A program made the translations under genes and the position numbers. DNA of 64,000 bases, taken from the NCBI GenBank assembly GCA_003660235.1, contig QGON01000049.1:1-64000 (forward strand), given 5' to 3'. A model generated the notes under the pieces. That model was not told the DNA's origin. It worked only from the letters and a program-made list of their open reading frames with translations, and did not search any database. Position 1 is the stretch's first letter. Every line of letters begins with the position of its first letter. Origin of the DNA: a bacterium endosymbiont of Escarpia laminata (lineage in GTDB: Bacteria; Pseudomonadota; Gammaproteobacteria; Chromatiales; Chromatiaceae). Below, piece after piece: positions 1 through 64,000 of this stretch.

Positions 1-272
1 CTTCGAGGCTTCGGATACAGGGCTGTAATACCCATTAACCGCATCAGGCGCTGAACACGCTTACGGTTTACTGCATGGCCTTCATCCTGCAACCAGTCCC
101 TGATACGACGGCTACCATAGAATGGCCTTTTCAGATGCATCTCATCAATCCTGCGCATCAATGCCAGATCATCATCTGATACCGGTGCAGGCTGATAATA
201 AACCGTCGAACGATTCAGACTCAGTAACTGGCATTGACGGGTAAGCGGCAATCGATCTTCCTGATCGATCAT
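1..272 (-). CDS. IS3-family transposase OrfB, N-terminal part (cut by window edge)
   Basis: The ATG at 270-272 overlaps the orfA stop as ATGA, the usual arrangement for translational coupling or frameshifting in IS3 elements. The visible frame reads as the HTH-like N-terminal region of OrfB, with RQCQLLSLNRSTVYYQP and then RPFYGSRRIRDWL and VNRKRVQRLMRLMGI. These are hallmarks of the segment that precedes the integrase (rve) core. The DDE catalytic domain lies outside the window, so whether this copy is intact cannot be judged. Confidence 0.85.
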   Translation of the reverse strand, partial: MIDQEDRLPLTRQCQLLSLNRSTVYYQPAPVSDDDLALMRRIDEMHLKRPFYGSRRIRDWLQDEGHAVNRKRVQRLMRLMGITALYPKPR

Positions 273-574
273 TTCTTGCCGCTTGGACCGTGAATCCTTT
301 CCAGCCCGCGTTCTAAAAAATCTCGTTCCATTGTCAGTTGGCCAATCTTGGCATGCAGCTCTTTTACCTTTTCGTCAGTCTCTTCACTCTGTTGCTGCCC
401 ACGACCGAACAGCTGATCTGCATCGTTAAGCAATCGTTTGCGCCAATCCTGGATCTGATTTGGATGTACGTCAAACTGTTCTGCTAGCTCAGCCAATGTC
501 CGATCATTTTTAACGGCTGACAAGGCTACTTTTGCTTTGAAGGCCGATGAATGATTACGTCTTTTCCTTCTCAT
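269..574 (-). CDS. IS3-family transposase OrfA (HTH protein)
   Basis: This 101-residue basic protein has the HTH_Tnp_1 fold: SSAFKAKVALSAVKND, then LAELAEQFDVHPNQIQDWRK, followed by a C-terminal leucine-rich coiled coil (residues about 65-95) that in IS3 elements mediates OrfAB multimerisation. It binds the IS ends and is expressed alone or as an OrfAB fusion. The closely similar orfA remnant at 58486-58680 differs at only a few positions over the shared 55-60 residues. Confidence 0.9.
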   Translation of the reverse strand: MRRKRRNHSSAFKAKVALSAVKNDRTLAELAEQFDVHPNQIQDWRKRLLNDADQLFGRGQQQSEETDEKVKELHAKIGQLTMERDFLERGLERIHGPSGKK

Positions 575-655
575 CTTCTGCTTACTCCTCTTCAGTTAGA
601 ATAATCGCAGAAGACACTTATAATTTCAGCTATTGTGTCTGACTAATGGGGTCCA

Positions 656-1543
656 CTACTCTGCACTGATCAGTATCAATGTGAAATAAAATTTCACGAT
701 CGTAATAAGCAAGACTTTAAATTTGATTCTTGGTTGTACAAATCAAAAGAAGACGCTTTTTTTTCATACCAACCAGCTACATACCCTCCTGTTTACTATC
801 ATGGATCCCCAATTGACACCTGTGAAGAAGCTTCGTCAGAACCTGGTAATATTGGCTTCATTGATGGAACTACCTTCACTACACCCTTCAATCCAAGTGT
901 TCAGGTATTAGATTCAAGCAACCAAGCATCAATAATTATGTTCCATGAGTTTGGCCATACGCTGGGCATGTTCCATTGGTATCTACCAGTAGATGAATGG
1001 ATTGACTATTATGGAAATCCGAATCCATCTGGCGGTAGTCCGATATTTACTGTAGACAAATCACTCTATCCTGATCTTCCCGATGAGTACTATGGAGGAG
1101 GGACATGCAAAGATCCCTGGATAGGTGACCTTGACTTAAATGGGCCCATGGTCACCAATCATTTTGCAGATGTTAGTGGCACAAAGCCTAAAGGCATACC
1201 AGGCATACCAGTACACAATACCCAAGTGGTTTTCCCATCTGATATTAATCGTCCGTTTATGCAGAACTACGATCTAACATACCCACACACGAGCAAAACT
1301 ATCGTCATGTCCAATGTTAATGGGGACTATTATCACACCAATAATTGGTATGACGCTATATATCGGATGTTTGAAACAGAACTTCTTTACACAGATAGAT
1401 ACTATGTAATTGATCTGGACTCCAATATTGTTTCAACTTATGCAGGAACTGGTGAAGCAGGTGATATGGATGGTGATGTCACTGAGGCCAGATTTAATGC
1501 CCCTTCTGGCTTTTTTGTTGATACAGATGGTTCTCTATACTAA
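656..1543 (+). pseudogene. Fragment of a metzincin-type metalloprotease with NHL-repeat region, broken by IS elements at both ends
   Basis: The open frame runs out of the IS1-copy end at about 656 and is closed by a TAA made at the junction with the next IS (1541-1543). A TTG at 734 could start it, but coding-like residues continue upstream, so this is an internal fragment. HEFGHTLGMFH (near residue 70 from the TTG) matches the zinc-binding HExxHxxGxxH of metzincins. The last 35 residues (TYAGTGEAGDMDGDV, then FNAPSGFFVDTDGSLY) look like the first blade of an NHL beta-propeller. The parent was probably a large secreted multidomain protease. Base composition is more AT-rich than its surroundings, which suggests acquisition by transfer. 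Confidence 0.75.
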
Positions 1544-1579
1544 AGTGGACCCCTGAGTCAAGACAAAAAACCACTGAGT

Positions 1580-2590
1580 TTAAGTTGCACATTCGACTTC
1601 ACTAGCAGCTGGACGGCGCTGCCCCGGTTTTGTCTTTTCTTTGGTTTTTGTTGTTGCTTCTGATCTTTTCTCTGCGGTGGAGGAACCCCCCGTGGAGCGT
1701 AGCGGAACGGGGGGTTCCTCCACCGCGCCGCCGAATTTATCCACGATGACAGCCCCGCCACCTATCGCGGTTCGATACACGACGTTGGGCGTCTGTTGCC
1801 CCAGCGACTGGTGCGGACGCTCACCATTGTAGAAGGCGAAGTACTCGGCCAAGCCGACCATCAATTCACCCATCGAGCCATAGCCCTTCAGGTACACGTC
1901 CTCGTGCTTGACGCTACGCCAGAGCCGTTCGACGAAGATGTTGTCGAACGCTCGCCCCCGGCCATCCATGCTGATGGTAATGCCTTCACGCTTCAGCACG
2001 CCGGTGAACGTTTCGCTGGTGAACTGCGAGCCTTGATCGCTGTTGAACACTTCCGGCTTGCCGTGAGTGCGCAAGGCCTCCTCCAGACAATCAACACAGA
2101 ATGCCGCTTCCATGCTGTTGCTGATCCGCCAGCCGAGCACCCGGCGCGAGTACCAGTCAATGATCGCCACCAGGTAGGCGAAGCCATGTACCAACCGGAT
2201 GTAGGTGATGTCCGTGCTCCACACTTGGTTGGGCCTGATGACAGGAACTCCGCGCAGCAGGTAGGGATAGATCTTGTGCTCAGGGTGCGGGCGGCTGGTA
2301 TTAGGCCCCGGCGCCATGCCGGCCAACCCCATTTGCCGCATCAGCCGTTGTACCCGCTTGCGATTGATGTCGTGCCCTGCTTGGTTCAGAAATACCACCA
2401 TCCTGCGACTGCCATAGAAGGGCCGACGCGTGTATTGTTCATCGATCAGGCTGCACAGCTGCAGATCGGTTTCGTCCGCCTCCACAGGGCGGCTGTGTGT
2501 GTACACCGTCGAGCGCGTCACCCCGGATAACTCGCACTGGCGCACGATAGAAATCTCCTCGGCCGGCTCAATCCACGATTTCCGCGTCAT
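1580..2590 (-). CDS. IS3-family transposase OrfB (DDE integrase)
   Basis: This 336-residue transposase has an N-terminal HTH_21 region (RRPFYGSRRMVVFLNQAGHD) followed by an rve core. The DDE triad is visible: the D of WSTDITYI, the D of FNSDQGSQFTS and the E of FVERLWRSVKHEDVY. The usual end, RPHQSLGQQTPNVVY, is followed by about 60 extra residues rich in P, G, S, T and K. Part of that tail is encoded by a perfect 20-bp-arm hairpin (1674-1726). The start ATG overlaps the orfA stop by 4 bp (ATGA). The conserved core looks functional; the tail is an add-on of unknown effect. Confidence 0.92.
   Translation of the reverse strand: MTRKSWIEPAEEISIVRQCELSGVTRSTVYTHSRPVEADETDLQLCSLIDEQYTRRPFYGSRRMVVFLNQAGHDINRKRVQRLMRQMGLAGMAPGPNTSRPHPEHKIYPYLLRGVPVIRPNQVWSTDITYIRLVHGFAYLVAIIDWYSRRVLGWRISNSMEAAFCVDCLEEALRTHGKPEVFNSDQGSQFTSETFTGVLKREGITISMDGRGRAFDNIFVERLWRSVKHEDVYLKGYGSMGELMVGLAEYFAFYNGERPHQSLGQQTPNVVYRTAIGGGAVIVDKFGGAVEEPPVPLRSTGGSSTAEKRSEATTKTKEKTKPGQRRPAASEVECAT
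1674..1726. repeat. Perfect 20-bp-arm hairpin inside the transposase 3' coding region
   Basis: The arms at 1674-1693 and 1707-1726 are exact reverse complements (GCGGTGGAGGAACCCCCCGT and its complement) around a 13-nt loop. The hairpin sits in frame within the nonconserved C-terminal tail of OrfB, so the transposase reads through it. It could be a small inserted palindromic element or a structure that limits transcription entering the IS. Confidence 0.85.
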
Positions 2591-2886
2591 GGCAGGCTGA
2601 TCCCAGACTTTTTTTTCAGCCAGTCCAGTTCCATCTTGAGCTTGCCGATCTCGCTGTAGAGCCGCTCCGGCTCTTGGTGTTCAACCACCGGCTTCGGTCC
2701 ACGCTTGCCCTCAAACAGACTCTTGGCCTGCTCCTGGATCGCTTTCTTCCACTGCCCAACCTGGACCGGGTGTACTCCGTACTCCTGCCCAATCTCGTTG
2801 ATCGTCTTGACGCCCTTCAGCGCTTCAAGCCCCACCTTCGCCTTGAACTCCGGACTGTGGACTTTGCGTCTCTTCTTCTCACTCAT
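2587..2886 (-). CDS. IS3-family transposase OrfA
   Basis: This 99-residue HTH protein reads SPEFKAKVGLEALKGVK then INEIGQEYGVHPVQVGQWKK, followed by a coiled-coil tail (SEIGKLKMELDWLKKKSG). It overlaps orfB by 4 bp. It is clearly different from the orfA at 269-574, so two IS3 subgroups lie side by side here. It starts at the ATG at 2884-2886. Confidence 0.92.
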   Translation of the reverse strand: MSEKKRRKVHSPEFKAKVGLEALKGVKTINEIGQEYGVHPVQVGQWKKAIQEQAKSLFEGKRGPKPVVEHQEPERLYSEIGKLKMELDWLKKKSGISLP

Positions 2887-2944
2887 CTTGCTGCTCCTCT
2901 ATGCCGGATAGCAGCTTAAACTACTGTCTGGAATCTGGGGTCCA

Positions 2945-4397
2945 CTTTACTCTCCACCAGCAGCCGGTTGCCACGGGGGATCTCGATTGGTGGGTTTTGC
3001 CGGAGATAGTCCCAGGTCAGTTGCAGAGTTCGCAGATCGGCATAAACACTGCCCAGTCCAATACGCTTGGCGTTTCCAGTCGCCTCGCCATCGCTTTGCA
3101 GCCAATCCTTCAGGCTGCCATTTTCGGGAGTCAGCAGCAGACAACGAGCCTCTTTCATGCTGGCGGGGCGTTCTCGATCATGACGATGCAGGCGGCCGAT
3201 ACGTTGCAGTAGCACATCCATAGGGCAGAGGTCGGTAATGAGCAGGTCGGCGTCGATATCCAGGCTCTGCTCCAGGGTCTGCGTGCCAATAAGCAGCAGT
3301 GGACCGGAGTTGCTGCCCTTGCCCATACGCGTGCTGACGGCGGCATCCAGCACTTCCCGGTCTGCCGGGCTGTAACGGCCGTGGTGAGGGGTGATGATAT
3401 CCCGGCAGTGAAACAGGGTATCAGCTGGCACGGTATCCTCCACGGCCCGCTGCAATGCCAGGGTGCGACCCACGGTATTGAGCACCACCAGGATACGGGC
3501 TCCTTGTGCCAGTGCCCGCTGGATAGTTGGCAGCAGGGCACCCGGATCAGAGAGGTGGGGAACAGACTCAACCGTCACGGACTTCGTCCGAGTGCTTGCC
3601 ACCACGAGGGGCAAGTGCTCACCCGCGCCGTTGGTCAGGGCGGGATAAGGCATTTTGAGCGCATCATCAAGTTTAGACCCAGATTGCTTGGCTCCGGCGG
3701 CACCGAGAAAGGCATCCTGCGCCACTGCTCCCAGGGTGGCGGAGAGCAGCAAGGCATGGCTGCTGGCCAAGTGGTGCCGGAGCAGTTCGGTGAGCAGGTG
3801 GCGCATGTAGGGATCGGAGGCGTGGACCTCATCCACCACCAGCAGTTGCCGATCCAGACAGACGGAACGCAGGTGGGCATGTGGTGTCTGCAAGGCACTG
3901 AGCAGGGCTTGGTCGATGGTGCCGACGGCAATGGTGGCGGCGAGGAATCGTTTGGGGTGCTCGGCGGCCCAGCTGCGCTCCTGTCGCTGCTGCTTTGATT
4001 CATCGCTGCATCTTGAAGCCCGGTCGGGTAGCAGCTTTGTTTCTATTCCATCCACTCTGGCATAACCGGGTACGGCTAGCAGCACCATGGGGCGGGTAGC
4101 CCGGCCGGGAAAAGCCTTTTCTACATACGTCAATACACGCTGATAGAGTTCCCGTGCGGCTACCCGTGTCGGCAGGGCGAAGTAGAGGCCATCCACCTCA
4201 CCCGCAGCAAAGAGGCGGAAAAAACGGATCAGCGCCGCTTCGGTCTTGCCAGAGCCGGTCTCCGCTTCGGCAATGAGCAGGCGGTGGGCGGGATCATCCG
4301 TTGGCAGTCGGTCTAGGGCCTGCTGTAACGGGTGGGGCGGGAAGCCGAATAGGGGCTCAAATTGCCATGATTGTTTTTGCAGTGCCTGTTGGTTGGC
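2945..4397 (-). pseudogene. cas3: CRISPR-associated helicase Cas3, helicase half (no start, 3' end cut by IS)
   Basis: This is the superfamily 2 helicase part of a type I Cas3, which unwinds and degrades Cascade-bound DNA. The motifs seen in order are Walker A (AETGSGKTEA, near 4250), DEVHA (Walker B, near 3830), SATLG (motif III), GTQTLEQSLDIDADLLITD (motif V) and LLQRIGRLHRHDR (motif VI). It is in the same frame as the HD half, separated only by the TAG at 4398-4400. No ATG, GTG or TTG lies in frame between that stop and Walker A, so this half has no proper start that includes the ATP site. The 3' end is lost: the last residues before the stop come from the inverted repeat of the IS at 1546-2944. 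No Cascade genes, cas1/cas2 or repeat array are visible in the window. Confidence 0.88.
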
Positions 4398-5321
4398 CTA
4401 GACATCCAGTCCCACAGCTTTGAGTATCCGGATGGCGGCATCAGGGGCTAGTTGCAGTCGGTCGGCCTTACCGTTGTCTATAGGAAAGAAAGCGTCGTGA
4501 GAACCCAGCCAGTCGGCCAGCATCAGTAGCCCGGCGAAGCGGTGCTGTAGCTGCGGCGGATTCGGGATGGGCGGAACATCCTCAGCAAAGGCGGCGGGAA
4601 ATGCTCTGTGGGCCAACTCCATGAGTTTGGCAAGGGCATGGAAAGGGTCACGCTGACCATCGCTGACCCACCACTGTTTTTTTGCCCGGTAGTAATTCTG
4701 TGCTGCTGTACCCAACCCATTTTCATAGATGGGTCGCCCATGATGAGAAAGGATGGCGAAGAGATAGGCTTTCAGTGTCTCTTGCTCTGTGAACCAGCTC
4801 ATCAATTCGCCCCAATCCAGTGATTGGGCAAGCTGGTTGGCCAAGTGCTCCACATTGAGCAATGGCGCTGTCTCAAAAACGTGCCCGGCCCGCGGCGCCT
4901 TGGGATCAAAAGGTTTGTTCTGAAACCCAAGATTGGCTTTGCCAAAGTCATGCAGCAGGGCCAGAACAGCCAGGCGGTCAAGCTGGGCCGGGGTCAAAGT
5001 GCTGTTGGCCGCCACCATCAGGCAGCGCTGAATGGTGGGTAAAGCTACCAGGTGACGAAACACCACGGCCACATCCAGGCAGTGGTCTATCAGAGGAAGA
5101 AAAGCTATTGGAGCTTGGTCATCACTGATTCTGAGTTTGCCCCAGAATACGTCTGGGGGGAGTTGGTTGGCACTGATCCCTGTCATGAGAACTTCTTGTT
5201 CCTGTCTATCCTTTACCTTGATTGTGCTCGCTAAGGGTGGCATTGAGAAAGATCCGCCCCACTTGTCCACTACAGCACTGGCACTTCGGAAAGTTATCCA
5301 TCTGTTTGTCGTCCTGCTCAT
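4398..5321 (-). pseudogene. cas3: CRISPR-associated Cas3, HD nuclease half (ends at an in-frame amber stop)
   Basis: This is the N-terminal HD nuclease domain of Cas3. Metal-ligand motifs are visible: the H of LIDHCLDVAVVF, the HD of LALLHDFGKANLGFQ and the paired His of ILSHHGRP. It ends at TAG (4398-4400) in the sequence GLDV-stop-ANQQALQ, most simply a CAG to TAG change, after which the frame continues into the helicase half. The frame opens at 5321, but the first about 45 codons do not look like Cas3. The ATG at 5184-5186 (MTGISANQLPPDV) is a better start. With both the amber stop and the IS truncation, the gene is very likely dead. The subtype cannot be assigned. Confidence 0.85.
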
Positions 5322-5375
5322 CCATGTGTGAATGACCTTACTCCAGTCATGCCTTTTGTGTCAGCATAAACCGAT

Positions 5376-5777
5376 TCATGTGCTCAAAAAAACACTAAAC
5401 CGTATCCGCCGCCAGGGGTTGTCATCCTCCAGTAGCCGCACGATGCGCCCTTCCAGTTGTTCGCCCCGGTCCATCATCTGGGCGAGGGTGCGGTTCTCAC
5501 TGCGTGGGATGTATCCCAGGTGTTCGTTCTTGAACCAGACGGCGATTGCGTTGCGGTCGTATCGGTTGGCGGGCTCGCGGCGCAGTTTCAGGGTCTCTCC
5601 GATCTGAAGAAACTGCCAGATGCCTGGGGCGCGGTGGTATTGGTAACCGGCCAGGGGGGATTCTTGCAGTAGCACCCGGCGTTTCGGTTCCAGAAGTTGG
5701 GTGTTGGCATTGAGTCGTCCACTCAGCCCGATGCCCAGGCTGCCAAACAGGGTGTGCAGGAAGGTTCGGCGTTGCAT
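5376..5777 (-). CDS. HIRAN-domain protein with Tat-like signal peptide
   Basis: This is a 133-residue protein. Residues 1-24 (MQRRTFLHTLFGSLGIGLSG) have two arginines, a hydrophobic stretch and a likely cleavage site at LNA, resembling a twin-arginine signal. Residues about 40-130 match a HIRAN domain: AGYQYHRAP, then LKLRREPANRYDRNAIAVW and HLGYIPRSENRTLAQMMDRG. HIRAN domains are best known in DNA-repair helicases such as HLTF, where they bind 3' DNA ends, but stand-alone exported forms occur in proteobacteria and their role is unknown. It lies just upstream of the broken cas3 on the same strand, and nothing shows a functional link. Export by the tatABC system encoded at 17.5-19.2 kb is an inference. 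Confidence 0.8.
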   Translation of the reverse strand: MQRRTFLHTLFGSLGIGLSGRLNANTQLLEPKRRVLLQESPLAGYQYHRAPGIWQFLQIGETLKLRREPANRYDRNAIAVWFKNEHLGYIPRSENRTLAQMMDRGEQLEGRIVRLLEDDNPWRRIRFSVFLST

Positions 5778-5918
5778 GATCTGTTGCTCCTTTTGTTAGA
5801 GGCTAGGGTCACCATAACAAGGGGGGTGGCTCAAACCGTGAGTCCGCGACTAAGAATTTTCCCGCTTTTAGCGTAGATTGGGTGCTAGGTTAAATGGTGC
5901 GTACGTAAGGTTGGTGAA

Positions 5919-5948
5919 GAGGTCGGAGTCAAAATTGACTCCGACCTC
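5919..5948. repeat. Perfect 14-bp-arm inverted repeat upstream of the next gene
   Basis: GAGGTCGGAGTCAA (5919-5932), two A residues, then its exact complement (5935-5948). It sits 23 bases before the GTG start at 5972 and directly precedes the AGGAATTAGGAG ribosome-binding region. It could be an operator, an attenuator-type RNA hairpin or a mobile palindromic repeat. Confidence 0.75.
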
Positions 5949-5971
5949 TAAGGAATTAGGAGAGGGGTAAG

Positions 5972-6373
5972 GTGCTGGAATATATCTTTTTCGATGAGCG
6001 CCCCTGGCGGCGTTTTATTGAGTTTTTGCAGGATCAGGAGATGGTGCCGGAGACCTCAAAAGACGATGAGGGCTGGTTGGTGATGTTGCCGGAGGATATC
6101 GACGACGATCTCAATGACCGGGTCGAGGCCTTCTACGACAAGATGCTGGACTTCAACGAGATTTTGGTTGCGGAAGCCGAGGGAGAGGGTCACGTGCATG
6201 CGGCTGGGGTCAATATCACCCTGAAGGATGGCCGTACCGTGCAGGCGGCTATCGATCCGAAGATCATGCGGCGTCTGCTGGAGGTTGTGACGGCGGAAGA
6301 GTTGGGGGATCTGGTCAACGCTATCGCGGATGCGGTGGAAAACCCTGACCAGCCTTCGATCTGTCAGCGTTGA
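5972..6373 (+). CDS. Conserved hypothetical protein, acidic
   Basis: This 133-residue acidic protein has no signal peptide or membrane segment. The GTG start at 5972 is preceded by a strong purine-rich ribosome-binding region (AGGAATTAGGAGAGGGG). It begins MLEYIFFDERPWRRFIEFLQ, contains a central negatively charged part (LPEDIDDDLNDRVEAFYDKM) and ends in a helical segment. I do not recognise a catalytic motif. Its last 10 bases overlap the convergent gene at 6364-6597. Probably a cytoplasmic protein of unknown function. Confidence 0.75.
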   Translation: MLEYIFFDERPWRRFIEFLQDQEMVPETSKDDEGWLVMLPEDIDDDLNDRVEAFYDKMLDFNEILVAEAEGEGHVHAAGVNITLKDGRTVQAAIDPKIMRRLLEVVTAEELGDLVNAIADAVENPDQPSICQR

Positions 6374-6597
6374 TTCGCTTCCTGCCGCGCCTGTTTCAGC
6401 TTTTCTTCGGAGCGCTGCATGGATGCCTCCAGCTTTGAGGCAGCGAGGCGGGCCGCCTTCTTTTGTTCTACCAGTTCGATGTACTGTTTGGGGGTCATGG
6501 TAACGTCCTGCTCCGGCGGGGCGTCGGAGGTTTTAAGTACGTAGTAGACGCCGCCGATGAGGACGATGAGTACCGCGAAAAAGGCGGTTCTGTTCAT
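6364..6597 (-). CDS. Small membrane-anchored coiled-coil protein
   Basis: This 77-residue protein has one N-terminal transmembrane segment (residues 4-21, TAFFAVLIVLIGGVYYVL). A linker follows, then a highly charged helix (residues about 38-77, VEQKKAARLAASKLEASMQR) predicted to form a coiled coil, probably on the periplasmic side. It lies 44 bases downstream of the HAD phosphatase gene on the same strand and may be co-transcribed with it. I do not recognise a family. Confidence 0.65.
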   Translation of the reverse strand: MNRTAFFAVLIVLIGGVYYVLKTSDAPPEQDVTMTPKQYIELVEQKKAARLAASKLEASMQRSEEKLKQARQEANQR

Positions 6598-6641
6598 GGT
6601 TTTTGGTCTGGTCCTTGGATTGAATACGCTTCAAGTATGGC

Positions 6642-7304
6642 TTATTTTTCGCCATGCAGCCTGAGAATGGGCCAACCCTTTTCCCCTGCGTGGCGGACCA
6701 GTGCCTCATCCGGGTCGACTGCCACGGGATGGTCGACCCGTTCCAGCAGGGGGATGTCGTTGTGGGAGTCGCTGTAGAACCAGCTGCCCCGCAGGTCCAT
6801 GCCCTTTTTTGCAAGCCATTGGTTGAGCCGGTTAACCTTGCCGGACTGGAAACAAGGTTCTCCTGTCACCTCTCCGGTATAGTGACCGTTGATTATCTCA
6901 GGCTCGGTGGCGATCAGGTTTTTCACGCCAAACCGTTCGGCGATGGGTGCGGTGACGAAGGCGTTGGTGGCGGTGATGATCATCAGCTCATCCCCTGCAT
7001 CCCGATGTTTTTGCAGTAGTTGCCGGGCGCTTGAGCTGATGATCGGGTCGATTTTGTCGGTCAGGAAGGTTGCCCGCCATTTCAGCAACTGATCAGGTTC
7101 ATGGTCACGTAACGGTCGCAGAGAAAAACGCAGGAACTCAAGGATATCGAGCCGGCCCTCTTTGTACTCCTGGTAGAAACGCTCGTTCTCACGTTCGTAG
7201 AATTCGCCATCCACAACCCCGTTCTCCACCAGCCAGGTCCCCCAGAGGTAGTCTGAGTCCCCGGCCAGCAATGTATTATCGAGGTCGAAGAGGGCAAGAG
7301 CCAT
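6642..7304 (-). CDS. HAD-superfamily IB phosphatase (candidate histidinol-phosphatase)
   Basis: This is a 220-residue Mg-dependent HAD phosphatase of the SerB-like IB subfamily. Motif I is FDLDNTLL (nucleophile Asp, residues 6-13), motif II is the Thr of MIITATN, motif III the Lys of SGKVNRL and motif [13 protein letters not shown]. The gene is divergent from rppH and close to ptsP, the order found in Pseudomonas (PA0335-nudH-ptsP). The Pseudomonas enzyme at that position has been reported to be a histidinol-phosphate phosphatase. HisB in this window lacks a phosphatase domain, so this gene is a good candidate for that step of histidine synthesis. The substrate is inferred, not shown; phosphoserine or another phosphate ester remains possible. 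Confidence 0.85.
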
Positions 7305-7474
7305 GGGTTAAATCCTGTGAGTTACGGAGATCTTCCCGCGAAGAGTCCCAAAAAGAGCCAAGGTACCGGATTTTTCTTTATAAGCAAAGTCTTATGTTGC
7401 CTGGTTTGCTTGCCGATAAACTGGGTTTATGGAAAAATCACAGTACCCTGCTAAACTGGATAAGAGTTGAGCCT

Positions 7475-7999
7475 TTGATCGATTCTGATGGTTTTCGACC
7501 CAATGTCGGCATCATTCTCTGCAACAACCATCGACAGTTGTTCTGGGGACGCCGTGTGGGTCAGAATGCCTGGCAGTTTCCTCAGGGCGGAATTAATAGC
7601 GATGAGACGCCTGAACAGGCGATGTACCGGGAGCTGGAAGAGGAGGTCGGCCTGAAGCCACACCAGGTCGAGATCATGGGCTCAACACGGGACTGGTTGC
7701 GTTATCGTCTTCCGGCGCGTTATATCCGTAAGAACTGCCAACCCCTCTGCATTGGGCAGAAGCAGGTCTGGTTCCTGTTGAAGACAAAATGTCCAGAGGA
7801 TTCGTTCTGTTTCGACAGTACCGACACACCGGAATTTGATGAGTGGCGTTGGGTGAAATACTGGCTGCCGGTGCGGGAAGTGATCTATTTCAAACGCAGT
7901 GTTTATGCCCGTGCTCTGGAGGAGTTGGCGCCGCTGCTCTATCCTGAAGGTATACCGGCGCGTTCGCATTCGAACTATTTGCGGCAAAACAGGCGCTGA
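7475..7999 (+). CDS. rppH: RNA 5'-pyrophosphohydrolase RppH
   Basis: This Nudix hydrolase removes pyrophosphate from 5'-triphosphate RNA and so starts 5'-dependent mRNA decay. The TTG at 7475 fits the family N-terminus ([13 protein letters not shown]) and has AAGAG eight bases upstream; an open frame further upstream only shadows the HAD gene. The protein has 174 residues. The Nudix box is at about residues 38-60 (G-x5-E-x7-RELEEEVGL), preceded by AWQFPQGGI. The usual RppH features [17 protein letters not shown] and [10 protein letters not shown] follow. It is followed at 159 bases by ptsP, an arrangement conserved in many gammaproteobacteria. Confidence 0.95.
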
Positions 8000-8096
8000 A
8001 AGGCGTGTTCATGAGCCTCTGAGCCATTAGGAGGTTTCCAGGGAAACGTGGGCAGGAACGGCGCTCCACCGCGATTTACCTATCGACGGAGTCATC

Positions 8097-8112
8097 GCGG
8101 CAAGGGTGCCGC
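8097..8112. repeat. REP-like hairpin between rppH and ptsP
   Basis: GCGGCA, the tetraloop AGGG and TGCCGC form a perfect 6-bp stem, followed by CTTCTACA. The unit resembles short palindromic intergenic repeats common in proteobacterial genomes. No T-run follows, so it is not a typical terminator and rppH-ptsP cotranscription is possible. Confidence 0.5.
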
Positions 8113-8158
8113 TTCTACAATTTTATTCCTGTTTGTTTGACCTGGTCTCAGAGGGCTA

Positions 8159-10420
8159 ATGCTCGAAACCCTGCATCGAATCGTCAAAGAGGTAAACGCC
8201 GCACCCGATCTGGGTGAGGCGCTGGAACTTATCGTAACGCGGGTGAAAAAAGCGGTGGACGTCGATGTCTGTTCCGTCTACCTGACCGATTTCGAGAGGC
8301 GCGAACATGTACTGCGCGCCACTGAAGGTTTGCAGTCTGCGGCTGTCGGTAAAGTCAGTCTCCCGCTGCATCGGGGGCTGATTGGGCTGGTATGCGAACG
8401 CGCCGAGCCGGTCAACGTTGCGGATGCCCCCAATCATCGTCACTATCTGTTTACCCACGAGACGGGTGAAACTCGCTATCACGGTTTTCTCGGTGTGCCG
8501 ATTATCCAGAATCGCAGGGTTCTCGGTGTGCTGGTGGTGCGTCAGATTGAGCAGCGTACCTTCGATGACAACGAGGTAACCTTCCTCTTTACCCTTGCCG
8601 CACAGCTTGCGGGCGCCATAACCCATGCTCAGGCGAGTGGCGAGCTCGTCACCATGGAGGGTGTGGCGACTCCCACCCGTTTTCTGCAAGGACGCGCCGG
8701 TGCTCCAGGCGTGGCACTGGGCACTGCGGTAGTCGTCTATCCCCCCGCTGATCTGGACGCGGTACCCGACCGCAAGGCAGAAGATCTTGAGCAGGAGGAG
8801 GAGGATTTCCGCACCGCAGTGGCCGCAGTGGTGGAGGATTTGATGGCCCTGGAAGACCGGCTGGAAGATAGTCTGCCCGCTGAAGACCGGGCGCTGTTCG
8901 ATGCCTGGCTCATGATGTTGGGCAGCGACTCTTTGATCGGTAAGACAGTGGAACGCATCACGGCTGGCGATTGGGCGGCCGGTGCCTTGCGTCAGACCAT
9001 CGAGGAACATGCCAAGGTGTTCGATAACATGGACGATATCTACCTGCGGGAGCGGGCGTCCGATGTGCGTGATCTGGGTCGCCGTATACTCATGCACCTG
9101 CAGCAGGAAAGTTTCGGCACGGTGGACTATCCGGAGAACACCATCCTGGTCGGTGATGAGGTCAGCGCCATGCAACTTGCCGATGTGCCGATGGATCGCC
9201 TTGCGGGCCTTGTTTCGTCCAAAGGTGCAAGTTTCTCCCATGTCGCAATTCTGGCCCGGGCAATGGGCATTCCTGCGGTTATGGGGGTGATCGACCTGCC
9301 CGTGGGACGGGTCGATGGACGTTTTCTCATCAGCGACGGCTACCGGGGGCGTATCTATGTTTCACCGGCGTCGTCAGTGAGAGCCGAATACCTGCGGCTG
9401 GCGGAAGAGGATCGGGCGCTGAGCGAAGAGCTGGAGGCGACCCGTGATCTGCCTTCAGAGACCTCCGACGGGGTACCTGTGCGGCTCTATCTGAACACCG
9501 GTCTGGTCTCCGAGATGAGTACCCTGGGTTCCGATGAGGCTGAGGGGGTCGGTCTCTATCGAACGGAAGTTCCCTTCATGGTACGCGACCGTTTCCCCAG
9601 TGAGGCGGCACAGACCGCAAACTATCGGCATGTTCTCGAGACCTTTGCGCCCAGGCCTGTCACCATACGCACCCTCGATATTGGTGGCGATAAACCCCTG
9701 CCCTATTTTCCGGTCAATGAATCCAATCCATTCCTGGGCTGGCGCGGTATTCGTATCTCGCTGGATCATCCAGAGATATTTCTTACCCAAGTGCGTGCCA
9801 TGCTGCGTGCAGCCATCGGCTTGGACAATCTGCGGCTGTTATTGCCGATGATCAGCAATGTGAGTGAGGTGGATGACTCACTGCTGTTGATCCAACGGGC
9901 ACACGATGAACTGATCGAAGAGGGACATGGGGTGAAGATGCCGCGTGTCGGCGTGATGATAGAAGTGCCGGCTGCGGTCTATCAGGTGGAGGCGCTGGCG
10001 CGCCGGGTCGACTTTCTCTCTATCGGCACTAATGATTTGACCCAGTATCTGTTGGCGGTGGATCGCAACAACCCTCATGTGGCGGAGATCTACGATGATC
10101 TGCATCCCGCTGTGTTGCGTGCTCTGATTCAGGTAGTGGAGGGGGGCAGGCAACATCACCGGGAGGTTAGTGTCTGTGGTGAGATGGCAGGCAGTCCTGC
10201 AGCGGTGATCTTGCTGCTGGGTATGGGGGTCGACAATCTCAGTATGAGCGCCAGTAGCCTGCTACGGGTGAAGTGGGTGATTCGTTCCATCAGCCGCGCC
10301 AGGGCCAGGGAACTGCTGCAGGCGGCGCTGCGCTGCGAAAAGGCCGCTGAAGTCAGAGCGTTGCTCAGCAATGCGCTGGAAGAGATAGGGCTGGGTGGCT
10401 TGGTCAGGGCGGGTAAATAG
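8159..10420 (+). CDS. ptsP: Phosphoenolpyruvate-protein phosphotransferase PtsP (enzyme I-Ntr)
   Basis: This is the first enzyme of the nitrogen-related PTS: it autophosphorylates from PEP and passes phosphate to NPr. It has 753 residues, as expected. A GAF domain occupies about residues 1-160. The enzyme I part follows with the phosphohistidine loop (KGASFSHVAILARAMGIPAV), the PEP-binding barrel (EGVGLYRTEVPFM, TIRTLDIGGDKPLPYF, LLLPMISNVSEV, IEVPAAVYQVE) and the active-site Cys of VCGEMAG. CAGAGGG lies six bases before the ATG. No HPr, NPr or EIIA gene is present nearby. It probably feeds regulatory phosphorylation rather than sugar uptake. Confidence 0.96.
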   Translation: MLETLHRIVKEVNAAPDLGEALELIVTRVKKAVDVDVCSVYLTDFERREHVLRATEGLQSAAVGKVSLPLHRGLIGLVCERAEPVNVADAPNHRHYLFTHETGETRYHGFLGVPIIQNRRVLGVLVVRQIEQRTFDDNEVTFLFTLAAQLAGAITHAQASGELVTMEGVATPTRFLQGRAGAPGVALGTAVVVYPPADLDAVPDRKAEDLEQEEEDFRTAVAAVVEDLMALEDRLEDSLPAEDRALFDAWLMMLGSDSLIGKTVERITAGDWAAGALRQTIEEHAKVFDNMDDIYLRERASDVRDLGRRILMHLQQESFGTVDYPENTILVGDEVSAMQLADVPMDRLAGLVSSKGASFSHVAILARAMGIPAVMGVIDLPVGRVDGRFLISDGYRGRIYVSPASSVRAEYLRLAEEDRALSEELEATRDLPSETSDGVPVRLYLNTGLVSEMSTLGSDEAEGVGLYRTEVPFMVRDRFPSEAAQTANYRHVLETFAPRPVTIRTLDIGGDKPLPYFPVNESNPFLGWRGIRISLDHPEIFLTQVRAMLRAAIGLDNLRLLLPMISNVSEVDDSLLLIQRAHDELIEEGHGVKMPRVGVMIEVPAAVYQVEALARRVDFLSIGTNDLTQYLLAVDRNNPHVAEIYDDLHPAVLRALIQVVEGGRQHHREVSVCGEMAGSPAAVILLLGMGVDNLSMSASSLLRVKWVIRSISRARARELLQAALRCEKAAEVRALLSNALEEIGLGGLVRAGK

Positions 10421-10437
10421 GTCGCGCAGTGGTTGTC

Positions 10438-11610
10438 ATGAAATATTTTTTTAAAACTTGCACGACTATTTTCATCGTATTGACGATGGTCGGTGCTATT
10501 TATGCAAATACTGACAGGTTGGGAAGCAGTGACCACCCCCTGATATCCAGGATGCAGGGTTTCTGGATCGCTTCCTATAAAGAGAGTGAAATTGATTCGC
10601 ATTCATTTCGCGATAGTGCCAATAATAAAATTAACATTGAAGGGCATTACTACCATATCGAATATCGTCTGAAAAAAGGTGCCCAAGCGCCGGGCCGTTT
10701 GAGGATACTCAAGCATCATGAAAATGCGTTAAAAGGGACAGATGCTGAAATCTTAAAGAGAACAAAAAAAGATTTGTACTTCAAAGTCGCAAAAGAGGGC
10801 CAGGAGATCTGGATTCAAGTCCGTGCTTTGGAGCGCGTCTATCGCTTGACCATCGTGGAACGCGGGCAGAAGGAACATAAAGTTGAGGCCGAACCGGCGG
10901 CATCCCCGGCAGATAATGCGATCAGTACAGCAGATATCCATGAGGCCGCAAAGAGCGGGACTCTGGATGAGGTTAAAGCGCTTATTGCCAAAGGAGAAAA
11001 AGTTAACGCAAAAGATGATCGCAACCTCACGCCGCTCTACTATGCTGCATACGCCGGTCACAAAGAAATATGCCAATTTCTTATAAATCAGGGTGCCGAT
11101 GTCAATGCAGCTCCAGAACCTTTCTATACCCCTTTATATGCGGCCCTCAACAAGCGTAGTAAAAATGGCGAGGAAATATTCAAGTTGCTTGTTGAACGGG
11201 GAGCTGATTTTAACATGATGGTTGGAGGCTATGCGTTGCTGCACAATGCTGCTTTAAGCTGCCATGATGAGGGTCAAAGGCATATTGCCGAGTTTCTGAT
11301 TTCTAAAGGGGCGGACATCAATGTTAGGGGTTATCAGGATAAAACGCCTCTGCATATGGTGGGTTGCAAGGAGATTAGCGAGCTTCTCATTTCAAAGGGG
11401 GCCGATATTGAAGCCAGGGATAAAAACGGCCGAACACCACTGTTTGAGGCCTGTTCCAGAAAAAGAAAGGAAATTTGTCGTCTTCTCATATCCAGGGGAG
11501 CGGATGTCAATGCCAGAAACAACCGTAGCTGGACCCCTTTGCGACAGGCGCTTGAGAAGGGTTATTCCGAAGTTGTCGATATCCTGAAAAAACACGGAGG
11601 GGTTAAGTGA
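10438..11610 (+). CDS. Secreted ankyrin-repeat protein
   Basis: The ATG at 10438 (MKYFFKTCTTIFIVLTMVGA) gives a clean signal peptide; a GTG at 10429 adds only three residues. The mature protein has a small N-terminal beta-rich region (about residues 30-150, RMQGFWIASYKESEID), then about six ankyrin repeats with the usual cores TPLYYAAYAGHKEICQFLI, GADVNA, TPLHMVG, RTPLFEACSRKRKEICRLLI and TPLRQALEKGYSEVVDIL. It is probably periplasmic and mediates protein contacts. It starts 17 bases after ptsP, so it may be in the same transcript, but the function is unknown. Codon usage is more AT-rich than ptsP. Confidence 0.82.
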   Translation: MKYFFKTCTTIFIVLTMVGAIYANTDRLGSSDHPLISRMQGFWIASYKESEIDSHSFRDSANNKINIEGHYYHIEYRLKKGAQAPGRLRILKHHENALKGTDAEILKRTKKDLYFKVAKEGQEIWIQVRALERVYRLTIVERGQKEHKVEAEPAASPADNAISTADIHEAAKSGTLDEVKALIAKGEKVNAKDDRNLTPLYYAAYAGHKEICQFLINQGADVNAAPEPFYTPLYAALNKRSKNGEEIFKLLVERGADFNMMVGGYALLHNAALSCHDEGQRHIAEFLISKGADINVRGYQDKTPLHMVGCKEISELLISKGADIEARDKNGRTPLFEACSRKRKEICRLLISRGADVNARNNRSWTPLRQALEKGYSEVVDILKKHGGVK

Positions 11611-11975
11611 CGCAGCTCTGACAACTTAAGGAATTGATGAATGAGGTCACCCTGAAACGTTTTTATCAAGTAAGCATCAGCTGACTCATTTTATTGACAA
11701 TAACCGGCAGTATTCAAGCGCAAAGTGACAACAAAGGGGGCTGGTGGTTTCATTAACCTGTTGTGCGGTATTCAATCCATAGGATACGGGGTAGTAACAA
11801 GGGGAGGGGTTGCTGGTGTGACTGTGATGTCATTTTGATACCCATTAGGATAGACGACGTACTGGACGGATCCATTTTCAGGGCGAAACTTCCCTGTGCG
11901 TCTTCGGGTTGGGGATCCTGACCATTCATCTACAATAACGAAAAGCCCGTTGGCGGGTAATCATGAGGAGTGAGA
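11611..11975. other. Intergenic region without a recognisable gene
   Basis: These 365 bases are AT-richer than the flanks. I see no open frame with coding character, no strong terminator and no RNA gene. The promoter of the next gene must lie here, but no convincing -35/-10 pair stands out. The last 15 bases hold the GAGGAG ribosome-binding site of the following gene. Confidence 0.5.
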
Positions 11976-12920
11976 ATGAGAAAGCTGTTTTTGATGGTCT
12001 GTCTGCTGCCTGCGCTGCTGATCGCGGCAGAACGCGGTCCGGCGGTGAAGAATTATCCTGCAGATCAGGTAACGGATGGCGTCTATGTCATCCATGGCCC
12101 GCTGGGGCGGCCTTCGGTGGAGAATCAGGGTTTCATGAACAACCCAGCCTTTATCGTCACCGGTGAAGGCGTGGTGATTGTCGATCCCGGCGCCAGTGTG
12201 CAGATCGGCGAGATGGTGTTGCGGCAGATCCGCAAGGTCACTGACAAGCCCGTGGTTGCTGTGATGAATACCCACATCCATGGTGACCACTGGCTGGCCA
12301 ATCAGGCGATCAGGTCTGCCTATCCGAAGGTGGCGATCTATGGTCATCCCAATATGATCGCCAAGATCGAAGAGGGCGAAGGTCAGAGCTGGGTCGATTC
12401 GCTGTTGAGCATGACGGATAATGCAACCAGGGGAACCGAGGTTGTCGGACCAAATCATGCGATTGATCATGGTGGTGAAATCATCTTGGCCGGACTCAAG
12501 ATACGTGTTTTGTTCGAGCCCAAGGCCCACAGCGACTCCGATCTGATGATCGAGATTCCCGCGAAGAAACTGCTGTTTCTGGGGGACAATGTGATGGCTG
12601 GTCGCCTGGGTCAGATGCGGCATGGGACTTTCAAAGGTAATATCGCGGCTATTGATATGGCTCTCAAGGTGGATGCGGCGATCTATGTGCCTGGACATGG
12701 TGCAACCGGCGGCCGTGATGTTCCAGAGAGTTACCAGCGTTATCTTTCCACGCTTAGAAATGAGGTGGCGAAGCAGCTGGATGAGGGCTTGAGCGACTAC
12801 GAGATCAAACCCATCGTGGTGGAATTGCTCACCGACTACAAGGGTTGGGTCGATTTTGATATGGAGGTGGGCAGTCACGTCAACATTGCCTATCTTGAAG
12901 TCGAAGCAGAGATGTTTTGA
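11976..12920 (+). CDS. Periplasmic metallo-beta-lactamase-fold hydrolase
   Basis: The ATG at 11976 with GAGGAG five bases upstream is preferred over the GTG at 11970. A signal peptide (MRKLFLMVCLLPALLIAA) is followed by the MBL fold. Zinc motif HxHxDH is seen as NTHIHGDHW, with further ligands in EPKAHSDSDLMI and YVPGHGATGG and the strand Asp in FLGDNVM. Substrate is unknown. The family is broad (lactonases, thiol or sulfur hydrolases, SoxH-like and quinoprotein-relay hydrolases), and the signal peptide and length (314 residues) resemble the SoxH-like group. It is followed at 23 bases by rubrerythrin. Confidence 0.85.
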   Translation: MRKLFLMVCLLPALLIAAERGPAVKNYPADQVTDGVYVIHGPLGRPSVENQGFMNNPAFIVTGEGVVIVDPGASVQIGEMVLRQIRKVTDKPVVAVMNTHIHGDHWLANQAIRSAYPKVAIYGHPNMIAKIEEGEGQSWVDSLLSMTDNATRGTEVVGPNHAIDHGGEIILAGLKIRVLFEPKAHSDSDLMIEIPAKKLLFLGDNVMAGRLGQMRHGTFKGNIAAIDMALKVDAAIYVPGHGATGGRDVPESYQRYLSTLRNEVAKQLDEGLSDYEIKPIVVELLTDYKGWVDFDMEVGSHVNIAYLEVEAEMF

Positions 12921-12943
12921 TCGTTTGCTCCATGAGGTGAAAT

Positions 12944-13522
12944 ATGAGTCAGTCGATTAAAGGAACCCGCACGGAAAAAAATCTGATGACCGCCTTTGCC
13001 GGTGAGTCTCAGGCGCGCAATCGTTATACCTACTATTCGGGAGCTGCCCGTAAGGAGGGCCTGGTACAGATCGCCCATATCTTTGAGGAGACGGCAAACC
13101 AGGAGAAGGAGCACGCCAAGCGTTTCTACAAGTTTCTCGAAGGTGGTGAGGTGGAGATCACAGAAACCTTCCCGGCGGGGGACCTGGGAGATACCCTGGC
13201 GAATCTGCACCATGCCGCTGCGGGAGAGGAGCATGAGTGGACCACCATGTATCCGGGGTTTGCCAAGGTTGCCCGTGAAGAGGGTTTTGAGCAGGTGGCA
13301 ATGGCGTTCGAGGCGATCTCCATTGCGGAGAAACAGCACGGCAAGCGCTACCAGGATCTGGCGGACAACCTTGAAGCCGGACGGGTTTTCAGGCGCAACG
13401 GTAAGGTGGTCTGGCGCTGCCGCAACTGCGGTTACCTGCATGAGGGAGAGGAGGCGCCGGGCGTCTGTCCCGCCTGTCTTCATCCGCAGGCCCACTTTGA
13501 GTTGCTGGGGGAGAACTGGTAG
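12944..13522 (+). CDS. Rubrerythrin
   Basis: This is a non-heme di-iron peroxidase that reduces hydrogen peroxide, mostly in anaerobes and microaerophiles. It has 192 residues. The four-helix ferritin-like domain carries the iron ligands in FAGESQARNRY, EETANQEKEHAKRF, HAAAGEEHEW and ISIAEKQHGKRY. A C-terminal rubredoxin-like domain has CRNCGY and CPACLHPQ, the four iron-binding cysteines. GAGGTG lies six bases before the ATG. Its presence suggests exposure to low or fluctuating oxygen. Confidence 0.95.
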   Translation: MSQSIKGTRTEKNLMTAFAGESQARNRYTYYSGAARKEGLVQIAHIFEETANQEKEHAKRFYKFLEGGEVEITETFPAGDLGDTLANLHHAAAGEEHEWTTMYPGFAKVAREEGFEQVAMAFEAISIAEKQHGKRYQDLADNLEAGRVFRRNGKVVWRCRNCGYLHEGEEAPGVCPACLHPQAHFELLGENW

Positions 13523-13663
13523 GCGTTTGCCTGATCCGCTACGCTCAATCCACGCTGAAATCCACCGGCAGATCCTTGCGCTGCTATTTTGTCGGTTTTG
13601 CTCTAAAATGCGTTCTTTGTCGGCGATTCGTCGTTGAATCCATAAATGTTCGGAGTCCTTCCC

Positions 13664-14254
13664 ATGCAGCGCACAGCGCAGGTGGAACGCAATACACTGG
13701 AGACCCGGATCAGCATCACGCTGAATCTGGACGGTACGGGTGAGTCCCGTTTCGAGACCGGTGTCCCTTTCCTTGATCACATGTTGGACCAGGTGGCCCG
13801 CCACGGCCTGATCGACCTGGAGGTCGAGGCCAAGGGCGATCTGGAGATCGATGCGCACCACACAGTGGAGGATATCGGCATCACTCTGGGGCAGGCTTTG
13901 GCCGAGGCACTGGGTGATAAAAAGGGTATTCGTCGTTATGGACACGCCTATGTGCCGTTGGACGAAGCGCTTTCCAGGGTGGTGGTCGACTTCTCCGGTC
14001 GACCCGGCCTGGAGTACAACGTGGCCTTTACCCGTGCCCGTATCGGTGAGTTCGATGTGGATCTCTTTCAGGAGTTTTTCCAGGGACTGGTCAACCACGC
14101 CGGTATGACCCTGCACATCGACAACCTGCGGGGCATCAATGCCCACCATCAGGCTGAGACAGTGTTCAAGGCGCTGGGCCGGGCGATGCGCATGGCGCTG
14201 GAGCCGGATCCCCGTATGTCCGACGTGGTGCCTTCCACCAAGGGCACACTGTAA
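13664..14254 (+). CDS. hisB: Imidazoleglycerol-phosphate dehydratase HisB (monofunctional)
   Basis: This enzyme catalyses the sixth step of histidine synthesis. The ATG at 13664 ([16 protein letters not shown]) has GGAG at 8 bases and fits the family; the ATG at 13646 lacks a ribosome-binding site. The 196 residues cover only the dehydratase, with metal-binding histidine motifs [39 protein letters not shown] and NAHHQAET. The N-terminal HAD histidinol-phosphatase domain found in enterobacterial HisB is absent, so another enzyme must do that step (see 6642-7304). First gene of a his-tat run. Confidence 0.97.
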
Positions 14255-14287
14255 ACTTACCCCAATATTTTAAAGAGCAGTATTTCG

Positions 14288-14929
14288 ATGGCACAACGCA
14301 TCGCAGTCATTGACTACGGTATGGGCAACCTGCGCTCCGTCGCCAAAGCGGTGGAGCATGTCACCGCTCCCGGCGACGAGGTGCTGGTAACCGATGATCC
14401 GATCCTGATCCTCAACTCCGACCGGGTGGTCTTTCCTGGCCAGGGGGCGGCCCGCGACTGCATGGCCGCTATCTCCGATCACCATCTGAACCGGGCGATC
14501 CTGGATGCGGCACAATCCAAGCCGTTTCTGGGTATCTGCATGGGGCAGCAGGTGTTGATGGAGTTCAGCGAGGAGAACGGTGGTACCGAACTGCTCGGAC
14601 TCTATCCCGGCAAGGTGCGCCATTTTCCCGGTGGCAAGAGCGCTGATGGAACTATGCTGAAGATCCCGCACATGGGTTGGAATCAGGTTATTCCTACCCA
14701 CGATCACCCGCTGTGGGCTGGTATCGAACCGGGAAGCCGCTTCTATTTCGTCCATAGCTACTATGTGGATCCGTCCGAGAGTGGTCTGACGGCGGCCGCC
14801 ACCGAATTCGGTGTGAGCTTCGCCAGCGCAGTGTCGGACAAGCGTCTATTCGCGGTACAGTTTCATCCAGAGAAGAGCGCTGACGATGGTCTGCAGTTAT
14901 TGAAGAATTTTGTGAATTGGAATGTTTAA
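14288..14929 (+). CDS. hisH: Imidazole glycerol phosphate synthase, glutaminase subunit HisH
   Basis: This class I glutamine amidotransferase releases ammonia that is channelled to HisF. It has 213 residues. The nucleophile Cys84 lies in GICMGQQVL, and the His/Glu of the triad in VQFHPEKS. The oxyanion-loop region VFPGQGAARDCM is typical. It lies 33 bases after hisB on the same strand and is separated from hisA by a palindromic repeat. Confidence 0.97.
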   Translation: MAQRIAVIDYGMGNLRSVAKAVEHVTAPGDEVLVTDDPILILNSDRVVFPGQGAARDCMAAISDHHLNRAILDAAQSKPFLGICMGQQVLMEFSEENGGTELLGLYPGKVRHFPGGKSADGTMLKIPHMGWNQVIPTHDHPLWAGIEPGSRFYFVHSYYVDPSESGLTAAATEFGVSFASAVSDKRLFAVQFHPEKSADDGLQLLKNFVNWNV

Positions 14930-14941
14930 CGGTTAATTTCA

Positions 14942-14994
14942 ACCGCAAAGGATGCAAAGAGCGCTAAGAATCATTACCTTGCGTGCTTCGCGGT
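14942..14994. repeat. Intergenic palindromic repeat, copy 1 (GCAAAGGAYGCAAAG family)
   Basis: ACCGCAAAGGATGCAAAG at the left and CTTGCGTGCTTCGCGGT at the right form an imperfect inverted repeat between hisH and hisA. A second member with the same core lies between hisA and hisF (15764-15831). The unit looks like a dispersed repeat that has landed in both gaps. Confidence 0.7.
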
Positions 14995-15018
14995 AAACAT
15001 GAGTGGAATAGGTTTCAA

Positions 15019-15756
15019 ATGCTGTTGATACCCGCAATCGATTTGAAAGACGGCCAATGCGTACGCCTGCGTCAGGGACGCATGGAGGACGATACGGTAT
15101 TTTCCAATAACCCGGTGGAGGTGGCAGGCCGCTGGGTGGACGCTGGTGGACGACGCCTGCATCTGGTGGATCTCAACGGCGCATTTGCCGGAGAGCCGGT
15201 CAATGGCGACGCTATTCGCAATATCGCCAAGGCCTATCCCGATATGCCGATTCAGGTGGGCGGCGGTATCCGCGACGAGGCGACCATCGAGGCCTATCTG
15301 AAGGCAGGTGTGACCTACTGCATCATCGGTACCCAGGCGGTGAAAGAGCCTGATTTTGTGGCCCGCGCCTGCAAGGCGTTTCCCGGTCATGTCATCGTCG
15401 GCCTGGATGCCAAAGAGGGGATGGTGGCGATCAACGGTTGGGCGGAGGTCACTGATCAGGAGGTGACCGAGCTGGCGCGCCGTTTTGAAGATGCTGGGGT
15501 TTCTGCCATCGTCTACACTGACATCGGCCGTGACGGCATGATGACTGGCCCCAATGTGGAGGCCACAACGGCGTTGGCCAATGCCATCAGCATCCCGGTA
15601 GTGGCTTCCGGCGGGATCACCAACATTGGTGACATCGAGGCGCTGTGTAAAGCTGATACCACCAACATCACCGCCGCCATCACCGGCCGGGCGATCTACG
15701 AGGGCACCCTCGATTTCGCCGAAGGCCAAAAACTGGCTGACTCTCTTTCCCAATGA
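15019..15756 (+). CDS. hisA: Phosphoribosylformimino-5-aminoimidazole carboxamide ribotide isomerase HisA
   Basis: This (beta-alpha)8-barrel isomerase acts just before HisHF. The ATG at 15019 ([20 protein letters not shown]) matches the family start; the upstream frame opening at 14983 runs through the intergenic repeat and is not used. It has 245 residues. The catalytic Asp lies in PAIDLKDG, and the second in [12 protein letters not shown]. The phosphate-binding loops are QVGGGIRDE and VVASGGITN. Confidence 0.97.
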
Positions 15757-15763
15757 CTTTTTC

Positions 15764-15831
15764 AGGAACGCAAAGGACGCAAAGTTTTTTAGGTGAAAAT
15801 CTTTGCGGCCTTTGTGCTTCTTTGCGTTCCT
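15764..15831. repeat. Intergenic palindromic repeat, copy 2
   Basis: AGGAACGCAAAGGACGCAAAG at the left and a right arm ending CTTTGCGTTCCT form an inverted repeat with 12 perfect terminal bases, in the gap between hisA and hisF. The core GCAAAGGACGCAAAG matches the copy at 14942-14994. Confidence 0.75.
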
Positions 15832-15847
15832 TTACCCAAGGTGAAAT

Positions 15848-16618
15848 ATGCTAGCCAAACGGATTATTCCCTGTCTTGACGTGGACAACGGCCGCGTGGT
15901 CAAGGGCGTCAAATTCGTGGAGATCCGTGACGCGGGCGATCCGGTGGAGGTGGCACGCCGTTATAACGAAGAGGGCGCGGACGAGATCACCTTTCTCGAT
16001 ATCACCGCCAGCTCCGATAATCGGGAGACCATCGTCCACGTCGTGGAACGGGTGGCGTCGGAGGTCTTCATTCCCCTGACCGTGGGGGGCGGTATCCGGG
16101 TGGTGGAGGACGTGCGTCGCATGCTCAATGCCGGCGCGGACAAGGTGGCGATCAACACCGCAGCGGTTTTCAACCCTGAATTCGTCAGGGAAGCCACCAC
16201 CCGATTTGGTTCCCAGTGCATCGTGATCGCTATCGACGCGAAGAAGGTGAGCGGTGAGGGAGAACCCCTGAAGTGGGAGATTTTCACCCACGGCGGACGC
16301 AAACCTACCGGCATCGATGCCGTTGAATGGGCGAAGAGGATGGCCGACTATGGTGCCGGGGAGATTCTGCTCACCAGCATGGACCGGGACGGTACCAAGA
16401 TCGGTTTTGACAACAAACTGACCCGGGCCATCGCCGAGGCGGTGCCGATCCCGGTGATCGCCTCCGGTGGCGTGGGTAACTTACAGCATCTGGTGGATGG
16501 GGTGAAAGAGGGGGCGGCAGACGCTGTTCTGGCCGCCAGCATCTTCCACTTCGCCGAGTACAGCATTGGTGAGGCCAAACGTTTCATGCAGGATCAGGGC
16601 GTCGAGGTCCGTCTGTGA
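15848..16618 (+). CDS. hisF: Imidazole glycerol phosphate synthase, cyclase subunit HisF
   Basis: HisF condenses ammonia from HisH with PRFAR to give imidazole glycerol phosphate and AICAR. It has 256 residues and starts [20 protein letters not shown], with catalytic Asp11 in CLDVDNG and Asp130-region IVIAIDAKK. Phosphate-binding loops are TVGGGIR and VIASGGVGN. An AAGGTGAAAT ribosome-binding region precedes the ATG. The gene overlaps hisI by 4 bases. Confidence 0.97.
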
Positions 16619-16995
16619 GCTGGCTCGGCAAAATAAAATGGGATGAGCAGGGTCTGGTGCCCGCTATCGCCCAGGAGAAAGGGACGGGTACTATCCTGAT
16701 GGTGGCCTGGATGGACCGGGAGGCCCTGCGGCTGACGCAGGAGACCGGTCACGCGGTCTACTGGTCCCGTTCCCGCAAGAAACTCTGGCACAAGGGCGAG
16801 GAGTCGGGACATCAGCAGACAGTCAGCGCGATCCGGGTCGATTGTGATGCGGATGTGGTGCTGCTGGAGGTGGAGCAGAAGGGCGGTATCGCCTGCCACA
16901 CCGGTCGCCACAGCTGTTTCTACCGGGAACTGCGGGACGGCGAGTGGGTCGAAGTATTACCTGTGCTGAAAGATCCTGAGCAGATTTATAAATGA
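16615..16995 (+). CDS. hisI: Phosphoribosyl-AMP cyclohydrolase HisI
   Basis: This Zn-dependent enzyme performs the third step of histidine synthesis. It has 126 residues and begins at GTG 16615, overlapping the hisF stop (GTGA), which points to translational coupling. Motifs: [32 protein letters not shown], the acidic DCDADVVLL and the zinc site [11 protein letters not shown]. HisI and HisE are separate genes here, as in Pseudomonas, not fused as in enterobacteria. Confidence 0.97.
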
Positions 16996-17003
16996 GATAG
17001 CAG

Positions 17004-17321
17004 ATGAGTGATGTTTTGGAACAACTGGCCCAGGTGCTGGAGGAACGCAAGCAGGCGGAGCCTGACAGCTCCTATGTGGCGAAACTCTACGCCAAGGGGC
17101 TGGACGCGATTCTGAAAAAGATCGGTGAAGAGGCCACTGAGACGGTGATGGCAGCCAAGGACGGGGTGCCGGAGAAGATCATCTGCGAGACTGCGGATCT
17201 GTGGTTCCACACCATGGTCCTGCTGGCTCAGCAGGGCCTGGGGCCAAATGATGTACTGCAGGAGCTGGAACGCCGTTTCGGGCTTTCCGGGTTAGAGGAG
17301 AAGGCCAGCCGTGACAAATAG
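17004..17321 (+). CDS. hisE: Phosphoribosyl-ATP pyrophosphatase HisE
   Basis: This MazG-like all-alpha enzyme performs the second step of histidine synthesis. It has 105 residues with the metal-binding motif [17 protein letters not shown] and a second acidic helix [16 protein letters not shown]. It lies eight bases after hisI in the same operon. It is followed at 150 bases by tatA, the gene order hisI-hisE-tatABC known from Pseudomonas. Confidence 0.96.
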
Positions 17322-17471
17322 TGTCACTGGAATTCAGCCTGAGTGACAACGGTGCTTACCGCCGGGGCTCAACTGGGGTATTATCCCCGCTTTGATGATC
17401 AGAGGTTTCCTCTGGTCGGCACGAAAACAGATAGATAGACATCCGGTTTGAACCGGGGAGTGGAGAAGATT

Positions 17472-17717
17472 ATGGGTTTTGGCGGAATTAGTATTTGGCA
17501 GTTGTTGATTGTTCTGGCGATCGTTCTGTTGCTGTTCGGCACCAAGCGCCTGAAGAATATCGGTTCTGATCTCGGCAATGCCGTCAAGGGCTTCAAAGGC
17601 GCCATGACGAGTGGTGAAAAGGCCGAGTCCAGCGAAGAGCAGGAGCAGATCGAAAAATCCGAGTCCGGCACTGTAGTGGAAGGGGAAGTCACCTCTAAAG
17701 AGAAAGACAAGGCCTGA
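17472..17717 (+). CDS. tatA: Sec-independent protein translocase TatA
   Basis: This is the pore-forming subunit of the twin-arginine translocase, 81 residues. The ATG at 17472 ([20 protein letters not shown]) has GGAG upstream and matches the family; a frame open from 17448 adds an unlikely leader. One N-terminal membrane segment is followed by the [14 protein letters not shown] hinge, an amphipathic helix ([11 protein letters not shown]) and a charged tail. It is first of tatABC. Confidence 0.96.
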
Positions 17718-17756
17718 TTCCTTCACCCCACCTCGGGGACAACTTGAGATCCAACC

Positions 17757-18089
17757 ATGTTTGACATCGGTTTCTGGGAACTGGGTATTATCGCGCTCGT
17801 TGCTTTGGTGGTCATAGGTCCTGAACGCTTGCCCAAGGTAGCGCGTGTCGCTGGCCATTGGCTTGGCCGCGGCCGCCGTTTTGTGGCCAACGTAAAGGCG
17901 GATATCGACAAAGAGATCAAGGCGGACGAGCTGAAACAGATCCTCGAAAAGCAGATGGGCAATCCGCTGGAGGAGATCATCGAGGATACCCGAAAAGATA
18001 TCTACGAGGTCGAACGCACTGCCTCCAAGTCGCTGAATGACGCCAAGAACACCTTCGAGGATCGCGAGATCTCCGGCACTGACAAGTAG
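17757..18089 (+). CDS. tatB: Sec-independent protein translocase TatB
   Basis: TatB forms the substrate receptor with TatC. It has 110 residues, with one N-terminal membrane segment (MFDIGFWELGIIALVALVVI), the GPERLPKVARVAGHW hinge and a long amphipathic, charged helix (residues 30-100). It lies 39 bases after tatA. Likely Tat substrates in this window include the NosL-like protein at 33614 and perhaps the HIRAN protein at 5376. Confidence 0.95.
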   Translation: MFDIGFWELGIIALVALVVIGPERLPKVARVAGHWLGRGRRFVANVKADIDKEIKADELKQILEKQMGNPLEEIIEDTRKDIYEVERTASKSLNDAKNTFEDREISGTDK

Positions 18090-18104
18090 GTCCCCGTTAG
18101 AAAG

Positions 18105-19214
18105 ATGACGGCTGATAATTCCCAGACTTCCCCCAGTACCGAACAACCGCTGGTCGCCCACCTTCTCGAATTGCGGGACCGCGTTCTGCGCATGGTGCTG
18201 GTGGTGTTGGCGATCTTTCTGGTGTTGTTCCCTTTCGCCAATGATCTTTACATCATGGTTGCCGATCCGCTGAGAAGTGCCTTGCCGGAAGGCAGCACCA
18301 TGATCTCGACCAAGCCGATCGACCCATTCCTGATCCCGTTCAAACTCAGTCTGCAGATGGCTGTGTTTCTGGCTATTCCCTTTATTCTCCACCAGTTCTG
18401 GGCCTTTGTGGCGCCAGGGCTTTACAAGCACGAGAAGCGTCTGGTGATGCCGCTGCTGGTCTCCAGCACCCTGCTTTTCTATCTGGGCGTGGCTTTCGCC
18501 TATTTCATCGTCTTTCCGTTGGTCTTCGCCTTTCTTACCAGCACCGCACCGGAAGGGATCGAGATGGCTACCGATATGGGTAGCTATCTCGATTTCGTAA
18601 TAACCCTGTTTTTTGCCTTTGGCATCGCATTTGAGGTGCCGATCGCTACTATCATTCTGGTGTGGATGGGGGTGACGACACCGGAGAGTCTGAGGTCCAA
18701 GCGTCCCTATATGATCGTCGGCGCCTTTGTCGTCGGCATGTTTCTGACGCCACCAGACATTATCTCCCAGACCTTGCTGGCCCTGCCGATGTGGGTGCTC
18801 TTTGAAGTGGGTATCTTTTTCTCCGCGCATTTCGTGCGCAAGAAGGAGGATGAAGCCGAAGACGAGGGCGCCCAACCCGCGATGGCGGCGGCAACAGCCG
18901 GTTCGTCATCGGCAACCCCCGAGCCTGAGCCACCAATGGGTTCGGAGATAGACCCTGCGAATGACTACGTCGACCCTGATCGTTTCGTGCCCCTGACCGA
19001 TGATGAGATGGAGGCCCAACTCGATACCATCGAGGATGAGGAAGATGAGGACGATGGACCATCGGTGGAAGAGATGTTTCGTCAGGTCCAGACATCCCGC
19101 GACGTCGGTGATGTGGAGCAGGCCCGCGAACTGCTCTATGAGATTCTGGAAGAGGGCAACGCCGACCAGCGACGGGTGGCCAGAAACATCCTGGCCCAGT
19201 TGGATACGCCGTAG
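18105..19214 (+). CDS. tatC: Sec-independent protein translocase TatC with long acidic, FimV-like C-terminal extension
   Basis: TatC is the multi-pass receptor that recognises the twin-arginine motif. Residues about 15-245 are a normal six-span TatC (HLLELRDRVLRM, FWAFVAPGLYKHEKR, TPPDIISQTLLALPMW). The usual length is 240-260 residues, but this protein has 369. The extra about 120 residues are Ala/Pro/Glu-rich, then strongly acidic (DTIEDEEDEDDGPSVEEMFR). They end in RDVGDVEQARELLYEILEEG and a QRRVARNILAQL helix, which resembles the FimV C-terminal motif (TPR-like helical pair). The tail should be cytoplasmic. The stop codon lies inside a dispersed GTAGGATG repeat. Confidence 0.93.
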   Translation: MTADNSQTSPSTEQPLVAHLLELRDRVLRMVLVVLAIFLVLFPFANDLYIMVADPLRSALPEGSTMISTKPIDPFLIPFKLSLQMAVFLAIPFILHQFWAFVAPGLYKHEKRLVMPLLVSSTLLFYLGVAFAYFIVFPLVFAFLTSTAPEGIEMATDMGSYLDFVITLFFAFGIAFEVPIATIILVWMGVTTPESLRSKRPYMIVGAFVVGMFLTPPDIISQTLLALPMWVLFEVGIFFSAHFVRKKEDEAEDEGAQPAMAAATAGSSSATPEPEPPMGSEIDPANDYVDPDRFVPLTDDEMEAQLDTIEDEEDEDDGPSVEEMFRQVQTSRDVGDVEQARELLYEILEEGNADQRRVARNILAQLDTP

Positions 19215-19353
19215 GATGCTGGTGAGCTTGCGCGGGTAGGTTGGGTTAGGCCGTCTTTTTTGGCCGTAACCCAACAATTTGCACCATTATTGTCGTGTTA
19301 CGCTGCGCTAACACGACCTACTATTCAAGGATGTGTAGGGTGCGCCATGCGCA
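19211..19353. repeat. Mosaic of intergenic repeats after tatC, with a terminator-like stem
   Basis: GTAGGATGCTGGTGAG (19211-19226) matches one arm of the repeat at 34940-35010 in reverse complement. Then TTGGGTTAGGCC and GGCCGTAACCCAA (19241-19274) form a stem around a loop with six T. Next are GTGTTACG/GCGCTAACAC arms (19293-19315) and GGTGCGCCATGCGCACC (19337-19353), each palindromic. They look like short dispersed repeats strung together, one of which may terminate the his-tat operon. Confidence 0.65.
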
Positions 19354-19389
19354 CCAAAGCAAGCCAGGGGGGGGCGGAGTCAAATATCT

Positions 19390-19728
19390 TCAGCGGTAGC
19401 GCATCCGCGTACCATGTACCAGTGACAGTGAAATCTCTTCCGGTGTCAGCTCTTTGGGGAAAAAGGCCCCGGAGATCTTTGCGCCGTTGATGCTGGTTCC
19501 CTCCATTTGTGTTTCCGACAGATTCAATCCCCGCAGGTCTGCCTGACGCAGATAGGCGCCACGCATGTCCAGACCCCGTGCATCCAGTTCGCGTAGATCC
19601 AACCCCCGCAGATCCGCCTGCTGTAGATCGCAGGACTCACCATCCGCCCTTCGCTGGTTGAACTCGGTTATCTTTTCATCCCTCAGTAACTGATACATAA
19701 CGTCCTGCTTGATTTCGGGTTTCTGCAT
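19390..19728 (-). CDS. Pentapeptide-repeat protein
   Basis: This is a 112-residue protein. A charged N-terminal part (residues 1-30) precedes about eight pentapeptide units with A(D/N)LxX spacing: CDLQQADLRGLDLRELDARG, LDMRGAYLRQADLRGLNLSE. These fold as a right-handed quadrilateral beta-helix. The C-terminal 25 residues (FFPKELTPEEISLSLVHGTR) are unlike the repeat. No signal peptide. It lies 9 bases downstream of the ion channel gene on the same strand, so the two are probably co-transcribed. Function unknown; pentapeptide proteins can mediate protein contacts or mimic DNA. Confidence 0.82.
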   Translation of the reverse strand: MQKPEIKQDVMYQLLRDEKITEFNQRRADGESCDLQQADLRGLDLRELDARGLDMRGAYLRQADLRGLNLSETQMEGTSINGAKISGAFFPKELTPEEISLSLVHGTRMRYR

Positions 19729-19737
19729 GTTTCTCTC

Positions 19738-20058
19738 CTATCTGCCCAGCGTGGCATGAAGTGCCTGCTGAGTTGCATAGACGGCTGCCGCAACAATGAT
19801 GCCGGTAAAAATTACGCCGATGATGCCAAGAAGGATAGCCAATAATCTGGACAGAGGTTTTTTCGGCGTGAAATCACCGTAACCAATGGTCAAAGCAGTG
19901 ATGAAGGACATGTAGATGGCGTGGTTGATGGGTAAGGGCTCATGCCGGGCAATAACAGCTGCGCTAAGCAGGATAAGCGTGACAAGAAACAGGAGAATGG
20001 GGGCGGTGTAGAAAAGGGCCTGAGAAAATATCTGTAAAAAGTGCAGCGTCGTCTCCAT
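19738..20058 (-). CDS. Two-TM potassium-channel-like membrane protein
   Basis: The ATG at 20056-20058 (METTLHFLQIFSQALF) gives 106 residues; a frame open further upstream adds a poorly supported leader. Two transmembrane helices (about residues 13-36 and 71-96) flank a pore loop with the K-channel selectivity filter TIGYGDFTP. The arrangement is that of a minimal Ion_trans_2 (KcsA-like) channel without cytoplasmic domain. Probably a tetrameric potassium channel in the inner membrane. Divergent from the LysR gene. Confidence 0.85.
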   Translation of the reverse strand: METTLHFLQIFSQALFYTAPILLFLVTLILLSAAVIARHEPLPINHAIYMSFITALTIGYGDFTPKKPLSRLLAILLGIIGVIFTGIIVAAAVYATQQALHATLGR

Positions 20059-20232
20059 GGCGTCATTTTGTCTCTTGATGTGACTTCCAGTTATTAAGGC
20101 TAAGCCGACCCTCACCTTCAATCAAGTGTTGCGTGTAGCTTTATTGTGCAGGCAAATAGTTTTTTTATCTTGTATTGGTTATTGTGGAGGGTATAAATCG
20201 ATCCCTGGTTGACTGAAATTCATGGAGCACCC

Positions 20233-21174
20233 ATGGCTTCCACCCCTCAAGTCTATTACAAACAAAATCGCCTAAAGCAGCTGCGAGCTTTTTGTCATGC
20301 TGCCCAGACCGGTTCTATCAGCGAGGCGGCAGAACGCATCTACCTCAGTCAGCCGACCGTATCCCTGCAGATCCAGGCGCTGGAGCGCGAATTCGACACA
20401 GTGCTGTTTGAACGTCGGGGTCCAAAGATCAAACTGACGTCGGAGGGGGCGATTCTCTACAAGTTGGCGCAGCCCCTGGTAGAGGGAATGGATAAGCTGC
20501 TGGAGACCTTTTCCGCCGCTTGCGGCAAGCTTGAGAGTGGTGAACTCAATATAGCGGCGGGGGAGTCGACGATACTCTACATCCTGCCGGAGCCATTGCG
20601 GCGTTTTGCCGAACGCTATCCAGGTATACGGTTGAAACTGCACAATGTGACCGGGCGCGACGGGATGACGATGCTGCGCGCTGATGAGGCCGATTTTGCC
20701 ATCGGTTCCATGCTGGAAGTGCCGGACGACGTGACCTACGAACCCATTGTGAACTATGGACCCGCGTTGATAACTCCGCTGGGACATCCGTTGGCGGACA
20801 AGTCGAGGGTTACCCTGAAAGACATCAGTCCCTACGGGCTGATTTTACCCCCCCACCACCTGAGTACCTGGCGCATGGTCGACCTGGTTTTTGAACAGCA
20901 CAACGCCAGCTACAAGGTCACCCTGGAAGCGGGAGGCTGGGAGGTGATCAAGAAGTATGTCGAGAATGGTCTGGGCATCTCGATCGTTACCGATCTCTGC
21001 CTGACCGGAGATGAAAAGGTCGTGAAGATTCCCCTCGGGGAATATTTTCCGGATCGCAGTTACGGCATTGTGCTGCGACGCGGTAAGTTCATCTCACCTC
21101 AATCAAAGCGGTTTCTTGAAATCATGCGGGAAGTGTTTGGTGAAAAGGAGAGCTTGGACGCCGGGCCGGGGTAG
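20233..21174 (+). CDS. LysR-type transcriptional regulator, CysB-like
   Basis: This is a 313-residue LysR regulator. The ATG at 20233 (MASTPQVYYKQNRLKQLRAF) has GGAG five bases upstream and is preferred to the TTG at 20209. The winged HTH covers residues 10-70 (GSISEAAERIYLSQPTVSLQ), followed by the effector-binding domain (residues 95-300: IAAGESTILYILPEPLRRF, GWEVIKKYVENGLGISIV). It resembles the CysB/Cbl group that controls sulfur assimilation, but the ligand and targets are not shown. The 170-base gap to the divergent channel gene could hold both promoters. Confidence 0.88.
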   Translation: MASTPQVYYKQNRLKQLRAFCHAAQTGSISEAAERIYLSQPTVSLQIQALEREFDTVLFERRGPKIKLTSEGAILYKLAQPLVEGMDKLLETFSAACGKLESGELNIAAGESTILYILPEPLRRFAERYPGIRLKLHNVTGRDGMTMLRADEADFAIGSMLEVPDDVTYEPIVNYGPALITPLGHPLADKSRVTLKDISPYGLILPPHHLSTWRMVDLVFEQHNASYKVTLEAGGWEVIKKYVENGLGISIVTDLCLTGDEKVVKIPLGEYFPDRSYGIVLRRGKFISPQSKRFLEIMREVFGEKESLDAGPG

Positions 21175-21295
21175 GAATACTGCTCCTGCCTTTTGATGCG
21201 GCACTGGTCGGCCGGCAGGGCGCAACAGTGCTGGATCCCGGTTTTTACCAGCAACTCCTTAGGGCATGGAAAGGCTGATTGGTATTCCGGTACGT

Positions 21296-22183
21296 CTACT
21301 GAGAACGCCTGAAATCCCCTGCAAGGATGATTTTCTGAATATCCCTTATCGGGCGCACCCACGCCTGCAGTCTCTTCAGGGATGGATTGAGGCGTTCGAT
21401 GGTGGCTGTGGCCTCTGCCCTGCTTGTATAGACCCCGAAGACTACCCCCGTCCAAATCTCCTTTTCTCTGGTAAAACGGAACAGTAGCGCCTTCCCCTGA
21501 AGCTTATGTTGTTGCACAAAGTGGACTGCGGTCTCAGGGGTCTTGGCGGAGAGGAAATGGATGGTGTAGTGCACTGCCGGCAGGGTAAGCAGGCGGCTTT
21601 CGCTGCGGAGTGGTTCACGTTGCCAGTCGGTCGTTATCCAATCATAGGCAATCGGCTCGTCGAACTCCATGAGCTTCTGTGCTGACTGTTCTTCACCCTG
21701 TGAAGCAGCGGCACGGAACCAGGCGATCCCCTCTTCGTGGTTGGCCTGACCACTCCTTTCGCTGGTGAGCAGTGAGCCAAGATTGAACTGTGCCCGGGAA
21801 TAGCCTTGCATGGATGCCCTGCGCCACCAATATTCCGCTTTGTTGATATCCTGTTTGGCGCCACGACCGTTGAGATAGGCGTTTCCCAGATTGAACTGGG
21901 CGGGCGCATGGCCTTTTTCGGCAGCAACGCTGAACCATTTGGCCGCCTTTCCCGGATCTGTTTCAACGCCAATGCCCTGAAAATAGAGCACACCCAGACC
22001 GTAAGCACCCGAGCTGTCCCCTGCGCTGGCCGCTTTCTTGAACAGATGCAGCGCTTGCTCCGGTTTTCCCTGTTCGATCAGTCTGGCGCCCTCCTCTACA
22101 AGGTTGGCCCGAGTCGCAGTGGAGAACCCCAGCAGGAGCAGAGTTACAATCAAGAAAGGTTTCAGGCCGATGAGAAAAATCAT
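21296..22183 (-). CDS. Exported Sel1-repeat protein with C-terminal SPOR domain
   Basis: This is a 295-residue protein with a signal peptide or N-terminal anchor (FLIVTLLLLGFSTATRA). About four Sel1/TPR-like repeats follow (residues 35-175): GDSSGAYGLGVLYFQGIGVE, GHAPAQFNLGNAYLNGRGAK and GYSRAQFNLGSLL. The C-terminal 80 residues (VHYTIHFLSAKTPETAVHFV, then VVFGVYTSRAEATATIERL) fit a SPOR domain, which binds denuded septal peptidoglycan. It may link a scaffold to the division site or cell wall. It is convergent with the LysR gene. Confidence 0.82.
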   Translation of the reverse strand: MIFLIGLKPFLIVTLLLLGFSTATRANLVEEGARLIEQGKPEQALHLFKKAASAGDSSGAYGLGVLYFQGIGVETDPGKAAKWFSVAAEKGHAPAQFNLGNAYLNGRGAKQDINKAEYWWRRASMQGYSRAQFNLGSLLTSERSGQANHEEGIAWFRAAASQGEEQSAQKLMEFDEPIAYDWITTDWQREPLRSESRLLTLPAVHYTIHFLSAKTPETAVHFVQQHKLQGKALLFRFTREKEIWTGVVFGVYTSRAEATATIERLNPSLKRLQAWVRPIRDIQKIILAGDFRRSQ

Positions 22184-22306
22184 TGTTGATAAGCGGATGA
22201 GACGACAGTGGCGCCGGTTTTCATGGGTCTGTTGTTGGGTAGTCTAATTTCATGATTCGGCAGTGCAACAGCGTGCGCGATAAAGTGGGTTTTATATCAC
22301 GAAAAA

Positions 22307-22329
22307 ACGCCGGTTGAAGTGACCGGCGT
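22307..22329 (-). terminator. Rho-independent terminator after the lipoprotein gene
   Basis: ACGCCGGT, a 7-nt loop and ACCGGCGT form a perfect 8-bp stem. On the minus strand the stem is followed by GTTTTTTC, giving a typical U-run. It lies 35 bases after the stop of the gene at 22364-24046. Confidence 0.85.
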
Positions 22330-22363
22330 AAAATTAGACATCCTTGTCCGGGGGAGTATTGAA

Positions 22364-24046
22364 TCAGAGTTGAACGCTGACTTCGCTGGAGAAGCTTGAT
22401 TCGTGGCCACCGAGATTGACAGCGGTAACTACGAAATAGTGGTTGCCTACCCCGTCGACATCCAGGTCGTGGGTGACGACGTTGCCGACTGCGATCGGCT
22501 CGCCATAATTGCCGCTGCTGGTGCGGTGATAGAGATTATAGCTTGCCACATCCCCGCCGGTGCTTGCATTCCAGGCAATGCGTACGCTAGAGCTGCACTG
22601 GCTGAGGCAATTTACGGTCAGATTGACGCTGGCGGTTGCCGAGTCGCCATCGGCATCAGTGATCTGATAGATGAAGCTGTCCACGCCGCGGTAGCCATCT
22701 GCAGGGCTGTAGGTCACGGTGCCGTCAGTGTTCACTTGCAGAGTACCGTGGCTGGCGTTGCCGGAGACGGTCAGAGTCACCGGGCCATCCTCAAGGCCGC
22801 TGTCGTTGCCCAACAGATTGATGGTGACGGCGGAATTCTCAATGGTGGAAGCGCTATCTGCCTGAGCCACTGGCTGGTGGTCAGGAGGGGTTGGGGTTTC
22901 GCCGCCCTCATTGTTGCCGCCATCGGTATTGATATTGACCGGGCTGTTGGCGGCCACGTTGATGTCGCTGACGCCGCTGGTGTTGCTGCTGGCGGCAAGC
23001 GAGATGGACTGATCGATTGAAATAGTGACGCTGCTGTTCATGCCACTATCTCCCAAACCTTGGGAGACCACGGTGGCGGAAACATCGCTGCCCAGACTGA
23101 AGAGAACGGTGAGAAGGTTATCGAAGGTCACATTCGGATCGATGGCCCTGGCTGCGGCCAGGGCAAACTTGGCCTGTTCAATCATCAGGTCGTTGATCGT
23201 CACAGTGGTTGTGGAGCGGTTGGCAGTGCCCGCGTTACCCATGATCTGCTCGATAGCGTTATCCAGGGCCAGGGTGGCGGAAGTATTGTTGACCTGCAGG
23301 TCATTGAGCATGGCTTCGATCAGCACTTGGGCGGACACCACATGGGCGATGGCGGTATAGCGTGCGTTGGTGCCTGGTCCGCCAACACCATCCAGTGCGC
23401 CGTCGACCAAATCGGCTGCCAGTGCGGCGAAAACTGCATCTTCATCGATGTTGTTGCCGATCCAGTAGCTGGTACGGCGTACCATTTCACCGAATACTTC
23501 ACTGGCCTTGGTAATCACTGCAACATTGTTGTCGTTGATATCGTTGGTGATCGGGTCGGTTACCAGAGCGGTGTCGAGGCCGAAGTTCATCTTGGTGATT
23601 ACCGTTTCACGGGCGCTGTTGAGGTTTGCGAGGTTAAGTCCACCCGGCATGGCCAGGGCGGTCTTCACGATCATGGTGGAGTGGGGGTTCAGGTTGATGC
23701 GGGTTTGACTGCGATCCATGACCACTGCGGTGAGAGTGAAGTCGGGCTGTGCATTGGTTACCAGGTCGATACCAAGAGTGGCTTCGATGATCAGAGGGAA
23801 CTGCTCATCGGCGATCTCACCGACATAGGAGAAGTTGGCCCGGTTGTCACTGGTCGTGGAGGAGATGACCTCGAAGTTGCGATTGCGGATCGTTACGGTG
23901 GCGCCCACGACAGGTCCGTCGCCTACACTGCCGCCGAACTCCACCCTATTGGAAGTGGTTGTCTCACTGACGCTGCCACCTCCACCACAAGCGGTAACCA
24001 GGATTCCGGTAAGTACCATTGCGAAGATGTTATGTAAGGCTTTCAT
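22364..24046 (-). CDS. Surface or periplasmic lipoprotein with cadherin-like and FN3-like domains
   Basis: This is a 560-residue lipoprotein: signal peptide with lipobox VTACGGGG (Cys20), then a glycine/serine linker. Residues about 35-130 look like a carboxypeptidase-regulatory-type beta-sandwich (GPVVGATVTIRNRNFEV). The middle (140-370) is alpha-helical and unfamiliar. A Pro/Glu linker leads to a cadherin-like tandem-type domain (VAQADSASTIENSAVTINLL, DGYRGVDSFIYQITDADGDS) at 395-480 and an FN3-like domain (RIAWNASTGGDVASYNLYHR) at the end. Probably an adhesion or surface-structure protein; no enzymatic motif is seen. A terminator follows. Confidence 0.8.
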   Translation of the reverse strand: MKALHNIFAMVLTGILVTACGGGGSVSETTTSNRVEFGGSVGDGPVVGATVTIRNRNFEVISSTTSDNRANFSYVGEIADEQFPLIIEATLGIDLVTNAQPDFTLTAVVMDRSQTRINLNPHSTMIVKTALAMPGGLNLANLNSARETVITKMNFGLDTALVTDPITNDINDNNVAVITKASEVFGEMVRRTSYWIGNNIDEDAVFAALAADLVDGALDGVGGPGTNARYTAIAHVVSAQVLIEAMLNDLQVNNTSATLALDNAIEQIMGNAGTANRSTTTVTINDLMIEQAKFALAAARAIDPNVTFDNLLTVLFSLGSDVSATVVSQGLGDSGMNSSVTISIDQSISLAASSNTSGVSDINVAANSPVNINTDGGNNEGGETPTPPDHQPVAQADSASTIENSAVTINLLGNDSGLEDGPVTLTVSGNASHGTLQVNTDGTVTYSPADGYRGVDSFIYQITDADGDSATASVNLTVNCLSQCSSSVRIAWNASTGGDVASYNLYHRTSSGNYGEPIAVGNVVTHDLDVDGVGNHYFVVTAVNLGGHESSFSSEVSVQL

Positions 24047-24469
24047 GGCTGCACCCGTTGATTATATTTCTGTTACCCAGGATATCGGTGCCATAGCGGG
24101 ACTTCTTCAGTCGCCAGTTCACACTTTTTCCGGTATCGACGCACGCATTTTTACACCCCCAGGAGAAGTGAGATCAGGTTCACGTTTTTTGCCCCAAAAC
24201 AGGCAAGAAACCCACTTATGTCTTCGTGCCCTGGGAAATAAAACCGTGCAGGTGGGGAACAATATTCACCTTTCCGCACCTTGATTGAGTTTCTGTTGAT
24301 CGAATTCTGACGGCGGCGGGAAGGTACTTCTGATCTTTGGGAAGGTATAGACTAGAGAAGGGTGCCGAGGGTTGTTCAAGTAATTTTAGTCTATCTGTAT
24401 AGACGTTTAGAATAGGAATTACAGGCGTATTTTGTCCCACTCTCTCATTGGCAGACAAGGAAACGTGAC
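24047..24469. other. Intergenic region between divergent genes
   Basis: These 420 bases separate the lipoprotein and the large envelope protein gene and must hold both promoters. I see one small hairpin, GTCTAT-CTGT-ATAGAC (24389-24404), which could be an operator, and no convincing coding frame or RNA gene. GACAAGGAAACGTGAC before the ATG at 24470 includes the ribosome-binding site. Confidence 0.5.
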
Positions 24470-27400
24470 ATGAACGTTGAACCGCTGATAAAAATTATTA
24501 CCGCCAAACTGAAATCCAGACGGTTTATGGCGATAACGGGAGGTATCACACTGCTTGTCATAGGTGTGCTCGTCTTTATTCCGTTTGGCATACAAATGGG
24601 TATCAGCAGCTATATGCTCGATCATGGGATACGAAAGGTGGAGATCGAGGATGTCGATTTCAATCCCTTTAGCGGCCGTTTCCATCTGCGCGGACTCTCC
24701 GCCATAGGAGAGGGAGAACGACGCGTGGAGTTGAAGCATTGCAGCGCGGAGATAGTCTGGCATTTCCTCTTCAGCCGCCGTGCCAGACTCCGTGTGGTTG
24801 AGGTCGATGGCCTGCAGTTCAGCATGGAGCAGAAGGCGGAGGGTGTTGTGCACTTTGGCGGTATCGTGATACGCACCCTTGGCGGCGAGGCCATGGGTGG
24901 AGAGGGTGAACCCTGGGGATTTGCGATTGATCAGTTGAAGATCGTCAACACGACGGTCACATACACCAATGACGATTTCAATAGTGAGCTGGAGATCGAT
25001 AATCTCCAGCTTGAAGATTTAATGAGTTGGGAGCCTCAACGCACAGCCCGTTTCAGCCTGTCCGGCAAGCTCAACCAGGCGCCTCTGAAGCTAACGGGGG
25101 AGAGCAGGCCGTTTGTTGATGAACCCTGGGTTTCCGGGCAGTTGGGGCTGGAGCAGGTTTTGCTGGATCCGATTCAGACGTTGGTCACGGAGAGGGTGCC
25201 CCGGTTGAAAGGCAAGTTGACCATCGACAGCGCCTTCAAAGTCGAACTAAAACCGGAAGGCAGATTCCACTGGAGTACCGATGGCAACCTGGGAACGGAT
25301 TCTCTCCAGCTACTGACGCCTTGGGTTGAGGTGGCTGACAAGTCGACCCGGTGGAACGGTAGCACGCAGGGTGGTTGGTCCTCTGCGGGGGGATTGGAAC
25401 TGGATCTGGACGGCAGTCTCAACCACCAATTGACCCAGGTGGATCTGTCCAAGCCGAAAATGAAGATAGTGAGCGGCGCAACCCGTTGGAAAGGGAGGGT
25501 TCAACTGACTCAGGGTGCTCAGGGCCTGCATCTGCAGGTGCTTGGGGATCTCGGATTACAGCAGACGAAAATGGATGGACGTGCTTCCGATCTGGGAGAA
25601 GTGGCTACAGAGGCGGTAGAGATCAGCGGCTTGGACCTCAAACTCGTTATCGATAAGGCGGGGCAGCTTGAACTCTCCAATCAGGCCAAGGTGATGACGA
25701 ATCAGCTGCAGCTTTCTGATCCGCAGAATGCCCTCTCGCTGGAGAAGATCAACTGGCAGGGTGGTGTGGCGCTCAAAGGTCAGGCACTCAAGGTCGAAGG
25801 GGATCTGGATCTGGGCCACCTGTTGATCAACCACGCGGGTGAACAATCGGCCCAGGTGGCTGTTGCTGCCCTGAAACTCGGCAATCTGCTGTTCAAAATG
25901 GACAGAAATGATGCGGGGGGGATTCAGCTCTCGAATCATAGTGATCTGCGGGTGGAGGGGGTGGATCTCTCCATTCCGCAGGGGACGGTGCAGTTGGCGG
26001 AGGTGTTTTGGTCAGGAGATTTCTCTCTGGATCAACCTGATCCTGAAACGGCCGTCATGACATTGGCAACCGAAGGCCGCCTGGGATTGAAATCATTTGA
26101 GGGAAATGTGTCTGATCCGGGAATGTCCCTGAGCAATGAGCAGTTTGAATGGAACGGCAGATTTGCACTGAAGACCGGCGGTGAAGCACCGGCTGTCACT
26201 GCAGAGGGTGCTTCCCAATTCGATGGCATCACCTTTCGCGACACCCGCAGTCAAGTGGTCTTGTTTGCCCTGGAGCAGCTGAAGATGACGGAGGTGGCCA
26301 TAACCGAGGGTAACCGTCTGGCTATGGCGGAGACCGCTTTCAAAGGGCTGGAACTCTCTGCGCCCGTTGAGCAGGAGGGGGAACGTATCCTGTTCACTGA
26401 ATCGATCCATCTCCGCGATTGGTCATTTTCGATGGAGGACGGATTAGTCATAAAACAGATCGAAAAACAGGGCATTGAAAAGACCCTGAGAAGATCCGGA
26501 AAGGGGCACTGGAATGTTGTCGTCTTCCAGGAGTTGATGACTGAGCTGTTGACGGGAGAGGCAGAGAAGATCGATGCCGAAGCGCAGCCTGCGGTCTCGC
26601 TTCAGGAAGTCGAGCAGAAACTGGAGGTGACCGAAGAAAAAACGGCGCAGCCTGAACCGCAAACAGAGGGAGCTGTCGAAATGCCGCTGCCGATTGTGAT
26701 CGATCAGATCGTCTGGCAGGGGGAGAATAAAATCCATGTGCGGGATGATTTTGTCGATCCCCCCTTTGCCATGACGACAATTATCGAAGCCTTCGAGATA
26801 GAGGGAATAGACAGTACCCAACCGGAGAAGCTGACCAGTCTCCATCTTAAAGCCAATCTTGGCAGGCACACCCGTCTCACATTGGATGCTGACTACACCC
26901 CTTTTTATCGCCCTCCCAGCGGTCATTTTAAAGGTGAGATCGATGCGTTTGAGCTGCCTAAGATCTCCTCTTATTCAGGAGACGCCATAGGTTACACGAT
27001 GGATAGCGGCGAGCTGGATCTGACCATGGACTTCAATCTCGACAAGGGACAGATTGCGGCGGACAACAAGATCGAAATCAACAGGCTTGAGGTTTCTCCG
27101 GTGAGTGACGAAAAGGCGCAGAAACTCACTGCAAAGATCTCCATGCCGCTGGATACCGCCCTCGGCATACTGGAGGACAAAAACAACAACATCGTATTGA
27201 ATATCCCTGTCTCCGGGGAGATGGGTAATCTCCAGATAGACCCAAGCGATGTGATTTCGATTGCGCTGGGTAAAGCAATCAAGACGGGTGCGCTGGCCAC
27301 GCTTGGCGCCGCGTTTTTTCCCTATGGAACGGCGATAGCAATTGCCACGCATCTGGCAGGCAGCAATTCGGCGGTCCGCCTGGATCCGGTCGCTTTTGCA

Positions 27401-27853
27401 TCAGCTTCCGGGGAGTTGGAGGGAGAACATCGAAAATATCTGCAAAAGGTGGCTGAAGTGCTGAAGTCACGTCCGGGCATTGCCATTAAGCTATGTGGTT
27501 TTGCCACAGAAGCGGATCGAGTCGAGTTTGACCGTCGGAGTCAGGAGGCATGGCAGGCCAAGGTTGATGCGGCAAAGGCAGAAGCGGCAAAGGCAGAAGC
27601 GGCAAAAGTTGCAGTAAAAGACGATAAATCTAGAGTAAAAGACGGCAAGAAGAGGAAAAAGGCACTCAAACTACCCCCCAAGCCCAAATCCGTCACAGAG
27701 GAGAAGTTGCTGGAGTTGGCGCGCCAGAGGGCAGAATCGGTGGAGGATTTTCTGGTCACCAAGCATGCTGTCGACCCCAGCCGGACTGCCGTGTGTCGTC
27801 CAGAGTTGGATAAGGATGAGAAGGCCGCGCCCCGTGTGGACGTTTTGATCTAA
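24470..27853 (+). CDS. Large AsmA/DUF748-type envelope protein
   Basis: This is an 1127-residue protein. One transmembrane segment near the N-terminus (residues about 21-43, AITGGITLLVIGVLVFIPFG) anchors a long periplasmic part rich in beta-strands, matching the DUF748/AsmA-like class whose members form lipid-conducting bridges between the membranes. The region at residues 800-960 (SGHFKGEIDAFELPKISSYS, GYTMDSGELDLTMDFNLDKG, IPVSGEMGNLQIDPSDVISI) is the most typical. Near the C-terminus an OmpA-like motif region (LKSRPGIAIKLCGFATEADR) carries an Ala/Lys-rich insertion (KAEAAKAEAAKVAVKDDKSR). It is probably co-transcribed with the next gene 29 bases away. Confidence 0.82.
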   Translation: MNVEPLIKIITAKLKSRRFMAITGGITLLVIGVLVFIPFGIQMGISSYMLDHGIRKVEIEDVDFNPFSGRFHLRGLSAIGEGERRVELKHCSAEIVWHFLFSRRARLRVVEVDGLQFSMEQKAEGVVHFGGIVIRTLGGEAMGGEGEPWGFAIDQLKIVNTTVTYTNDDFNSELEIDNLQLEDLMSWEPQRTARFSLSGKLNQAPLKLTGESRPFVDEPWVSGQLGLEQVLLDPIQTLVTERVPRLKGKLTIDSAFKVELKPEGRFHWSTDGNLGTDSLQLLTPWVEVADKSTRWNGSTQGGWSSAGGLELDLDGSLNHQLTQVDLSKPKMKIVSGATRWKGRVQLTQGAQGLHLQVLGDLGLQQTKMDGRASDLGEVATEAVEISGLDLKLVIDKAGQLELSNQAKVMTNQLQLSDPQNALSLEKINWQGGVALKGQALKVEGDLDLGHLLINHAGEQSAQVAVAALKLGNLLFKMDRNDAGGIQLSNHSDLRVEGVDLSIPQGTVQLAEVFWSGDFSLDQPDPETAVMTLATEGRLGLKSFEGNVSDPGMSLSNEQFEWNGRFALKTGGEAPAVTAEGASQFDGITFRDTRSQVVLFALEQLKMTEVAITEGNRLAMAETAFKGLELSAPVEQEGERILFTESIHLRDWSFSMEDGLVIKQIEKQGIEKTLRRSGKGHWNVVVFQELMTELLTGEAEKIDAEAQPAVSLQEVEQKLEVTEEKTAQPEPQTEGAVEMPLPIVIDQIVWQGENKIHVRDDFVDPPFAMTTIIEAFEIEGIDSTQPEKLTSLHLKANLGRHTRLTLDADYTPFYRPPSGHFKGEIDAFELPKISSYSGDAIGYTMDSGELDLTMDFNLDKGQIAADNKIEINRLEVSPVSDEKAQKLTAKISMPLDTALGILEDKNNNIVLNIPVSGEMGNLQIDPSDVISIALGKAIKTGALATLGAAFFPYGTAIAIATHLAGSNSAVRLDPVAFASASGELEGEHRKYLQKVAEVLKSRPGIAIKLCGFATEADRVEFDRRSQEAWQAKVDAAKAEAAKAEAAKVAVKDDKSRVKDGKKRKKALKLPPKPKSVTEEKLLELARQRAESVEDFLVTKHAVDPSRTAVCRPELDKDEKAAPRVDVLI

Positions 27854-27882
27854 GGCATTTCACACAGTTATTGAAATGAATT

Positions 27883-28857
27883 ATGATGCCCACCATGAAT
27901 ATTCAGAATCAGACCATGCTCGGGGCAGCACCAGCGTTTCAGACGGTGCTGCGTGCAGCCAGAATCGTTGCCGCCACTGACGCCACCGTGCTGGTGACCG
28001 GTGAGAGCGGTACCGGCAAGGAATTGCTGGCCAACGCATTGCACCGCTACAGTCGGCGCTCCGATAAGGCCTTCGTGACTGTCAACTGCGCAGCTCTGCC
28101 GGAGCAACTGGCAGAGTCGGAGCTTTTCGGCCACCGCAAGGGTGCTTTTACCGGTGCGGTTCAGGATGAAATGGGCAAGATGAAAGCGGCTGATGGTGGT
28201 ACGCTTTTTCTGGATGAGGTGGGGGAGCTGCCCCACTCGATTCAGTCGAAACTGCTGCGTTTTATCGATTCGGGTGAGTGTCAGTCCGTGGGTTACCCTC
28301 AGGCTGAAAAACTGAACGTCCGGGTGATTGCCGCGACCAACAAGGATCTCGGCAAGGCGGTAAAAGAGGGCAGTTTTCGACGGGATCTCTACTACAGGCT
28401 CTATGTCGTTCCCCTGGAACTGCCTGCATTGCGTGAACGTCCGGGTGATGTGGAACTGCTGTTCAACAGACTGACGGCAGAATTGTCAGCCCAGTACAGT
28501 CTTGATGCACCGAACTACAGTCGCTCAGTCGTGAAAATTCTGCGGCGCTACAGCTGGCCGGGAAATGTCCGGGAACTGAAAAATTTCTGCGAAAGAATGC
28601 TGATCCTGTTTAGCGGCCGGGCGGTCCAGCCTGAAAACCTGCCGAGGGAGTTTCGCCACGAGGTGATTCCCCAGTCGCAGCAGCGCGGTGATTTTGTCTT
28701 GCCTGCTGCTGGCTTGAATATGGATGAACTGGAAGCCAACCTGATTCGACAGGCGTTGAGTCGGACTCTGGGAAATCGTAGCAAGGCGGCGCGTCTGCTT
28801 GGGCTCTCTCGGGATACGCTGCTGTACCGCATCAAGAAGTACGCAATAGGAAGCTAA
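27883..28857 (+). CDS. Sigma-54-dependent enhancer-binding protein without receiver domain (PspF-like)
   Basis: This is a 324-residue AAA+ activator of sigma-54 RNA polymerase. It begins directly at the AAA+ domain: Walker [12 protein letters not shown], the sigma-54 contact loop GAFTGAVQ, Walker [13 protein letters not shown], and the sensor and arginine-finger region ([20 protein letters not shown]). A C-terminal Fis-type HTH ([20 protein letters not shown]) binds DNA. The lack of an N-terminal sensory domain is as in PspF, where a separate protein inhibits it. Targets are not evident, and I found no clear -24/-12 element in the flanks. A terminator-like stem follows at 28883. The ATG at 27895 is an alternative start. 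Confidence 0.88.
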
Positions 28858-28882
28858 TCCGGTTTTATACTCCGCTCCGAAG

Positions 28883-28908
28883 CCACCGACTTTAGCCGGT
28901 GGAGTTTT
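28883..28908 (+). terminator. Terminator-like hairpin after the sigma-54 activator gene
   Basis: CCACCG, an 8-base loop and CGGTGG, followed by AGTTTT, form a short stem 25 bases after the stop. The U-run is short, so termination may be partial. Confidence 0.6.
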
Positions 28909-29062
28909 CGCGTGTACACGTCAAACCTGACCCGCCTCTGCCTCAAAGGACTCTAAAATCCTTTCATACAGATTTCAGTAATCTGTTTTAGCGGGCGACT
29001 GCTGTCTTGTGACTGAGTATTTCGTGAAAAACAGGTCATTTGCCACACTCTTCATTTCTTTT

Positions 29063-29084
29063 TTGACAGACTGATTGTTGTCAA
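29063..29084. promoter_or_regulatory. Inverted repeat, candidate operator for the NosL/ABC cluster
   Basis: TTGACA-N10-TGTCAA lies about 70 bases before the first gene of the cluster (29155), in the only long gap before it. TTGACA could also act as a -35 box, but no good -10 is seen at the proper distance. It is read as a possible binding site for a dimeric regulator. Confidence 0.4.
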
Positions 29085-29154
29085 TGAGCAGCCGTGTTCC
29101 AGCACTCTAGACTGGTTGCTATTCACACCATTTTTAATAGTGATTACGCAGTCA

Positions 29155-29445
29155 ATGAGGCGATCAAACGCACTTCTGATAGTTTTTTTCAGCGCCCTTG
29201 TGTGTCTGATTTTTACCTTGGTGGATGCGGAACTTCGCCGTCAATCGGCAACTGCGGATCTGCGACATCGCTCGGCTCTGGTGGCGGAGTTGGGATTGAC
29301 TGACTTGGCCTTGTTCACCGAAGCACGCTATACGCGTCACCCGAGTCAGTCGGATCTGCATTCAGCGTTTCAGGATCATCCGATGGCTTTGGAGCACTTT
29401 CCCAGCGGCTCATTGATTTCCCCCCCTCAGAGGCTTGGTCAGTGA
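29155..29445 (+). CDS. Small membrane-anchored protein, first gene of the NosL/ABC cluster
   Basis: The ATG at 29155 (MRRSNALLIVFFSALVCLIF) gives 96 residues with one N-terminal membrane segment. The soluble rest (VDAELRRQSATADLRHRSAL, VAELGLTDLALFTEARYTRH) is probably periplasmic. I recognise no family. It overlaps the FtsX-like permease by four bases (GTGA), which implies translational coupling and a shared function. It may be an accessory subunit or substrate-handling partner of the transporter. Confidence 0.7.
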   Translation: MRRSNALLIVFFSALVCLIFTLVDAELRRQSATADLRHRSALVAELGLTDLALFTEARYTRHPSQSDLHSAFQDHPMALEHFPSGSLISPPQRLGQ

Positions 29446-30575
29446 TCGATTTTTTCCGCAAGCAGAAGTATCTGATCGACTTTACCCTGGCGTCACTGTT
29501 ACGGCGCAAGGGCAAAAATTTTGGTCTCCTGTTTGTCTATACGCTCATAGTCTTCATGCTTGCCTCTGTCATGCTGTTTACCCATGCGCTGCGACATGAG
29601 GCTGGGATCATTCTGCAGCAGTCACCGGAGATCATTCTGCAGCGTATGGTTGCCGGTCGGCATGCCTTGATGCCTGCGGAGTATCTGGATCGTATTGGCC
29701 GGTTGCGCGGCGTGGTGGAGAAGAAAGGGCGTCTTTGGGGGTATTTCTACGATCCCGCAGTAAAGGCCAACTACACCATGATGGTGGATGAAAAAAAGGG
29801 ACTTTCCACCACGGAAACGATCATTGGCGCGGCTATCGCACGCACTCGGGGAGTCGGTATCGGAGACTGGATCACTTTCCGCTCCCATGATGGCGAGGCC
29901 TACTCTTTTCAGGTGACAGAGATACTCGATACGGCGTCGGAACTGGTCAGCGCCGATCTGGTTTTTCTCTCTGAGAAGGCCTATCGGGTCACGTTTGGTG
30001 TTCCCGAAGGTTACTTTACCGATCTTGTGCTGTCGGTGCGCAACCCACGGGAGGTTCACAAGATCGCGGAGAAGCTCTCGTTGAAACTGCCGGATACGCG
30101 CCCAATACTGCGGGAAGAGGTGTTGCGCACCTACGACAGCATCTTCTCCTGGCGCCAGGGCATCGTTTTTGTCCTGTTGGCCGGTGCGGTGCTTGCCTTT
30201 GTGATCTTTGCCTGGGACAAGGCGTCTGGTCTCAGTGCGGAAGAGAAGCGGGAGATCGGTATCCTGAAGGCGGTGGGTTGGGAGACCGGTGATGTATTAA
30301 GGATGAAGTTCTGGGAGGGGGCCATTGTCTCGCTTGCCGCCTTTGTCATTGGCTATCTGGCTGCCTATGCCCACGTCTTTTATGGATCGGCCAGTCTGTT
30401 TGAACCGGTGCTCAAGGGCTGGGCCGTGCTCTATCCCGATTTTCAGCTGACGCCTTTTATCGATGGCATGCAGGTGGCAACGCTCTTCTTCTTTACGGTC
30501 TTTCCCTACACCGTGGCAACCATCATTCCAATATGGCAGGCCTCGATCACCGACCCCGATGCGATTATGCGGTAG
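29442..30575 (+). CDS. ABC transporter permease, FtsX/MacB-like
   Basis: This 377-residue permease starts at GTG 29442. It has the FtsX topology: an N-terminal membrane helix (residues about 26-50, LFVYTLIVFMLASVMLFTHA), a large periplasmic domain (50-235), then three membrane helices near 240-265, 287-310 and 340-365. The FtsX signature is seen in EEKREIGILKAVGWETGDVL, the cytoplasmic coupling region. Such permeases pair with LolD/MacB-type ATPases and drive mechanical work on the periplasmic side rather than small-molecule transport. It pairs with the ATPase at 30582. Confidence 0.85.
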   Translation: MIDFFRKQKYLIDFTLASLLRRKGKNFGLLFVYTLIVFMLASVMLFTHALRHEAGIILQQSPEIILQRMVAGRHALMPAEYLDRIGRLRGVVEKKGRLWGYFYDPAVKANYTMMVDEKKGLSTTETIIGAAIARTRGVGIGDWITFRSHDGEAYSFQVTEILDTASELVSADLVFLSEKAYRVTFGVPEGYFTDLVLSVRNPREVHKIAEKLSLKLPDTRPILREEVLRTYDSIFSWRQGIVFVLLAGAVLAFVIFAWDKASGLSAEEKREIGILKAVGWETGDVLRMKFWEGAIVSLAAFVIGYLAAYAHVFYGSASLFEPVLKGWAVLYPDFQLTPFIDGMQVATLFFFTVFPYTVATIIPIWQASITDPDAIMR

Positions 30576-30581
30576 TGGCAG

Positions 30582-31259
30582 ATGTTGATTGAGCTGACTG
30601 ATATCAAGAAGGCCTTCAACCAGGGCCGGCCTAATGAGTTTTGGGCTATCCAAGGCGTCTCCTTGAAGATCGAACCCAACAAGGTCACCTGTATTAAAGG
30701 GGCGAGCGGTTCAGGCAAGACTACGCTGCTCTCCATGATCGGCTGTCTCTCACGGCCGACCAGTGGCCGCATTCAGCTTGGGGATCGAACCATCTCCGGT
30801 TTGCCGGAACGTTTTCTGACCGATATCAGGCGTCATACCTTTGGTTTCATCTTTCAAAAATTCAATCTGATCCAGGGACTGAGCGTGCTGGAAAACATCA
30901 TGCTGCCTGCCTATCCGCTTGCACCTGACCATAAGGTCTTGGTGGCATCGGCACACCGTCTGCTGGATCACTTCAATCTGAGCAGTAAGGCCGATAACCC
31001 GGTGGAGTGGCTCTCTGGCGGCGAGGCCCAGCGGGTGGCGATCTGCCGTGCCCTGATCAATGATCCGAAGATTTTGATTGCCGATGAACCGACGGCCAAT
31101 CTCGATACAAAACTATCCCGCGAGTTCATGGGCCTGATCGATGAGTTGTGCAAGTCGGGAAAGACCATTTTGATCACCAGTCATGATCCTGTCGTCTTCG
31201 ATTCGCCCGTGGTGAACCGGGTGGTGGAGATGTGTGATGGCATGCTTGTGCAGGAGTGA
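30582..31259 (+). CDS. ABC transporter ATP-binding protein, LolD/MacB-like
   Basis: This is a 225-residue ATPase with Walker A GASGSGKTTLLSMIG (residues about 40-54), Q-loop FIFQKFNLIQGL, signature WLSGGEAQRVAICRAL, Walker B ILIADEPTANLD and the switch His of ITSHDP. It is closest in style to the LolD/MacB/FtsE group that pairs with FtsX-type permeases. It lies 6 bases after the permease and 3 bases before the next gene, so it is part of one operon. Confidence 0.92.
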   Translation: MLIELTDIKKAFNQGRPNEFWAIQGVSLKIEPNKVTCIKGASGSGKTTLLSMIGCLSRPTSGRIQLGDRTISGLPERFLTDIRRHTFGFIFQKFNLIQGLSVLENIMLPAYPLAPDHKVLVASAHRLLDHFNLSSKADNPVEWLSGGEAQRVAICRALINDPKILIADEPTANLDTKLSREFMGLIDELCKSGKTILITSHDPVVFDSPVVNRVVEMCDGMLVQE

Positions 31260-31262
31260 ACC

Positions 31263-32270
31263 ATGCTGCTGAATCCGGCTATCATGGCGCTTGTCCTGGT
31301 CTCTGCGGTGGTCAGTCTGATGTTGTTGCTGGCTGCGGGTTTCGGCTTGCAGGTCGTTCGTCACTGGGATATCAACAGTGGTAGTGAACGCCAACTGAAT
31401 CTGGAACGGCGCACCTATCTGATCTCGACCCTGCTTACCTGGGCCTTTGCCTCGGAACTGGTCTCCCTGCTGCTGTTCATCTACAACGCCGAATCCATGT
31501 CCGGTCAGTTCGTCGGCGCCATGTGCGCAACCGGTGTGCTCAACGTGAACGAGTGGGGGTGGCCCACCCTGTTTCTGAAGATGATGATCTTCTTCAGCGG
31601 TGCGGCCTGGCTGGCACTCAACTACCTGGACAACCAGGGTTATGACTATCCACTGGTAAAACTGAAGTACGTCCTGCTGCTGCTGATCGTGCCGATGGTG
31701 TTGGCAGAGTTTTACGTACAACTCCGTCACTTTCTGGAGATGGATCCGGATGTCATTACCTCCTGCTGCGGGGCGCTCTTCTCTGCCGATGCGGAAGGTG
31801 TGGCTGCAGAGGTCTCCAGTCTGCAGCCGAGAACCGCGATGTTCGCCCTCTATGGTACAGGTGCTGCAGCCCTGGGAAGTGGGGTCTGGTATGGACTGAG
31901 ACGTAGCGGCGGGCCGCTGTTTGCGATCCTGAGCGGTGTGGCTTTTGTGATGGCCTTGGTGGCCATCGTCTCGTTCGTATCGCTCTATATCTACGAACAT
32001 CCGCATCACCATTGTCCCTTCTGTATTTTGAAATCGGGCCACGACTATGCGGGGTATTTTCTCTATATTCCGCTGTTTTTTGCTACAGCCCTGGCCTTGG
32101 GTACAGGCATGATGGCACCCTGGAAACGGGTTCCGAGCCTCACTGAAGCGGTAGAACGGAATGCACCTCGACTGACTTGGGTGGCCATTGGTCTTTTCGG
32201 GCTATTTTATCTGATTGCCACTTGGGTTGTAGTGAGTTCCAACCTGGTGATGTCGGAGGTTTGGTGGTGA
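31263..32270 (+). CDS. Eight-TM membrane protein with Cys/His-rich motifs, unknown family
   Basis: This 335-residue protein has about eight membrane helices (near 8-30, 50-73, 95-115, 128-150, 190-210, 215-240, 255-280 and 300-325). Between them lie conserved-looking motifs: MCATGVLNVNEWGWP, ITSCCGALFS and YIYEHPHHHCPFCILKSGHD. The His-rich CPFC motif suggests metal binding or a thiol-disulfide centre near the membrane. I do not recognise a named family. It is tightly packed between the ABC ATPase and a TlpA-like thioredoxin (overlapping its start), which supports a role in redox or metal handling. Confidence 0.75.
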   Translation: MLLNPAIMALVLVSAVVSLMLLLAAGFGLQVVRHWDINSGSERQLNLERRTYLISTLLTWAFASELVSLLLFIYNAESMSGQFVGAMCATGVLNVNEWGWPTLFLKMMIFFSGAAWLALNYLDNQGYDYPLVKLKYVLLLLIVPMVLAEFYVQLRHFLEMDPDVITSCCGALFSADAEGVAAEVSSLQPRTAMFALYGTGAAALGSGVWYGLRRSGGPLFAILSGVAFVMALVAIVSFVSLYIYEHPHHHCPFCILKSGHDYAGYFLYIPLFFATALALGTGMMAPWKRVPSLTEAVERNAPRLTWVAIGLFGLFYLIATWVVVSSNLVMSEVWW

Positions 32271-32782
32271 ATTTTATCCAGGCCACGCGTTTTTGGCGTC
32301 ATTTCACGATTGCTGTTTTGCTATTGATGACAGTGGCAGGTTGTAGTGAAGAGTCGCCAAATCTGATCAAGGGTCAGCCGATGCCGGGTTTTATCCTGGA
32401 TCGGTTGGAGAGCGGCTCGTTGGACTTTCCGAATGCGTTGCGGGGCAAGGTGGTAGCCATCCGTTTCTGGGCCGACTGGTGTCCTTTCTGTGAATCAGAG
32501 ATGAAAAATATCGAACCGGTCTATCGCCAAAATCAAGAGCGGGGACTGGTCATTCTGGCAATCAATGTGCGGCAGGAGCGGAAAACTGCCGCTGCTTTTA
32601 TCCGCAAGTTGAATATCTCCTACGATGTGCTGTTGGATCGGGATGGAGAGGTGGCTCGCCGTTATGGTGTGATCGCGCTTCCAACCACTTTCATTGTTGA
32701 CCGTCAGGGTAATCTGCATACCCGGATACTGGGTGAATCCACGCCGGAGCTTTTCCGCAAGATTATCGAGGAACTGCTGTGA
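32267..32782 (+). CDS. TlpA/ResA-like thioredoxin lipoprotein
   Basis: This is a 171-residue protein. The GTG at 32267 overlaps the preceding stop (GTGA). A lipoprotein signal with lipobox MTVAGCSEE anchors it to a membrane facing the periplasm. The thioredoxin fold contains the redox site FWADWCPFCESEM and the cis-proline region VIALPTTFIVDRQG. TlpA-like proteins reduce disulfides in metal-binding partners such as cytochrome c apoproteins and copper chaperones. Electrons may come from the next gene product. Confidence 0.9.
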   Translation: MNFIQATRFWRHFTIAVLLLMTVAGCSEESPNLIKGQPMPGFILDRLESGSLDFPNALRGKVVAIRFWADWCPFCESEMKNIEPVYRQNQERGLVILAINVRQERKTAAAFIRKLNISYDVLLDRDGEVARRYGVIALPTTFIVDRQGNLHTRILGESTPELFRKIIEELL

Positions 32783-33444
32783 ACGGCGAGTTCACCCTTG
32801 CGCTTGCATTTGCCACGGGTATCTTCGGAGCCTTTCACTGTGTCGGCATGTGCGGCGGCATCAATGGTGGGTTTTTCATCCGCTATGGCAACTTCCCCAA
32901 CCCGCTTCCCGTGTTGGTATTTCATGGAGCGCGTATCGGGGTCTATACCCTTCTTGGTGTCAGCGGTGCTCTGCTTGGGCAGGTGGTGGTGCAGGCAGGC
33001 ATTGTAGGTAAAGCACAGGGAGTCCTGATGATTCTTGCCGGTGTGTTGGTCGTCATCCTTGGTCTGAATCTGATTGGAAAGAACGGAATGCAGCAATCCC
33101 GGAAAGTGTGGTTTTCAGGGGATGGTTTTGCAAATCAAAAAAAGAGTCTTCCCTTGGTTGCCGGCCTGTTCAATGGTTTTGTCCCCTGCAGCCTGGTTTT
33201 TTCTGTGGCAATCAAGGCAGCGGCCAGTGCTGATCCATTGAAGGCTGGTTTGTTAATGCTAGCGTTTGGGGCAGGGACACTGCCCGCCATGGTGGCAGTC
33301 AGTCTTTTGGGATCATTTATTGGCGTCAAGGCGCGGGGCAGTTTGGCAAAGCTGGCTGGCGTCGGTGTGGTTCTGCTCGGACTCTGGACAGTCTATGAGG
33401 GAGTGACCTTCTACGACATCATGCGTGGGTTGGCCAACTGGTAG
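32779..33444 (+). CDS. DsbD_2/TauE-SafE-like membrane protein
   Basis: This 221-residue protein has six membrane helices. The GTG at 32779 overlaps the preceding stop by four bases. Helix 1 carries FHCVGMCGGINGGF and a mid-helix carries FNGFVPCSLVF, cysteine motifs typical of the DsbD_2 (UreH/CcdA-like) class. These motifs can carry electrons across the membrane or bind copper or nickel. With the TlpA-like lipoprotein immediately upstream, reductant transfer to the periplasm is the simplest reading; metal export is the alternative. Confidence 0.85.
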   Translation: MNGEFTLALAFATGIFGAFHCVGMCGGINGGFFIRYGNFPNPLPVLVFHGARIGVYTLLGVSGALLGQVVVQAGIVGKAQGVLMILAGVLVVILGLNLIGKNGMQQSRKVWFSGDGFANQKKSLPLVAGLFNGFVPCSLVFSVAIKAAASADPLKAGLLMLAFGAGTLPAMVAVSLLGSFIGVKARGSLAKLAGVGVVLLGLWTVYEGVTFYDIMRGLANW

Positions 33445-33613
33445 TGTCTATTCACTGAGTCATATCACGCAGGCAAAACTTTTTGCAGCCAGAACGAGCA
33501 GTGGGTGTATGTTTAAGTTATTGATAATTCATTGGATCTATAAAGCGGTGTAGATCTTGCATTGTACTCAAACCGCAAACTTTGTTTAGTGGAAAAGTAA
33601 GGAGCAGTAGATC

Positions 33614-34300
33614 ATGAGCGAAGAGAAAAAGATCGATCGTAGAGATATGATGAAGATGCTGGCTGCCGTCGGTCTCGGTGGTTTGGCGGCTACGGCAACG
33701 GCGGGACAGAGCATTGGTGTCATGGTTCCCGGCAAGGGTTGGGTCAAGGCTACCGGTGAGAAATGTTTTGGTGACGGTACGCCACTGCAGTTTATCCCCA
33801 AGACGGCACCGGATAATAATCCACTCGAAAATGAACTGCAGAAATATCCCAAGTGCCCCTACTGCGGCATGGACCGCACCAAGTTTCATCACAGTCGCCA
33901 TCTTGTGCAGTATGATGATGGTCTGGTGGACGGTACCTGTTCCATTCACTGCCTGGCTATCAGTTTGTCGCTGAACATTGATCGTGGACCCAAGGCGATC
34001 TATGCAGCCGACTTCGGTTCTGATGAGCAGATCAAGCCGCTGCTGGAAGTCGACAAGGCGAGCTACCTGATTGGCGCCAAGCTAAAAGGCGTCATGACCA
34101 GGAAGAGCAAGAAGGCCTTCGCCTCCGCCGAGGCAGCCAAGGCTGCACAAGAGAAAAATGGTGGAGAAATTGGCTCCTTTGACGATGCCTTGCGGGAGTC
34201 CTATCTGAGCATGGCCTTTGATACGGTCATGGTTCGCACCCGTCGTGCTGAGCGCCGTAAACACATGATGAAAAAAATGATGATGAAGCAACAAAGCTGA
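33614..34300 (+). CDS. NosL-like protein with Tat signal and basic C-terminal extension
   Basis: This is a 228-residue protein. The N-terminus has a twin-arginine motif and hydrophobic core (DRRDMMKMLAAVGLGGLAAT). The NosL-type domain has CPYCGMDR, matching the CxxCGM copper site, then HHSRHLVQYDDG and CSIHCLAISLSL. The last about 70 residues are basic and Met/Lys-rich (RRKHMMKKMMMKQQ), which is unusual and could bind copper. NosL is known as a Cu(I) chaperone for nitrous oxide reductase, but no nosZ, nosR or nosDFY is in the window, so its client is unknown. It follows the transporter cluster after a 169-base gap. Confidence 0.85.
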   Translation: MSEEKKIDRRDMMKMLAAVGLGGLAATATAGQSIGVMVPGKGWVKATGEKCFGDGTPLQFIPKTAPDNNPLENELQKYPKCPYCGMDRTKFHHSRHLVQYDDGLVDGTCSIHCLAISLSLNIDRGPKAIYAADFGSDEQIKPLLEVDKASYLIGAKLKGVMTRKSKKAFASAEAAKAAQEKNGGEIGSFDDALRESYLSMAFDTVMVRTRRAERRKHMMKKMMMKQQS

Positions 34301-34413
34301 TCGTCATGGGTTGCCGCAGAGGCAGTGGGACAAATATTTTGACAGAAGCCACAACGTCATGCCCACGGCCTTTGCGGTAGATAAAATCATCTCTGTCTAT
34401 ACTCCGAAAAGCT

Positions 34414-34914
34414 ATGAACACTGGTAACAAATTTCTTCTGATATTTTTTATGGTTTTGATATTGCTGGTACGGCCCGTTTTTTCAGAGCCGGTCGACCTG
34501 CCAAAACCTGGCCCGACAGATACCTGCCCAGTGTGCGGTATGTTTGTCGCCAAATACCCAGAGTGGGTGGCGACGGTGCGCTACAAGGATGGTCACGCAC
34601 ACCATTTTGATGGTGCAAAAGATCTCTTTAAATATCTGCTGGATTTGCCGAAATGGGCGCCTGGCCACCAGGCTGAAAGCATCGATGCAATCGGTGCCAC
34701 AGAGTATTACGGTCTGATACTTATCGATGCGCGTCAGGCCTTCTATGTGACAGGTTCAGACGTGCTGGGACCGATGGGCCACGAGTTGATTCCCCTGGAA
34801 ACAAAAGAAGATGCTGAGGAATTTCTGCGTGATCACAAGGGTTCAGGCATTATTCGTTTCAACCAGGTTACCGGGGAGATATTGATGAAACTGGATAACG
34901 GGCTTTTTGAATAA
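34414..34914 (+). CDS. NosL-like copper-binding protein
   Basis: This is a 166-residue exported NosL-family protein with a signal peptide (FLLIFFMVLILLVRPVFS). Motifs: DTCPVCGMFVAKYPEWVATV (CxxCGM copper ligands), HAHHFDGAKDLFKYL and a second conserved half with YVTGSDVLGPMGHELIP. Length and layout are those of a canonical NosL. It is a second, distinct NosL-like protein beside the one at 33614, so it is not a recent duplicate. No TAT motif: Sec export is likely. Together they suggest periplasmic copper delivery by the cluster. Confidence 0.9.
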   Translation: MNTGNKFLLIFFMVLILLVRPVFSEPVDLPKPGPTDTCPVCGMFVAKYPEWVATVRYKDGHAHHFDGAKDLFKYLLDLPKWAPGHQAESIDAIGATEYYGLILIDARQAFYVTGSDVLGPMGHELIPLETKEDAEEFLRDHKGSGIIRFNQVTGEILMKLDNGLFE

Positions 34915-34939
34915 TATCCCCAAGGGGGAAATCATGATC

Positions 34940-35010
34940 GTAGGATGTGCTGAGCGCAGCGATGCGCATCTGTCGCGATTGATGTGGTTCGTTCCTCACC
35001 AGCATCCTAC
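34940..35010. repeat. REP-like palindromic repeat
   Basis: GTAGGATGTGCTGAGCGCAG at the left pairs imperfectly with a right arm ending CACCAGCATCCTAC. The right arm in reverse complement starts GTAGGATGCTGGTGAG, which is also present at the tatC 3' end (19211-19226). This shows a dispersed family. Confidence 0.75.
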
Positions 35011-35300
35011 ACTTTAGCTCAATATCCAACATGAGCTGAATGGTCGCGAACAGAATTCTTAAACATCGTCGAATTTAGAATTATCAATGCTGATTGCTGG
35101 CGTTTGTGATTAAGTGTGATCGTCGGGAAAGGGCAGGAAGAGCTGTCACTATGCTCAAGCAGTATCACCGCCCCTTCTTCGATGCTCCTTAGAGACAGAC
35201 CTGCAAGCATGGAAATTGGCCCCATACTCACACCTTCGTATGGGGTCATTTTTCAGCCATGACAGATAACTGATCGAACTACCAGATTGAGCAGTGAGGT
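35011..35300. other. Intergenic region before a small gene
   Basis: I see no convincing gene here. A minus-strand open frame (35019-35249) has no ribosome-binding site and no recognisable features. The short palindrome-like AACTGATCGAACTACCAGATT lies near the end. The region probably holds the promoter of the small protein at 35301. Confidence 0.4.
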
Positions 35301-35399
35301 ATGACGATGAGTACGAAAACTCAAACCCATTTAGATACAGTTGTTTTGATCGCCGCCGCGATTTGGGGCTTGGCCGCATTGGTTGTTCTGATCATATAA
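35301..35399 (+). CDS. Very small single-TM protein (30-32 residues)
   Basis: ATG ACG ATG opens a frame of 32 codons; the second ATG (35307) with GAGGT at a good distance is the likelier start, giving 30 residues. The protein is a polar head (MSTKTQTHLDT) and one membrane helix (VVLIAAAIWGLAALVVLII) with no other features, so it looks like a bona fide small membrane protein rather than noise. It lies 198 bases upstream of a radical SAM gene on the same strand. It resembles small subunits of membrane complexes, but I do not recognise it. Confidence 0.55.
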   Translation: MTMSTKTQTHLDTVVLIAAAIWGLAALVVLII

Positions 35400-35596
35400 G
35401 CTAACTGTTGCAATCCATTTCAGATGATAGGGATCCAGTGTGTGAAGATATGGGCACGCTGGAGAGGGATCTGCGCCGATCGTTTTCCACACATGGATAT
35501 CAGCCTGCCCCACGAATAGCGTTGGTCATGAAGTTGTGGATTTCGCTATACTGAACCGAGTCTGTGGTCGGAAATCAGTTCCTTAGAATTCACAAA

Positions 35597-37078
35597 ATGC
35601 GCGTTCTCTTCATCTACTCAAACCACGTTCGGGATCTGCTGCCCGCTCCGCCTGTCGGGTTGAGTTATGTGGCCAGCGCCACCCTTGATGCAGGGCACGA
35701 TGTCGAGTTTGTCGACATGCTGGTGAATGATTCTGGCCTGCGTCAACTGCGGAGTATGTTGAAACGCTTTCAGCCCCAGGTGGTAGCGATTTCGGTACGT
35801 AATATCGATAATGTAGTGCATCAGCGTCTATTGACCCATCTGGACGTGCTGGCACAACAGATCTCATTGGTCCGGGAAGTCAGTGACGCGAAGATTGTGT
35901 TGGGTGGTCCGGCGATATCGATCCTCGGGTGTAACGTCCTGAGCCATATCGACGCCGATTTTGCCGTATTGGGCGAGGGTGAGTTGGTCTTTCCCCAGCT
36001 TTTGGAAGAGATACAGGGGGAAGGGTGCTACCGTGATGTTCCCGGTATCTGTTTTCGGGAATCTGCCGATATTATCCCGGCACAGGCCCGGCGGTTGCCC
36101 GGTTTTGGTGCTTCCGGCATGGAGCGCTGGATCTCCTGGAAACGCTATGAACGTCTGGGTGCAACCTGGCCGATCCAAACCAAGCGTGGATGCCCGCTAC
36201 ACTGTACCTACTGCACCTATCCCACTATCGAGGGAAGACGATTCCGTAAGCGCCCTCCACAAGATGTGGTGGCAGAGATGCGGGAAGTGGCGAGGGTGAA
36301 AAATCCCCGTTGCTTCGAGTTTATCGACTCGGTCTTCAACTCTCCGGAAAGTTACGCCATCGAACTCTGCGAAGAGATCATCCGTTCGGGTTTGAAGGTG
36401 AATCTGACCACCATGGGGGTCAATCCACGTCATCTCTCCGATGAATTACTGCTGCTGATGAAGCGGGCTGGATTCAACTCAATGATGGTGACGCCGGAGA
36501 GTGCGAGTGATCGCATTCTCGACTCCATGCGTAAGGGATTTGATGTCGATGCAGTCCGCCAGTGTGCCGAGCGGGTGCGACGTTCAGGTATCCCGAGCAT
36601 GTGGTTTTTCATGCTCGGTGCACCGGGTGAGACCAAGGAGACTGCCGAAGAGACTGTCTCATTCGTGGAGTCTCATCTGAACTGGAAAAACTGCCTGCCG
36701 ATGTTTACCACCGGCATCCGTATACTGCCGGGCACAGAACTGGCTGAACAGTCCTTTCAGACAGGTTATCTGCCGAAGAACATGGATCTTGCTCAATCGG
36801 TTTTCTATTTCTCCCCGGCGGTTTCTGAAGAGTGGTTGTTACGCCGGGTGAATCAGGCGGTATCGGTTTGTCCTAATGTTGTGCATGCGGCGGAAGATCC
36901 ATCCAGTAATCCGATGACAGTGCGTGCCTTCAGGTTGTTGCATATGCTGGGCGTGGCGCCACCTTATTGGCGATTCTTCTCCCGCTTTCTTTCGCTCAGG
37001 TTGGTGCATAGGGGGCGGGTCAGGCAGATTGCCAGCGGGAAGTTGCAGTTCCAGCTTTCGGAAGCTGGAGATAGTTAA
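35597..37078 (+). CDS. B12-binding-domain radical SAM protein
   Basis: This is a 493-residue protein from ATG 35597 (MRVLFIYSNHVRDLLPAPPV). Residues 1-140 form a Rossmann-like cobalamin-binding domain, with GLSYVASATLDAGHDVEFVD and KIVLGGPAISILG; the classic DxHxxG base ligand is not seen. The radical SAM domain has the 4Fe-4S motif RGCPLHCTYCTYP (CxxxCxxC), followed by the usual barrel features (FEFIDSVFNSPESYAIELCE, MVTPESASDRILDSMRKGF, WFFMLGAPGETKETAEETV). Such proteins often do methyl transfer or ring rearrangements on lipids, porphyrins or natural products. The substrate is unknown. Confidence 0.9.
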   Translation: MRVLFIYSNHVRDLLPAPPVGLSYVASATLDAGHDVEFVDMLVNDSGLRQLRSMLKRFQPQVVAISVRNIDNVVHQRLLTHLDVLAQQISLVREVSDAKIVLGGPAISILGCNVLSHIDADFAVLGEGELVFPQLLEEIQGEGCYRDVPGICFRESADIIPAQARRLPGFGASGMERWISWKRYERLGATWPIQTKRGCPLHCTYCTYPTIEGRRFRKRPPQDVVAEMREVARVKNPRCFEFIDSVFNSPESYAIELCEEIIRSGLKVNLTTMGVNPRHLSDELLLLMKRAGFNSMMVTPESASDRILDSMRKGFDVDAVRQCAERVRRSGIPSMWFFMLGAPGETKETAEETVSFVESHLNWKNCLPMFTTGIRILPGTELAEQSFQTGYLPKNMDLAQSVFYFSPAVSEEWLLRRVNQAVSVCPNVVHAAEDPSSNPMTVRAFRLLHMLGVAPPYWRFFSRFLSLRLVHRGRVRQIASGKLQFQLSEAGDS

Positions 37079-37112
37079 TTTGTTGTAGGAACGGCCCAGC
37101 AGCTGGCCCATT

Positions 37113-37862
37113 TCAATCAAGATATTTTTTCTGCCACGCCTGATATTTTTCATGCACAAACCGGGAGTATGATTCCCTGTCTTCAAACTGTTCCGGTTGA
37201 ATTGCATCGTACAGATAGTAATTGACCCTGTTGTTTTTCGTCAGCATGAATTCAACGATCTTTTGCGCGAGTGGCTGATCGCCCCAATGAAAGTCATCCT
37301 GTGATTCGTAGTGCAGATAGACGGGTAGAATAGGCACGCCGGTGCGCATCGAAATGTCAAAGATGCCGTAGCGGAAATCGTCCTGCAGACGTTTCCCCTT
37401 GATGCCACCCTCAGGGTAGATCGCAATATTGAGACCATTGCGTAACGCATTGGTAATCTCTTCAGTAACATTCTTGCGGGATTCTTTGGATTCCCTGCGA
37501 ACAAAGAGCGTTCCTGCCGCTGCACTTATTCTGCCTGTGATCCACCAGTCGCGCACTTCAACCTTGGCCACGGAATGGACATCGAACAGAGCGGGGATGC
37601 CGATATCCTCGAATGCAGAGGGGTGATTGGCGATCAGAATAAACTGTTTTGGCAACGGGTGTTGGTTCTTCTGATGCAGGCGCAGATCGACACCCAATGC
37701 ATGAACGAAGGTTCCAGACCACAACCTGAACAGGCGTATATACCAGCGTCTGGGTGTAGGTCGTGCCGGCAGGTAAGAGAGTGTATAGAGCACCAGCGTA
37801 AGCAGGATCAGCTCAATCCAGCCCAACAAAATCCATGCTAAACGTAGGACAAGACGACTCAT
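37113..37862 (-). CDS. PlsC-like acyltransferase with variant active site
   Basis: This is a 249-residue membrane-associated acyltransferase: one N-terminal membrane helix (residues about 5-30), then the LPLAT domain. The catalytic block is ANHPSAFEDIG. Counting from the His, the fifth following residue is Glu and the next Asp, so the standard HX4D becomes HX4E (or HX5D). The second motif is YPEGGIKG, not the common EGT. It may still transfer acyl groups to lysophosphatidate or another lysolipid, but the substitution is worth noting. It is convergent with the radical SAM gene. Confidence 0.8.
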   Translation of the reverse strand: MSRLVLRLAWILLGWIELILLTLVLYTLSYLPARPTPRRWYIRLFRLWSGTFVHALGVDLRLHQKNQHPLPKQFILIANHPSAFEDIGIPALFDVHSVAKVEVRDWWITGRISAAAGTLFVRRESKESRKNVTEEITNALRNGLNIAIYPEGGIKGKRLQDDFRYGIFDISMRTGVPILPVYLHYESQDDFHWGDQPLAQKIVEFMLTKNNRVNYYLYDAIQPEQFEDRESYSRFVHEKYQAWQKKYLD

Positions 37863-38059
37863 CTGTTATCCCTGTGTTTGATCTCTCTGGGTATTGCACC
37901 GATAGTTATCCGATACTCTCCACTATAGGGTAATTTTCTGAGCTGCGTTTTTTCTGCGTGACGCAGGCGATCTTCCCCTGTTTTTCTGCAGGTTGAATCA
38001 ACTTGATGTCGAACCGATATAGATAGATAGTGGGATCGTACTCAAAACAGAGGTGCTTT

Positions 38060-38740
38060 ATGCAACTTCGTCAGCTCTTTGATAATGCAACGGGTACCTA
38101 TAGCTACCTGTTATGGGACAGTGACACGGCTGATGCCGTTATCATCGACCCGGTGATCGAACAGTTCGACCGGGACAGTCGGTTGATTGAGGAGCTATCC
38201 CTGAATCTACTCGATTCGCTTGAGACCCATATCCACGCAGATCATGTTACTGGTGGCGGTCTGTTGCGCGAACGCTTTGGTTGCCGCATCGGTGTGCATA
38301 AAAACAGTCGGGCGGAGTGTGCCGATCTATGGCTGGATGAGGGGGACCAGATCTGCTTTGGCGCTCAGCGGCTGAATGTCATCCATACGCCGGGCCATAC
38401 CAATACGGATATCTGTTATCTGGCTGACGACGCTGTCTTTACTGGTGATACGCTGTTGATTCGTGGTAGCGGCCGCACTGACTTTCAGTCGGGAGATCCA
38501 GGTGCTGCCTACGATTCCATCACTCAGCGACTGTTTACGCTTGCTGATGAAACAAGGGTCTATCCCGGCCATGACTACCAGGGTTTTACCGTCTCCTCCA
38601 TCGGCGAGGAGAAGTGCCTGAACCCTCGTCTCAGTGGCAAGAGCCGCAAGGATTATATTCATATCATGGATGCCATGGCATTACCTGCGCCAAAACGTAT
38701 CGATATTGCATTGCCCGGCAATATGAGTTGTGGATTGTAA
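38060..38740 (+). CDS. Persulfide dioxygenase-like metallo-beta-lactamase (ETHE1-type)
   Basis: This is a 226-residue MBL protein. The ATG at 38060 has AGAGG upstream. Motifs: THIHADHVTGGG (zinc/iron ligands), IHTPGHTNTDICYL, FTGDTLLIRGSGRTDFQSGD, YPGHDYQG. The ETHE1 substrate-loop residues are visible in RGSGRTDFQSGD and the C-terminal LNPRLSG. In this family a single iron oxidises glutathione persulfide to sulfite, a step in sulfide detoxification and thiosulfate metabolism. Followed 10 bases later by a TPR gene. Confidence 0.93.
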   Translation: MQLRQLFDNATGTYSYLLWDSDTADAVIIDPVIEQFDRDSRLIEELSLNLLDSLETHIHADHVTGGGLLRERFGCRIGVHKNSRAECADLWLDEGDQICFGAQRLNVIHTPGHTNTDICYLADDAVFTGDTLLIRGSGRTDFQSGDPGAAYDSITQRLFTLADETRVYPGHDYQGFTVSSIGEEKCLNPRLSGKSRKDYIHIMDAMALPAPKRIDIALPGNMSCGL

Positions 38741-38750
38741 GGGAGGCAAT

Positions 38751-39056
38751 ATGGATAGAAAAGTATTGGAGGATATGCTCAGTCAGGGGCAGGACAATGC
38801 CATGCTCAGGTATACGTTGGGTACGCTCTGCCTCAAGGAGGGACTGCTGGAATCCGCCGTGGAGCACCTTGAACAGGCTCTGCAGCAGAACGACAAGCAC
38901 TCCGCCAGTTGGAAGGCATATGGCAAGGCACTGGTGGCTGCAAAACAAAATGATGCGGCACGACAGGCCTACGAAAAAGGCATTGTCGTTGCCGAGTCAT
39001 TGGGTGACATCCAGGCCGCCAAGGAGATGAAGGTCTTTCTGCGCCGGTTGACGTAA
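38751..39056 (+). CDS. Small TPR protein
   Basis: This is a 101-residue protein from ATG 38751 with GGGAGG upstream. It has two to three TPR motifs: LRYTLGTLCLKEGLLESAVE, ASWKAYGKALVAAKQNDAAR, and a final helix. No signal peptide. It is a short helical protein likely used for protein contacts, and may be translated together with the persulfide dioxygenase. Function unknown. Confidence 0.8.
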   Translation: MDRKVLEDMLSQGQDNAMLRYTLGTLCLKEGLLESAVEHLEQALQQNDKHSASWKAYGKALVAAKQNDAARQAYEKGIVVAESLGDIQAAKEMKVFLRRLT

Positions 39057-39101
39057 CAGAGAACAGATCCCTACTCTGCGGGTTGATTCACATTCACCCC
39101 C

Positions 39102-42100
39102 TCAATCACCGCGTGCAGCTGCGATCTCCTTCATGCTCTCTGCCGCTTTGACACAGCCCATCGGGATAACGATCAGCGTGAGGACGGTGGAGACGAAGAC
39201 TCCGAACATCAAGGCGATCGCCATGCCCTGGAATATGGAGTCGGTGATGATAACGCTGGCGCCACCCATCAAGGCGAATGCGGTAATCATGATGGGACGT
39301 GTGCGGGCCTTACAGGAGCGCAGTACCGCTTCCCGCACATCATGACCCTGGCGCACCTCTTCCACCGCGAAATCCACCAGTAGAATCGAGTTGCGCACGA
39401 TGATGCCTGCCAGGGCGATGAAGCCGATCATGGAGGTGGCGGTGAACTGGGCGCCGAGCAGCCAGTGTCCGGGTACTATGCCAAGCAGAGTCAGGGGGAT
39501 CGGCGCCATGATGATGGCCGGCACGGTAAAGTTGCCAAACATGCCCACCACCAACATATAGATCAACACCAGTGCCACGGCGAAAGCCGCGCCCATGTCA
39601 CGGAAGGTCTCATAGGTTACCGTCCACTCTCCACCCCATTCGAAGGCGGACATGCCGCTGTTTTTTGGTGGGCCGGTCATAGTACCGGAGAGGGTGACGC
39701 CATCCGGTGTTGTGTACTCCTGCAGCTTCTCGTCGATGTCGAGCATCGGATAGATGGGTGCGCCCAGGCGGCCCACCGCATCACCCACCACATACTCCAG
39801 GGGACGCAGATCTTTATGATAGATAACCGGCTCCTCCTCGACCAATACAAAATGACCCAGTTCGGCCAGCGGTACACTGCCGCCACCGGGCTTTGCTACT
39901 GGCATGTCGCTCAGGGCCTTGGGATTGGCGCGCAGGGCGAGGGGGGCCTGCATGACGATCCAGGTCGATTCCAGCGCCGAGCCGGAGCGCACGTCAGTGA
40001 TCTGGTAGCCTCCCATGGCCGCCGACAGGGCCTGTATGACCGCATCGGTTGAGATCCCTTGCATGGAGGCCTTGCGGGTGTTGATCTCGAAACGCCAGGA
40101 TTGATATGGCTCGATCAGATAGTTGTCGACATCGGCCAGACCCTCGGCGGCATCGAACAGTTGCGTCATATGGCGGGCAACCTCACGGCGGGTCTTCTCA
40201 TCCGGACCGTAGATCTCCGCCACCACGGACTGCAGCACCGGTGGACCCGGCGGCATCTCGGCCACGGTGATTCTTGCACCCATGGCTCGGGCGATCGGGG
40301 TCAGGGTGGCCCGCGCCGCTTCGGCGATCTCATGACTGGTACGCTTGCGCGCTTTTTTGTCGAGCAGCTGAACCTGGATTTCAGCCAGCCAGGATTTCTC
40401 CCGCAGGTAGTAGTGGCGCACCATACCGTTGAAATCGAAGGGGCGGGCAGTGCCGGTATAGGTTTGCAATGCGGTAACTTCCGGCACCTTGAGCAACTCC
40501 TCCGCCAGCTCCCTGGCCAGATTGCTGGTGGTCGGCAGGGCGGTGCCCTCCGGCATGTCGATGATGACCGAAAACTCCGGTTTGTTGTCGTAGGGCAGCA
40601 TCTTCACTGTCACCGCAGTGGTGTAGAACATGCCGCAGACGGCGAAGAAGGTGAGGATCAGGCCGATCAGGAAGCCCCAGCCTAACCGCTTGTTGTCGAG
40701 TAGTGCGGGGATCAGTTTGCGAAACAGCTTGTCCAGCTTCTCGTTGGAGGCGTGCTCCTTCTCTTCGGCTTTTTTCAATTTCTCCATGGAGGGGCGGATG
40801 CGCATCACCAGATAGGAGGTGAAGGCAAAAGCGGCGAACAGGGAGATCATCATCGCTACCGATCCGAGCACCGGAATCGGCGCCATATAGGGTCCCATGA
40901 GGCCGCTGACGAAGGCCATCGGCAGCAGGGCGGCGACCACGGTAAAGGTGGCGAGGATGGTGGGGTTGCCCACCTCCCGGACTGCGTCGACGGCGATATT
41001 GGTGTCCGGTGAACCGGCGATCAGCCAGCGCCGGTAGATATTTTCCACTACCACGATGGCGTCATCCACCAGAATGCCGATGGAGAAGATGAGGGCGAAG
41101 AGGGAGACACGGTCGATGCTGAAACCCATCACGAAGGCGGCAAACACCGTCATCAGGATCACCACGGGAATTACCACGGTAACCACGATCGCCGGTTTGA
41201 ATCCCAAGGCCCACCAGACCAATAGGGTGACGATGCCGGTGGCCACGACCAGTTTGAAGAGCAGTTCGTTGACCTTGTCCTGGGCAGTGGCGCCGTAGTT
41301 GCGGGTTACTTCGACCCGGACCTGATCCGGGATCAACCGCCCCTTGAGGGAGTCGGTCATCTCCAGGATCGCATTGGCCACTGTGACCCCATTGGAGCCT
41401 TTTTTCTTGGCAATGGCTACCGTTATCGCCTGTTCGCCGTCAGCCGCAATCTCTTCGCCTTCGGTCTGGGCATAGGCTGGACCGGTGTAGTAGTTTACAT
41501 AGTTATCGATCTCTTCCATGGTGTGGCTGACATGGGCCACATCGCGCACATAGACGGGTTTACCATCGTTCACACCCACCACCAGATTTTGTACATCCCG
41601 TGCATTACGCAGGAAACTGCCGGCATAGACTCGCAGGTTACGGTTATCCGCCTCTGCGTAGCCCACCACATTCTCGGCATTGGCGCCACGGATCACGTTT
41701 GCCACTTGCTCGGCAGTGACATTGGATCCGGAGAGTTTGCTGGGCAGGATTTCGACCCGTATCTCATCCCGTTGGCCGCCCACCACAAAGCCCTGACCGG
41801 TATTGGGGATCTGTTTTAACTCCTGCAACAGATTCAGGCCCAGGCGTCGCAGACTGCCGCCATCCAACTCGCTGGACCAGAGGGTAAGGGTCACCACGGG
41901 CACGTCGTCGATGCCCTTGACCTTGACCTTGACCAGTGGTGGCATCTGAACGCCGCTGGGCATGCGGTCGAGGTTGGAGGCGAGTTTGTCGTGTACCTTG
42001 ACCAGTGAGGGTCCAGTCTCCTCACCGACCTTGAAGCGGACGGTGACCACCCCTTCGCCGCGGGCGCTGGCGGAGTAGACGTGTTTGACACCGGGGATCT

Positions 42101-42359
42101 CGCTCATGATCCGCTCCAGCGGATTGACCGCCATATCCGCCACCTGCTGGGCGCTGGCGCCGGGATAACTCAGAAAGATATCCACCAGCGGCACGGAGAT
42201 CTGCGGATCCTCCTGCCGGGGGGTGACCATCAGACCCAGGATGCCCATCGCCAGCATTGCCAGGAAGAGCAGAGGGGAGAGGGGGGAGTGGATGAACGAG
42301 CGGGCGGTTTTGCCCGCCAGACCAAGGTTCTTTTGGTTGATCTCAGACACGGCAGGCAC
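39102..42359 (-). CDS. RND efflux pump, inner-membrane subunit (AcrB/MexB-like HAE family)
   Basis: This 1085-residue protein has two sets of transmembrane helices and large periplasmic domains. Diagnostic motifs are GPGASAQQVADMAVNPLER-like porter sequence (SYPGASAQQVADMAVNPLE), the proton relay pair in FSIGILVDDAIVVVENIYR (the two Asp) and GFIALAGIIVRNSILLVDF in the second half. It sits four bases downstream of its periplasmic adaptor gene on the minus strand. No outer-membrane TolC-like gene is next to them, so it probably uses one elsewhere. The substrate is unknown; the family handles drugs and organic solvents. Confidence 0.95.
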   Translation of the reverse strand: MPAVSEINQKNLGLAGKTARSFIHSPLSPLLFLAMLAMGILGLMVTPRQEDPQISVPLVDIFLSYPGASAQQVADMAVNPLERIMSEIPGVKHVYSASARGEGVVTVRFKVGEETGPSLVKVHDKLASNLDRMPSGVQMPPLVKVKVKGIDDVPVVTLTLWSSELDGGSLRRLGLNLLQELKQIPNTGQGFVVGGQRDEIRVEILPSKLSGSNVTAEQVANVIRGANAENVVGYAEADNRNLRVYAGSFLRNARDVQNLVVGVNDGKPVYVRDVAHVSHTMEEIDNYVNYYTGPAYAQTEGEEIAADGEQAITVAIAKKKGSNGVTVANAILEMTDSLKGRLIPDQVRVEVTRNYGATAQDKVNELLFKLVVATGIVTLLVWWALGFKPAIVVTVVIPVVILMTVFAAFVMGFSIDRVSLFALIFSIGILVDDAIVVVENIYRRWLIAGSPDTNIAVDAVREVGNPTILATFTVVAALLPMAFVSGLMGPYMAPIPVLGSVAMMISLFAAFAFTSYLVMRIRPSMEKLKKAEEKEHASNEKLDKLFRKLIPALLDNKRLGWGFLIGLILTFFAVCGMFYTTAVTVKMLPYDNKPEFSVIIDMPEGTALPTTSNLARELAEELLKVPEVTALQTYTGTARPFDFNGMVRHYYLREKSWLAEIQVQLLDKKARKRTSHEIAEAARATLTPIARAMGARITVAEMPPGPPVLQSVVAEIYGPDEKTRREVARHMTQLFDAAEGLADVDNYLIEPYQSWRFEINTRKASMQGISTDAVIQALSAAMGGYQITDVRSGSALESTWIVMQAPLALRANPKALSDMPVAKPGGGSVPLAELGHFVLVEEEPVIYHKDLRPLEYVVGDAVGRLGAPIYPMLDIDEKLQEYTTPDGVTLSGTMTGPPKNSGMSAFEWGGEWTVTYETFRDMGAAFAVALVLIYMLVVGMFGNFTVPAIIMAPIPLTLLGIVPGHWLLGAQFTATSMIGFIALAGIIVRNSILLVDFAVEEVRQGHDVREAVLRSCKARTRPIMITAFALMGGASVIITDSIFQGMAIALMFGVFVSTVLTLIVIPMGCVKAAESMKEIAAARGD

Positions 42360-42362
42360 CTG

Positions 42363-43550
42363 TTATTGATTGTTGTTCGGGGCTTGTGCGGATTCAGCAG
42401 GCGCCATCACCTGAGTGCCTGCACGCAGGCCTGGTGGTGGATTATTGATTAGCAGGTCGCCTTCCCGAATGCCGGAGAGGACCACCGTGTTGCCAGCGTT
42501 GGCAGCTTCCCCGAGACGCACCACGCGCAGCTTGGTAAAACCCTTGGCATCGACGACGAAGACCAGCGGCAGCCCGCCTTTCTTACGCACCGCACTGTTC
42601 GGGATGACCAGATTGCTGTTTTGACGTGTGCTCAGGTCGGGCACGCTTACCTCCGCATACTGACCGACGGTGGTGACTGTGTTGCCGGGCAGATCCAGTT
42701 CGAAATGCACCGTGTGCTGGGTGCGGTCGGCAACCGGGAAGATGCGGCTGATTCTGGCGTAAATGACGGGATCCGCGCCGTCCAGTCTGACCTCAAGCGA
42801 CATCCCTTCACTCAGACCCGGACGCAGGCGAACCGGTACGTCGGTCAGTACCTGGAAACCTGAGGTCTCACTGTAGACCAACAGTTGTTGGCCTGGCTGT
42901 ACTGTGTCACCCACCTCGACATTGACCGATTCAATAACACCGTTGAAGGGGGCGATACTGCGGGCATCCCGCAGGCTGGCCTGAATCTCCTTGATCTGTG
43001 CTTCGGCCTGTTTGTACTGGGTATTGGCTTGGGCGACCTGGGTCTGGCGGTTAACGACATCGGAGTGGCGTTCCGCCCCCCGGTTGCGCATGCCCATCAT
43101 ATTCTGCATTGGGTTGGTAAACGCCTGATCCATCATCGAAGGCATGCCCATACCGCCTGGAGCGGCGCTGCCGGCAGTGGACTGAGGTGATCTGACCTCG
43201 CGGTAGAGCTGCACGTTAGCATTGCGCATGGAGGCGAGAGCCGCATCCCTCTGGGCAACAGCCGCATCCAGCTTTGCGCGCAGGGCGCTGTCGTCGATGC
43301 TGATCAGTTCGTTGCCTCGACTGAACCTGTCACCCTCCTGTCCGGCGATCCGTTTGATGCGGCCTGGGATCTGTGCAGTAAGCTGCACGGTCTTGCGTGC
43401 TGCCACAGTGCCTGCGATATCGATGGTCAAGGGTATCAGTTCACGTTTGACCTTCATGATCTGATAGGCTTGATCAGCTTGCACGGTCAGTGGGCCGAAA
43501 CTGAAAATGCAGGCCAGAATGGATATCAGCAGGGGCTTAGTGTGCGGCAT
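42363..43550 (-). CDS. RND periplasmic adaptor (membrane fusion) protein
   Basis: This is a 395-residue adaptor with a signal peptide (LISILACIFSFGPLTVQA) and no lipobox Cys at the expected place. The lipoyl halves are visible as GTVAARKTVQLTAQIPGRIK and APFNGVIESVNVEVGDTVQP. They flank a coiled-coil hairpin (residues about 95-185) that is shorter than usual and contains an unusual Met/Gly-rich stretch (APGGMGMPSMMDQAFTNPMQ). A beta-barrel domain follows (residues 215-310). It bridges the RND subunit to an outer-membrane channel. The Met-rich insert could bind metal. Confidence 0.93.
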   Translation of the reverse strand: MPHTKPLLISILACIFSFGPLTVQADQAYQIMKVKRELIPLTIDIAGTVAARKTVQLTAQIPGRIKRIAGQEGDRFSRGNELISIDDSALRAKLDAAVAQRDAALASMRNANVQLYREVRSPQSTAGSAAPGGMGMPSMMDQAFTNPMQNMMGMRNRGAERHSDVVNRQTQVAQANTQYKQAEAQIKEIQASLRDARSIAPFNGVIESVNVEVGDTVQPGQQLLVYSETSGFQVLTDVPVRLRPGLSEGMSLEVRLDGADPVIYARISRIFPVADRTQHTVHFELDLPGNTVTTVGQYAEVSVPDLSTRQNSNLVIPNSAVRKKGGLPLVFVVDAKGFTKLRVVRLGEAANAGNTVVLSGIREGDLLINNPPPGLRAGTQVMAPAESAQAPNNNQ

Positions 43551-43819
43551 CGGCTACTCCGTATTTGGGATCTGAAAACGGTTTGAAAATTGCCGGCAGA
43601 TCTGACTGATCAGGTAGAGGTTGTGCCGCCCAGGATGGAATTCCCCAAGGTGTGGGCAGTCTCAGGTGCTGTGTCGCTGCTGACATAATAGAGCCAGTCG
43701 GATTGGGACTCACTGCACCCGGATCAAACTTGACGTGAAAACGACCCGATTATAGGTAATTTCAAGGCGTTTGGGTAATTGGTGAATACCTATAAAATCC
43801 CTGGTTATTTCCGTGTGGA
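43551..43819. other. Intergenic region upstream of the RND operon
   Basis: These 270 bases hold the promoter of the RND adaptor-pump operon, transcribed leftwards, and the 3' flank of the GGDEF-EAL gene. I see no RNA gene and no clear terminator. Confidence 0.4.
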
Positions 43820-45757
43820 TCAGGCGGCTGTGGACTCAATTTTGCCGAGCAGATCCTGTAGCGGCACAGGACGGCTGAATAGATAGCCCTGAAAATATTC
43901 ACACCCTTTCTCCTTGAGGAATGCAAAGGCTTCCGGGGTCTCCACGCCTTCGGCCACGACCTTCAGCCCCATGTGCCTTGCCATGTCGAGGATCGTCTCC
44001 ACAATGATGGCGTCGTTGGGGTCGGTAGAGATGTCGCGCACGAACGAGCGGTCGATTTTCAGCATCTCAACCGGCAGTCGTTTGAGGTAGGCCAGTGAAG
44101 AGTGGCCGGTTCCAAAATCGTCGATAGAGAAACTGATGCCGCACTTTTTCAACTGCTGCATGCGCTCTACTGTCTGTTCGAAATTCTCTATCAGCACATT
44201 TTCCGTGATCTCGAAGCGCAGTTGTGAGGGGTTGATCCGGCACCTGTTGATAATGTTCTGCACACGTTCGACGAAGTTGGTTTCACGAAACTGTTTTGGG
44301 CTGACGTTCACAGAGAGGCTGAATGGCCTGTGGAGTCCGATCTGTGCCATATCCCTGCAAGCGGTGGCGAGTACCCAGTCACCAATCTTATAGATGAGTC
44401 CGGTCTCTTCCGCCACGGAGATGAATTCGTTTGGGGCGATGAGGCCGTGTTCCGGATGGTTCCACCGCAAAAGCGCTTCTGCGCCGATACATGTACCGGT
44501 AATATCCACCTGCAGTTGATAGTAGAGTTCCAGCTCACCAGCCGCCAAGGCTCTGCGCAGACCCTTTTCGATCTCCAGGCGCTGATGAACAGCCTCCTGC
44601 ATGCTTGGTAGAAAGAAGCGGCTCTGATCCCGCCCCTCTGCCTTGGCGCGGTACATCGCCACATCGGCCTGTTGCAGAAGGTCTTCCGGTACAGCGCCAT
44701 TGATGGGAAACAGGGTGATGCCGATACTGGCGCTCAAGTGCAGTTCGTGCTCCTGGACCATGAAGGGTTCTGTGAATAACAGTTGTATCTGCGCTGTGAA
44801 ATTCTGCACCCAACTGGAGGTTATCTCCCTGCTATCGCCGATCTCAGTGAGCAGAATGACAAACTCGTCACCGCCCAGGCGGGCGGCGGTATCTTCATTG
44901 CGGATTCGATGCCGGAGTCGTTGGGCGACTTGCTGCAGGAGTTTATCACCCACCCGGTGACCAAGGGAATCGTTGATGTTTTTGAAATGGTCGAGATCGA
45001 GAAACAGGATTGCGCCAAAATGTTGATGCCGTTGTGCACGGGTGATTTCCTGATTGAGACGGTCTATGAACAGACGGCGATTCGGTAGTTGGGTCAACTC
45101 ATCATAGTGGGCCTGGTAGATGATAGTCTCTTCTGCGAGTTGCCGCTCATAACGTACCTTGAGTGACTCCTGAATAGACTGGTTGAGCCGCTTGGACGAG
45201 GTGACCACCATGATCGCGAAAAGGATACCCATGGCTGTCATGGCGTAACCGACATCTGACTCCAGGGAGAGAAAACGCCAGATCAACGGTAGCATCGTCA
45301 GCAGCAGAAAGGCTGCCGCTGCCGTAAAGATGGAGGAGAGGGTGGTGACTGCTCCAGCCGACATCCCGGCTATGACAAAAACCAGAAGTGCCTGATAGGC
45401 AACATGTTCCAGTGGAAAAAGCAGCAGAGATGCAGCGCCCCATAGTGCGCCGGAGAGAGTGGCGCCGAGGATTGCCAGTCTTCTCCAAAACTCGATCCTA
45501 TCCTGTGCTGGCGTGGTGGAGAGGAAGTTGCGATAGGTCAGAAAGCGGTAGAGCGTTGTCAGATAGACAGCAACAAGCCATCCAATGATCTTCGAGTGGT
45601 CAATGACCTGCCACAGCACGAGCGACAGTATTGAGCTGTTGATCAGGATGGCGAGCAGAGAGAGCGGCATCGACCGGTAGATCAGCCGGGTCTGCTCTGC
45701 TTTGATATTTTGTTCCGCACTAGCGTCCTTTGCCAATTCGCCAGTATTTTGAATCAT
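43820..45757 (-). CDS. Membrane-bound diguanylate cyclase/phosphodiesterase (GGDEF-EAL)
   Basis: This is a 645-residue protein with about six membrane helices in residues 30-190 (a MASE-like sensor region), then GGDEF and EAL domains. The GGDEF motif is intact in RLGGDEFVILL, with the upstream FLDLDHFKNIND block. The EAL domain keeps GAEALLRWNH, EITENVLIENF, DDFGTGHSSLAYLKRLPV and KVVAEGVETPE, so both activities are possible. Such proteins tune c-di-GMP and thereby biofilm and motility. It has no neighbour in an operon. A second c-di-GMP protein of different layout is at 48959. Confidence 0.95.
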   Translation of the reverse strand: MIQNTGELAKDASAEQNIKAEQTRLIYRSMPLSLLAILINSSILSLVLWQVIDHSKIIGWLVAVYLTTLYRFLTYRNFLSTTPAQDRIEFWRRLAILGATLSGALWGAASLLLFPLEHVAYQALLVFVIAGMSAGAVTTLSSIFTAAAAFLLLTMLPLIWRFLSLESDVGYAMTAMGILFAIMVVTSSKRLNQSIQESLKVRYERQLAEETIIYQAHYDELTQLPNRRLFIDRLNQEITRAQRHQHFGAILFLDLDHFKNINDSLGHRVGDKLLQQVAQRLRHRIRNEDTAARLGGDEFVILLTEIGDSREITSSWVQNFTAQIQLLFTEPFMVQEHELHLSASIGITLFPINGAVPEDLLQQADVAMYRAKAEGRDQSRFFLPSMQEAVHQRLEIEKGLRRALAAGELELYYQLQVDITGTCIGAEALLRWNHPEHGLIAPNEFISVAEETGLIYKIGDWVLATACRDMAQIGLHRPFSLSVNVSPKQFRETNFVERVQNIINRCRINPSQLRFEITENVLIENFEQTVERMQQLKKCGISFSIDDFGTGHSSLAYLKRLPVEMLKIDRSFVRDISTDPNDAIIVETILDMARHMGLKVVAEGVETPEAFAFLKEKGCEYFQGYLFSRPVPLQDLLGKIESTAA

Positions 45758-45885
45758 AGTAATAGTTATATTTGAATTCAGGGTTTGCCTTGGATTAAAT
45801 GGAGTGATAGTGAAAGCACTCTTCTACTTATATCGGCATGATAGCCCAAAACATGAATTTAATGCGGGTATAGTTCTGTTTTTGT

Positions 45886-48714
45886 CTACGGGGTCCAGGA
45901 GAGATCCGGCTCCTCGCAAGTTTCGAGTATGACTCGCCGTGTGCCATCGCGCAGGTCGATGGCGTCCTGCCACTCATCCCCCGCTGGGGTAAGGGGTTCC
46001 CCCACGATCACTTTGAGAGGATTTCTTTGGGGTTTCCAGCGGTTGGCGGGCAGTAGTTTTCGGCTGCCCTTGAGGGTCACCGGTATTACCGGAACCCTGT
46101 TTTGTGTGGCGGTGACAAATGCTCCCAGGCGGAAATGCTGCAGGCCTTCACGGGCGGTAAAGGTGCCTTCGGGAAAAAACAGCAGTGTCTCCCCTTGCTG
46201 TGTCTGTTTAGACAGAAAGGATGTGTCGCCGGCTCCGCCACCATGGTCGAAACGTTCGACAAAGAAGGTGCCGATGCGTTGCAGAAACAGCCGGGGAATG
46301 AATTTGTCTTGCAGTTCCGCCTTTGCCACAAAATGAAAGGTGAACGGCACTGCTGCGAGCAGAATCAGACCATCCAGATAACTTGAGTGGTTGGCCACCA
46401 GTACCGAGACCCGGTTTTCCGGTATATGGTCCAGTCCCTCGACCTGCAGGCGGATGCCGCAGAGTTTCATCAGCAGCCTGGCGCTGTGGTGCATGATACG
46501 GCGGCGCAGGCTGGTGCCTGGAAGCAGTATCACGAGCAGCCAGACAATCGTGGCGCCGGCAAGGAACAGGGTCCAGGCATATCCGGCGTAGAGCCACTCG
46601 CCGGTTTTGTGTCGCCATCTCTGCAACTGCACCGGCAGACCGGCGGCAATCAGATCCGCAAACTGCCGCCAGACTGGCGGACGGCCCTTGATCAGTTCTC
46701 CCTGTTCATAGGCTTCACGGCAGGCAGAGCGGCGTATCTTGCCACTCGATGTCTTGAGTACGGTGTGTGGCGGCACCAGGGCAATGTTGTCCGGTGGTGT
46801 ATCGATCAGTTGGCTAAGTGAGCGGATGATCTCGGTGCGTAACCGCTCTTGTGTATCTGGCGCCGTCTCCCTGATTTCGGCCATCACCACCAACCCCTCG
46901 GTGCCTGTTGCCTCATTCAGGTGACCGAAAACCGCTACACAGCCCTTGCGGATACCTTCGATCTCTCCGATTTTCTCTTCCACCTCCTGAGGATAGATAT
47001 TGCGGCCGGCACGGATGATCATGTCCTTGCTGCGGCCAGTCAGATAGATCTCATTTCCAACCCGGTAGGCCATGTCGCCGGAGTCGAGCCAGTCGCCGTC
47101 AAACAGTTGGTGGGTGGCTTTGGGGTTGCGAAAGTATCCGCGGGTGGCGGAAGGTCCCTGAAATTGCAGGTGGCCCTCCTGTCGATCAGGCAACACCCGG
47201 CCGTTTTTGTCCAGGATACGGATGTCGTGATTCGCCAATGGCGCCCCACAGGCGGCGAACTCCAGGGGGTACTCATCGCTCTCCCCGGCCACAAGCGCCA
47301 GACCGGACTCCCGCATCGGGCGGCGCTGAATGCGATCGATAGGGGCAATCCTGCCGGGGGGAGGGAATGTCAGCCCTACTGAACACTCGGCCAAGCCGTA
47401 GACCGGCGCCATCGTATTATTGGCAAAGCCATAGCTGGAAAAGTGGCTGCTGAAGCGGCGGATAGTGGCTGGGCTTACGGGCTCGGCACCATTGAAAGCC
47501 ATCCGCCAGCTGCTGAGATCCAGGCCTTCGATCTCCTCGTCCCGAACTTTTTTCAGGCAGAGTTCGTAAGCGAAATTGGGTGCGGCGGAGAGAGTGCCTT
47601 TGTGATCGTGAATCGCCCACAGCCAGCGTTGTGGTCTGACAAGAAACCGCAGGGGCGACATCAGCACCAGGGGAATGCCGAAATAGAGACTGCCGAGCCA
47701 GGCGCCGATCAATCCCATGTCGTGATAGAGGGGCAGCCAGCTGACGAAGACATCTTCCTGAGTGATCGCCACCGCCTCCCCCATAGAACGGATATTTGCC
47801 AGCAGATTGTAATGGCTTAGCTGTACTCCTTTTGGCGAGCCTGTGCTGCCGGAGGTGTATTGGATGAAGGCGATGTCATCAGGTCGGGAACGCGGCAGCG
47901 GGGTTGAAACAGACTCACGATCGAGATCATTTGATACCAGGATCTGCAGATCCTGATTGAGTAGATTCCTCAGCAGGATGGAGACGCTCTTTGCCTCCGG
48001 GACGGTGATCAGCATAACCGCGCCGGCATTTTCCAGGATGCGCACATGCCGTTTCAGATGGTCCTCGATCTGGGAGAGTCTGACGGGTGGATAGATGGGA
48101 ACAGGGGTGGCGCCGGCCAACAGAATTCCGAAGAAACTGAAGAGATAGTCAGCCCCGGTGGGCAGCATGATCGCAACGGTTTGACCGGGTTGCAGGCCGT
48201 GTTCAATCAGGGAGATCGCAACCCTGCGCGCACCCTGCCAGAGTTCTTTGTAACTGATTGGTGTGGGCTGCTCGCCGTCACCATAAAGAAGGATATGGGT
48301 GTGGTCGGGGCTCTGTCTGCTGTGCCATTCAAGTACCTCCGGCAGGGTTTTTGCCTGTTCCGGGAGTCGGGCGAGAGATGTGACTTCTGCGGGTGGATGG
48401 GGTCGAGTACGCATCTTCTCCTGCTGCGTAGGATCTGTGGAGAGGATGCTCTGGAGGATATCCGCCGGTGTTTCGACCGTTGCGAACAGCAGTTCGGGCA
48501 ACTGTACGGCAAATTGTTGTTCCACCCGGTTCAGCAGTTCAACCCGGCTGAGGCTGTCGAAACCGAGGTCACTGTCCAGTCTGTCGGCCAGTTTTGGCTC
48601 AGGAAGACTGGGCTGTCCGGAATGAAGTTCAGCCACCAGTTCACCCACGACGGCAAGCAGCTGCGAGGAGGTCTGTTTTTCATCCAAGTCTGTGGTGTCG
48701 GAAGTAATGGGCAC
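45886..48714 (-). CDS. ACP-acyl-AMP ligase-acyltransferase fusion protein
   Basis: This 942-residue protein has three parts. Residues about 15-95 are an acyl carrier protein with phosphopantetheine Ser54 in LGFDSLSRVELL. Residues about 125-690 are a fatty acyl-AMP ligase/acyl-CoA synthetase (YTSGSTGSPKGVQLSH, NNTMAPVYGLAECSVGLTF, LTGRSKDMIIRAGRNIYPQE). After a membrane-associated linker, residues about 740-925 are a PlsC-type acyltransferase (VANHSSYLDG, HX4D intact; FFPEGTFT). The likely reaction series is activation of a fatty acid, loading on ACP, and transfer to a lysolipid or other acceptor, all on one chain. It is a different arrangement from Aas (acyltransferase then ligase). Confidence 0.9.
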   Translation of the reverse strand: MPITSDTTDLDEKQTSSQLLAVVGELVAELHSGQPSLPEPKLADRLDSDLGFDSLSRVELLNRVEQQFAVQLPELLFATVETPADILQSILSTDPTQQEKMRTRPHPPAEVTSLARLPEQAKTLPEVLEWHSRQSPDHTHILLYGDGEQPTPISYKELWQGARRVAISLIEHGLQPGQTVAIMLPTGADYLFSFFGILLAGATPVPIYPPVRLSQIEDHLKRHVRILENAGAVMLITVPEAKSVSILLRNLLNQDLQILVSNDLDRESVSTPLPRSRPDDIAFIQYTSGSTGSPKGVQLSHYNLLANIRSMGEAVAITQEDVFVSWLPLYHDMGLIGAWLGSLYFGIPLVLMSPLRFLVRPQRWLWAIHDHKGTLSAAPNFAYELCLKKVRDEEIEGLDLSSWRMAFNGAEPVSPATIRRFSSHFSSYGFANNTMAPVYGLAECSVGLTFPPPGRIAPIDRIQRRPMRESGLALVAGESDEYPLEFAACGAPLANHDIRILDKNGRVLPDRQEGHLQFQGPSATRGYFRNPKATHQLFDGDWLDSGDMAYRVGNEIYLTGRSKDMIIRAGRNIYPQEVEEKIGEIEGIRKGCVAVFGHLNEATGTEGLVVMAEIRETAPDTQERLRTEIIRSLSQLIDTPPDNIALVPPHTVLKTSSGKIRRSACREAYEQGELIKGRPPVWRQFADLIAAGLPVQLQRWRHKTGEWLYAGYAWTLFLAGATIVWLLVILLPGTSLRRRIMHHSARLLMKLCGIRLQVEGLDHIPENRVSVLVANHSSYLDGLILLAAVPFTFHFVAKAELQDKFIPRLFLQRIGTFFVERFDHGGGAGDTSFLSKQTQQGETLLFFPEGTFTAREGLQHFRLGAFVTATQNRVPVIPVTLKGSRKLLPANRWKPQRNPLKVIVGEPLTPAGDEWQDAIDLRDGTRRVILETCEEPDLSWTP

Positions 48715-48958
48715 TGCCTGAAAAAGTCCGGATTTTTTGTATCAGTGGATATATCTAAGCATAGTTGGGAATGGATTTGGAGGCAGTGCGTCAGTGAGTC
48801 GCCTTGAGTTCTCGTTTGCTTGGGAATGGAAGCTGGAAACAGGTCGATCCATCTCAGCTAAAAATTGGGAGAACTGCCTTGGAATTTCACCCTTGTAATA
48901 TGCAGGTAAAATGTCCAATAATGTCAAAACGTAAAATAGCAATGGACGTGGTACCTCT
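48715..48958. other. Intergenic region between divergent genes
   Basis: These 244 bases separate the ligase fusion and the HTH-PAS-GGDEF-EAL gene and should contain both promoters. I see nothing else that I can support. Confidence 0.4.
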
Positions 48959-51900
48959 ATGGATATGGGTTTTGGAAAGCGATTGTCCCAACTTGTCGGA
49001 GAACAGGATCTCTCTCCCGGCGAGCTGGCGAAAGCGTTGGGGGTCTCACGGCAATCGCTGCATAGTTGGCTCAACGGTGGAAATATATCAACGGCCAAGC
49101 TCAATCGTCTGACCCAGTATTTTCACGTGAGCAAACGATGGCTGGCCGAGGGAGAGGGGGCACCCACCGGTGAAAATACCGGGCAGGGGATTTATGAGGT
49201 ACAGGCCAGGGAGCTGATCCAGGATGTGGTCAACAGTGAGGCCCGGTTGAGCCTGGCGGTCAAGGCTACAGGACTGATAATCTGGGAATACGATCTTTAC
49301 TCGGACGAGTTGTTGTGGAGTGAAGAAACCTGTCCGTACAGTGAAACGCCGTTTTCAGAGGTCTACCCAAACATGGATAGCCTGGTGGAGGCGCTCGAAA
49401 AGCCAGACCGGGCTGGATTCCGCGAACTGATCGAAAGATTGCTGTCCGGCGACCAGAAGGGATACACCGAGCTCCCTCTGAATTTATCCAGTGGTACCGG
49501 TATTTATGGAATTTGGGTTGCCTGCCGCTTCGATGGCATGGGGAGACCGAATGGAGTCATCGGCGCACTCCAGGACATCACCAAACGCAAACAAGCCGAG
49601 TTTGCCCTGCTGAAAAGTGAAACGCGATACCGCGATCTGCTGGAGGTAAGCAGTGACAGTATTTGTGAAGTGGGGCCGGACGCACGATATACCTATGTGA
49701 GCTCCAAAATCGAGGGGATGCTCGGTTACACGCCCGAGGAGGTAATTGGCAAAACGCCGTTCGATTTGATGCCACGGGATGAAGCGGAAAGAGTGTCGGC
49801 TGTGTACGACGCCATCGTAGAGTCAGGTAAGCCGTTTAAGGGACTTGAATATGTCAGCCGGCACAAAACAGGGCGGCTGGTGTACCTTGAGACCAGCGGT
49901 ATCCTGAAATTCGACCAAGAGGGTGGCTATCTGGGTTATCGGGGAGTCGTACGGGATATTACCGGGCGTAAGCAGATGGAAGAGAACCTGCGCGCCAGTG
50001 AACAGAACTTCAGGCAGCTTACCGAGCATATCCGTGAGGTCTTCTGGCTCGTGACTCCCGATTGGCAGAAGATCATCTATGTCAGTCCCGCCTATGAAAA
50101 GGTATGGGGCCGTTCCTGTGAATCGCTCTATCAGAAGCCACTCTCCTGGCTGGATGCGATTCATCCTGATGACCTGAGCAGGGTCGCGGATTACATCACC
50201 GAGAAGAGCCAGGGTGATCTGACAGATATCGAATTTCCAGAATATCGCATCGTTCTTCCGGATCGCTCGGTGCGCTGGATCAAAGCTATGGGCTACCCTG
50301 TCCGCAATACCGCAGGGGAAATCTATCGCATTGCCGGCATGGCGGAGGACATCACTGACCGCAAGCAGGATGAGGATGAATTTCGTTTGGCCACCAGCGT
50401 GTTTGAAAACGCTTCCGAAGGCATCTTGATTACCGACGTCGATAGCAGGATTCTGCGCGTCAATCGGGCTTTTTCCGAGATCACCGGGTATTCGCCACAA
50501 GATGTCATTGGTCAAAAAGCGGGGCTTCTGCGCTCCCAGCACCATGATGATTCTTTCTACCAGAGATTATGGGCGACTCTTGCCGAAAAGGGACACTGGA
50601 GCGGTGAGATATGGAACCGGCGTAAGGACGGGGAGGTTTTTCCGGTTTGGCAGAACATTTCCGCCGTTCATGACCAACAGGGGAACATTACGCAATATAT
50701 TGGTATCTTTTCCGATATTACAGAACAGAAGCTCTCTGAGGAAAGGATCTCCCGGCTGGCCCATTATGATGTACTTACCGATCTGCCCAACCGGCTGTTG
50801 TTCAACACACTCTGTGAGCACGCGCTGCAACAGGCACAGCGTGAAGGCCATCAGGTGGCGGTGCTGTATCTCGACCTTGACCACTTCAAGCACATCAATG
50901 ACGCGTTCGGGCATCCGGTCGGTGACAAAGTGCTATGGGACGTTGGTGTGCGCGTCAGATCGATCCTCAGGGAGGAGGATACAGTTGCGCACCTGGGTGG
51001 AGACGAATTTGCGGTCATCCTGGAAAGAGTTCCCGATGCCGGCGCCGCCGCAGTGGCGGCTGAGAAGATATTGTCGGTGTTCAAGCAGCCCATCCGCATC
51101 GGAAGCCAAACGCTGCAAACGAGTGTGAGCATGGGAATCAGTGTATTTCCGGAGGACGGGACCGATGTCTCGACACTGCTCAAGCACGCAGGCACGGCGA
51201 TGTATCGATCCAAGTCGCAAGGGCGTGGTGCGTTCAGCTTCTATCGCAAGGAGATGACAGCAGTCGCATACGAGCGAGTGAAACTTGAGGCGGGCTTGAG
51301 AGAGGCGCTCGAACAAGATCAGTTCAGAGTCTATTACCAACCCAAATACTCTCCAGTGGAGGGAAAAATCGTTGGTGCAGAGGCGCTCATCCGCTGGCTT
51401 CATCCCGAAGAGGGTATTATCTCACCCTTACGCTTTATTCCCATTGCGGAAGAGAGCGGCCTGATCATTCCCATTGGTGAATGGGTGCTGCGAACCGCCT
51501 GCGCCCAGGCTGCGCAATGGCGGCGAAGTGGACTTCCCATGGAGCACATCGCAGTCAATGTGGCAGGTCCTCAAATGATGCGCGGCAATATCGTGGCCAC
51601 CATCGAGAGAATCCTGGCTGAAACCGGTCTTGAACCCGGCGCGCTGGAGATTGAAGTTACCGAAACCTTCATCATGCAGCAGGCCAAAAAGACTATCAGT
51701 TCTCTTGAACGGCTGCGTTCACTGGGAGTCGGCTTGGCGATTGATGATTTCGGTACAGGTTATTCATCACTGGCCTACTTGAAACAATTACCAATAGATC
51801 GTCTAAAAATCGATCGTTCGTTTGTGAAAGACATATTGGATGACCCGGAGAATCGCGCGATTACGACGGCTGTGATCTCGCTTGGCCACAGTCTAGGTCT

Positions 51901-52039
51901 CAAAATCACCGCCGAGGGCATAGAGAATCAGGAACAGGCGCGGTTTCTCTATGCGCTTCAGTGTGATGAGGGGCAAGGATACCTCTACAGCCCACCTGTT
52001 CCGGCAGAGGAGTTCGAGGTGCTTTTAAGAGGGCAGTGA
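48959..52039 (+). CDS. XRE-type HTH fused to PAS-GGDEF-EAL c-di-GMP regulator
   Basis: This is a 1026-residue protein. Residues 1-65 form a helix-turn-helix of the XRE (Cro/CI) type: FGKRLSQLVGEQDLSPGELA, KALGVSRQSLHSWLNGG. Four PAS domains follow (about 90-205, 215-335, 345-460, 473-590), then GGDEF (HLGGDEFAVIL near 677) and EAL (GAEALIRWLHPEEG near 806, DDFGTGYSSLAYLKQLPIDR). Both catalytic motifs are intact. There is no membrane segment, so it is cytoplasmic. Joining a repressor-type HTH to c-di-GMP turnover domains is uncommon and suggests it may couple DNA binding to c-di-GMP levels. No operon partner. Confidence 0.93.
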   Translation: MDMGFGKRLSQLVGEQDLSPGELAKALGVSRQSLHSWLNGGNISTAKLNRLTQYFHVSKRWLAEGEGAPTGENTGQGIYEVQARELIQDVVNSEARLSLAVKATGLIIWEYDLYSDELLWSEETCPYSETPFSEVYPNMDSLVEALEKPDRAGFRELIERLLSGDQKGYTELPLNLSSGTGIYGIWVACRFDGMGRPNGVIGALQDITKRKQAEFALLKSETRYRDLLEVSSDSICEVGPDARYTYVSSKIEGMLGYTPEEVIGKTPFDLMPRDEAERVSAVYDAIVESGKPFKGLEYVSRHKTGRLVYLETSGILKFDQEGGYLGYRGVVRDITGRKQMEENLRASEQNFRQLTEHIREVFWLVTPDWQKIIYVSPAYEKVWGRSCESLYQKPLSWLDAIHPDDLSRVADYITEKSQGDLTDIEFPEYRIVLPDRSVRWIKAMGYPVRNTAGEIYRIAGMAEDITDRKQDEDEFRLATSVFENASEGILITDVDSRILRVNRAFSEITGYSPQDVIGQKAGLLRSQHHDDSFYQRLWATLAEKGHWSGEIWNRRKDGEVFPVWQNISAVHDQQGNITQYIGIFSDITEQKLSEERISRLAHYDVLTDLPNRLLFNTLCEHALQQAQREGHQVAVLYLDLDHFKHINDAFGHPVGDKVLWDVGVRVRSILREEDTVAHLGGDEFAVILERVPDAGAAAVAAEKILSVFKQPIRIGSQTLQTSVSMGISVFPEDGTDVSTLLKHAGTAMYRSKSQGRGAFSFYRKEMTAVAYERVKLEAGLREALEQDQFRVYYQPKYSPVEGKIVGAEALIRWLHPEEGIISPLRFIPIAEESGLIIPIGEWVLRTACAQAAQWRRSGLPMEHIAVNVAGPQMMRGNIVATIERILAETGLEPGALEIEVTETFIMQQAKKTISSLERLRSLGVGLAIDDFGTGYSSLAYLKQLPIDRLKIDRSFVKDILDDPENRAITTAVISLGHSLGLKITAEGIENQEQARFLYALQCDEGQGYLYSPPVPAEEFEVLLRGQ

Positions 52040-52124
52040 GACCAAGCCTGGTTTATGAATCGTTTCCGACACGAACCAGGCGTTGTGTCCCGAGTGAGAC
52101 AAAACAGGACAGGTTAGAGTTACC

Positions 52125-52706
52125 TCAGACTAGTGCTCGCCATGCAGCCATCAATGCGAACGTCATGAAAAACCCACCACTTAGCCGGTGCAGCCAACGA
52201 AGTGGCATGCGTTGCAACAGCGTACGCCCTGCCCAGACCCCAAGCGCTGTAACCAGTATCAGGGCTGCTGTTGCCCCCAGCCACACAGGCCAAGGTGCCA
52301 TACTGCCAGCCAAGCCCGCCACCGCGATCTGGGTCTTGTCACCAAATTCCGCCACCAGGATCAAAAGCAGAGTTGTGTAGAAGATACCGTGGCCCGGTCT
52401 TTCCTCCACCTCATCCGACTCCTCCTCATCCTTGTGAAGAAGGGTGTGAATACCGAAGACGCCGAACATCACCGCTACAACGCCAGCAAGTACGCGCTCA
52501 GGAACCCATGCTGCAATACCTGCGCCGAACAAAACTGCGAGTGCATTCAATACGAGAAATGCCAACGTAGCACCGAGCAGTACGGGCCAATGACGGTGGC
52601 GTGTTGCCAGAGTCATACACACTAGCTGACTCTTATCTCCGATCTCCGCCAAGGCGATGAGGGTAAACGACGATAAGGCAGCAGAAAATGATTCAGGAGG
52701 GATCAT
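52125..52706 (-). CDS. GDT1/TMEM165 (UPF0016)-family divalent cation transporter
   Basis: This is a 193-residue membrane protein from the ATG at 52704-52706 (MIPPESFSAALSSFTLIALA); two further starts upstream (52739, 52760) are possible but lack clear ribosome-binding sites. The two family signature motifs are present: AEIGDKSQLV in the first half and AEFGDKTQIA in the second, in six membrane helices with a charged loop (KDEEESDEVEERPG). The family exports Mn2+ or exchanges Ca2+/H+. No manganese (yybP-ykoY) riboswitch is evident upstream. Confidence 0.88.
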   Translation of the reverse strand: MIPPESFSAALSSFTLIALAEIGDKSQLVCMTLATRHRHWPVLLGATLAFLVLNALAVLFGAGIAAWVPERVLAGVVAVMFGVFGIHTLLHKDEEESDEVEERPGHGIFYTTLLLILVAEFGDKTQIAVAGLAGSMAPWPVWLGATAALILVTALGVWAGRTLLQRMPLRWLHRLSGGFFMTFALMAAWRALV

Positions 52707-52866
52707 GGTTGACTGTGCATGGCACGATACAGTGCTCATATTCGCATGCATTAACTTCAATTGTAATACGAGATAATTATTATAAAATCATTCGGATATT
52801 TAGGTTCAGAGTAATAACTGCCGGTGCCTAACCAACCTCTGCGCATGGCTGCATGCGCCAATTCAG

Positions 52867-53301
52867 TCAGGATAATATGTGCTCCAATTCCTGTTTAGAG
52901 AAACCGGCATCCTCTCCGTACTCCTGTCTCAGATCCTTATCGGCAAGATCTCTGGCACTGGGTTTATCATGGCGGTTATCAAGATGAAAATCGTACCTGT
53001 CCCGTAGGTAACGGTGGCGCTTCCAGGCATTTCTTTGGGCAACGGCTACTGTGGTTGACTGTTGGGCCCGCAGGGATTTCACGGCACTATTACGCGGCTT
53101 CCTCTTTTTGTTTTTTTCGGTTTTGCCGTCCTTGACTTGGTGGCGCAGGGCCTCAATTGTGTTTTTGCAGTGTTTGAGTTCAGCCTCCAGTCGTTTGATC
53201 CTCTGTTTAAGATCCCGGATGCCTGCCTGATCCTCTACGGCGCTCGGAGCGCGAATCTTGTCTTTCTTCTTTAGCTTTTTCTTTTCTTTCTTTTTCATCA
53301 T
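52867..53301 (-). CDS. Basic coiled-coil protein, unknown
   Basis: The ATG pair at 53296-53301 (MMKKKEKKKLKKKDKIRAPS) gives 144 residues; the TTG at 53322 is an alternative start. It has a lysine-rich N-terminus, a coiled coil (residues about 30-65, DLKQRIKRLEAELKHCKNTI) and another basic stretch. A C-terminal part (RYLRDRYDFHLDNRHDKPSA, RQEYGEDAGFSKQELEHILS) has the look of a short helical tail. No signal peptide. Nucleic-acid binding is possible from charge alone; function unknown. Confidence 0.65.
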   Translation of the reverse strand: MMKKKEKKKLKKKDKIRAPSAVEDQAGIRDLKQRIKRLEAELKHCKNTIEALRHQVKDGKTEKNKKRKPRNSAVKSLRAQQSTTVAVAQRNAWKRHRYLRDRYDFHLDNRHDKPSARDLADKDLRQEYGEDAGFSKQELEHILS

Positions 53302-53322
53302 GCATTCAACCGCGAAGCGCAA

Positions 53323-53672
53323 CTGTAAGTTTAATCTCTAGTGTTATGGAAAACCTCGAAAGATGTCAAGTGGCCGGGGCGTTTCGTGGTTGAATACCAG
53401 TTTGTGGCTACGTCCAGACTACTGAGGCACCGTCAAACGAAAGGGACGGCAACGGTTAGGTTTGGGCTACGTTGGTGAGATGCCTGCTCTCTACTCTACC
53501 CTATTGTTTCTATAGGGGGCTATAAATATCTGTCTGGAATGTCGGCTTCGGATGTTAATAAACAGCATGGACAACCGTTTGGTAAGGCGCCGGAATGATA
53601 TGTGATTAATTATTTTCCCCAGGTTGTTTTGAGGTGAGAGTTTCTCGGTCTGCATGATTCAACACCATAACC
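53323..53672. other. Intergenic region upstream of the DGR RNA
   Basis: I see no gene in these 350 bases. They are AT-richer than the DGR RNA that follows and end just before its candidate promoter. Confidence 0.4.
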
Positions 53673-53701
53673 TTGCCGCATAAGAAATATCTTTCTATAG
53701 T
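53673..53701 (+). promoter_or_regulatory. Candidate promoter of the DGR RNA
   Basis: TTGCCG (53673-53678), a 17-base spacer and TATAGT (53696-53701) make a good sigma-70 pair. Transcription from about 53708 would yield an RNA that starts at a small hairpin (TGTCAC-CTGT-GTGACA, 53706-53721) and runs through the template repeat. Confidence 0.6.
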
Positions 53702-53705
53702 GGGG

Positions 53706-54040
53706 TGTCACCTGTGTGACAGGGGCAAACCCGGCCAGGTCTGCGCGGCGGCGCGTTCAACAACAATCCGCGTAACGCCCGTTGTGGCTACCGCAACAAC
53801 AACAACCCTGAAATCAGGAACAACAACAGGGGTTTTCGTGTGGCCAGCACACCCCATCGCGAGAGCGGCAGGGCGCATATGCGCCTTGTCGGCGTGCAAA
53901 GGGGAGTTCAGGGTTTGTCCCGGCCAGCGGCGGAGCCGGGGGCCAAAGATAAAACGCCGTGTCCCGCTGTGGTAGCCCCAAGGGCGAAGCACCGGGGTGC
54001 GGCAACTCGAACATCACTGCAGTCATTTAGTGAAATTTTC
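53706..54040 (+). ncRNA. Candidate DGR RNA (template RNA with structured 3' part)
   Basis: The RNA would carry a 5' hairpin, the template repeat (53737-53847) and a GC-rich, highly self-complementary spacer up to the target gene. The spacer includes a perfect palindrome GGCGCATATGCGCC (53872-53885), CCCGGC paired with GCCGGG, and GCACCGGGGTGC. In known DGRs (Bordetella phage) a comparable structured RNA segment next to the TR is required for cDNA priming and Avd/RT binding. Its ends and role here are inferred from position and structure only. Confidence 0.65.
53737..53847 (+). repeat. DGR template repeat (TR)
   Basis: This 111-base segment is a near copy of the 3' end of the target gene (VR, 56788-56901). 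Identical cores are GGTCTGCGCGGCGGCGCGTT at the left and GGTTTTCGTGTGGCCAG at the right. Between them, 17 substitutions all occur at TR adenines. The TR is rich in AAC codons, as expected for a template whose adenines are mutagenised. It is 3 bases shorter than the VR within an AAC run. Confidence 0.96.
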
Positions 54041-56914
54041 ATGGATTCTGAAGTAACCAGCTCAGCGGAAAAGACAGCGGGAAAATTAATCTCCGAACGT
54101 TACCTGGTTCCAATATTGGAGCGGTTGGACTTTTGGTCCAGAAAAAAGGTTTGGGAGATTAAGAAAAAACAACCGGGATGGCGTATCGATTACCTCGATT
54201 ATCTATTGAGGGAAGGTGATTTTATCGATGGTGGCGACCGGCCAGAGAGTCATGTTGGTGAGTTGATGGATCAGCCGCTTAGGCTGAGACTTGCCTACCT
54301 TACACCCAGGCTTCGACGCCTCTCAGCAGGCCGGGGTGAATACAGTCAGCCTACGGATGAAGATGAATGCTCGCTCTCTGCGGCTGTTGGCAAGACTGTC
54401 GATATCTGGAGCAATGAAGCAGCGCTGCCTGAGTTGGCCAGCCAGCGTCTGGACGCTATTCCTGCCATGTTCATCAAGGGTGGGCCGGGCAGCGGCAAGA
54501 GCACCTTAAGTCGGTGGTTGGCGAGTCGTTATGCAGCGCTTTGGATGCGCAATCATGCCCAGGCAATAGGTGCATCATCACCAACAGCCAGTGAATTCAG
54601 CGAGCTGCCAGATTGGGAGAATGCGCCTTTCCCTCTCTTTGTTGAGTTTGCCGGTATCGATCTGGATGGGGAGGAGTGTAGTTTTCAGACGGTCATCGAG
54701 CGACATGTCAGGGAAATACTCAGGGCCAGTGGGAGTCGGGAATCTATCGTGGCTAGCCAGCTGAAAGAGCTGCTGGAAAAGCCCCTTGTGTTGATTTTCG
54801 ATGCCCTGGATCAAGTGCCAGACATGGTGCAGCGAGAACGGTTGGTCGAATGGGTTTCTGGTGAATGCAAGCGACTGAAGCAACGGAAGACAAACGGTGA
54901 TTCCATGCTGATATTCACCTGCCGCAGCCAGGCGGATATCCCTGACAGTAAGACGAACTTCATCAATACAGGCTGTATCGCTTGGCAACTGGAAGAACTG
55001 GATGAAGGACAGATCCCGCAATTCATTACCCACTGGATGCGTGCTTGGGAAGAATCGACACGCAGTGATACTCCCCCTGATCTTGAGCGGACAGTAGAAA
55101 AACATAGAGATAGCCTGCTCGATAAACTCGACCGCATTCAGCAAAAAAACCAGTCATTTAATAAGCTTCTTCGAGTGCCGCTGTTGCTGGATCTGGTCTG
55201 TCGGCTCTCTAAACACCATGTTGAAATTCCAGACCAGCGTGCCTTGGTTTTCGACCGTCTGATACAACTCTCCCTGGAGAGTTGGCAGAGGAAACTGCAG
55301 CTTAGTGAAGCGGAATGCGCACAACTCATCGATTTTTGCGAGTATCTGGCCTGGCATGCTGTGGAGGCGGGGGCAACAGGCGGCACAACGGATGGCGGTA
55401 ACGCCATGAGTTTTTCATTTGTTACAAGACAATCGCAGCAATGGTGTCAACAAAACGGGTCGGCTGACATTCCGGCAAATGAGATGGTGAAACTGCTCAA
55501 GGGGGACGTGAGTTTTCTGGTTCGGGAGACACATACCGATTTCATCCGCTTCACCCACCAACAGTTTCAGGAATTCCTTGCAGCAAGATATCTGGTTTCG
55601 TCGATGCAGGAGCCACTTCAACTGACAAGTGATGATCGATGGATACAGGTGGCCAGTTTCGCCGCTGAGATGGTGGAAGAGGGCACACAGGCAGATAAGT
55701 TATGGTTCGCGATGCAAAGGATCAGCTGGCTCGAATCATCGAGCCGACCTTTTCTTACATCATTTGAGCATTTTTCCAAGCCAGGATTATTAAGCAAGCT
55801 GATCAATTGTTTTGGCCAAAAATTATTGGATATAACGGTATCACCTCGCGATCGAGCATGGTCGGCCATCTGGTTTCACCGGCTGCGAATGGCTGCCGGT
55901 GTGGAATGGAACTGGAGTGAGTTGAGGGGGCTGATAGAAAACCCAGCCTTGGATGATCTGACCAAGGCCCATTGCATGATGATGCTGGCTGAATGTCCGT
56001 TAGAAGACCGGCCTGAAATTATCCAATGGCTCAACGAATGTCTGACTGACGACACCCAAGCCTACCTCAACCACTGTCGCGCCCTGACCCTCTCCATGCT
56101 TGGTTATGGCTGGGCGACAGGTCAGAAAACCGAATCAAAGGCAAGAGAGGAGCGGCAGCGGCTGGATGGATACCTCTACGTGCAGATGGAGGGAGGCAAG
56201 TTCCAGATGGGGCATGCGGATGAATCAGACAACCCACCCCGATCAGAGATCAGCAAGCCCTGTCGGATGCGCAGGTTTCCCGTGACTCGTGCCGAGTATG
56301 CCCGGTTCATGGGGACAGCCGCTTTTCAGCGCTTTTTGCGCAACCGGGGAAAAACATTGAATAGCGATAAATGGGATCAACCGCGCTATTGGAAAGACCC
56401 GGATTATATCCATCCAGGTGCGCCGGTAGTGGGTGTCTCCTGGTTTGAGTCCCGTGCCTGCGCTCATGCCCTGCTGGCTGAGCCTGACGAGCCTCTACCA
56501 TCCCCTGCCGAACAGGCAGATGATAGTTGCCCCTGGTTACCCCGTGAAACCGAGTGGGAGCGAGCTGCCTCTTGGGATACAGAGAGGGAGCGAAAACGGG
56601 AATACCCCTGGAGGGATTGGCAAGATGATTCGCCCCAGCGCCGCTGCAATATCGGTGATTCCAAACTAGGGCAGACCAGCCCGGTGATTGCCTTTCCTCA
56701 TGGAGTATCGCCTAACGGCTGCTACGAGATGTCAGGCAACGTCTGGGAGTGGCAGGCAAACTGGTACGATAAGAGTGAGAGTGGCAAAGGTCTGCGCGGC
56801 GGCGCGTTCCACGGCCTTCCGCGTGACGCCCGTTGTGGCTGCCGCTACTACGACGGCGTCCCTGAAATCTGGGTCAACTACGGGGGTTTTCGTGTGGCCA
56901 GAACTGATTTGTAA
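54041..56914 (+). CDS. DGR target: NACHT-like NTPase fused to formylglycine-generating-enzyme/C-type-lectin-like variable domain
   Basis: The ATG at 54041 gives 957 residues. Residues 1-140 are charged and unrecognised. A STAND/NACHT NTPase follows with Walker [11 protein letters not shown] (about 147-156) and Walker [12 protein letters not shown] (about 248-258). Then comes a helical middle, and residues 710-957 are an FGE-sulfatase/CLec domain ([51 protein letters not shown]). The last about 38 residues are encoded by the VR (ending [10 protein letters not shown]), so the binding face can be diversified. This layout is that of an NLR-like sensor: NTPase switch plus variable recognition domain. 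The open frame extends upstream through the TR to 53720 but without a good start. No catalytic effector domain is obvious; the N-terminal part is the candidate. Confidence 0.9.
56788..56901 (+). repeat. DGR variable repeat (VR) with IMH-like 3' end
   Basis: This 114-base region encodes residues 916-954 of the target protein. The substituted codons lie at residues that in CLec DGR proteins form the ligand-binding face: CAC GGC CTT, GAC, TGC, TAC TAC GAC GGC GTC, TGG GTC, TAC and GGG. The 3' end GGTTTTCGTGTGGCCAG is identical to the TR and would serve as the initiation-of-mutagenic-homing segment. Confidence 0.96.
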
Positions 56915-56944
56915 TCCTTGAGCCTTTTTCCCTTTAACCCTTGA

Positions 56945-56960
56945 TGGCGCGATAGCGCCA
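56945..56960. promoter_or_regulatory. Hairpin with GATA tetraloop downstream of the VR
   Basis: TGGCGC-GATA-GCGCCA, 43 bases after the VR end, forms a perfect 6-bp stem with a GRNA-type tetraloop. Hairpin or cruciform structures with GRNA loops just after the VR have been reported as target-site elements in other DGRs; its function here is an inference. Confidence 0.6.
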
Positions 56961-56983
56961 CCGCGTAAAACTGGGTGTACACC

Positions 56984-57358
56984 ATGAGTCAGAAACGGAG
57001 AACCACCACGCCAGTCATCTTGGAGAAACAGTACGATCTGCTGCTGTGGCTGCAGAAGCAGGTGCCGCAGTTTCCCCGCTCACACCGGTTTGTCCTGGGG
57101 GATCGACTGTTGGGCGTGGGATTGGATATGCAGGGCTTGCTGGTGGAAGCCAGTTTCACCCGCGATAAGCGGGCACTGCTGCAACAGGCGGGTATCAAGT
57201 TGGCACAGTTGCGTTATCTGGTTCGAATGGCAAAGGATCTGGAGTTCTTTTCTATTCGTCAGTACGGCTACCTGGCTGAAAAGATGGAGGAGATGGGGCG
57301 GATGATCGGCGGTTGGATGAAGCAGCAGGGGGCGGTACAGGGTGAAGCGTCACGGTAA
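56984..57358 (+). CDS. avd: DGR accessory variability determinant Avd
   Basis: The ATG at 56984 (MSQKRRTTTPVILEKQYDLL) gives 124 residues. It is an all-alpha protein of the Avd/S23-like four-helix-bundle family: VPQFPRSHRFVLGDRL, LLVEASFTRDKRALLQQAG, LAQLRYLVRMAKDLEFFSIR and the final KMEEMGRMIGGWMKQ. In known DGRs Avd forms a pentamer that binds the RT and the template RNA and is essential for homing. The gene sits between the target and the RT, overlapping the RT by 17 bases, so the two are co-translated. Confidence 0.93.
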   Translation: MSQKRRTTTPVILEKQYDLLLWLQKQVPQFPRSHRFVLGDRLLGVGLDMQGLLVEASFTRDKRALLQQAGIKLAQLRYLVRMAKDLEFFSIRQYGYLAEKMEEMGRMIGGWMKQQGAVQGEASR

Positions 57359-58412
57359 TCTGTTTGATTCGCTGGTCAGTTTCGAGAACCTCCATCTGGC
57401 GGCTAACAAAGCCAGAAAAAGCAAACGACACAAACCCGATGTGGCGCGCTATTTTGCCGATCTTGAAAATAACCTGATTTGCTTGCAGCGTTCACTGGGT
57501 GATCTCTCCTGGCAGCCTGGCCCCTATCGCTCGTTTGAGATCCGAGAACCCAAAACCCGGTTGATCAGCGCAGCGCACTTTTCTGACCGTGTGGTGCATC
57601 ATGCCCTTTGTAACATCGTGGAGCCGCTGATCGATCGCTCCTTCATTTATGACAGTTACGCCAATCGCAAGGGTAAGGGAACTCACCGTGCCATCCTGCG
57701 CTGCGGTGATTTTATGAGGTGCTACCCCTATGTATTGCAGTGTGATATTCGCAAGTATTTTCCCTCCATCGATCACCAGATCCTCAAGGCCGAACTTCAT
57801 CGCCGCCTGAAAGATAGGCGAGTGCTTCTCTTGCTGGAGCGTATTATCGATGGCAGCAATCAACAGGAGGCTGTCTACGCAACTTTTCCTGGTGATGATC
57901 TGTTTACCCCGTTAGAGCGGCGGCAGGGGCTGCCCATTGGTAATCTGACCTCGCAGTTCCTGGCCAATCTCTATATGGATCCGCTGGATCAGTTCATCAA
58001 GCGCCATTTGAAGTGCAGGGCGTACCTGCGTTACAGCGATGATTTTTTACTCTTCGCTGCTGATAAGCGGACATTGAATGATTGGCGGGCTGAATTGGTA
58101 TCCTTTTTGTCAGGTTTGCGGCTGCGGCTGCATTCGGGAAAGAGCCGAGTCTACCCCTCGCGGGATGGCATTACCTTTCTTGGCTTTCGTCACTTCCCTC
58201 ACTATCGCCGTATTGTTCGTCCAACGGTTACCCGGCGTTGGCAACGCCTAAAAGAGCTGCAAGCAGCATATAGGCTGGGTGAGATCGGTTTGGGTGATGT
58301 GACGGCCTCTATGGCGGCCTGGAATGGGCATGCCCGCTATGCAAATAGCTGGTCTTTAAGGGAGCAGATGATGGAGGGAGTTGTTTTCAGTCAGCCAGAA
58401 GGTGTTCAGTAG
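57342..58412 (+). CDS. DGR reverse transcriptase
   Basis: This is a 356-residue RT starting at GTG 57342. The DGR hallmark is in motif 4: QGLPIGNLTSQFLANLYMD, where SQ replaces the SP of other RTs. The catalytic site is YLRYSDDFLLFAAD (YxDD), with the first Asp block in VLQCDIRKYFPSID. The end resembles the thumb region (FLGFRHFPHYRRIVRPTVTR). It copies the TR RNA with frequent errors opposite adenine; the cDNA then replaces the VR. It has no other fused domain. The next element downstream is a hairpin inserted in an IS remnant. Confidence 0.96.
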   Translation: MKRHGNLFDSLVSFENLHLAANKARKSKRHKPDVARYFADLENNLICLQRSLGDLSWQPGPYRSFEIREPKTRLISAAHFSDRVVHHALCNIVEPLIDRSFIYDSYANRKGKGTHRAILRCGDFMRCYPYVLQCDIRKYFPSIDHQILKAELHRRLKDRRVLLLLERIIDGSNQQEAVYATFPGDDLFTPLERRQGLPIGNLTSQFLANLYMDPLDQFIKRHLKCRAYLRYSDDFLLFAADKRTLNDWRAELVSFLSGLRLRLHSGKSRVYPSRDGITFLGFRHFPHYRRIVRPTVTRRWQRLKELQAAYRLGEIGLGDVTASMAAWNGHARYANSWSLREQMMEGVVFSQPEGVQ

Positions 58413-58422
58413 AGATTGAGAA

Positions 58423-58481
58423 TTCTGGGGACAGTATACTTAATTCAGTCTTGCTGCTAATTGGGTATACTGTCCCCAGAA
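58423..58481. repeat. Hairpin element with perfect 17-bp arms
   Basis: TTCTGGGGACAGTATAC (58423-58439), 25 bases, then its exact complement (58465-58481). The following sequence is the IS3 orfA remnant, cut off exactly at this element. The arms resemble REP-type or MITE-like hairpins associated with Y1-type transposases. Confidence 0.8.
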
Positions 58482-58485
58482 ATCC

Positions 58486-58761
58486 CTCCTTACGCTGTTG
58501 CTGCCCACGTCCAAACACGGTATCAGCGTTCTCAAGAAGCCGCTTACGCCAATCCTGGATTTGATTTGGGTGCACGTCGAACTGTTCTGCCAGCTCCGCG
58601 AGTGTCCTGTCATTTTTTATGGCTGCCAGAGCAACCTTGGCCTTGAAGGCCGATGAATGATTACGTTTCTTTCTTCTCATCTTCTGCTCTCTCTTATTCA
58701 GTTAGAATATTCGCAGAAGACACTTATAATTTCAGCTTTCCTGTCCGACTACTGGGGGCCA
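58486..58761 (-). pseudogene. IS3-family remnant: orfA N-terminus and left end
   Basis: The orfA frame starts at 58680 (RRKKRNHSSAFKAKVALAAI) and runs through the HTH to FGRGQQQ, then changes into hairpin sequence and has no OrfB. The upstream sequence (CGCAGAAGACACTTATAATT) and end GGGGGCCA (58754-58761) match the IS at 1-655. The rest of the element is lost. Confidence 0.9.
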
Positions 58762-59105
58762 CTTTAGACGACGTATTTATTGATCTTACTGTGGGTGGCA
58801 CTGTGGCTGTATAGCATCCCTGTATTCAGGCCAGAATCATGCCATGCGCCTGGACCGTGTGGGTTCTGTCAGGGGTGGAGCATGGTGGGATTGGCAGGTG
58901 GTGGAAAATGATGCGCCAGTACGACTGGAGGCGATGGCGACCTGACAGAGAGGACGGGGCTCCCATTGCCCATGGGCAGCAGTCCACCACTACCAAGGCA
59001 CAGACGCCAGTTTCTCCATGATCTTCCAGAGAGGCCTGACATGCTCTTAAATCCCGTGGTGAGGGTGAGCGATGGTTAACCGTCGTCCTTGTTGGTGATT
59101 AGTCA
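58762..59105. other. Intergenic region between the IS remnant and the toxin gene
   Basis: I see no supported gene in these 340 bases. A plus-strand frame from ATG 58844 (MRLDRVGSVRGGAWWDWQVV) stops after 33 codons at 58943; it could be a gene remnant, but I recognise no family. Another open frame (58839-59021) overlaps it and has no support. Confidence 0.4.
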
Positions 59106-59396
59106 TTATTCGACAAGTCGTTTTTTGGCCGTCTTGTAAGCTCGATTTCTCTCGCGTTTACCTACGGAGAGGACCAAGACAACGACTTCTCCCTGGTCCA
59201 CATGGTAGACCAGCCGGTAACCGGAGCCACGTTGTTTGATTTTGTAACAATCCGGCATTCCATACAGCCTGGCGGCAGGGCGGATAGGGTTTTCGAGGAC
59301 TTTCTCAAGTTTGTTTTTGAGTGGCCCTCGAATGCTTTGATCGAGACTGTTCCACTCGTCCAGCGCCTCTGGCATGAATTTCAGCTCATAAGTCAT
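59106..59396 (-). CDS. RelE-like toxin
   Basis: The ATG at 59394-59396 (MTYELKFMPEALDEWNSLDQ) gives 96 residues; an upstream start is possible. RelE/ParE-type fold: LKNKLEKVLENPIRPAARLY, YKIKQRGSGYRLVYHVDQGE and VLSVGKRERNRAYKTAKKRL, with the basic residues used by RelE toxins to cut mRNA at the ribosome. It overlaps the antitoxin by 11 bases. A Rel-type type II pair next to the DGR may stabilise the region. Confidence 0.9.
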   Translation of the reverse strand: MTYELKFMPEALDEWNSLDQSIRGPLKNKLEKVLENPIRPAARLYGMPDCYKIKQRGSGYRLVYHVDQGEVVVLVLSVGKRERNRAYKTAKKRLVE

Positions 59397-59640
59397 CCAG
59401 CGAAACCGGAATTGCCTCATCAGCACGGCTCAGGCGCTCACGGGCGATGGTGGCAAGTTCGATATCATCTAGGCGCCCCACCATCTCTTCAAATAATTCG
59501 GCTGGTACGCAATAGAACTCGGGTGTATCTCGGTTGAGCACAGCCACAGGCTCACCGTGCCCCGCCGAGACAAACTTGGAGGGATTGCGCTTTAGTTCGG
59601 AAATTGAGCCGACAAACTCAGCAAGGATTGCGTGTGGCAT
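59386..59640 (-). CDS. RelB/Phd-like antitoxin
   Basis: The ATG at 59638-59640 (MPHAILAEFVGSISELKRNP) gives 84 residues; the frame is open upstream. The N-terminal DNA-binding region resembles Phd/YefM (ISELKRNPSKFVSAGHGEPV, AVLNRDTPEFYCVP), followed by an acidic toxin-binding tail (SRADEAIPVSLDDL). It should repress its own operon with the toxin. A perfect palindrome lies upstream (59705-59724). Confidence 0.88.
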   Translation of the reverse strand: MPHAILAEFVGSISELKRNPSKFVSAGHGEPVAVLNRDTPEFYCVPAELFEEMVGRLDDIELATIARERLSRADEAIPVSLDDL

Positions 59641-59704
59641 GATTTTCGCCTTTTTGGCTAAAGGGACCGGCTTTGGTTCCCTAAGTTGTCTTTCTGGAAT
59701 TATC

Positions 59705-59724
59705 TCGTCTCCCATGGGAGACGA
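59705..59724. promoter_or_regulatory. 20-bp perfect palindrome, likely antitoxin operator
   Basis: TCGTCTCCCATGGGAGACGA is fully self-complementary and lies 64 bases upstream of the antitoxin start. Antitoxin dimers of the RelB/Phd type bind such palindromes to autoregulate the operon. Confidence 0.75.
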
Positions 59725-59851
59725 AGAGATTTGCCTCTGAATTTCTACAGCATCCGCGAGGCAGAGTCTTCATAAGAAGGATAGAAGGGATCGCTAAAGG
59801 GGTCAATTAAGAGGCCGCTAAAGGGTGCTTTAAAGTGGTCTAGATCGAAGA

Positions 59852-59969
59852 TTAGTCATCGGTGGCTGGTTTATCTGGCACGTCTGTCAGTTGTTGGGCG
59901 GCAGGATTGTAAAGGGTGGCTAGTTTTTGTGTATGAAACCACGCGAGTTCTCCTAATTCCTTTAGGGTA
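59852..59969 (-). pseudogene. Short open-frame remnant, unrecognised
   Basis: The minus-strand frame ends at TAA (59852-59854) with the tail LATLYNPAAQQLTDVPDKPA, preceded by KELGELAWFHTQK. The frame is open about 38 codons and has no start. It looks like the C-terminal end of a lost gene. Family unknown; its place beside a tRNA invites the idea of an integrase remnant, but I see no integrase motif. Confidence 0.35.
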
Positions 59970-60054
59970 TGTTATTCAGCTTCAGATGTGCACCACATTG
60001 TGCACCGGTAAAAAGTCACGGAAGTTTATTATTCCACTAACTCATTGAAATTAT

Positions 60055-60131
<77 letters not shown>

Positions 60132-60154
60132 GAATAGGGCGTGAGGATTGTAGC

Positions 60155-60195
60155 AAAAAGGCCGTGGGTGCGCTCGCCGTACCCGCGGCCTTTTT
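60155..60195. terminator. Bidirectional terminator between tRNA and rpoD
   Basis: AAAAAGGCCGTGGGT, a 10-base loop and ACCCGCGGCCTTTTT form a strong stem with an A-run and T-run. It can end rpoD transcription leftwards. Confidence 0.88.
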
Positions 60196-60208
60196 GTGCT
60201 GTGGCGTT

Positions 60209-62053
<1,845 letters not shown>

Positions 62054-62216
62054 CTTTTACCTTGTTATACGGGTGCGTTACGAGCCGACAAACGAACTAC
62101 CCATTCTAGCACGTTTTTTTAATTCTTTTCCAGCAACGCCTTGAATTGTGCCTTGTTTCCATGTGTTTTATCCGAAATGTGACGGGTCTGTGTTTTATGT
62201 CAGTTGTCCCTGTGCG

Positions 62217-63971
62217 CTATTCGTTGTCATCGTCGGCCTCGATTTTGCCGGGAAATCTTTGTCTAAGCTCCGACAGCTCTTCAGACATCTCACTGAGCGG
62301 CGCGTTCCTTGGTGCCAATGTATTGGCTTTTCTATATTGATCGACAAGCCTGTTCAGTAGGTCACGAAACTCCGCCTCATGATCCATGCCTGGAAAATCA
62401 AATCGGCGTGCCGCAATCTTCGCCAGATGGCGATACTCATCCCGATCACGCCAGCGTTCGAGTAGTGTTGCTTTATTAAGCGTAGGATGGGTATGGATAA
62501 TTTCAAGTAATTCGTGCAGTAGCGGGATTCCCGGTGTGTCCCAGTTTATCCAGTCGTCGGGCACTTCTTTTGCGACCGGCGCCACGGTTGGCATGTCGAG
62601 CAGCAGGGCGATGGCGTTGCTGATCAGTTTGGGTCGCTGTTTCCGGTACTCTCCCCCCGATGCGGGAGGGCGCTTGCCGGGTTGGGGCAGATTGGCGCTA
62701 TTGCCAAGAGTGCCGCTCTGCAGGCCCACCGTCTGCTCCAGTTGCTGATACATCATGCGACGGAAGATGCCGGGAGGCAGTTTCTCCAGCAGGGGTCTCG
62801 CCAGTTCGGCCAGCCGGGCGCGTCCATCGATGGTGTCCATGCGAACCTGGGACGCCAGGTGTTCGAGCAGGAAGTTTGAGAGTGGCTGTGCCTGATCCAG
62901 ACGCAGGTCGAATGCTTCGCTACCCTCCTTACGGATCAGGGTGTCGGGGTCTTCGCCATCCGGCAGGAAGAGGAAACGGGCTTCGCGCCCCTCGCGCATC
63001 ACAGGCAGGGCAGTCTGCAACGCCTTCCAGGCAGCGTCGCGTCCCGCCCGGTCGCCATCGAAACAGAAGACCACCTCAGGACAGGTGCGAAAGATCAGCT
63101 CCAGATGTTCCGGCGTGGTGGCAGTGCCCAATGTGGCCACGGCATTGCGAATGCCGAACTGGGCCAGGGCAACTACATCCATGTAACCTTCGACCACCAG
63201 CAGACGCTCGATCTTGCGCAGTGCCTGCTTGGCCTCATAAAGCCCATAGAGCTCACGGCCTTTATGGAACAGGGGGGTTTCCGGTGAATTGAGGTATTTG
63301 GGTGTACTGTCGTCCAGTACGCGCCCGCCAAAGCCGATGGTTCGGCCGCGCTGGTCTCGAATGGGGAAGATGATTCGGTTGCGGAAACGGTCGTAACGTT
63401 TGTCATCGGGCTCCGAGATGAGCCCGGTTTCGCGCAGTCTGCCGATGGCCTGTTCATCGGTGCCAAAATGTTTCAGCAGGTTGTCCCAGCCGGGCGGGGC
63501 GTAACCGATGCCGAAGGCGGCAGCGATCTCGCCGCTCAGACCCCTGTTTTTCAGGTACTGGACCGCTTGCGGGGCCTGGGGATGTTCGCGCAGTCGACTG
63601 CGGTAGAAGTCAGCGGATTTTTCAAGCAGATCGTAGAGCGGTCGCAGATCCGGCCCTTGTGAGACTCCAGCCTCTCTGGGGACTTCCAGGCCCGCCATGC
63701 CTGCGAGATCCTCGACGGCTTCGACGAAGCCCAGGTTGTCATACTCCATCAGAAACCCAATGGCGGAGCCATGGGCGCCGCAACCGAAGCAGTGATAGAA
63801 CTGTTTTTCGGCACTGACGGTGAAGGAGGGGGTTTTTTCGTCGTGGAACGGGCAGCAGGCCTGATAGTCTCTGCCGGCTTTCTTCAGGGGGACGCGGTGG
63901 TTGACCACGTCGACGATATTTACGCGCGTGAGGAGGTCATCGATAAATTGAGGGGGGATTCTTCCGGCCAT
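62217..63971 (-). CDS. dnaG: DNA primase DnaG
   Basis: This 584-residue primase makes RNA primers at replication forks. The N-terminal zinc-binding domain has CCPFHDEKTPSFTVSAEKQF, then YHCFGCGAHG. The TOPRIM catalytic part shows IERLLVVEGYMDVVALAQFG and CFDGDRAGRDAAWKALQ. The C-terminal helical domain contacts DnaB. The start MAGRIPPQFIDDLLTRVNIV is typical. The rpsU gene expected upstream would lie beyond the window. Start at 63971. Confidence 0.98.
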   Translation of the reverse strand: MAGRIPPQFIDDLLTRVNIVDVVNHRVPLKKAGRDYQACCPFHDEKTPSFTVSAEKQFYHCFGCGAHGSAIGFLMEYDNLGFVEAVEDLAGMAGLEVPREAGVSQGPDLRPLYDLLEKSADFYRSRLREHPQAPQAVQYLKNRGLSGEIAAAFGIGYAPPGWDNLLKHFGTDEQAIGRLRETGLISEPDDKRYDRFRNRIIFPIRDQRGRTIGFGGRVLDDSTPKYLNSPETPLFHKGRELYGLYEAKQALRKIERLLVVEGYMDVVALAQFGIRNAVATLGTATTPEHLELIFRTCPEVVFCFDGDRAGRDAAWKALQTALPVMREGREARFLFLPDGEDPDTLIRKEGSEAFDLRLDQAQPLSNFLLEHLASQVRMDTIDGRARLAELARPLLEKLPPGIFRRMMYQQLEQTVGLQSGTLGNSANLPQPGKRPPASGGEYRKQRPKLISNAIALLLDMPTVAPVAKEVPDDWINWDTPGIPLLHELLEIIHTHPTLNKATLLERWRDRDEYRHLAKIAARRFDFPGMDHEAEFRDLLNRLVDQYRKANTLAPRNAPLSEMSEELSELRQRFPGKIEADDDNE

Positions 63972-64000
63972 GGTTATCTGGCGGTGCTCAGCAACAGGGT

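What the first reader, a model, noticed from the sequence alone, without database searches (positions are those of the whole stretch)
53673..58412. Complete diversity-generating retroelement (DGR) with NLR-like target protein
TR (53737-53847), target gene with VR, avd and DGR-type RT (motif LPIGNLTSQ) are contiguous and same-strand. Seventeen TR/VR substitutions in the core all fall at TR adenines, and the codons hit are at the CLec/FGE binding face. The target joins a NACHT-like NTPase (Walker A GGPGSGKS) to the variable domain, so a hypermutable NLR-like sensor is the likely product. DGR targets joining NTPase/NACHT-type modules to CLec/FGE domains have been described in some bacteria; whether this arrangement (TR upstream of the target) and N-terminus are new is unknown.
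Basis: partly seen in the sequence, partly recalled or inferred. Interest (0 to 1): 0.97.

Follow-up and report, generated by a model that had tools for sequence, protein, structure and literature searches.

The report
Self-mutating immune-sensor gene with leading template
A complete gene-diversifying retroelement rewrites the tip of a bacterial immune-sensor-like protein; such elements are already known, but here the template RNA sits in front of the sensor gene instead of beside the reverse transcriptase gene.

Summary
TR and VR differ at 17 core positions, all TR adenines (P 2.6e-12). The target joins NACHT and FGE-sulfatase (C-type-lectin-fold) domains. Avd and a DGR-type RT follow.

I add five things. 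(1) Directly 3' of the TR lies a structured RNA, 53844-54002: a covariance model built only from relatives has it as its sole match in the window. (2) A candidate target-site hairpin 3' of the VR, 56945-56960, has a GATA loop, but is not significant alone. (3) The VR has one codon more than the TR, inside an AAC tract. (4) Of 72 RT loci with a same-strand TR/VR pair, only this one has the TR 5' of both target and RT. (5) Two congeners examined lack the element here, and the genome holds a second DGR with a broken RT.

NACHT/STAND-CLec DGR targets were published in 2024 (PMC10907252) and variable cassette order in 2012 (PMC3521204). I file it as a new member of a known kind with an unusual gene order. 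Present-day activity was not testable.

The parts
53673..53701 (+). sigma-70-like promoter TTGCCG-17-TATAGT, 35 nt before the TR (weak)
   Evidence: no more such sites than in shuffles (3 found, 4.0 expected), so position is the only argument
53737..53847 (+). template repeat (TR), reads [36 protein letters not shown] in the VR frame
53844..54002 (+). structured RNA that follows the TR (3' part of the DGR RNA)
   Evidence: covariance model R1 from 10 relatives without the window: sole match in 64 kb at E up to 10, full length, 37.9 bits, E 2.1e-7; Rfam RT-14 31.2 bits and RT-3 18.7 bits, both below gathering; fold z -2.92
54041..56914 (+). target gene, 957 aa: uncharacterised N-terminus, NACHT NTPase, helical region, FGE-sulfatase/CLec-type domain
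   Evidence: NACHT E 1.2e-6, FGE E 5.5e-33
54479..54502 (+). Walker A motif GGPGSGKS
   Evidence: sequence
56180..56902 (+). FGE-sulfatase domain holding the VR
   Evidence: fold matches
56788..56904 (+). variable repeat (VR); 17 A-directed substitutions and one extra codon relative to the TR
56945..56960 (+). hairpin TGGCGC-GATA-GCGCCA, 43 nt after the VR core, candidate target-recognition stem-loop
   Evidence: P 0.095 alone; GRNA loop rule from PMC3240598 (passages)
56975..57358 (+). avd (DGR accessory protein)
   Evidence: NCBIfam NF033474 98.9 bits, cutoff 80; Pfam bAvd 72.1 bits, cutoff 40
57342..58412 (+). DGR-type reverse transcriptase, 356 aa, open
   Evidence: Pfam RVT_1 73.2 bits, cutoff 29.6; best solved relative 8ub7, E 1.1e-43
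58420..58760 (.). mobile-element scar after the RT: inverted repeat 58420-58484 (26-nt arms) and a transposase-like orfA, apparently truncated (58387-58680, -)
   Evidence: 58486-58760 is 81% identical to 380-654 of this contig

Best explanation
A complete cellular DGR built to diversify one NACHT-FGE sensor-like protein. Inferred steps: a transcript starting just 5' of the TR carries the TR and the structured RNA; the RT-Avd complex binds that RNA and copies the TR into cDNA with errors opposite adenines; the cDNA replaces the VR of the target, guided by the 19-bp identical 3' end and the hairpin 3' of the VR. The new VR changes the surface of the C-terminal lectin-fold domain, so the NACHT protein can meet new ligands, most likely phage or competitor molecules, and trigger a response through its unknown N-terminus. 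The order TR-RNA-target-avd-RT is a circular permutation of avd-RT-TR-RNA-target seen in relatives, perhaps produced by mobile-element rearrangement. Shown: parts, adenine bias, RNA homology, order, absence from the slot in two congeners. Inferred: transcription, binding, homing, sensing, origin of the order. The confidence is for the DGR mechanism and its target, whether or not the element is active today; sensing is weighed in rival 2.
For: 17 of 17 core substitutions at TR A, P 2.6e-12. Target NACHT and FGE above Pfam cutoffs. Avd above NCBIfam cutoff. RT closest in PDB to 8ub7. R1 RNA model: sole window match, at the TR 3' end; in the whole 4.25-Mb genome 3 matches at E up to 10, the only two full-length ones being 3' of this TR and 3' of the second DGR's TR (the latter was in the training set). 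R1 training alignment: 20 of 31 pairs with double changes. Hairpin 3' of the VR. TR-first order in 1 of 72 loci. Insertion: congener G076 aligns up to 53400 and again from 59978, G075 up to 53311 and again from 59100.
Against: No reads or second strain of this locus, so activity is unproven. TR and VR differ in length. The promoter is no better than chance by count. The hairpin alone is not significant (P 0.095, mononucleotide shuffles of the 90 nt). No Pfam domain in residues 1-135. NACHT is only 2.2 bits above its cutoff. No DGR-specific RT model matched; the best NCBIfam RT match is group II intron RT at 139 bits against a cutoff of 300, and PADLOC gave 88 general RT families. No RT remnant 5' of the TR, which a tandem-duplication origin might leave. 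With stricter filters the R1 search of 210 genomes missed the window's own copy.
Confidence: 0.85

Rival explanations
1. The element is a recently silenced DGR: mobile DNA removed the TR that in many relatives follows the RT, and the upstream TR-RNA is a leftover that no longer feeds homing.
For: Scar of an inverted repeat and a truncated transposase gene directly after the RT. TR and VR differ by a codon. Doré et al. report transposon and MITE-like decay of DGR parts, TR included. The second DGR of this genome has a broken RT.
Against: RT, avd and target are open; the upstream TR still pairs with this VR with 17 of 17 A-type substitutions and 22/19-bp identical ends; the RNA still scores.
Confidence: 0.2
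2. The DGR works but its target is not an immune sensor; the NACHT-FGE protein serves adhesion or signalling.
For: No phage-defence model matched the target (PADLOC). No effector gene was recognised next to it; of the neighbours only 52867-53322 and 58387-58680 were searched against families, the rest judged by eye.
Against: NACHT/STAND plus variable CLec is the architecture that Doré et al. tie to NACHT antiphage systems, and the second DGR target in this genome looks by eye like a STAND-type NTPase plus FGE (FGE part by tblastn).
Confidence: 0.2
3. TR/VR similarity is an ordinary duplication of part of a gene.
For: The TR can be read as protein.
Against: All 17 substitutions at A in one copy, with RT, Avd and DGR RNA beside it.
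Confidence: 0.01

Closest known systems
STAND/NACHT-CLec DGRs of Thiohalocapsa PB-PSB1, DGR 3 and DGR 6 (Doré et al. 2024, PMC10907252; abstract, sections 5, 6, 7 and part 1 of 2 of section 11 seen)
   Same: Cellular DGR whose targets join a NACHT or nSTAND NTPase to a C-terminal variable CLec/FGE domain; mobile-element scars at the loci.
   Different: Here a single target, TR-RNA at the front of the cassette, and an RT at most 53% identical to any of 58 compared RTs. Their gene orders are in figures I could not see.
Bordetella phage BPP-1 DGR (PMC12875486 and PMC3240598, passages seen; the RNP structure paper is not held)
   Same: TR, VR, Avd, RT, structured RNA 3' of TR, identical 3' end of TR and VR, hairpin with GRNA loop 3' of VR.
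   Different: BPP-1 has avd-TR-spacer-RT; here TR-RNA precedes the target. Stem 6 bp at 43 nt, against 7-10 bp at 4-34 bp in the phage set of PMC3240598.
DGR cassette classes of Schillinger et al. 2012 (PMC3521204; section 13 and passages seen, figure 7 not visible)
   Same: Group 1: TR upstream of RT.
   Different: The majority order is VR-TR-RT (56.6%). Whether any subgroup is TR-VR-RT could not be read from the text.
Rfam RT-14 (RF02921) and RT-3 (RF03068) RNAs
   Same: Full-length matches to 53848-54002 and 53855-54001.
   Different: Both below gathering score. What these families are was recalled; their source paper is not held.

Membership tests
Diversity-generating retroelement | TR/VR pair with substitutions confined to TR adenines | tested here: met
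   17 of 17 in the core, P 2.6e-12
Diversity-generating retroelement | DGR-type RT with (I/V/L)GxxxSQ motif | tested here: met
   IGNLTSQ in the ORF, motif as in PMC3521204 (passage); PDB best 8ub7, which I recall as the BPP-1 RT
Diversity-generating retroelement | Avd accessory protein | tested here: met
   NF033474 98.9 bits, cutoff 80
Diversity-generating retroelement | invariant 3' end of TR/VR (IMH-like) | tested here: met
   19 bp identical; its function was not tested
Diversity-generating retroelement | hairpin with GRNA loop 3' of VR | tested here: inconclusive
   TGGCGC-GATA-GCGCCA at 56945-56960; loop fits, 6-bp stem not significant alone (P 0.095). Same GATA loop in L045, L049, L061, L062
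Diversity-generating retroelement | structured RNA 3' of TR | tested here: met
Diversity-generating retroelement | active mutagenic homing | not testable with these tools
   no reads or second strain of the locus; metagenome scans are capped at 0
STAND/NACHT-CLec DGR sensors (Doré et al.) | NACHT or STAND NTPase fused to VR-bearing CLec domain | tested here: met
   NACHT 28.9 bits against cutoff 26.7
STAND/NACHT-CLec DGR sensors (Doré et al.) | RT in clade 5 (5D) | not tested
   the reference RTs of that tree were not at hand by name; own tree of 59 RTs leaves the window RT on a lone deep branch in no well-supported group
Antiviral STAND / NLR | N-terminal effector or adapter domain | tested here: inconclusive
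   no Pfam match in residues 1-135 at E up to 10; AlphaFold model of that part below pLDDT 50
Antiviral STAND / NLR | defence activity | not testable with these tools
   bench test needed

The most novel reading that the evidence does not exclude
The template RNA is the 5' leader of the sensor's own mRNA: one promoter makes one transcript that is at once mutagenesis template, RT-docking RNA, sensor mRNA and avd-RT mRNA. Sensor expression and sensor rewriting would then be coupled, and RT-Avd bound to the leader could repress translation of the target, whose start codon lies 38 nt after the RNA.
Probability: 0.3. Interest if true: 0.65.

Novelty: new member of a known kind. Interest (0 to 1): 0.42.

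Why it matters
It adds a complete, self-contained case of a DGR on an NLR-like bacterial protein, with a single target, in a genome that also carries a decayed second one. The permuted order suggests that TR plus its structured RNA travels as one module and can sit 3.5 kb from the RT, at the front of the target. If leader and template are one transcript, this is a simple system for asking whether bacteria couple receptor expression to receptor rewriting.

Tried and rejected
Tandem duplication with loss of an upstream RT: searched 53301-53740 and 58413-58900 in three + strand frames each with an RT profile; best E 0.77, noise. So no remnant supports that origin; the permuted order itself stands.

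TR contraction as the cause of the length difference: the R-to-GFR spacing encoded by TRs is 12 in 47 of 50 readings (some TRs counted twice) and 12 in the window TR, but 13 in the window VR. An extra codon in the VR fits better. PMC12875486 (passage) cites earlier work (Wu 2018, not held) for slippage by multiples of three in AAC repeats, so this is not new.

Rfam at gathering score in relatives: in 23 loci the only match was one tRNA. In 9 loci at E up to 0.5, 8 matches, of which one, RT-7, lies after a TR (L074) and the rest look like chance. So Rfam alone would not have settled the RNA.

R1 across 210 genomes: 22 matches in 18 genomes, with stricter filters that missed the window's own copy. 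By coordinates against, 16 of 22 lie beside a listed RT. The other six were fetched: L183, L184 and L185 have an RT or RT fragment near, L186 and L187 only an FGE match, L188 none of the queries. L187 has RNA then an FGE ORF, but its contig begins 91 nt before the RNA, so its order is unknown.

Other relatives of the RT: viral contigs 3 loci at 34-36%; a class-wide sample, 2 of 369 genomes besides the own at E 1e-90; phages 123 records and plasmids 1862 records, all under 60% identity. Target: no match besides itself at E 1e-25 in 210 genomes; residues 1-690 match in 11 of 210 genomes, own included, at E 1e-6; plasmids 77 records, none covering 80%, the ten listed in the FGE part only.

Rows dropped: one search left out L050, L056, L057, RTs with stops or under 310 aa, and most loci above L095. 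One search used only same-strand VRs with 9 or more mismatches and 90 nt after them. One search used pairs of 65 or more columns with 6 or more mismatches, 80% at A.

Target structure: mean pLDDT 54.6, pTM 0.35; fold matches outside the FGE domain were not used. Tandem repeats: none. Papers: full-text searches for RT-3 RNA and for RT-14 with DGR gave 0; one search listed none on DGR among the 15 shown; PMC10053308 held none of five terms.

Full report
What is there. The window holds, on the + strand, a TR (53737-53847), a target gene (ATG 54041 to 56914), avd (56975-57358) and an RT gene (57342-58412). Aligned, TR and VR (56788-56904) differ by 17 substitutions in the core, each at an A of the TR, plus one 3-nt gap; one further mismatch, at a C, lies beyond the core. 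With 30 A in 111 TR bases, the chance of 17 of 17 is 2.6e-12. Hits fall on codon position 1 (12) and 2 (5), never 3. The 5' 22 bp and the 3' 19 bp are identical.

The proteins. The 957-aa target matches Pfam NACHT (28.9 bits, cutoff 26.7) and FGE-sulfatase (115.1 bits, cutoff 23.3). A weak NLRC4_HD2 match (E 0.041) follows the NACHT part, and residues 1-135 match nothing in Pfam. Avd passes NCBIfam DivGenRetAVD and Pfam bAvd. The RT is nearest in the PDB to 8ub7, which I recall as the BPP-1 DGR RT; no DGR-specific RT model matched in the libraries used. In a tree of 59 RTs the window RT stands on a deep branch in no well-supported group, at most 53% identical to another. A model of the target was poor (mean pLDDT 54.6); its FGE part matches solved FGE and EgtB chains and, at rank 14 (E 5.3e-3), the Treponema denticola variable protein 2y3c.

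The RNA. Rfam RT-14 (31.2 bits, gathering 48.1) and RT-3 (18.7 bits, gathering 40.5) both match directly 3' of the TR, full length but below gathering. I aligned the post-TR stretches of ten relatives without the window, chosen by eye; RNAalifold gave 31 pairs, 20 with double changes in at least one sequence. The covariance model from them, R1, has one match in the 64-kb window at E up to 10: 53844-54002, full length, 37.9 bits, E 2.1e-7 (E-values of such models are rough). In the own genome it has three matches at E up to 10: two full-length ones, both 3' of a TR and one of them a training member, and a partial one at E 0.085. In 37 further loci R1 gave 12 matches at E up to 1; the nine full-length ones begin within 45 nt of the 3' end of a TR found, the three partial ones do not. 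The other 25 of 37 loci gave no match, so R1 covers only part of the family. In BPP-1 the spacer 3' of the TR recruits RT-Avd and primes the cDNA (PMC12875486, passage).

The target site. A hairpin TGGCGC-GATA-GCGCCA lies 43 nt after the VR core. PMC3240598 (passages) gives GC-rich stems of 7-10 bp with GRNA loops, 4-34 bp from the VR in phage DGRs. The loop fits, the stem is short, and alone it is not significant (P 0.095). Across 92 VRs of the loci, 28 have a stem of 7 or more (one is a run of N), against about 4 expected from shuffles, and four of the 28 share the GATA loop with the window.

The order. One search sorts 106 RT records, window included: 72 have a TR/VR pair on the RT strand. 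In 43 the TR is 3' of the RT (12 of them with a target 3' of the TR), in 28 it lies between target and RT, and in 1, the window, it is 5' of both target and RT. Four have only opposite-strand or weak pairs and 30 none, many of these near contig ends. The window order is a circular permutation of avd-RT-TR-RNA-target. After the RT, the window has an inverted repeat and a truncated transposase gene. Doré et al. describe mobile-element remodelling of DGR loci. Schillinger et al. call cassette order flexible and infer separate transcription of the template RNA, which speaks against my boldest reading in general. So the order is unusual, not unprecedented in principle; I could not see their figure.

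The extra codon. TR codes RNNNNP, VR codes RYYDGVP. TR-encoded spacing is 12 in 47 of 50 readings and in the window TR; the window VR has 13. All five VR codons can derive from AAC by changes at A. Gapped TR/VR pairs are 7 of 104, window included; two of them (L074, L130) have one-base gaps, and L120 shows the same +1 codon in an AAT tract. This fits slippage of the RT in AAC tracts, as already proposed, though later duplication in the VR (TAC TAC) cannot be excluded.

Setting. Of the five congeners held, I compared two at this slot: G076 aligns to the window up to 53400 and again from 59978, G075 up to 53311 and again from 59100, with unaligned DNA between. G074, G076 and G078 have RT matches at other places. 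The element thus sits in a variable slot beside a tRNA-Met and rpoD (named by eye; conserved in all six genomes of the genus). The same genome has a second DGR on contig 11: a 970-aa target, an avd match (residues 9-88), an RT in three frames, and a TR with 21 of 21 substitutions at A. By eye that target looks like DUF4062 plus nSTAND1 plus FGE (recalled motifs; only the FGE part comes from a call, 24).

Verdict. A real and complete DGR on an NLR-like target, a new member of a kind described in 2024, with an unusual TR-first order. The bold reading, that template and sensor mRNA are one transcript, rests on order, on a promoter-like site 35 nt before the TR and on the lack of a terminator-like site on the + strand between TR and target; it is not excluded and not shown.

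Noticed in passing
G000 contig 11, L057:5977-10762: Second DGR in the same genome: 970-aa STAND-like/FGE target with VR 8762-8879, avd match, frameshifted RT, TR 10481-10598 and the RNA; 21 of 21 substitutions at TR A. The intact window RT might serve it in trans.
   Followed up: partly
L120:6858-6941, L140, L107, L128: Codon-sized gaps between TR and VR in four other DGR loci, as in the window; the L128 alignment is ambiguous.
   Followed up: partly
   Followed up: no
window 53848-54002; L074:1796-1846: Rfam families RT-14, RT-3 and RT-7 match weakly to RNA directly 3' of DGR TRs, so these families may be DGR template RNAs.
   Followed up: partly
window 59106-59715 (-): Toxin-antitoxin-like gene pair between the DGR and tRNA-Met/rpoD; DNA from 59100 on aligns to congener G075. 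Named by eye only.
   Followed up: no
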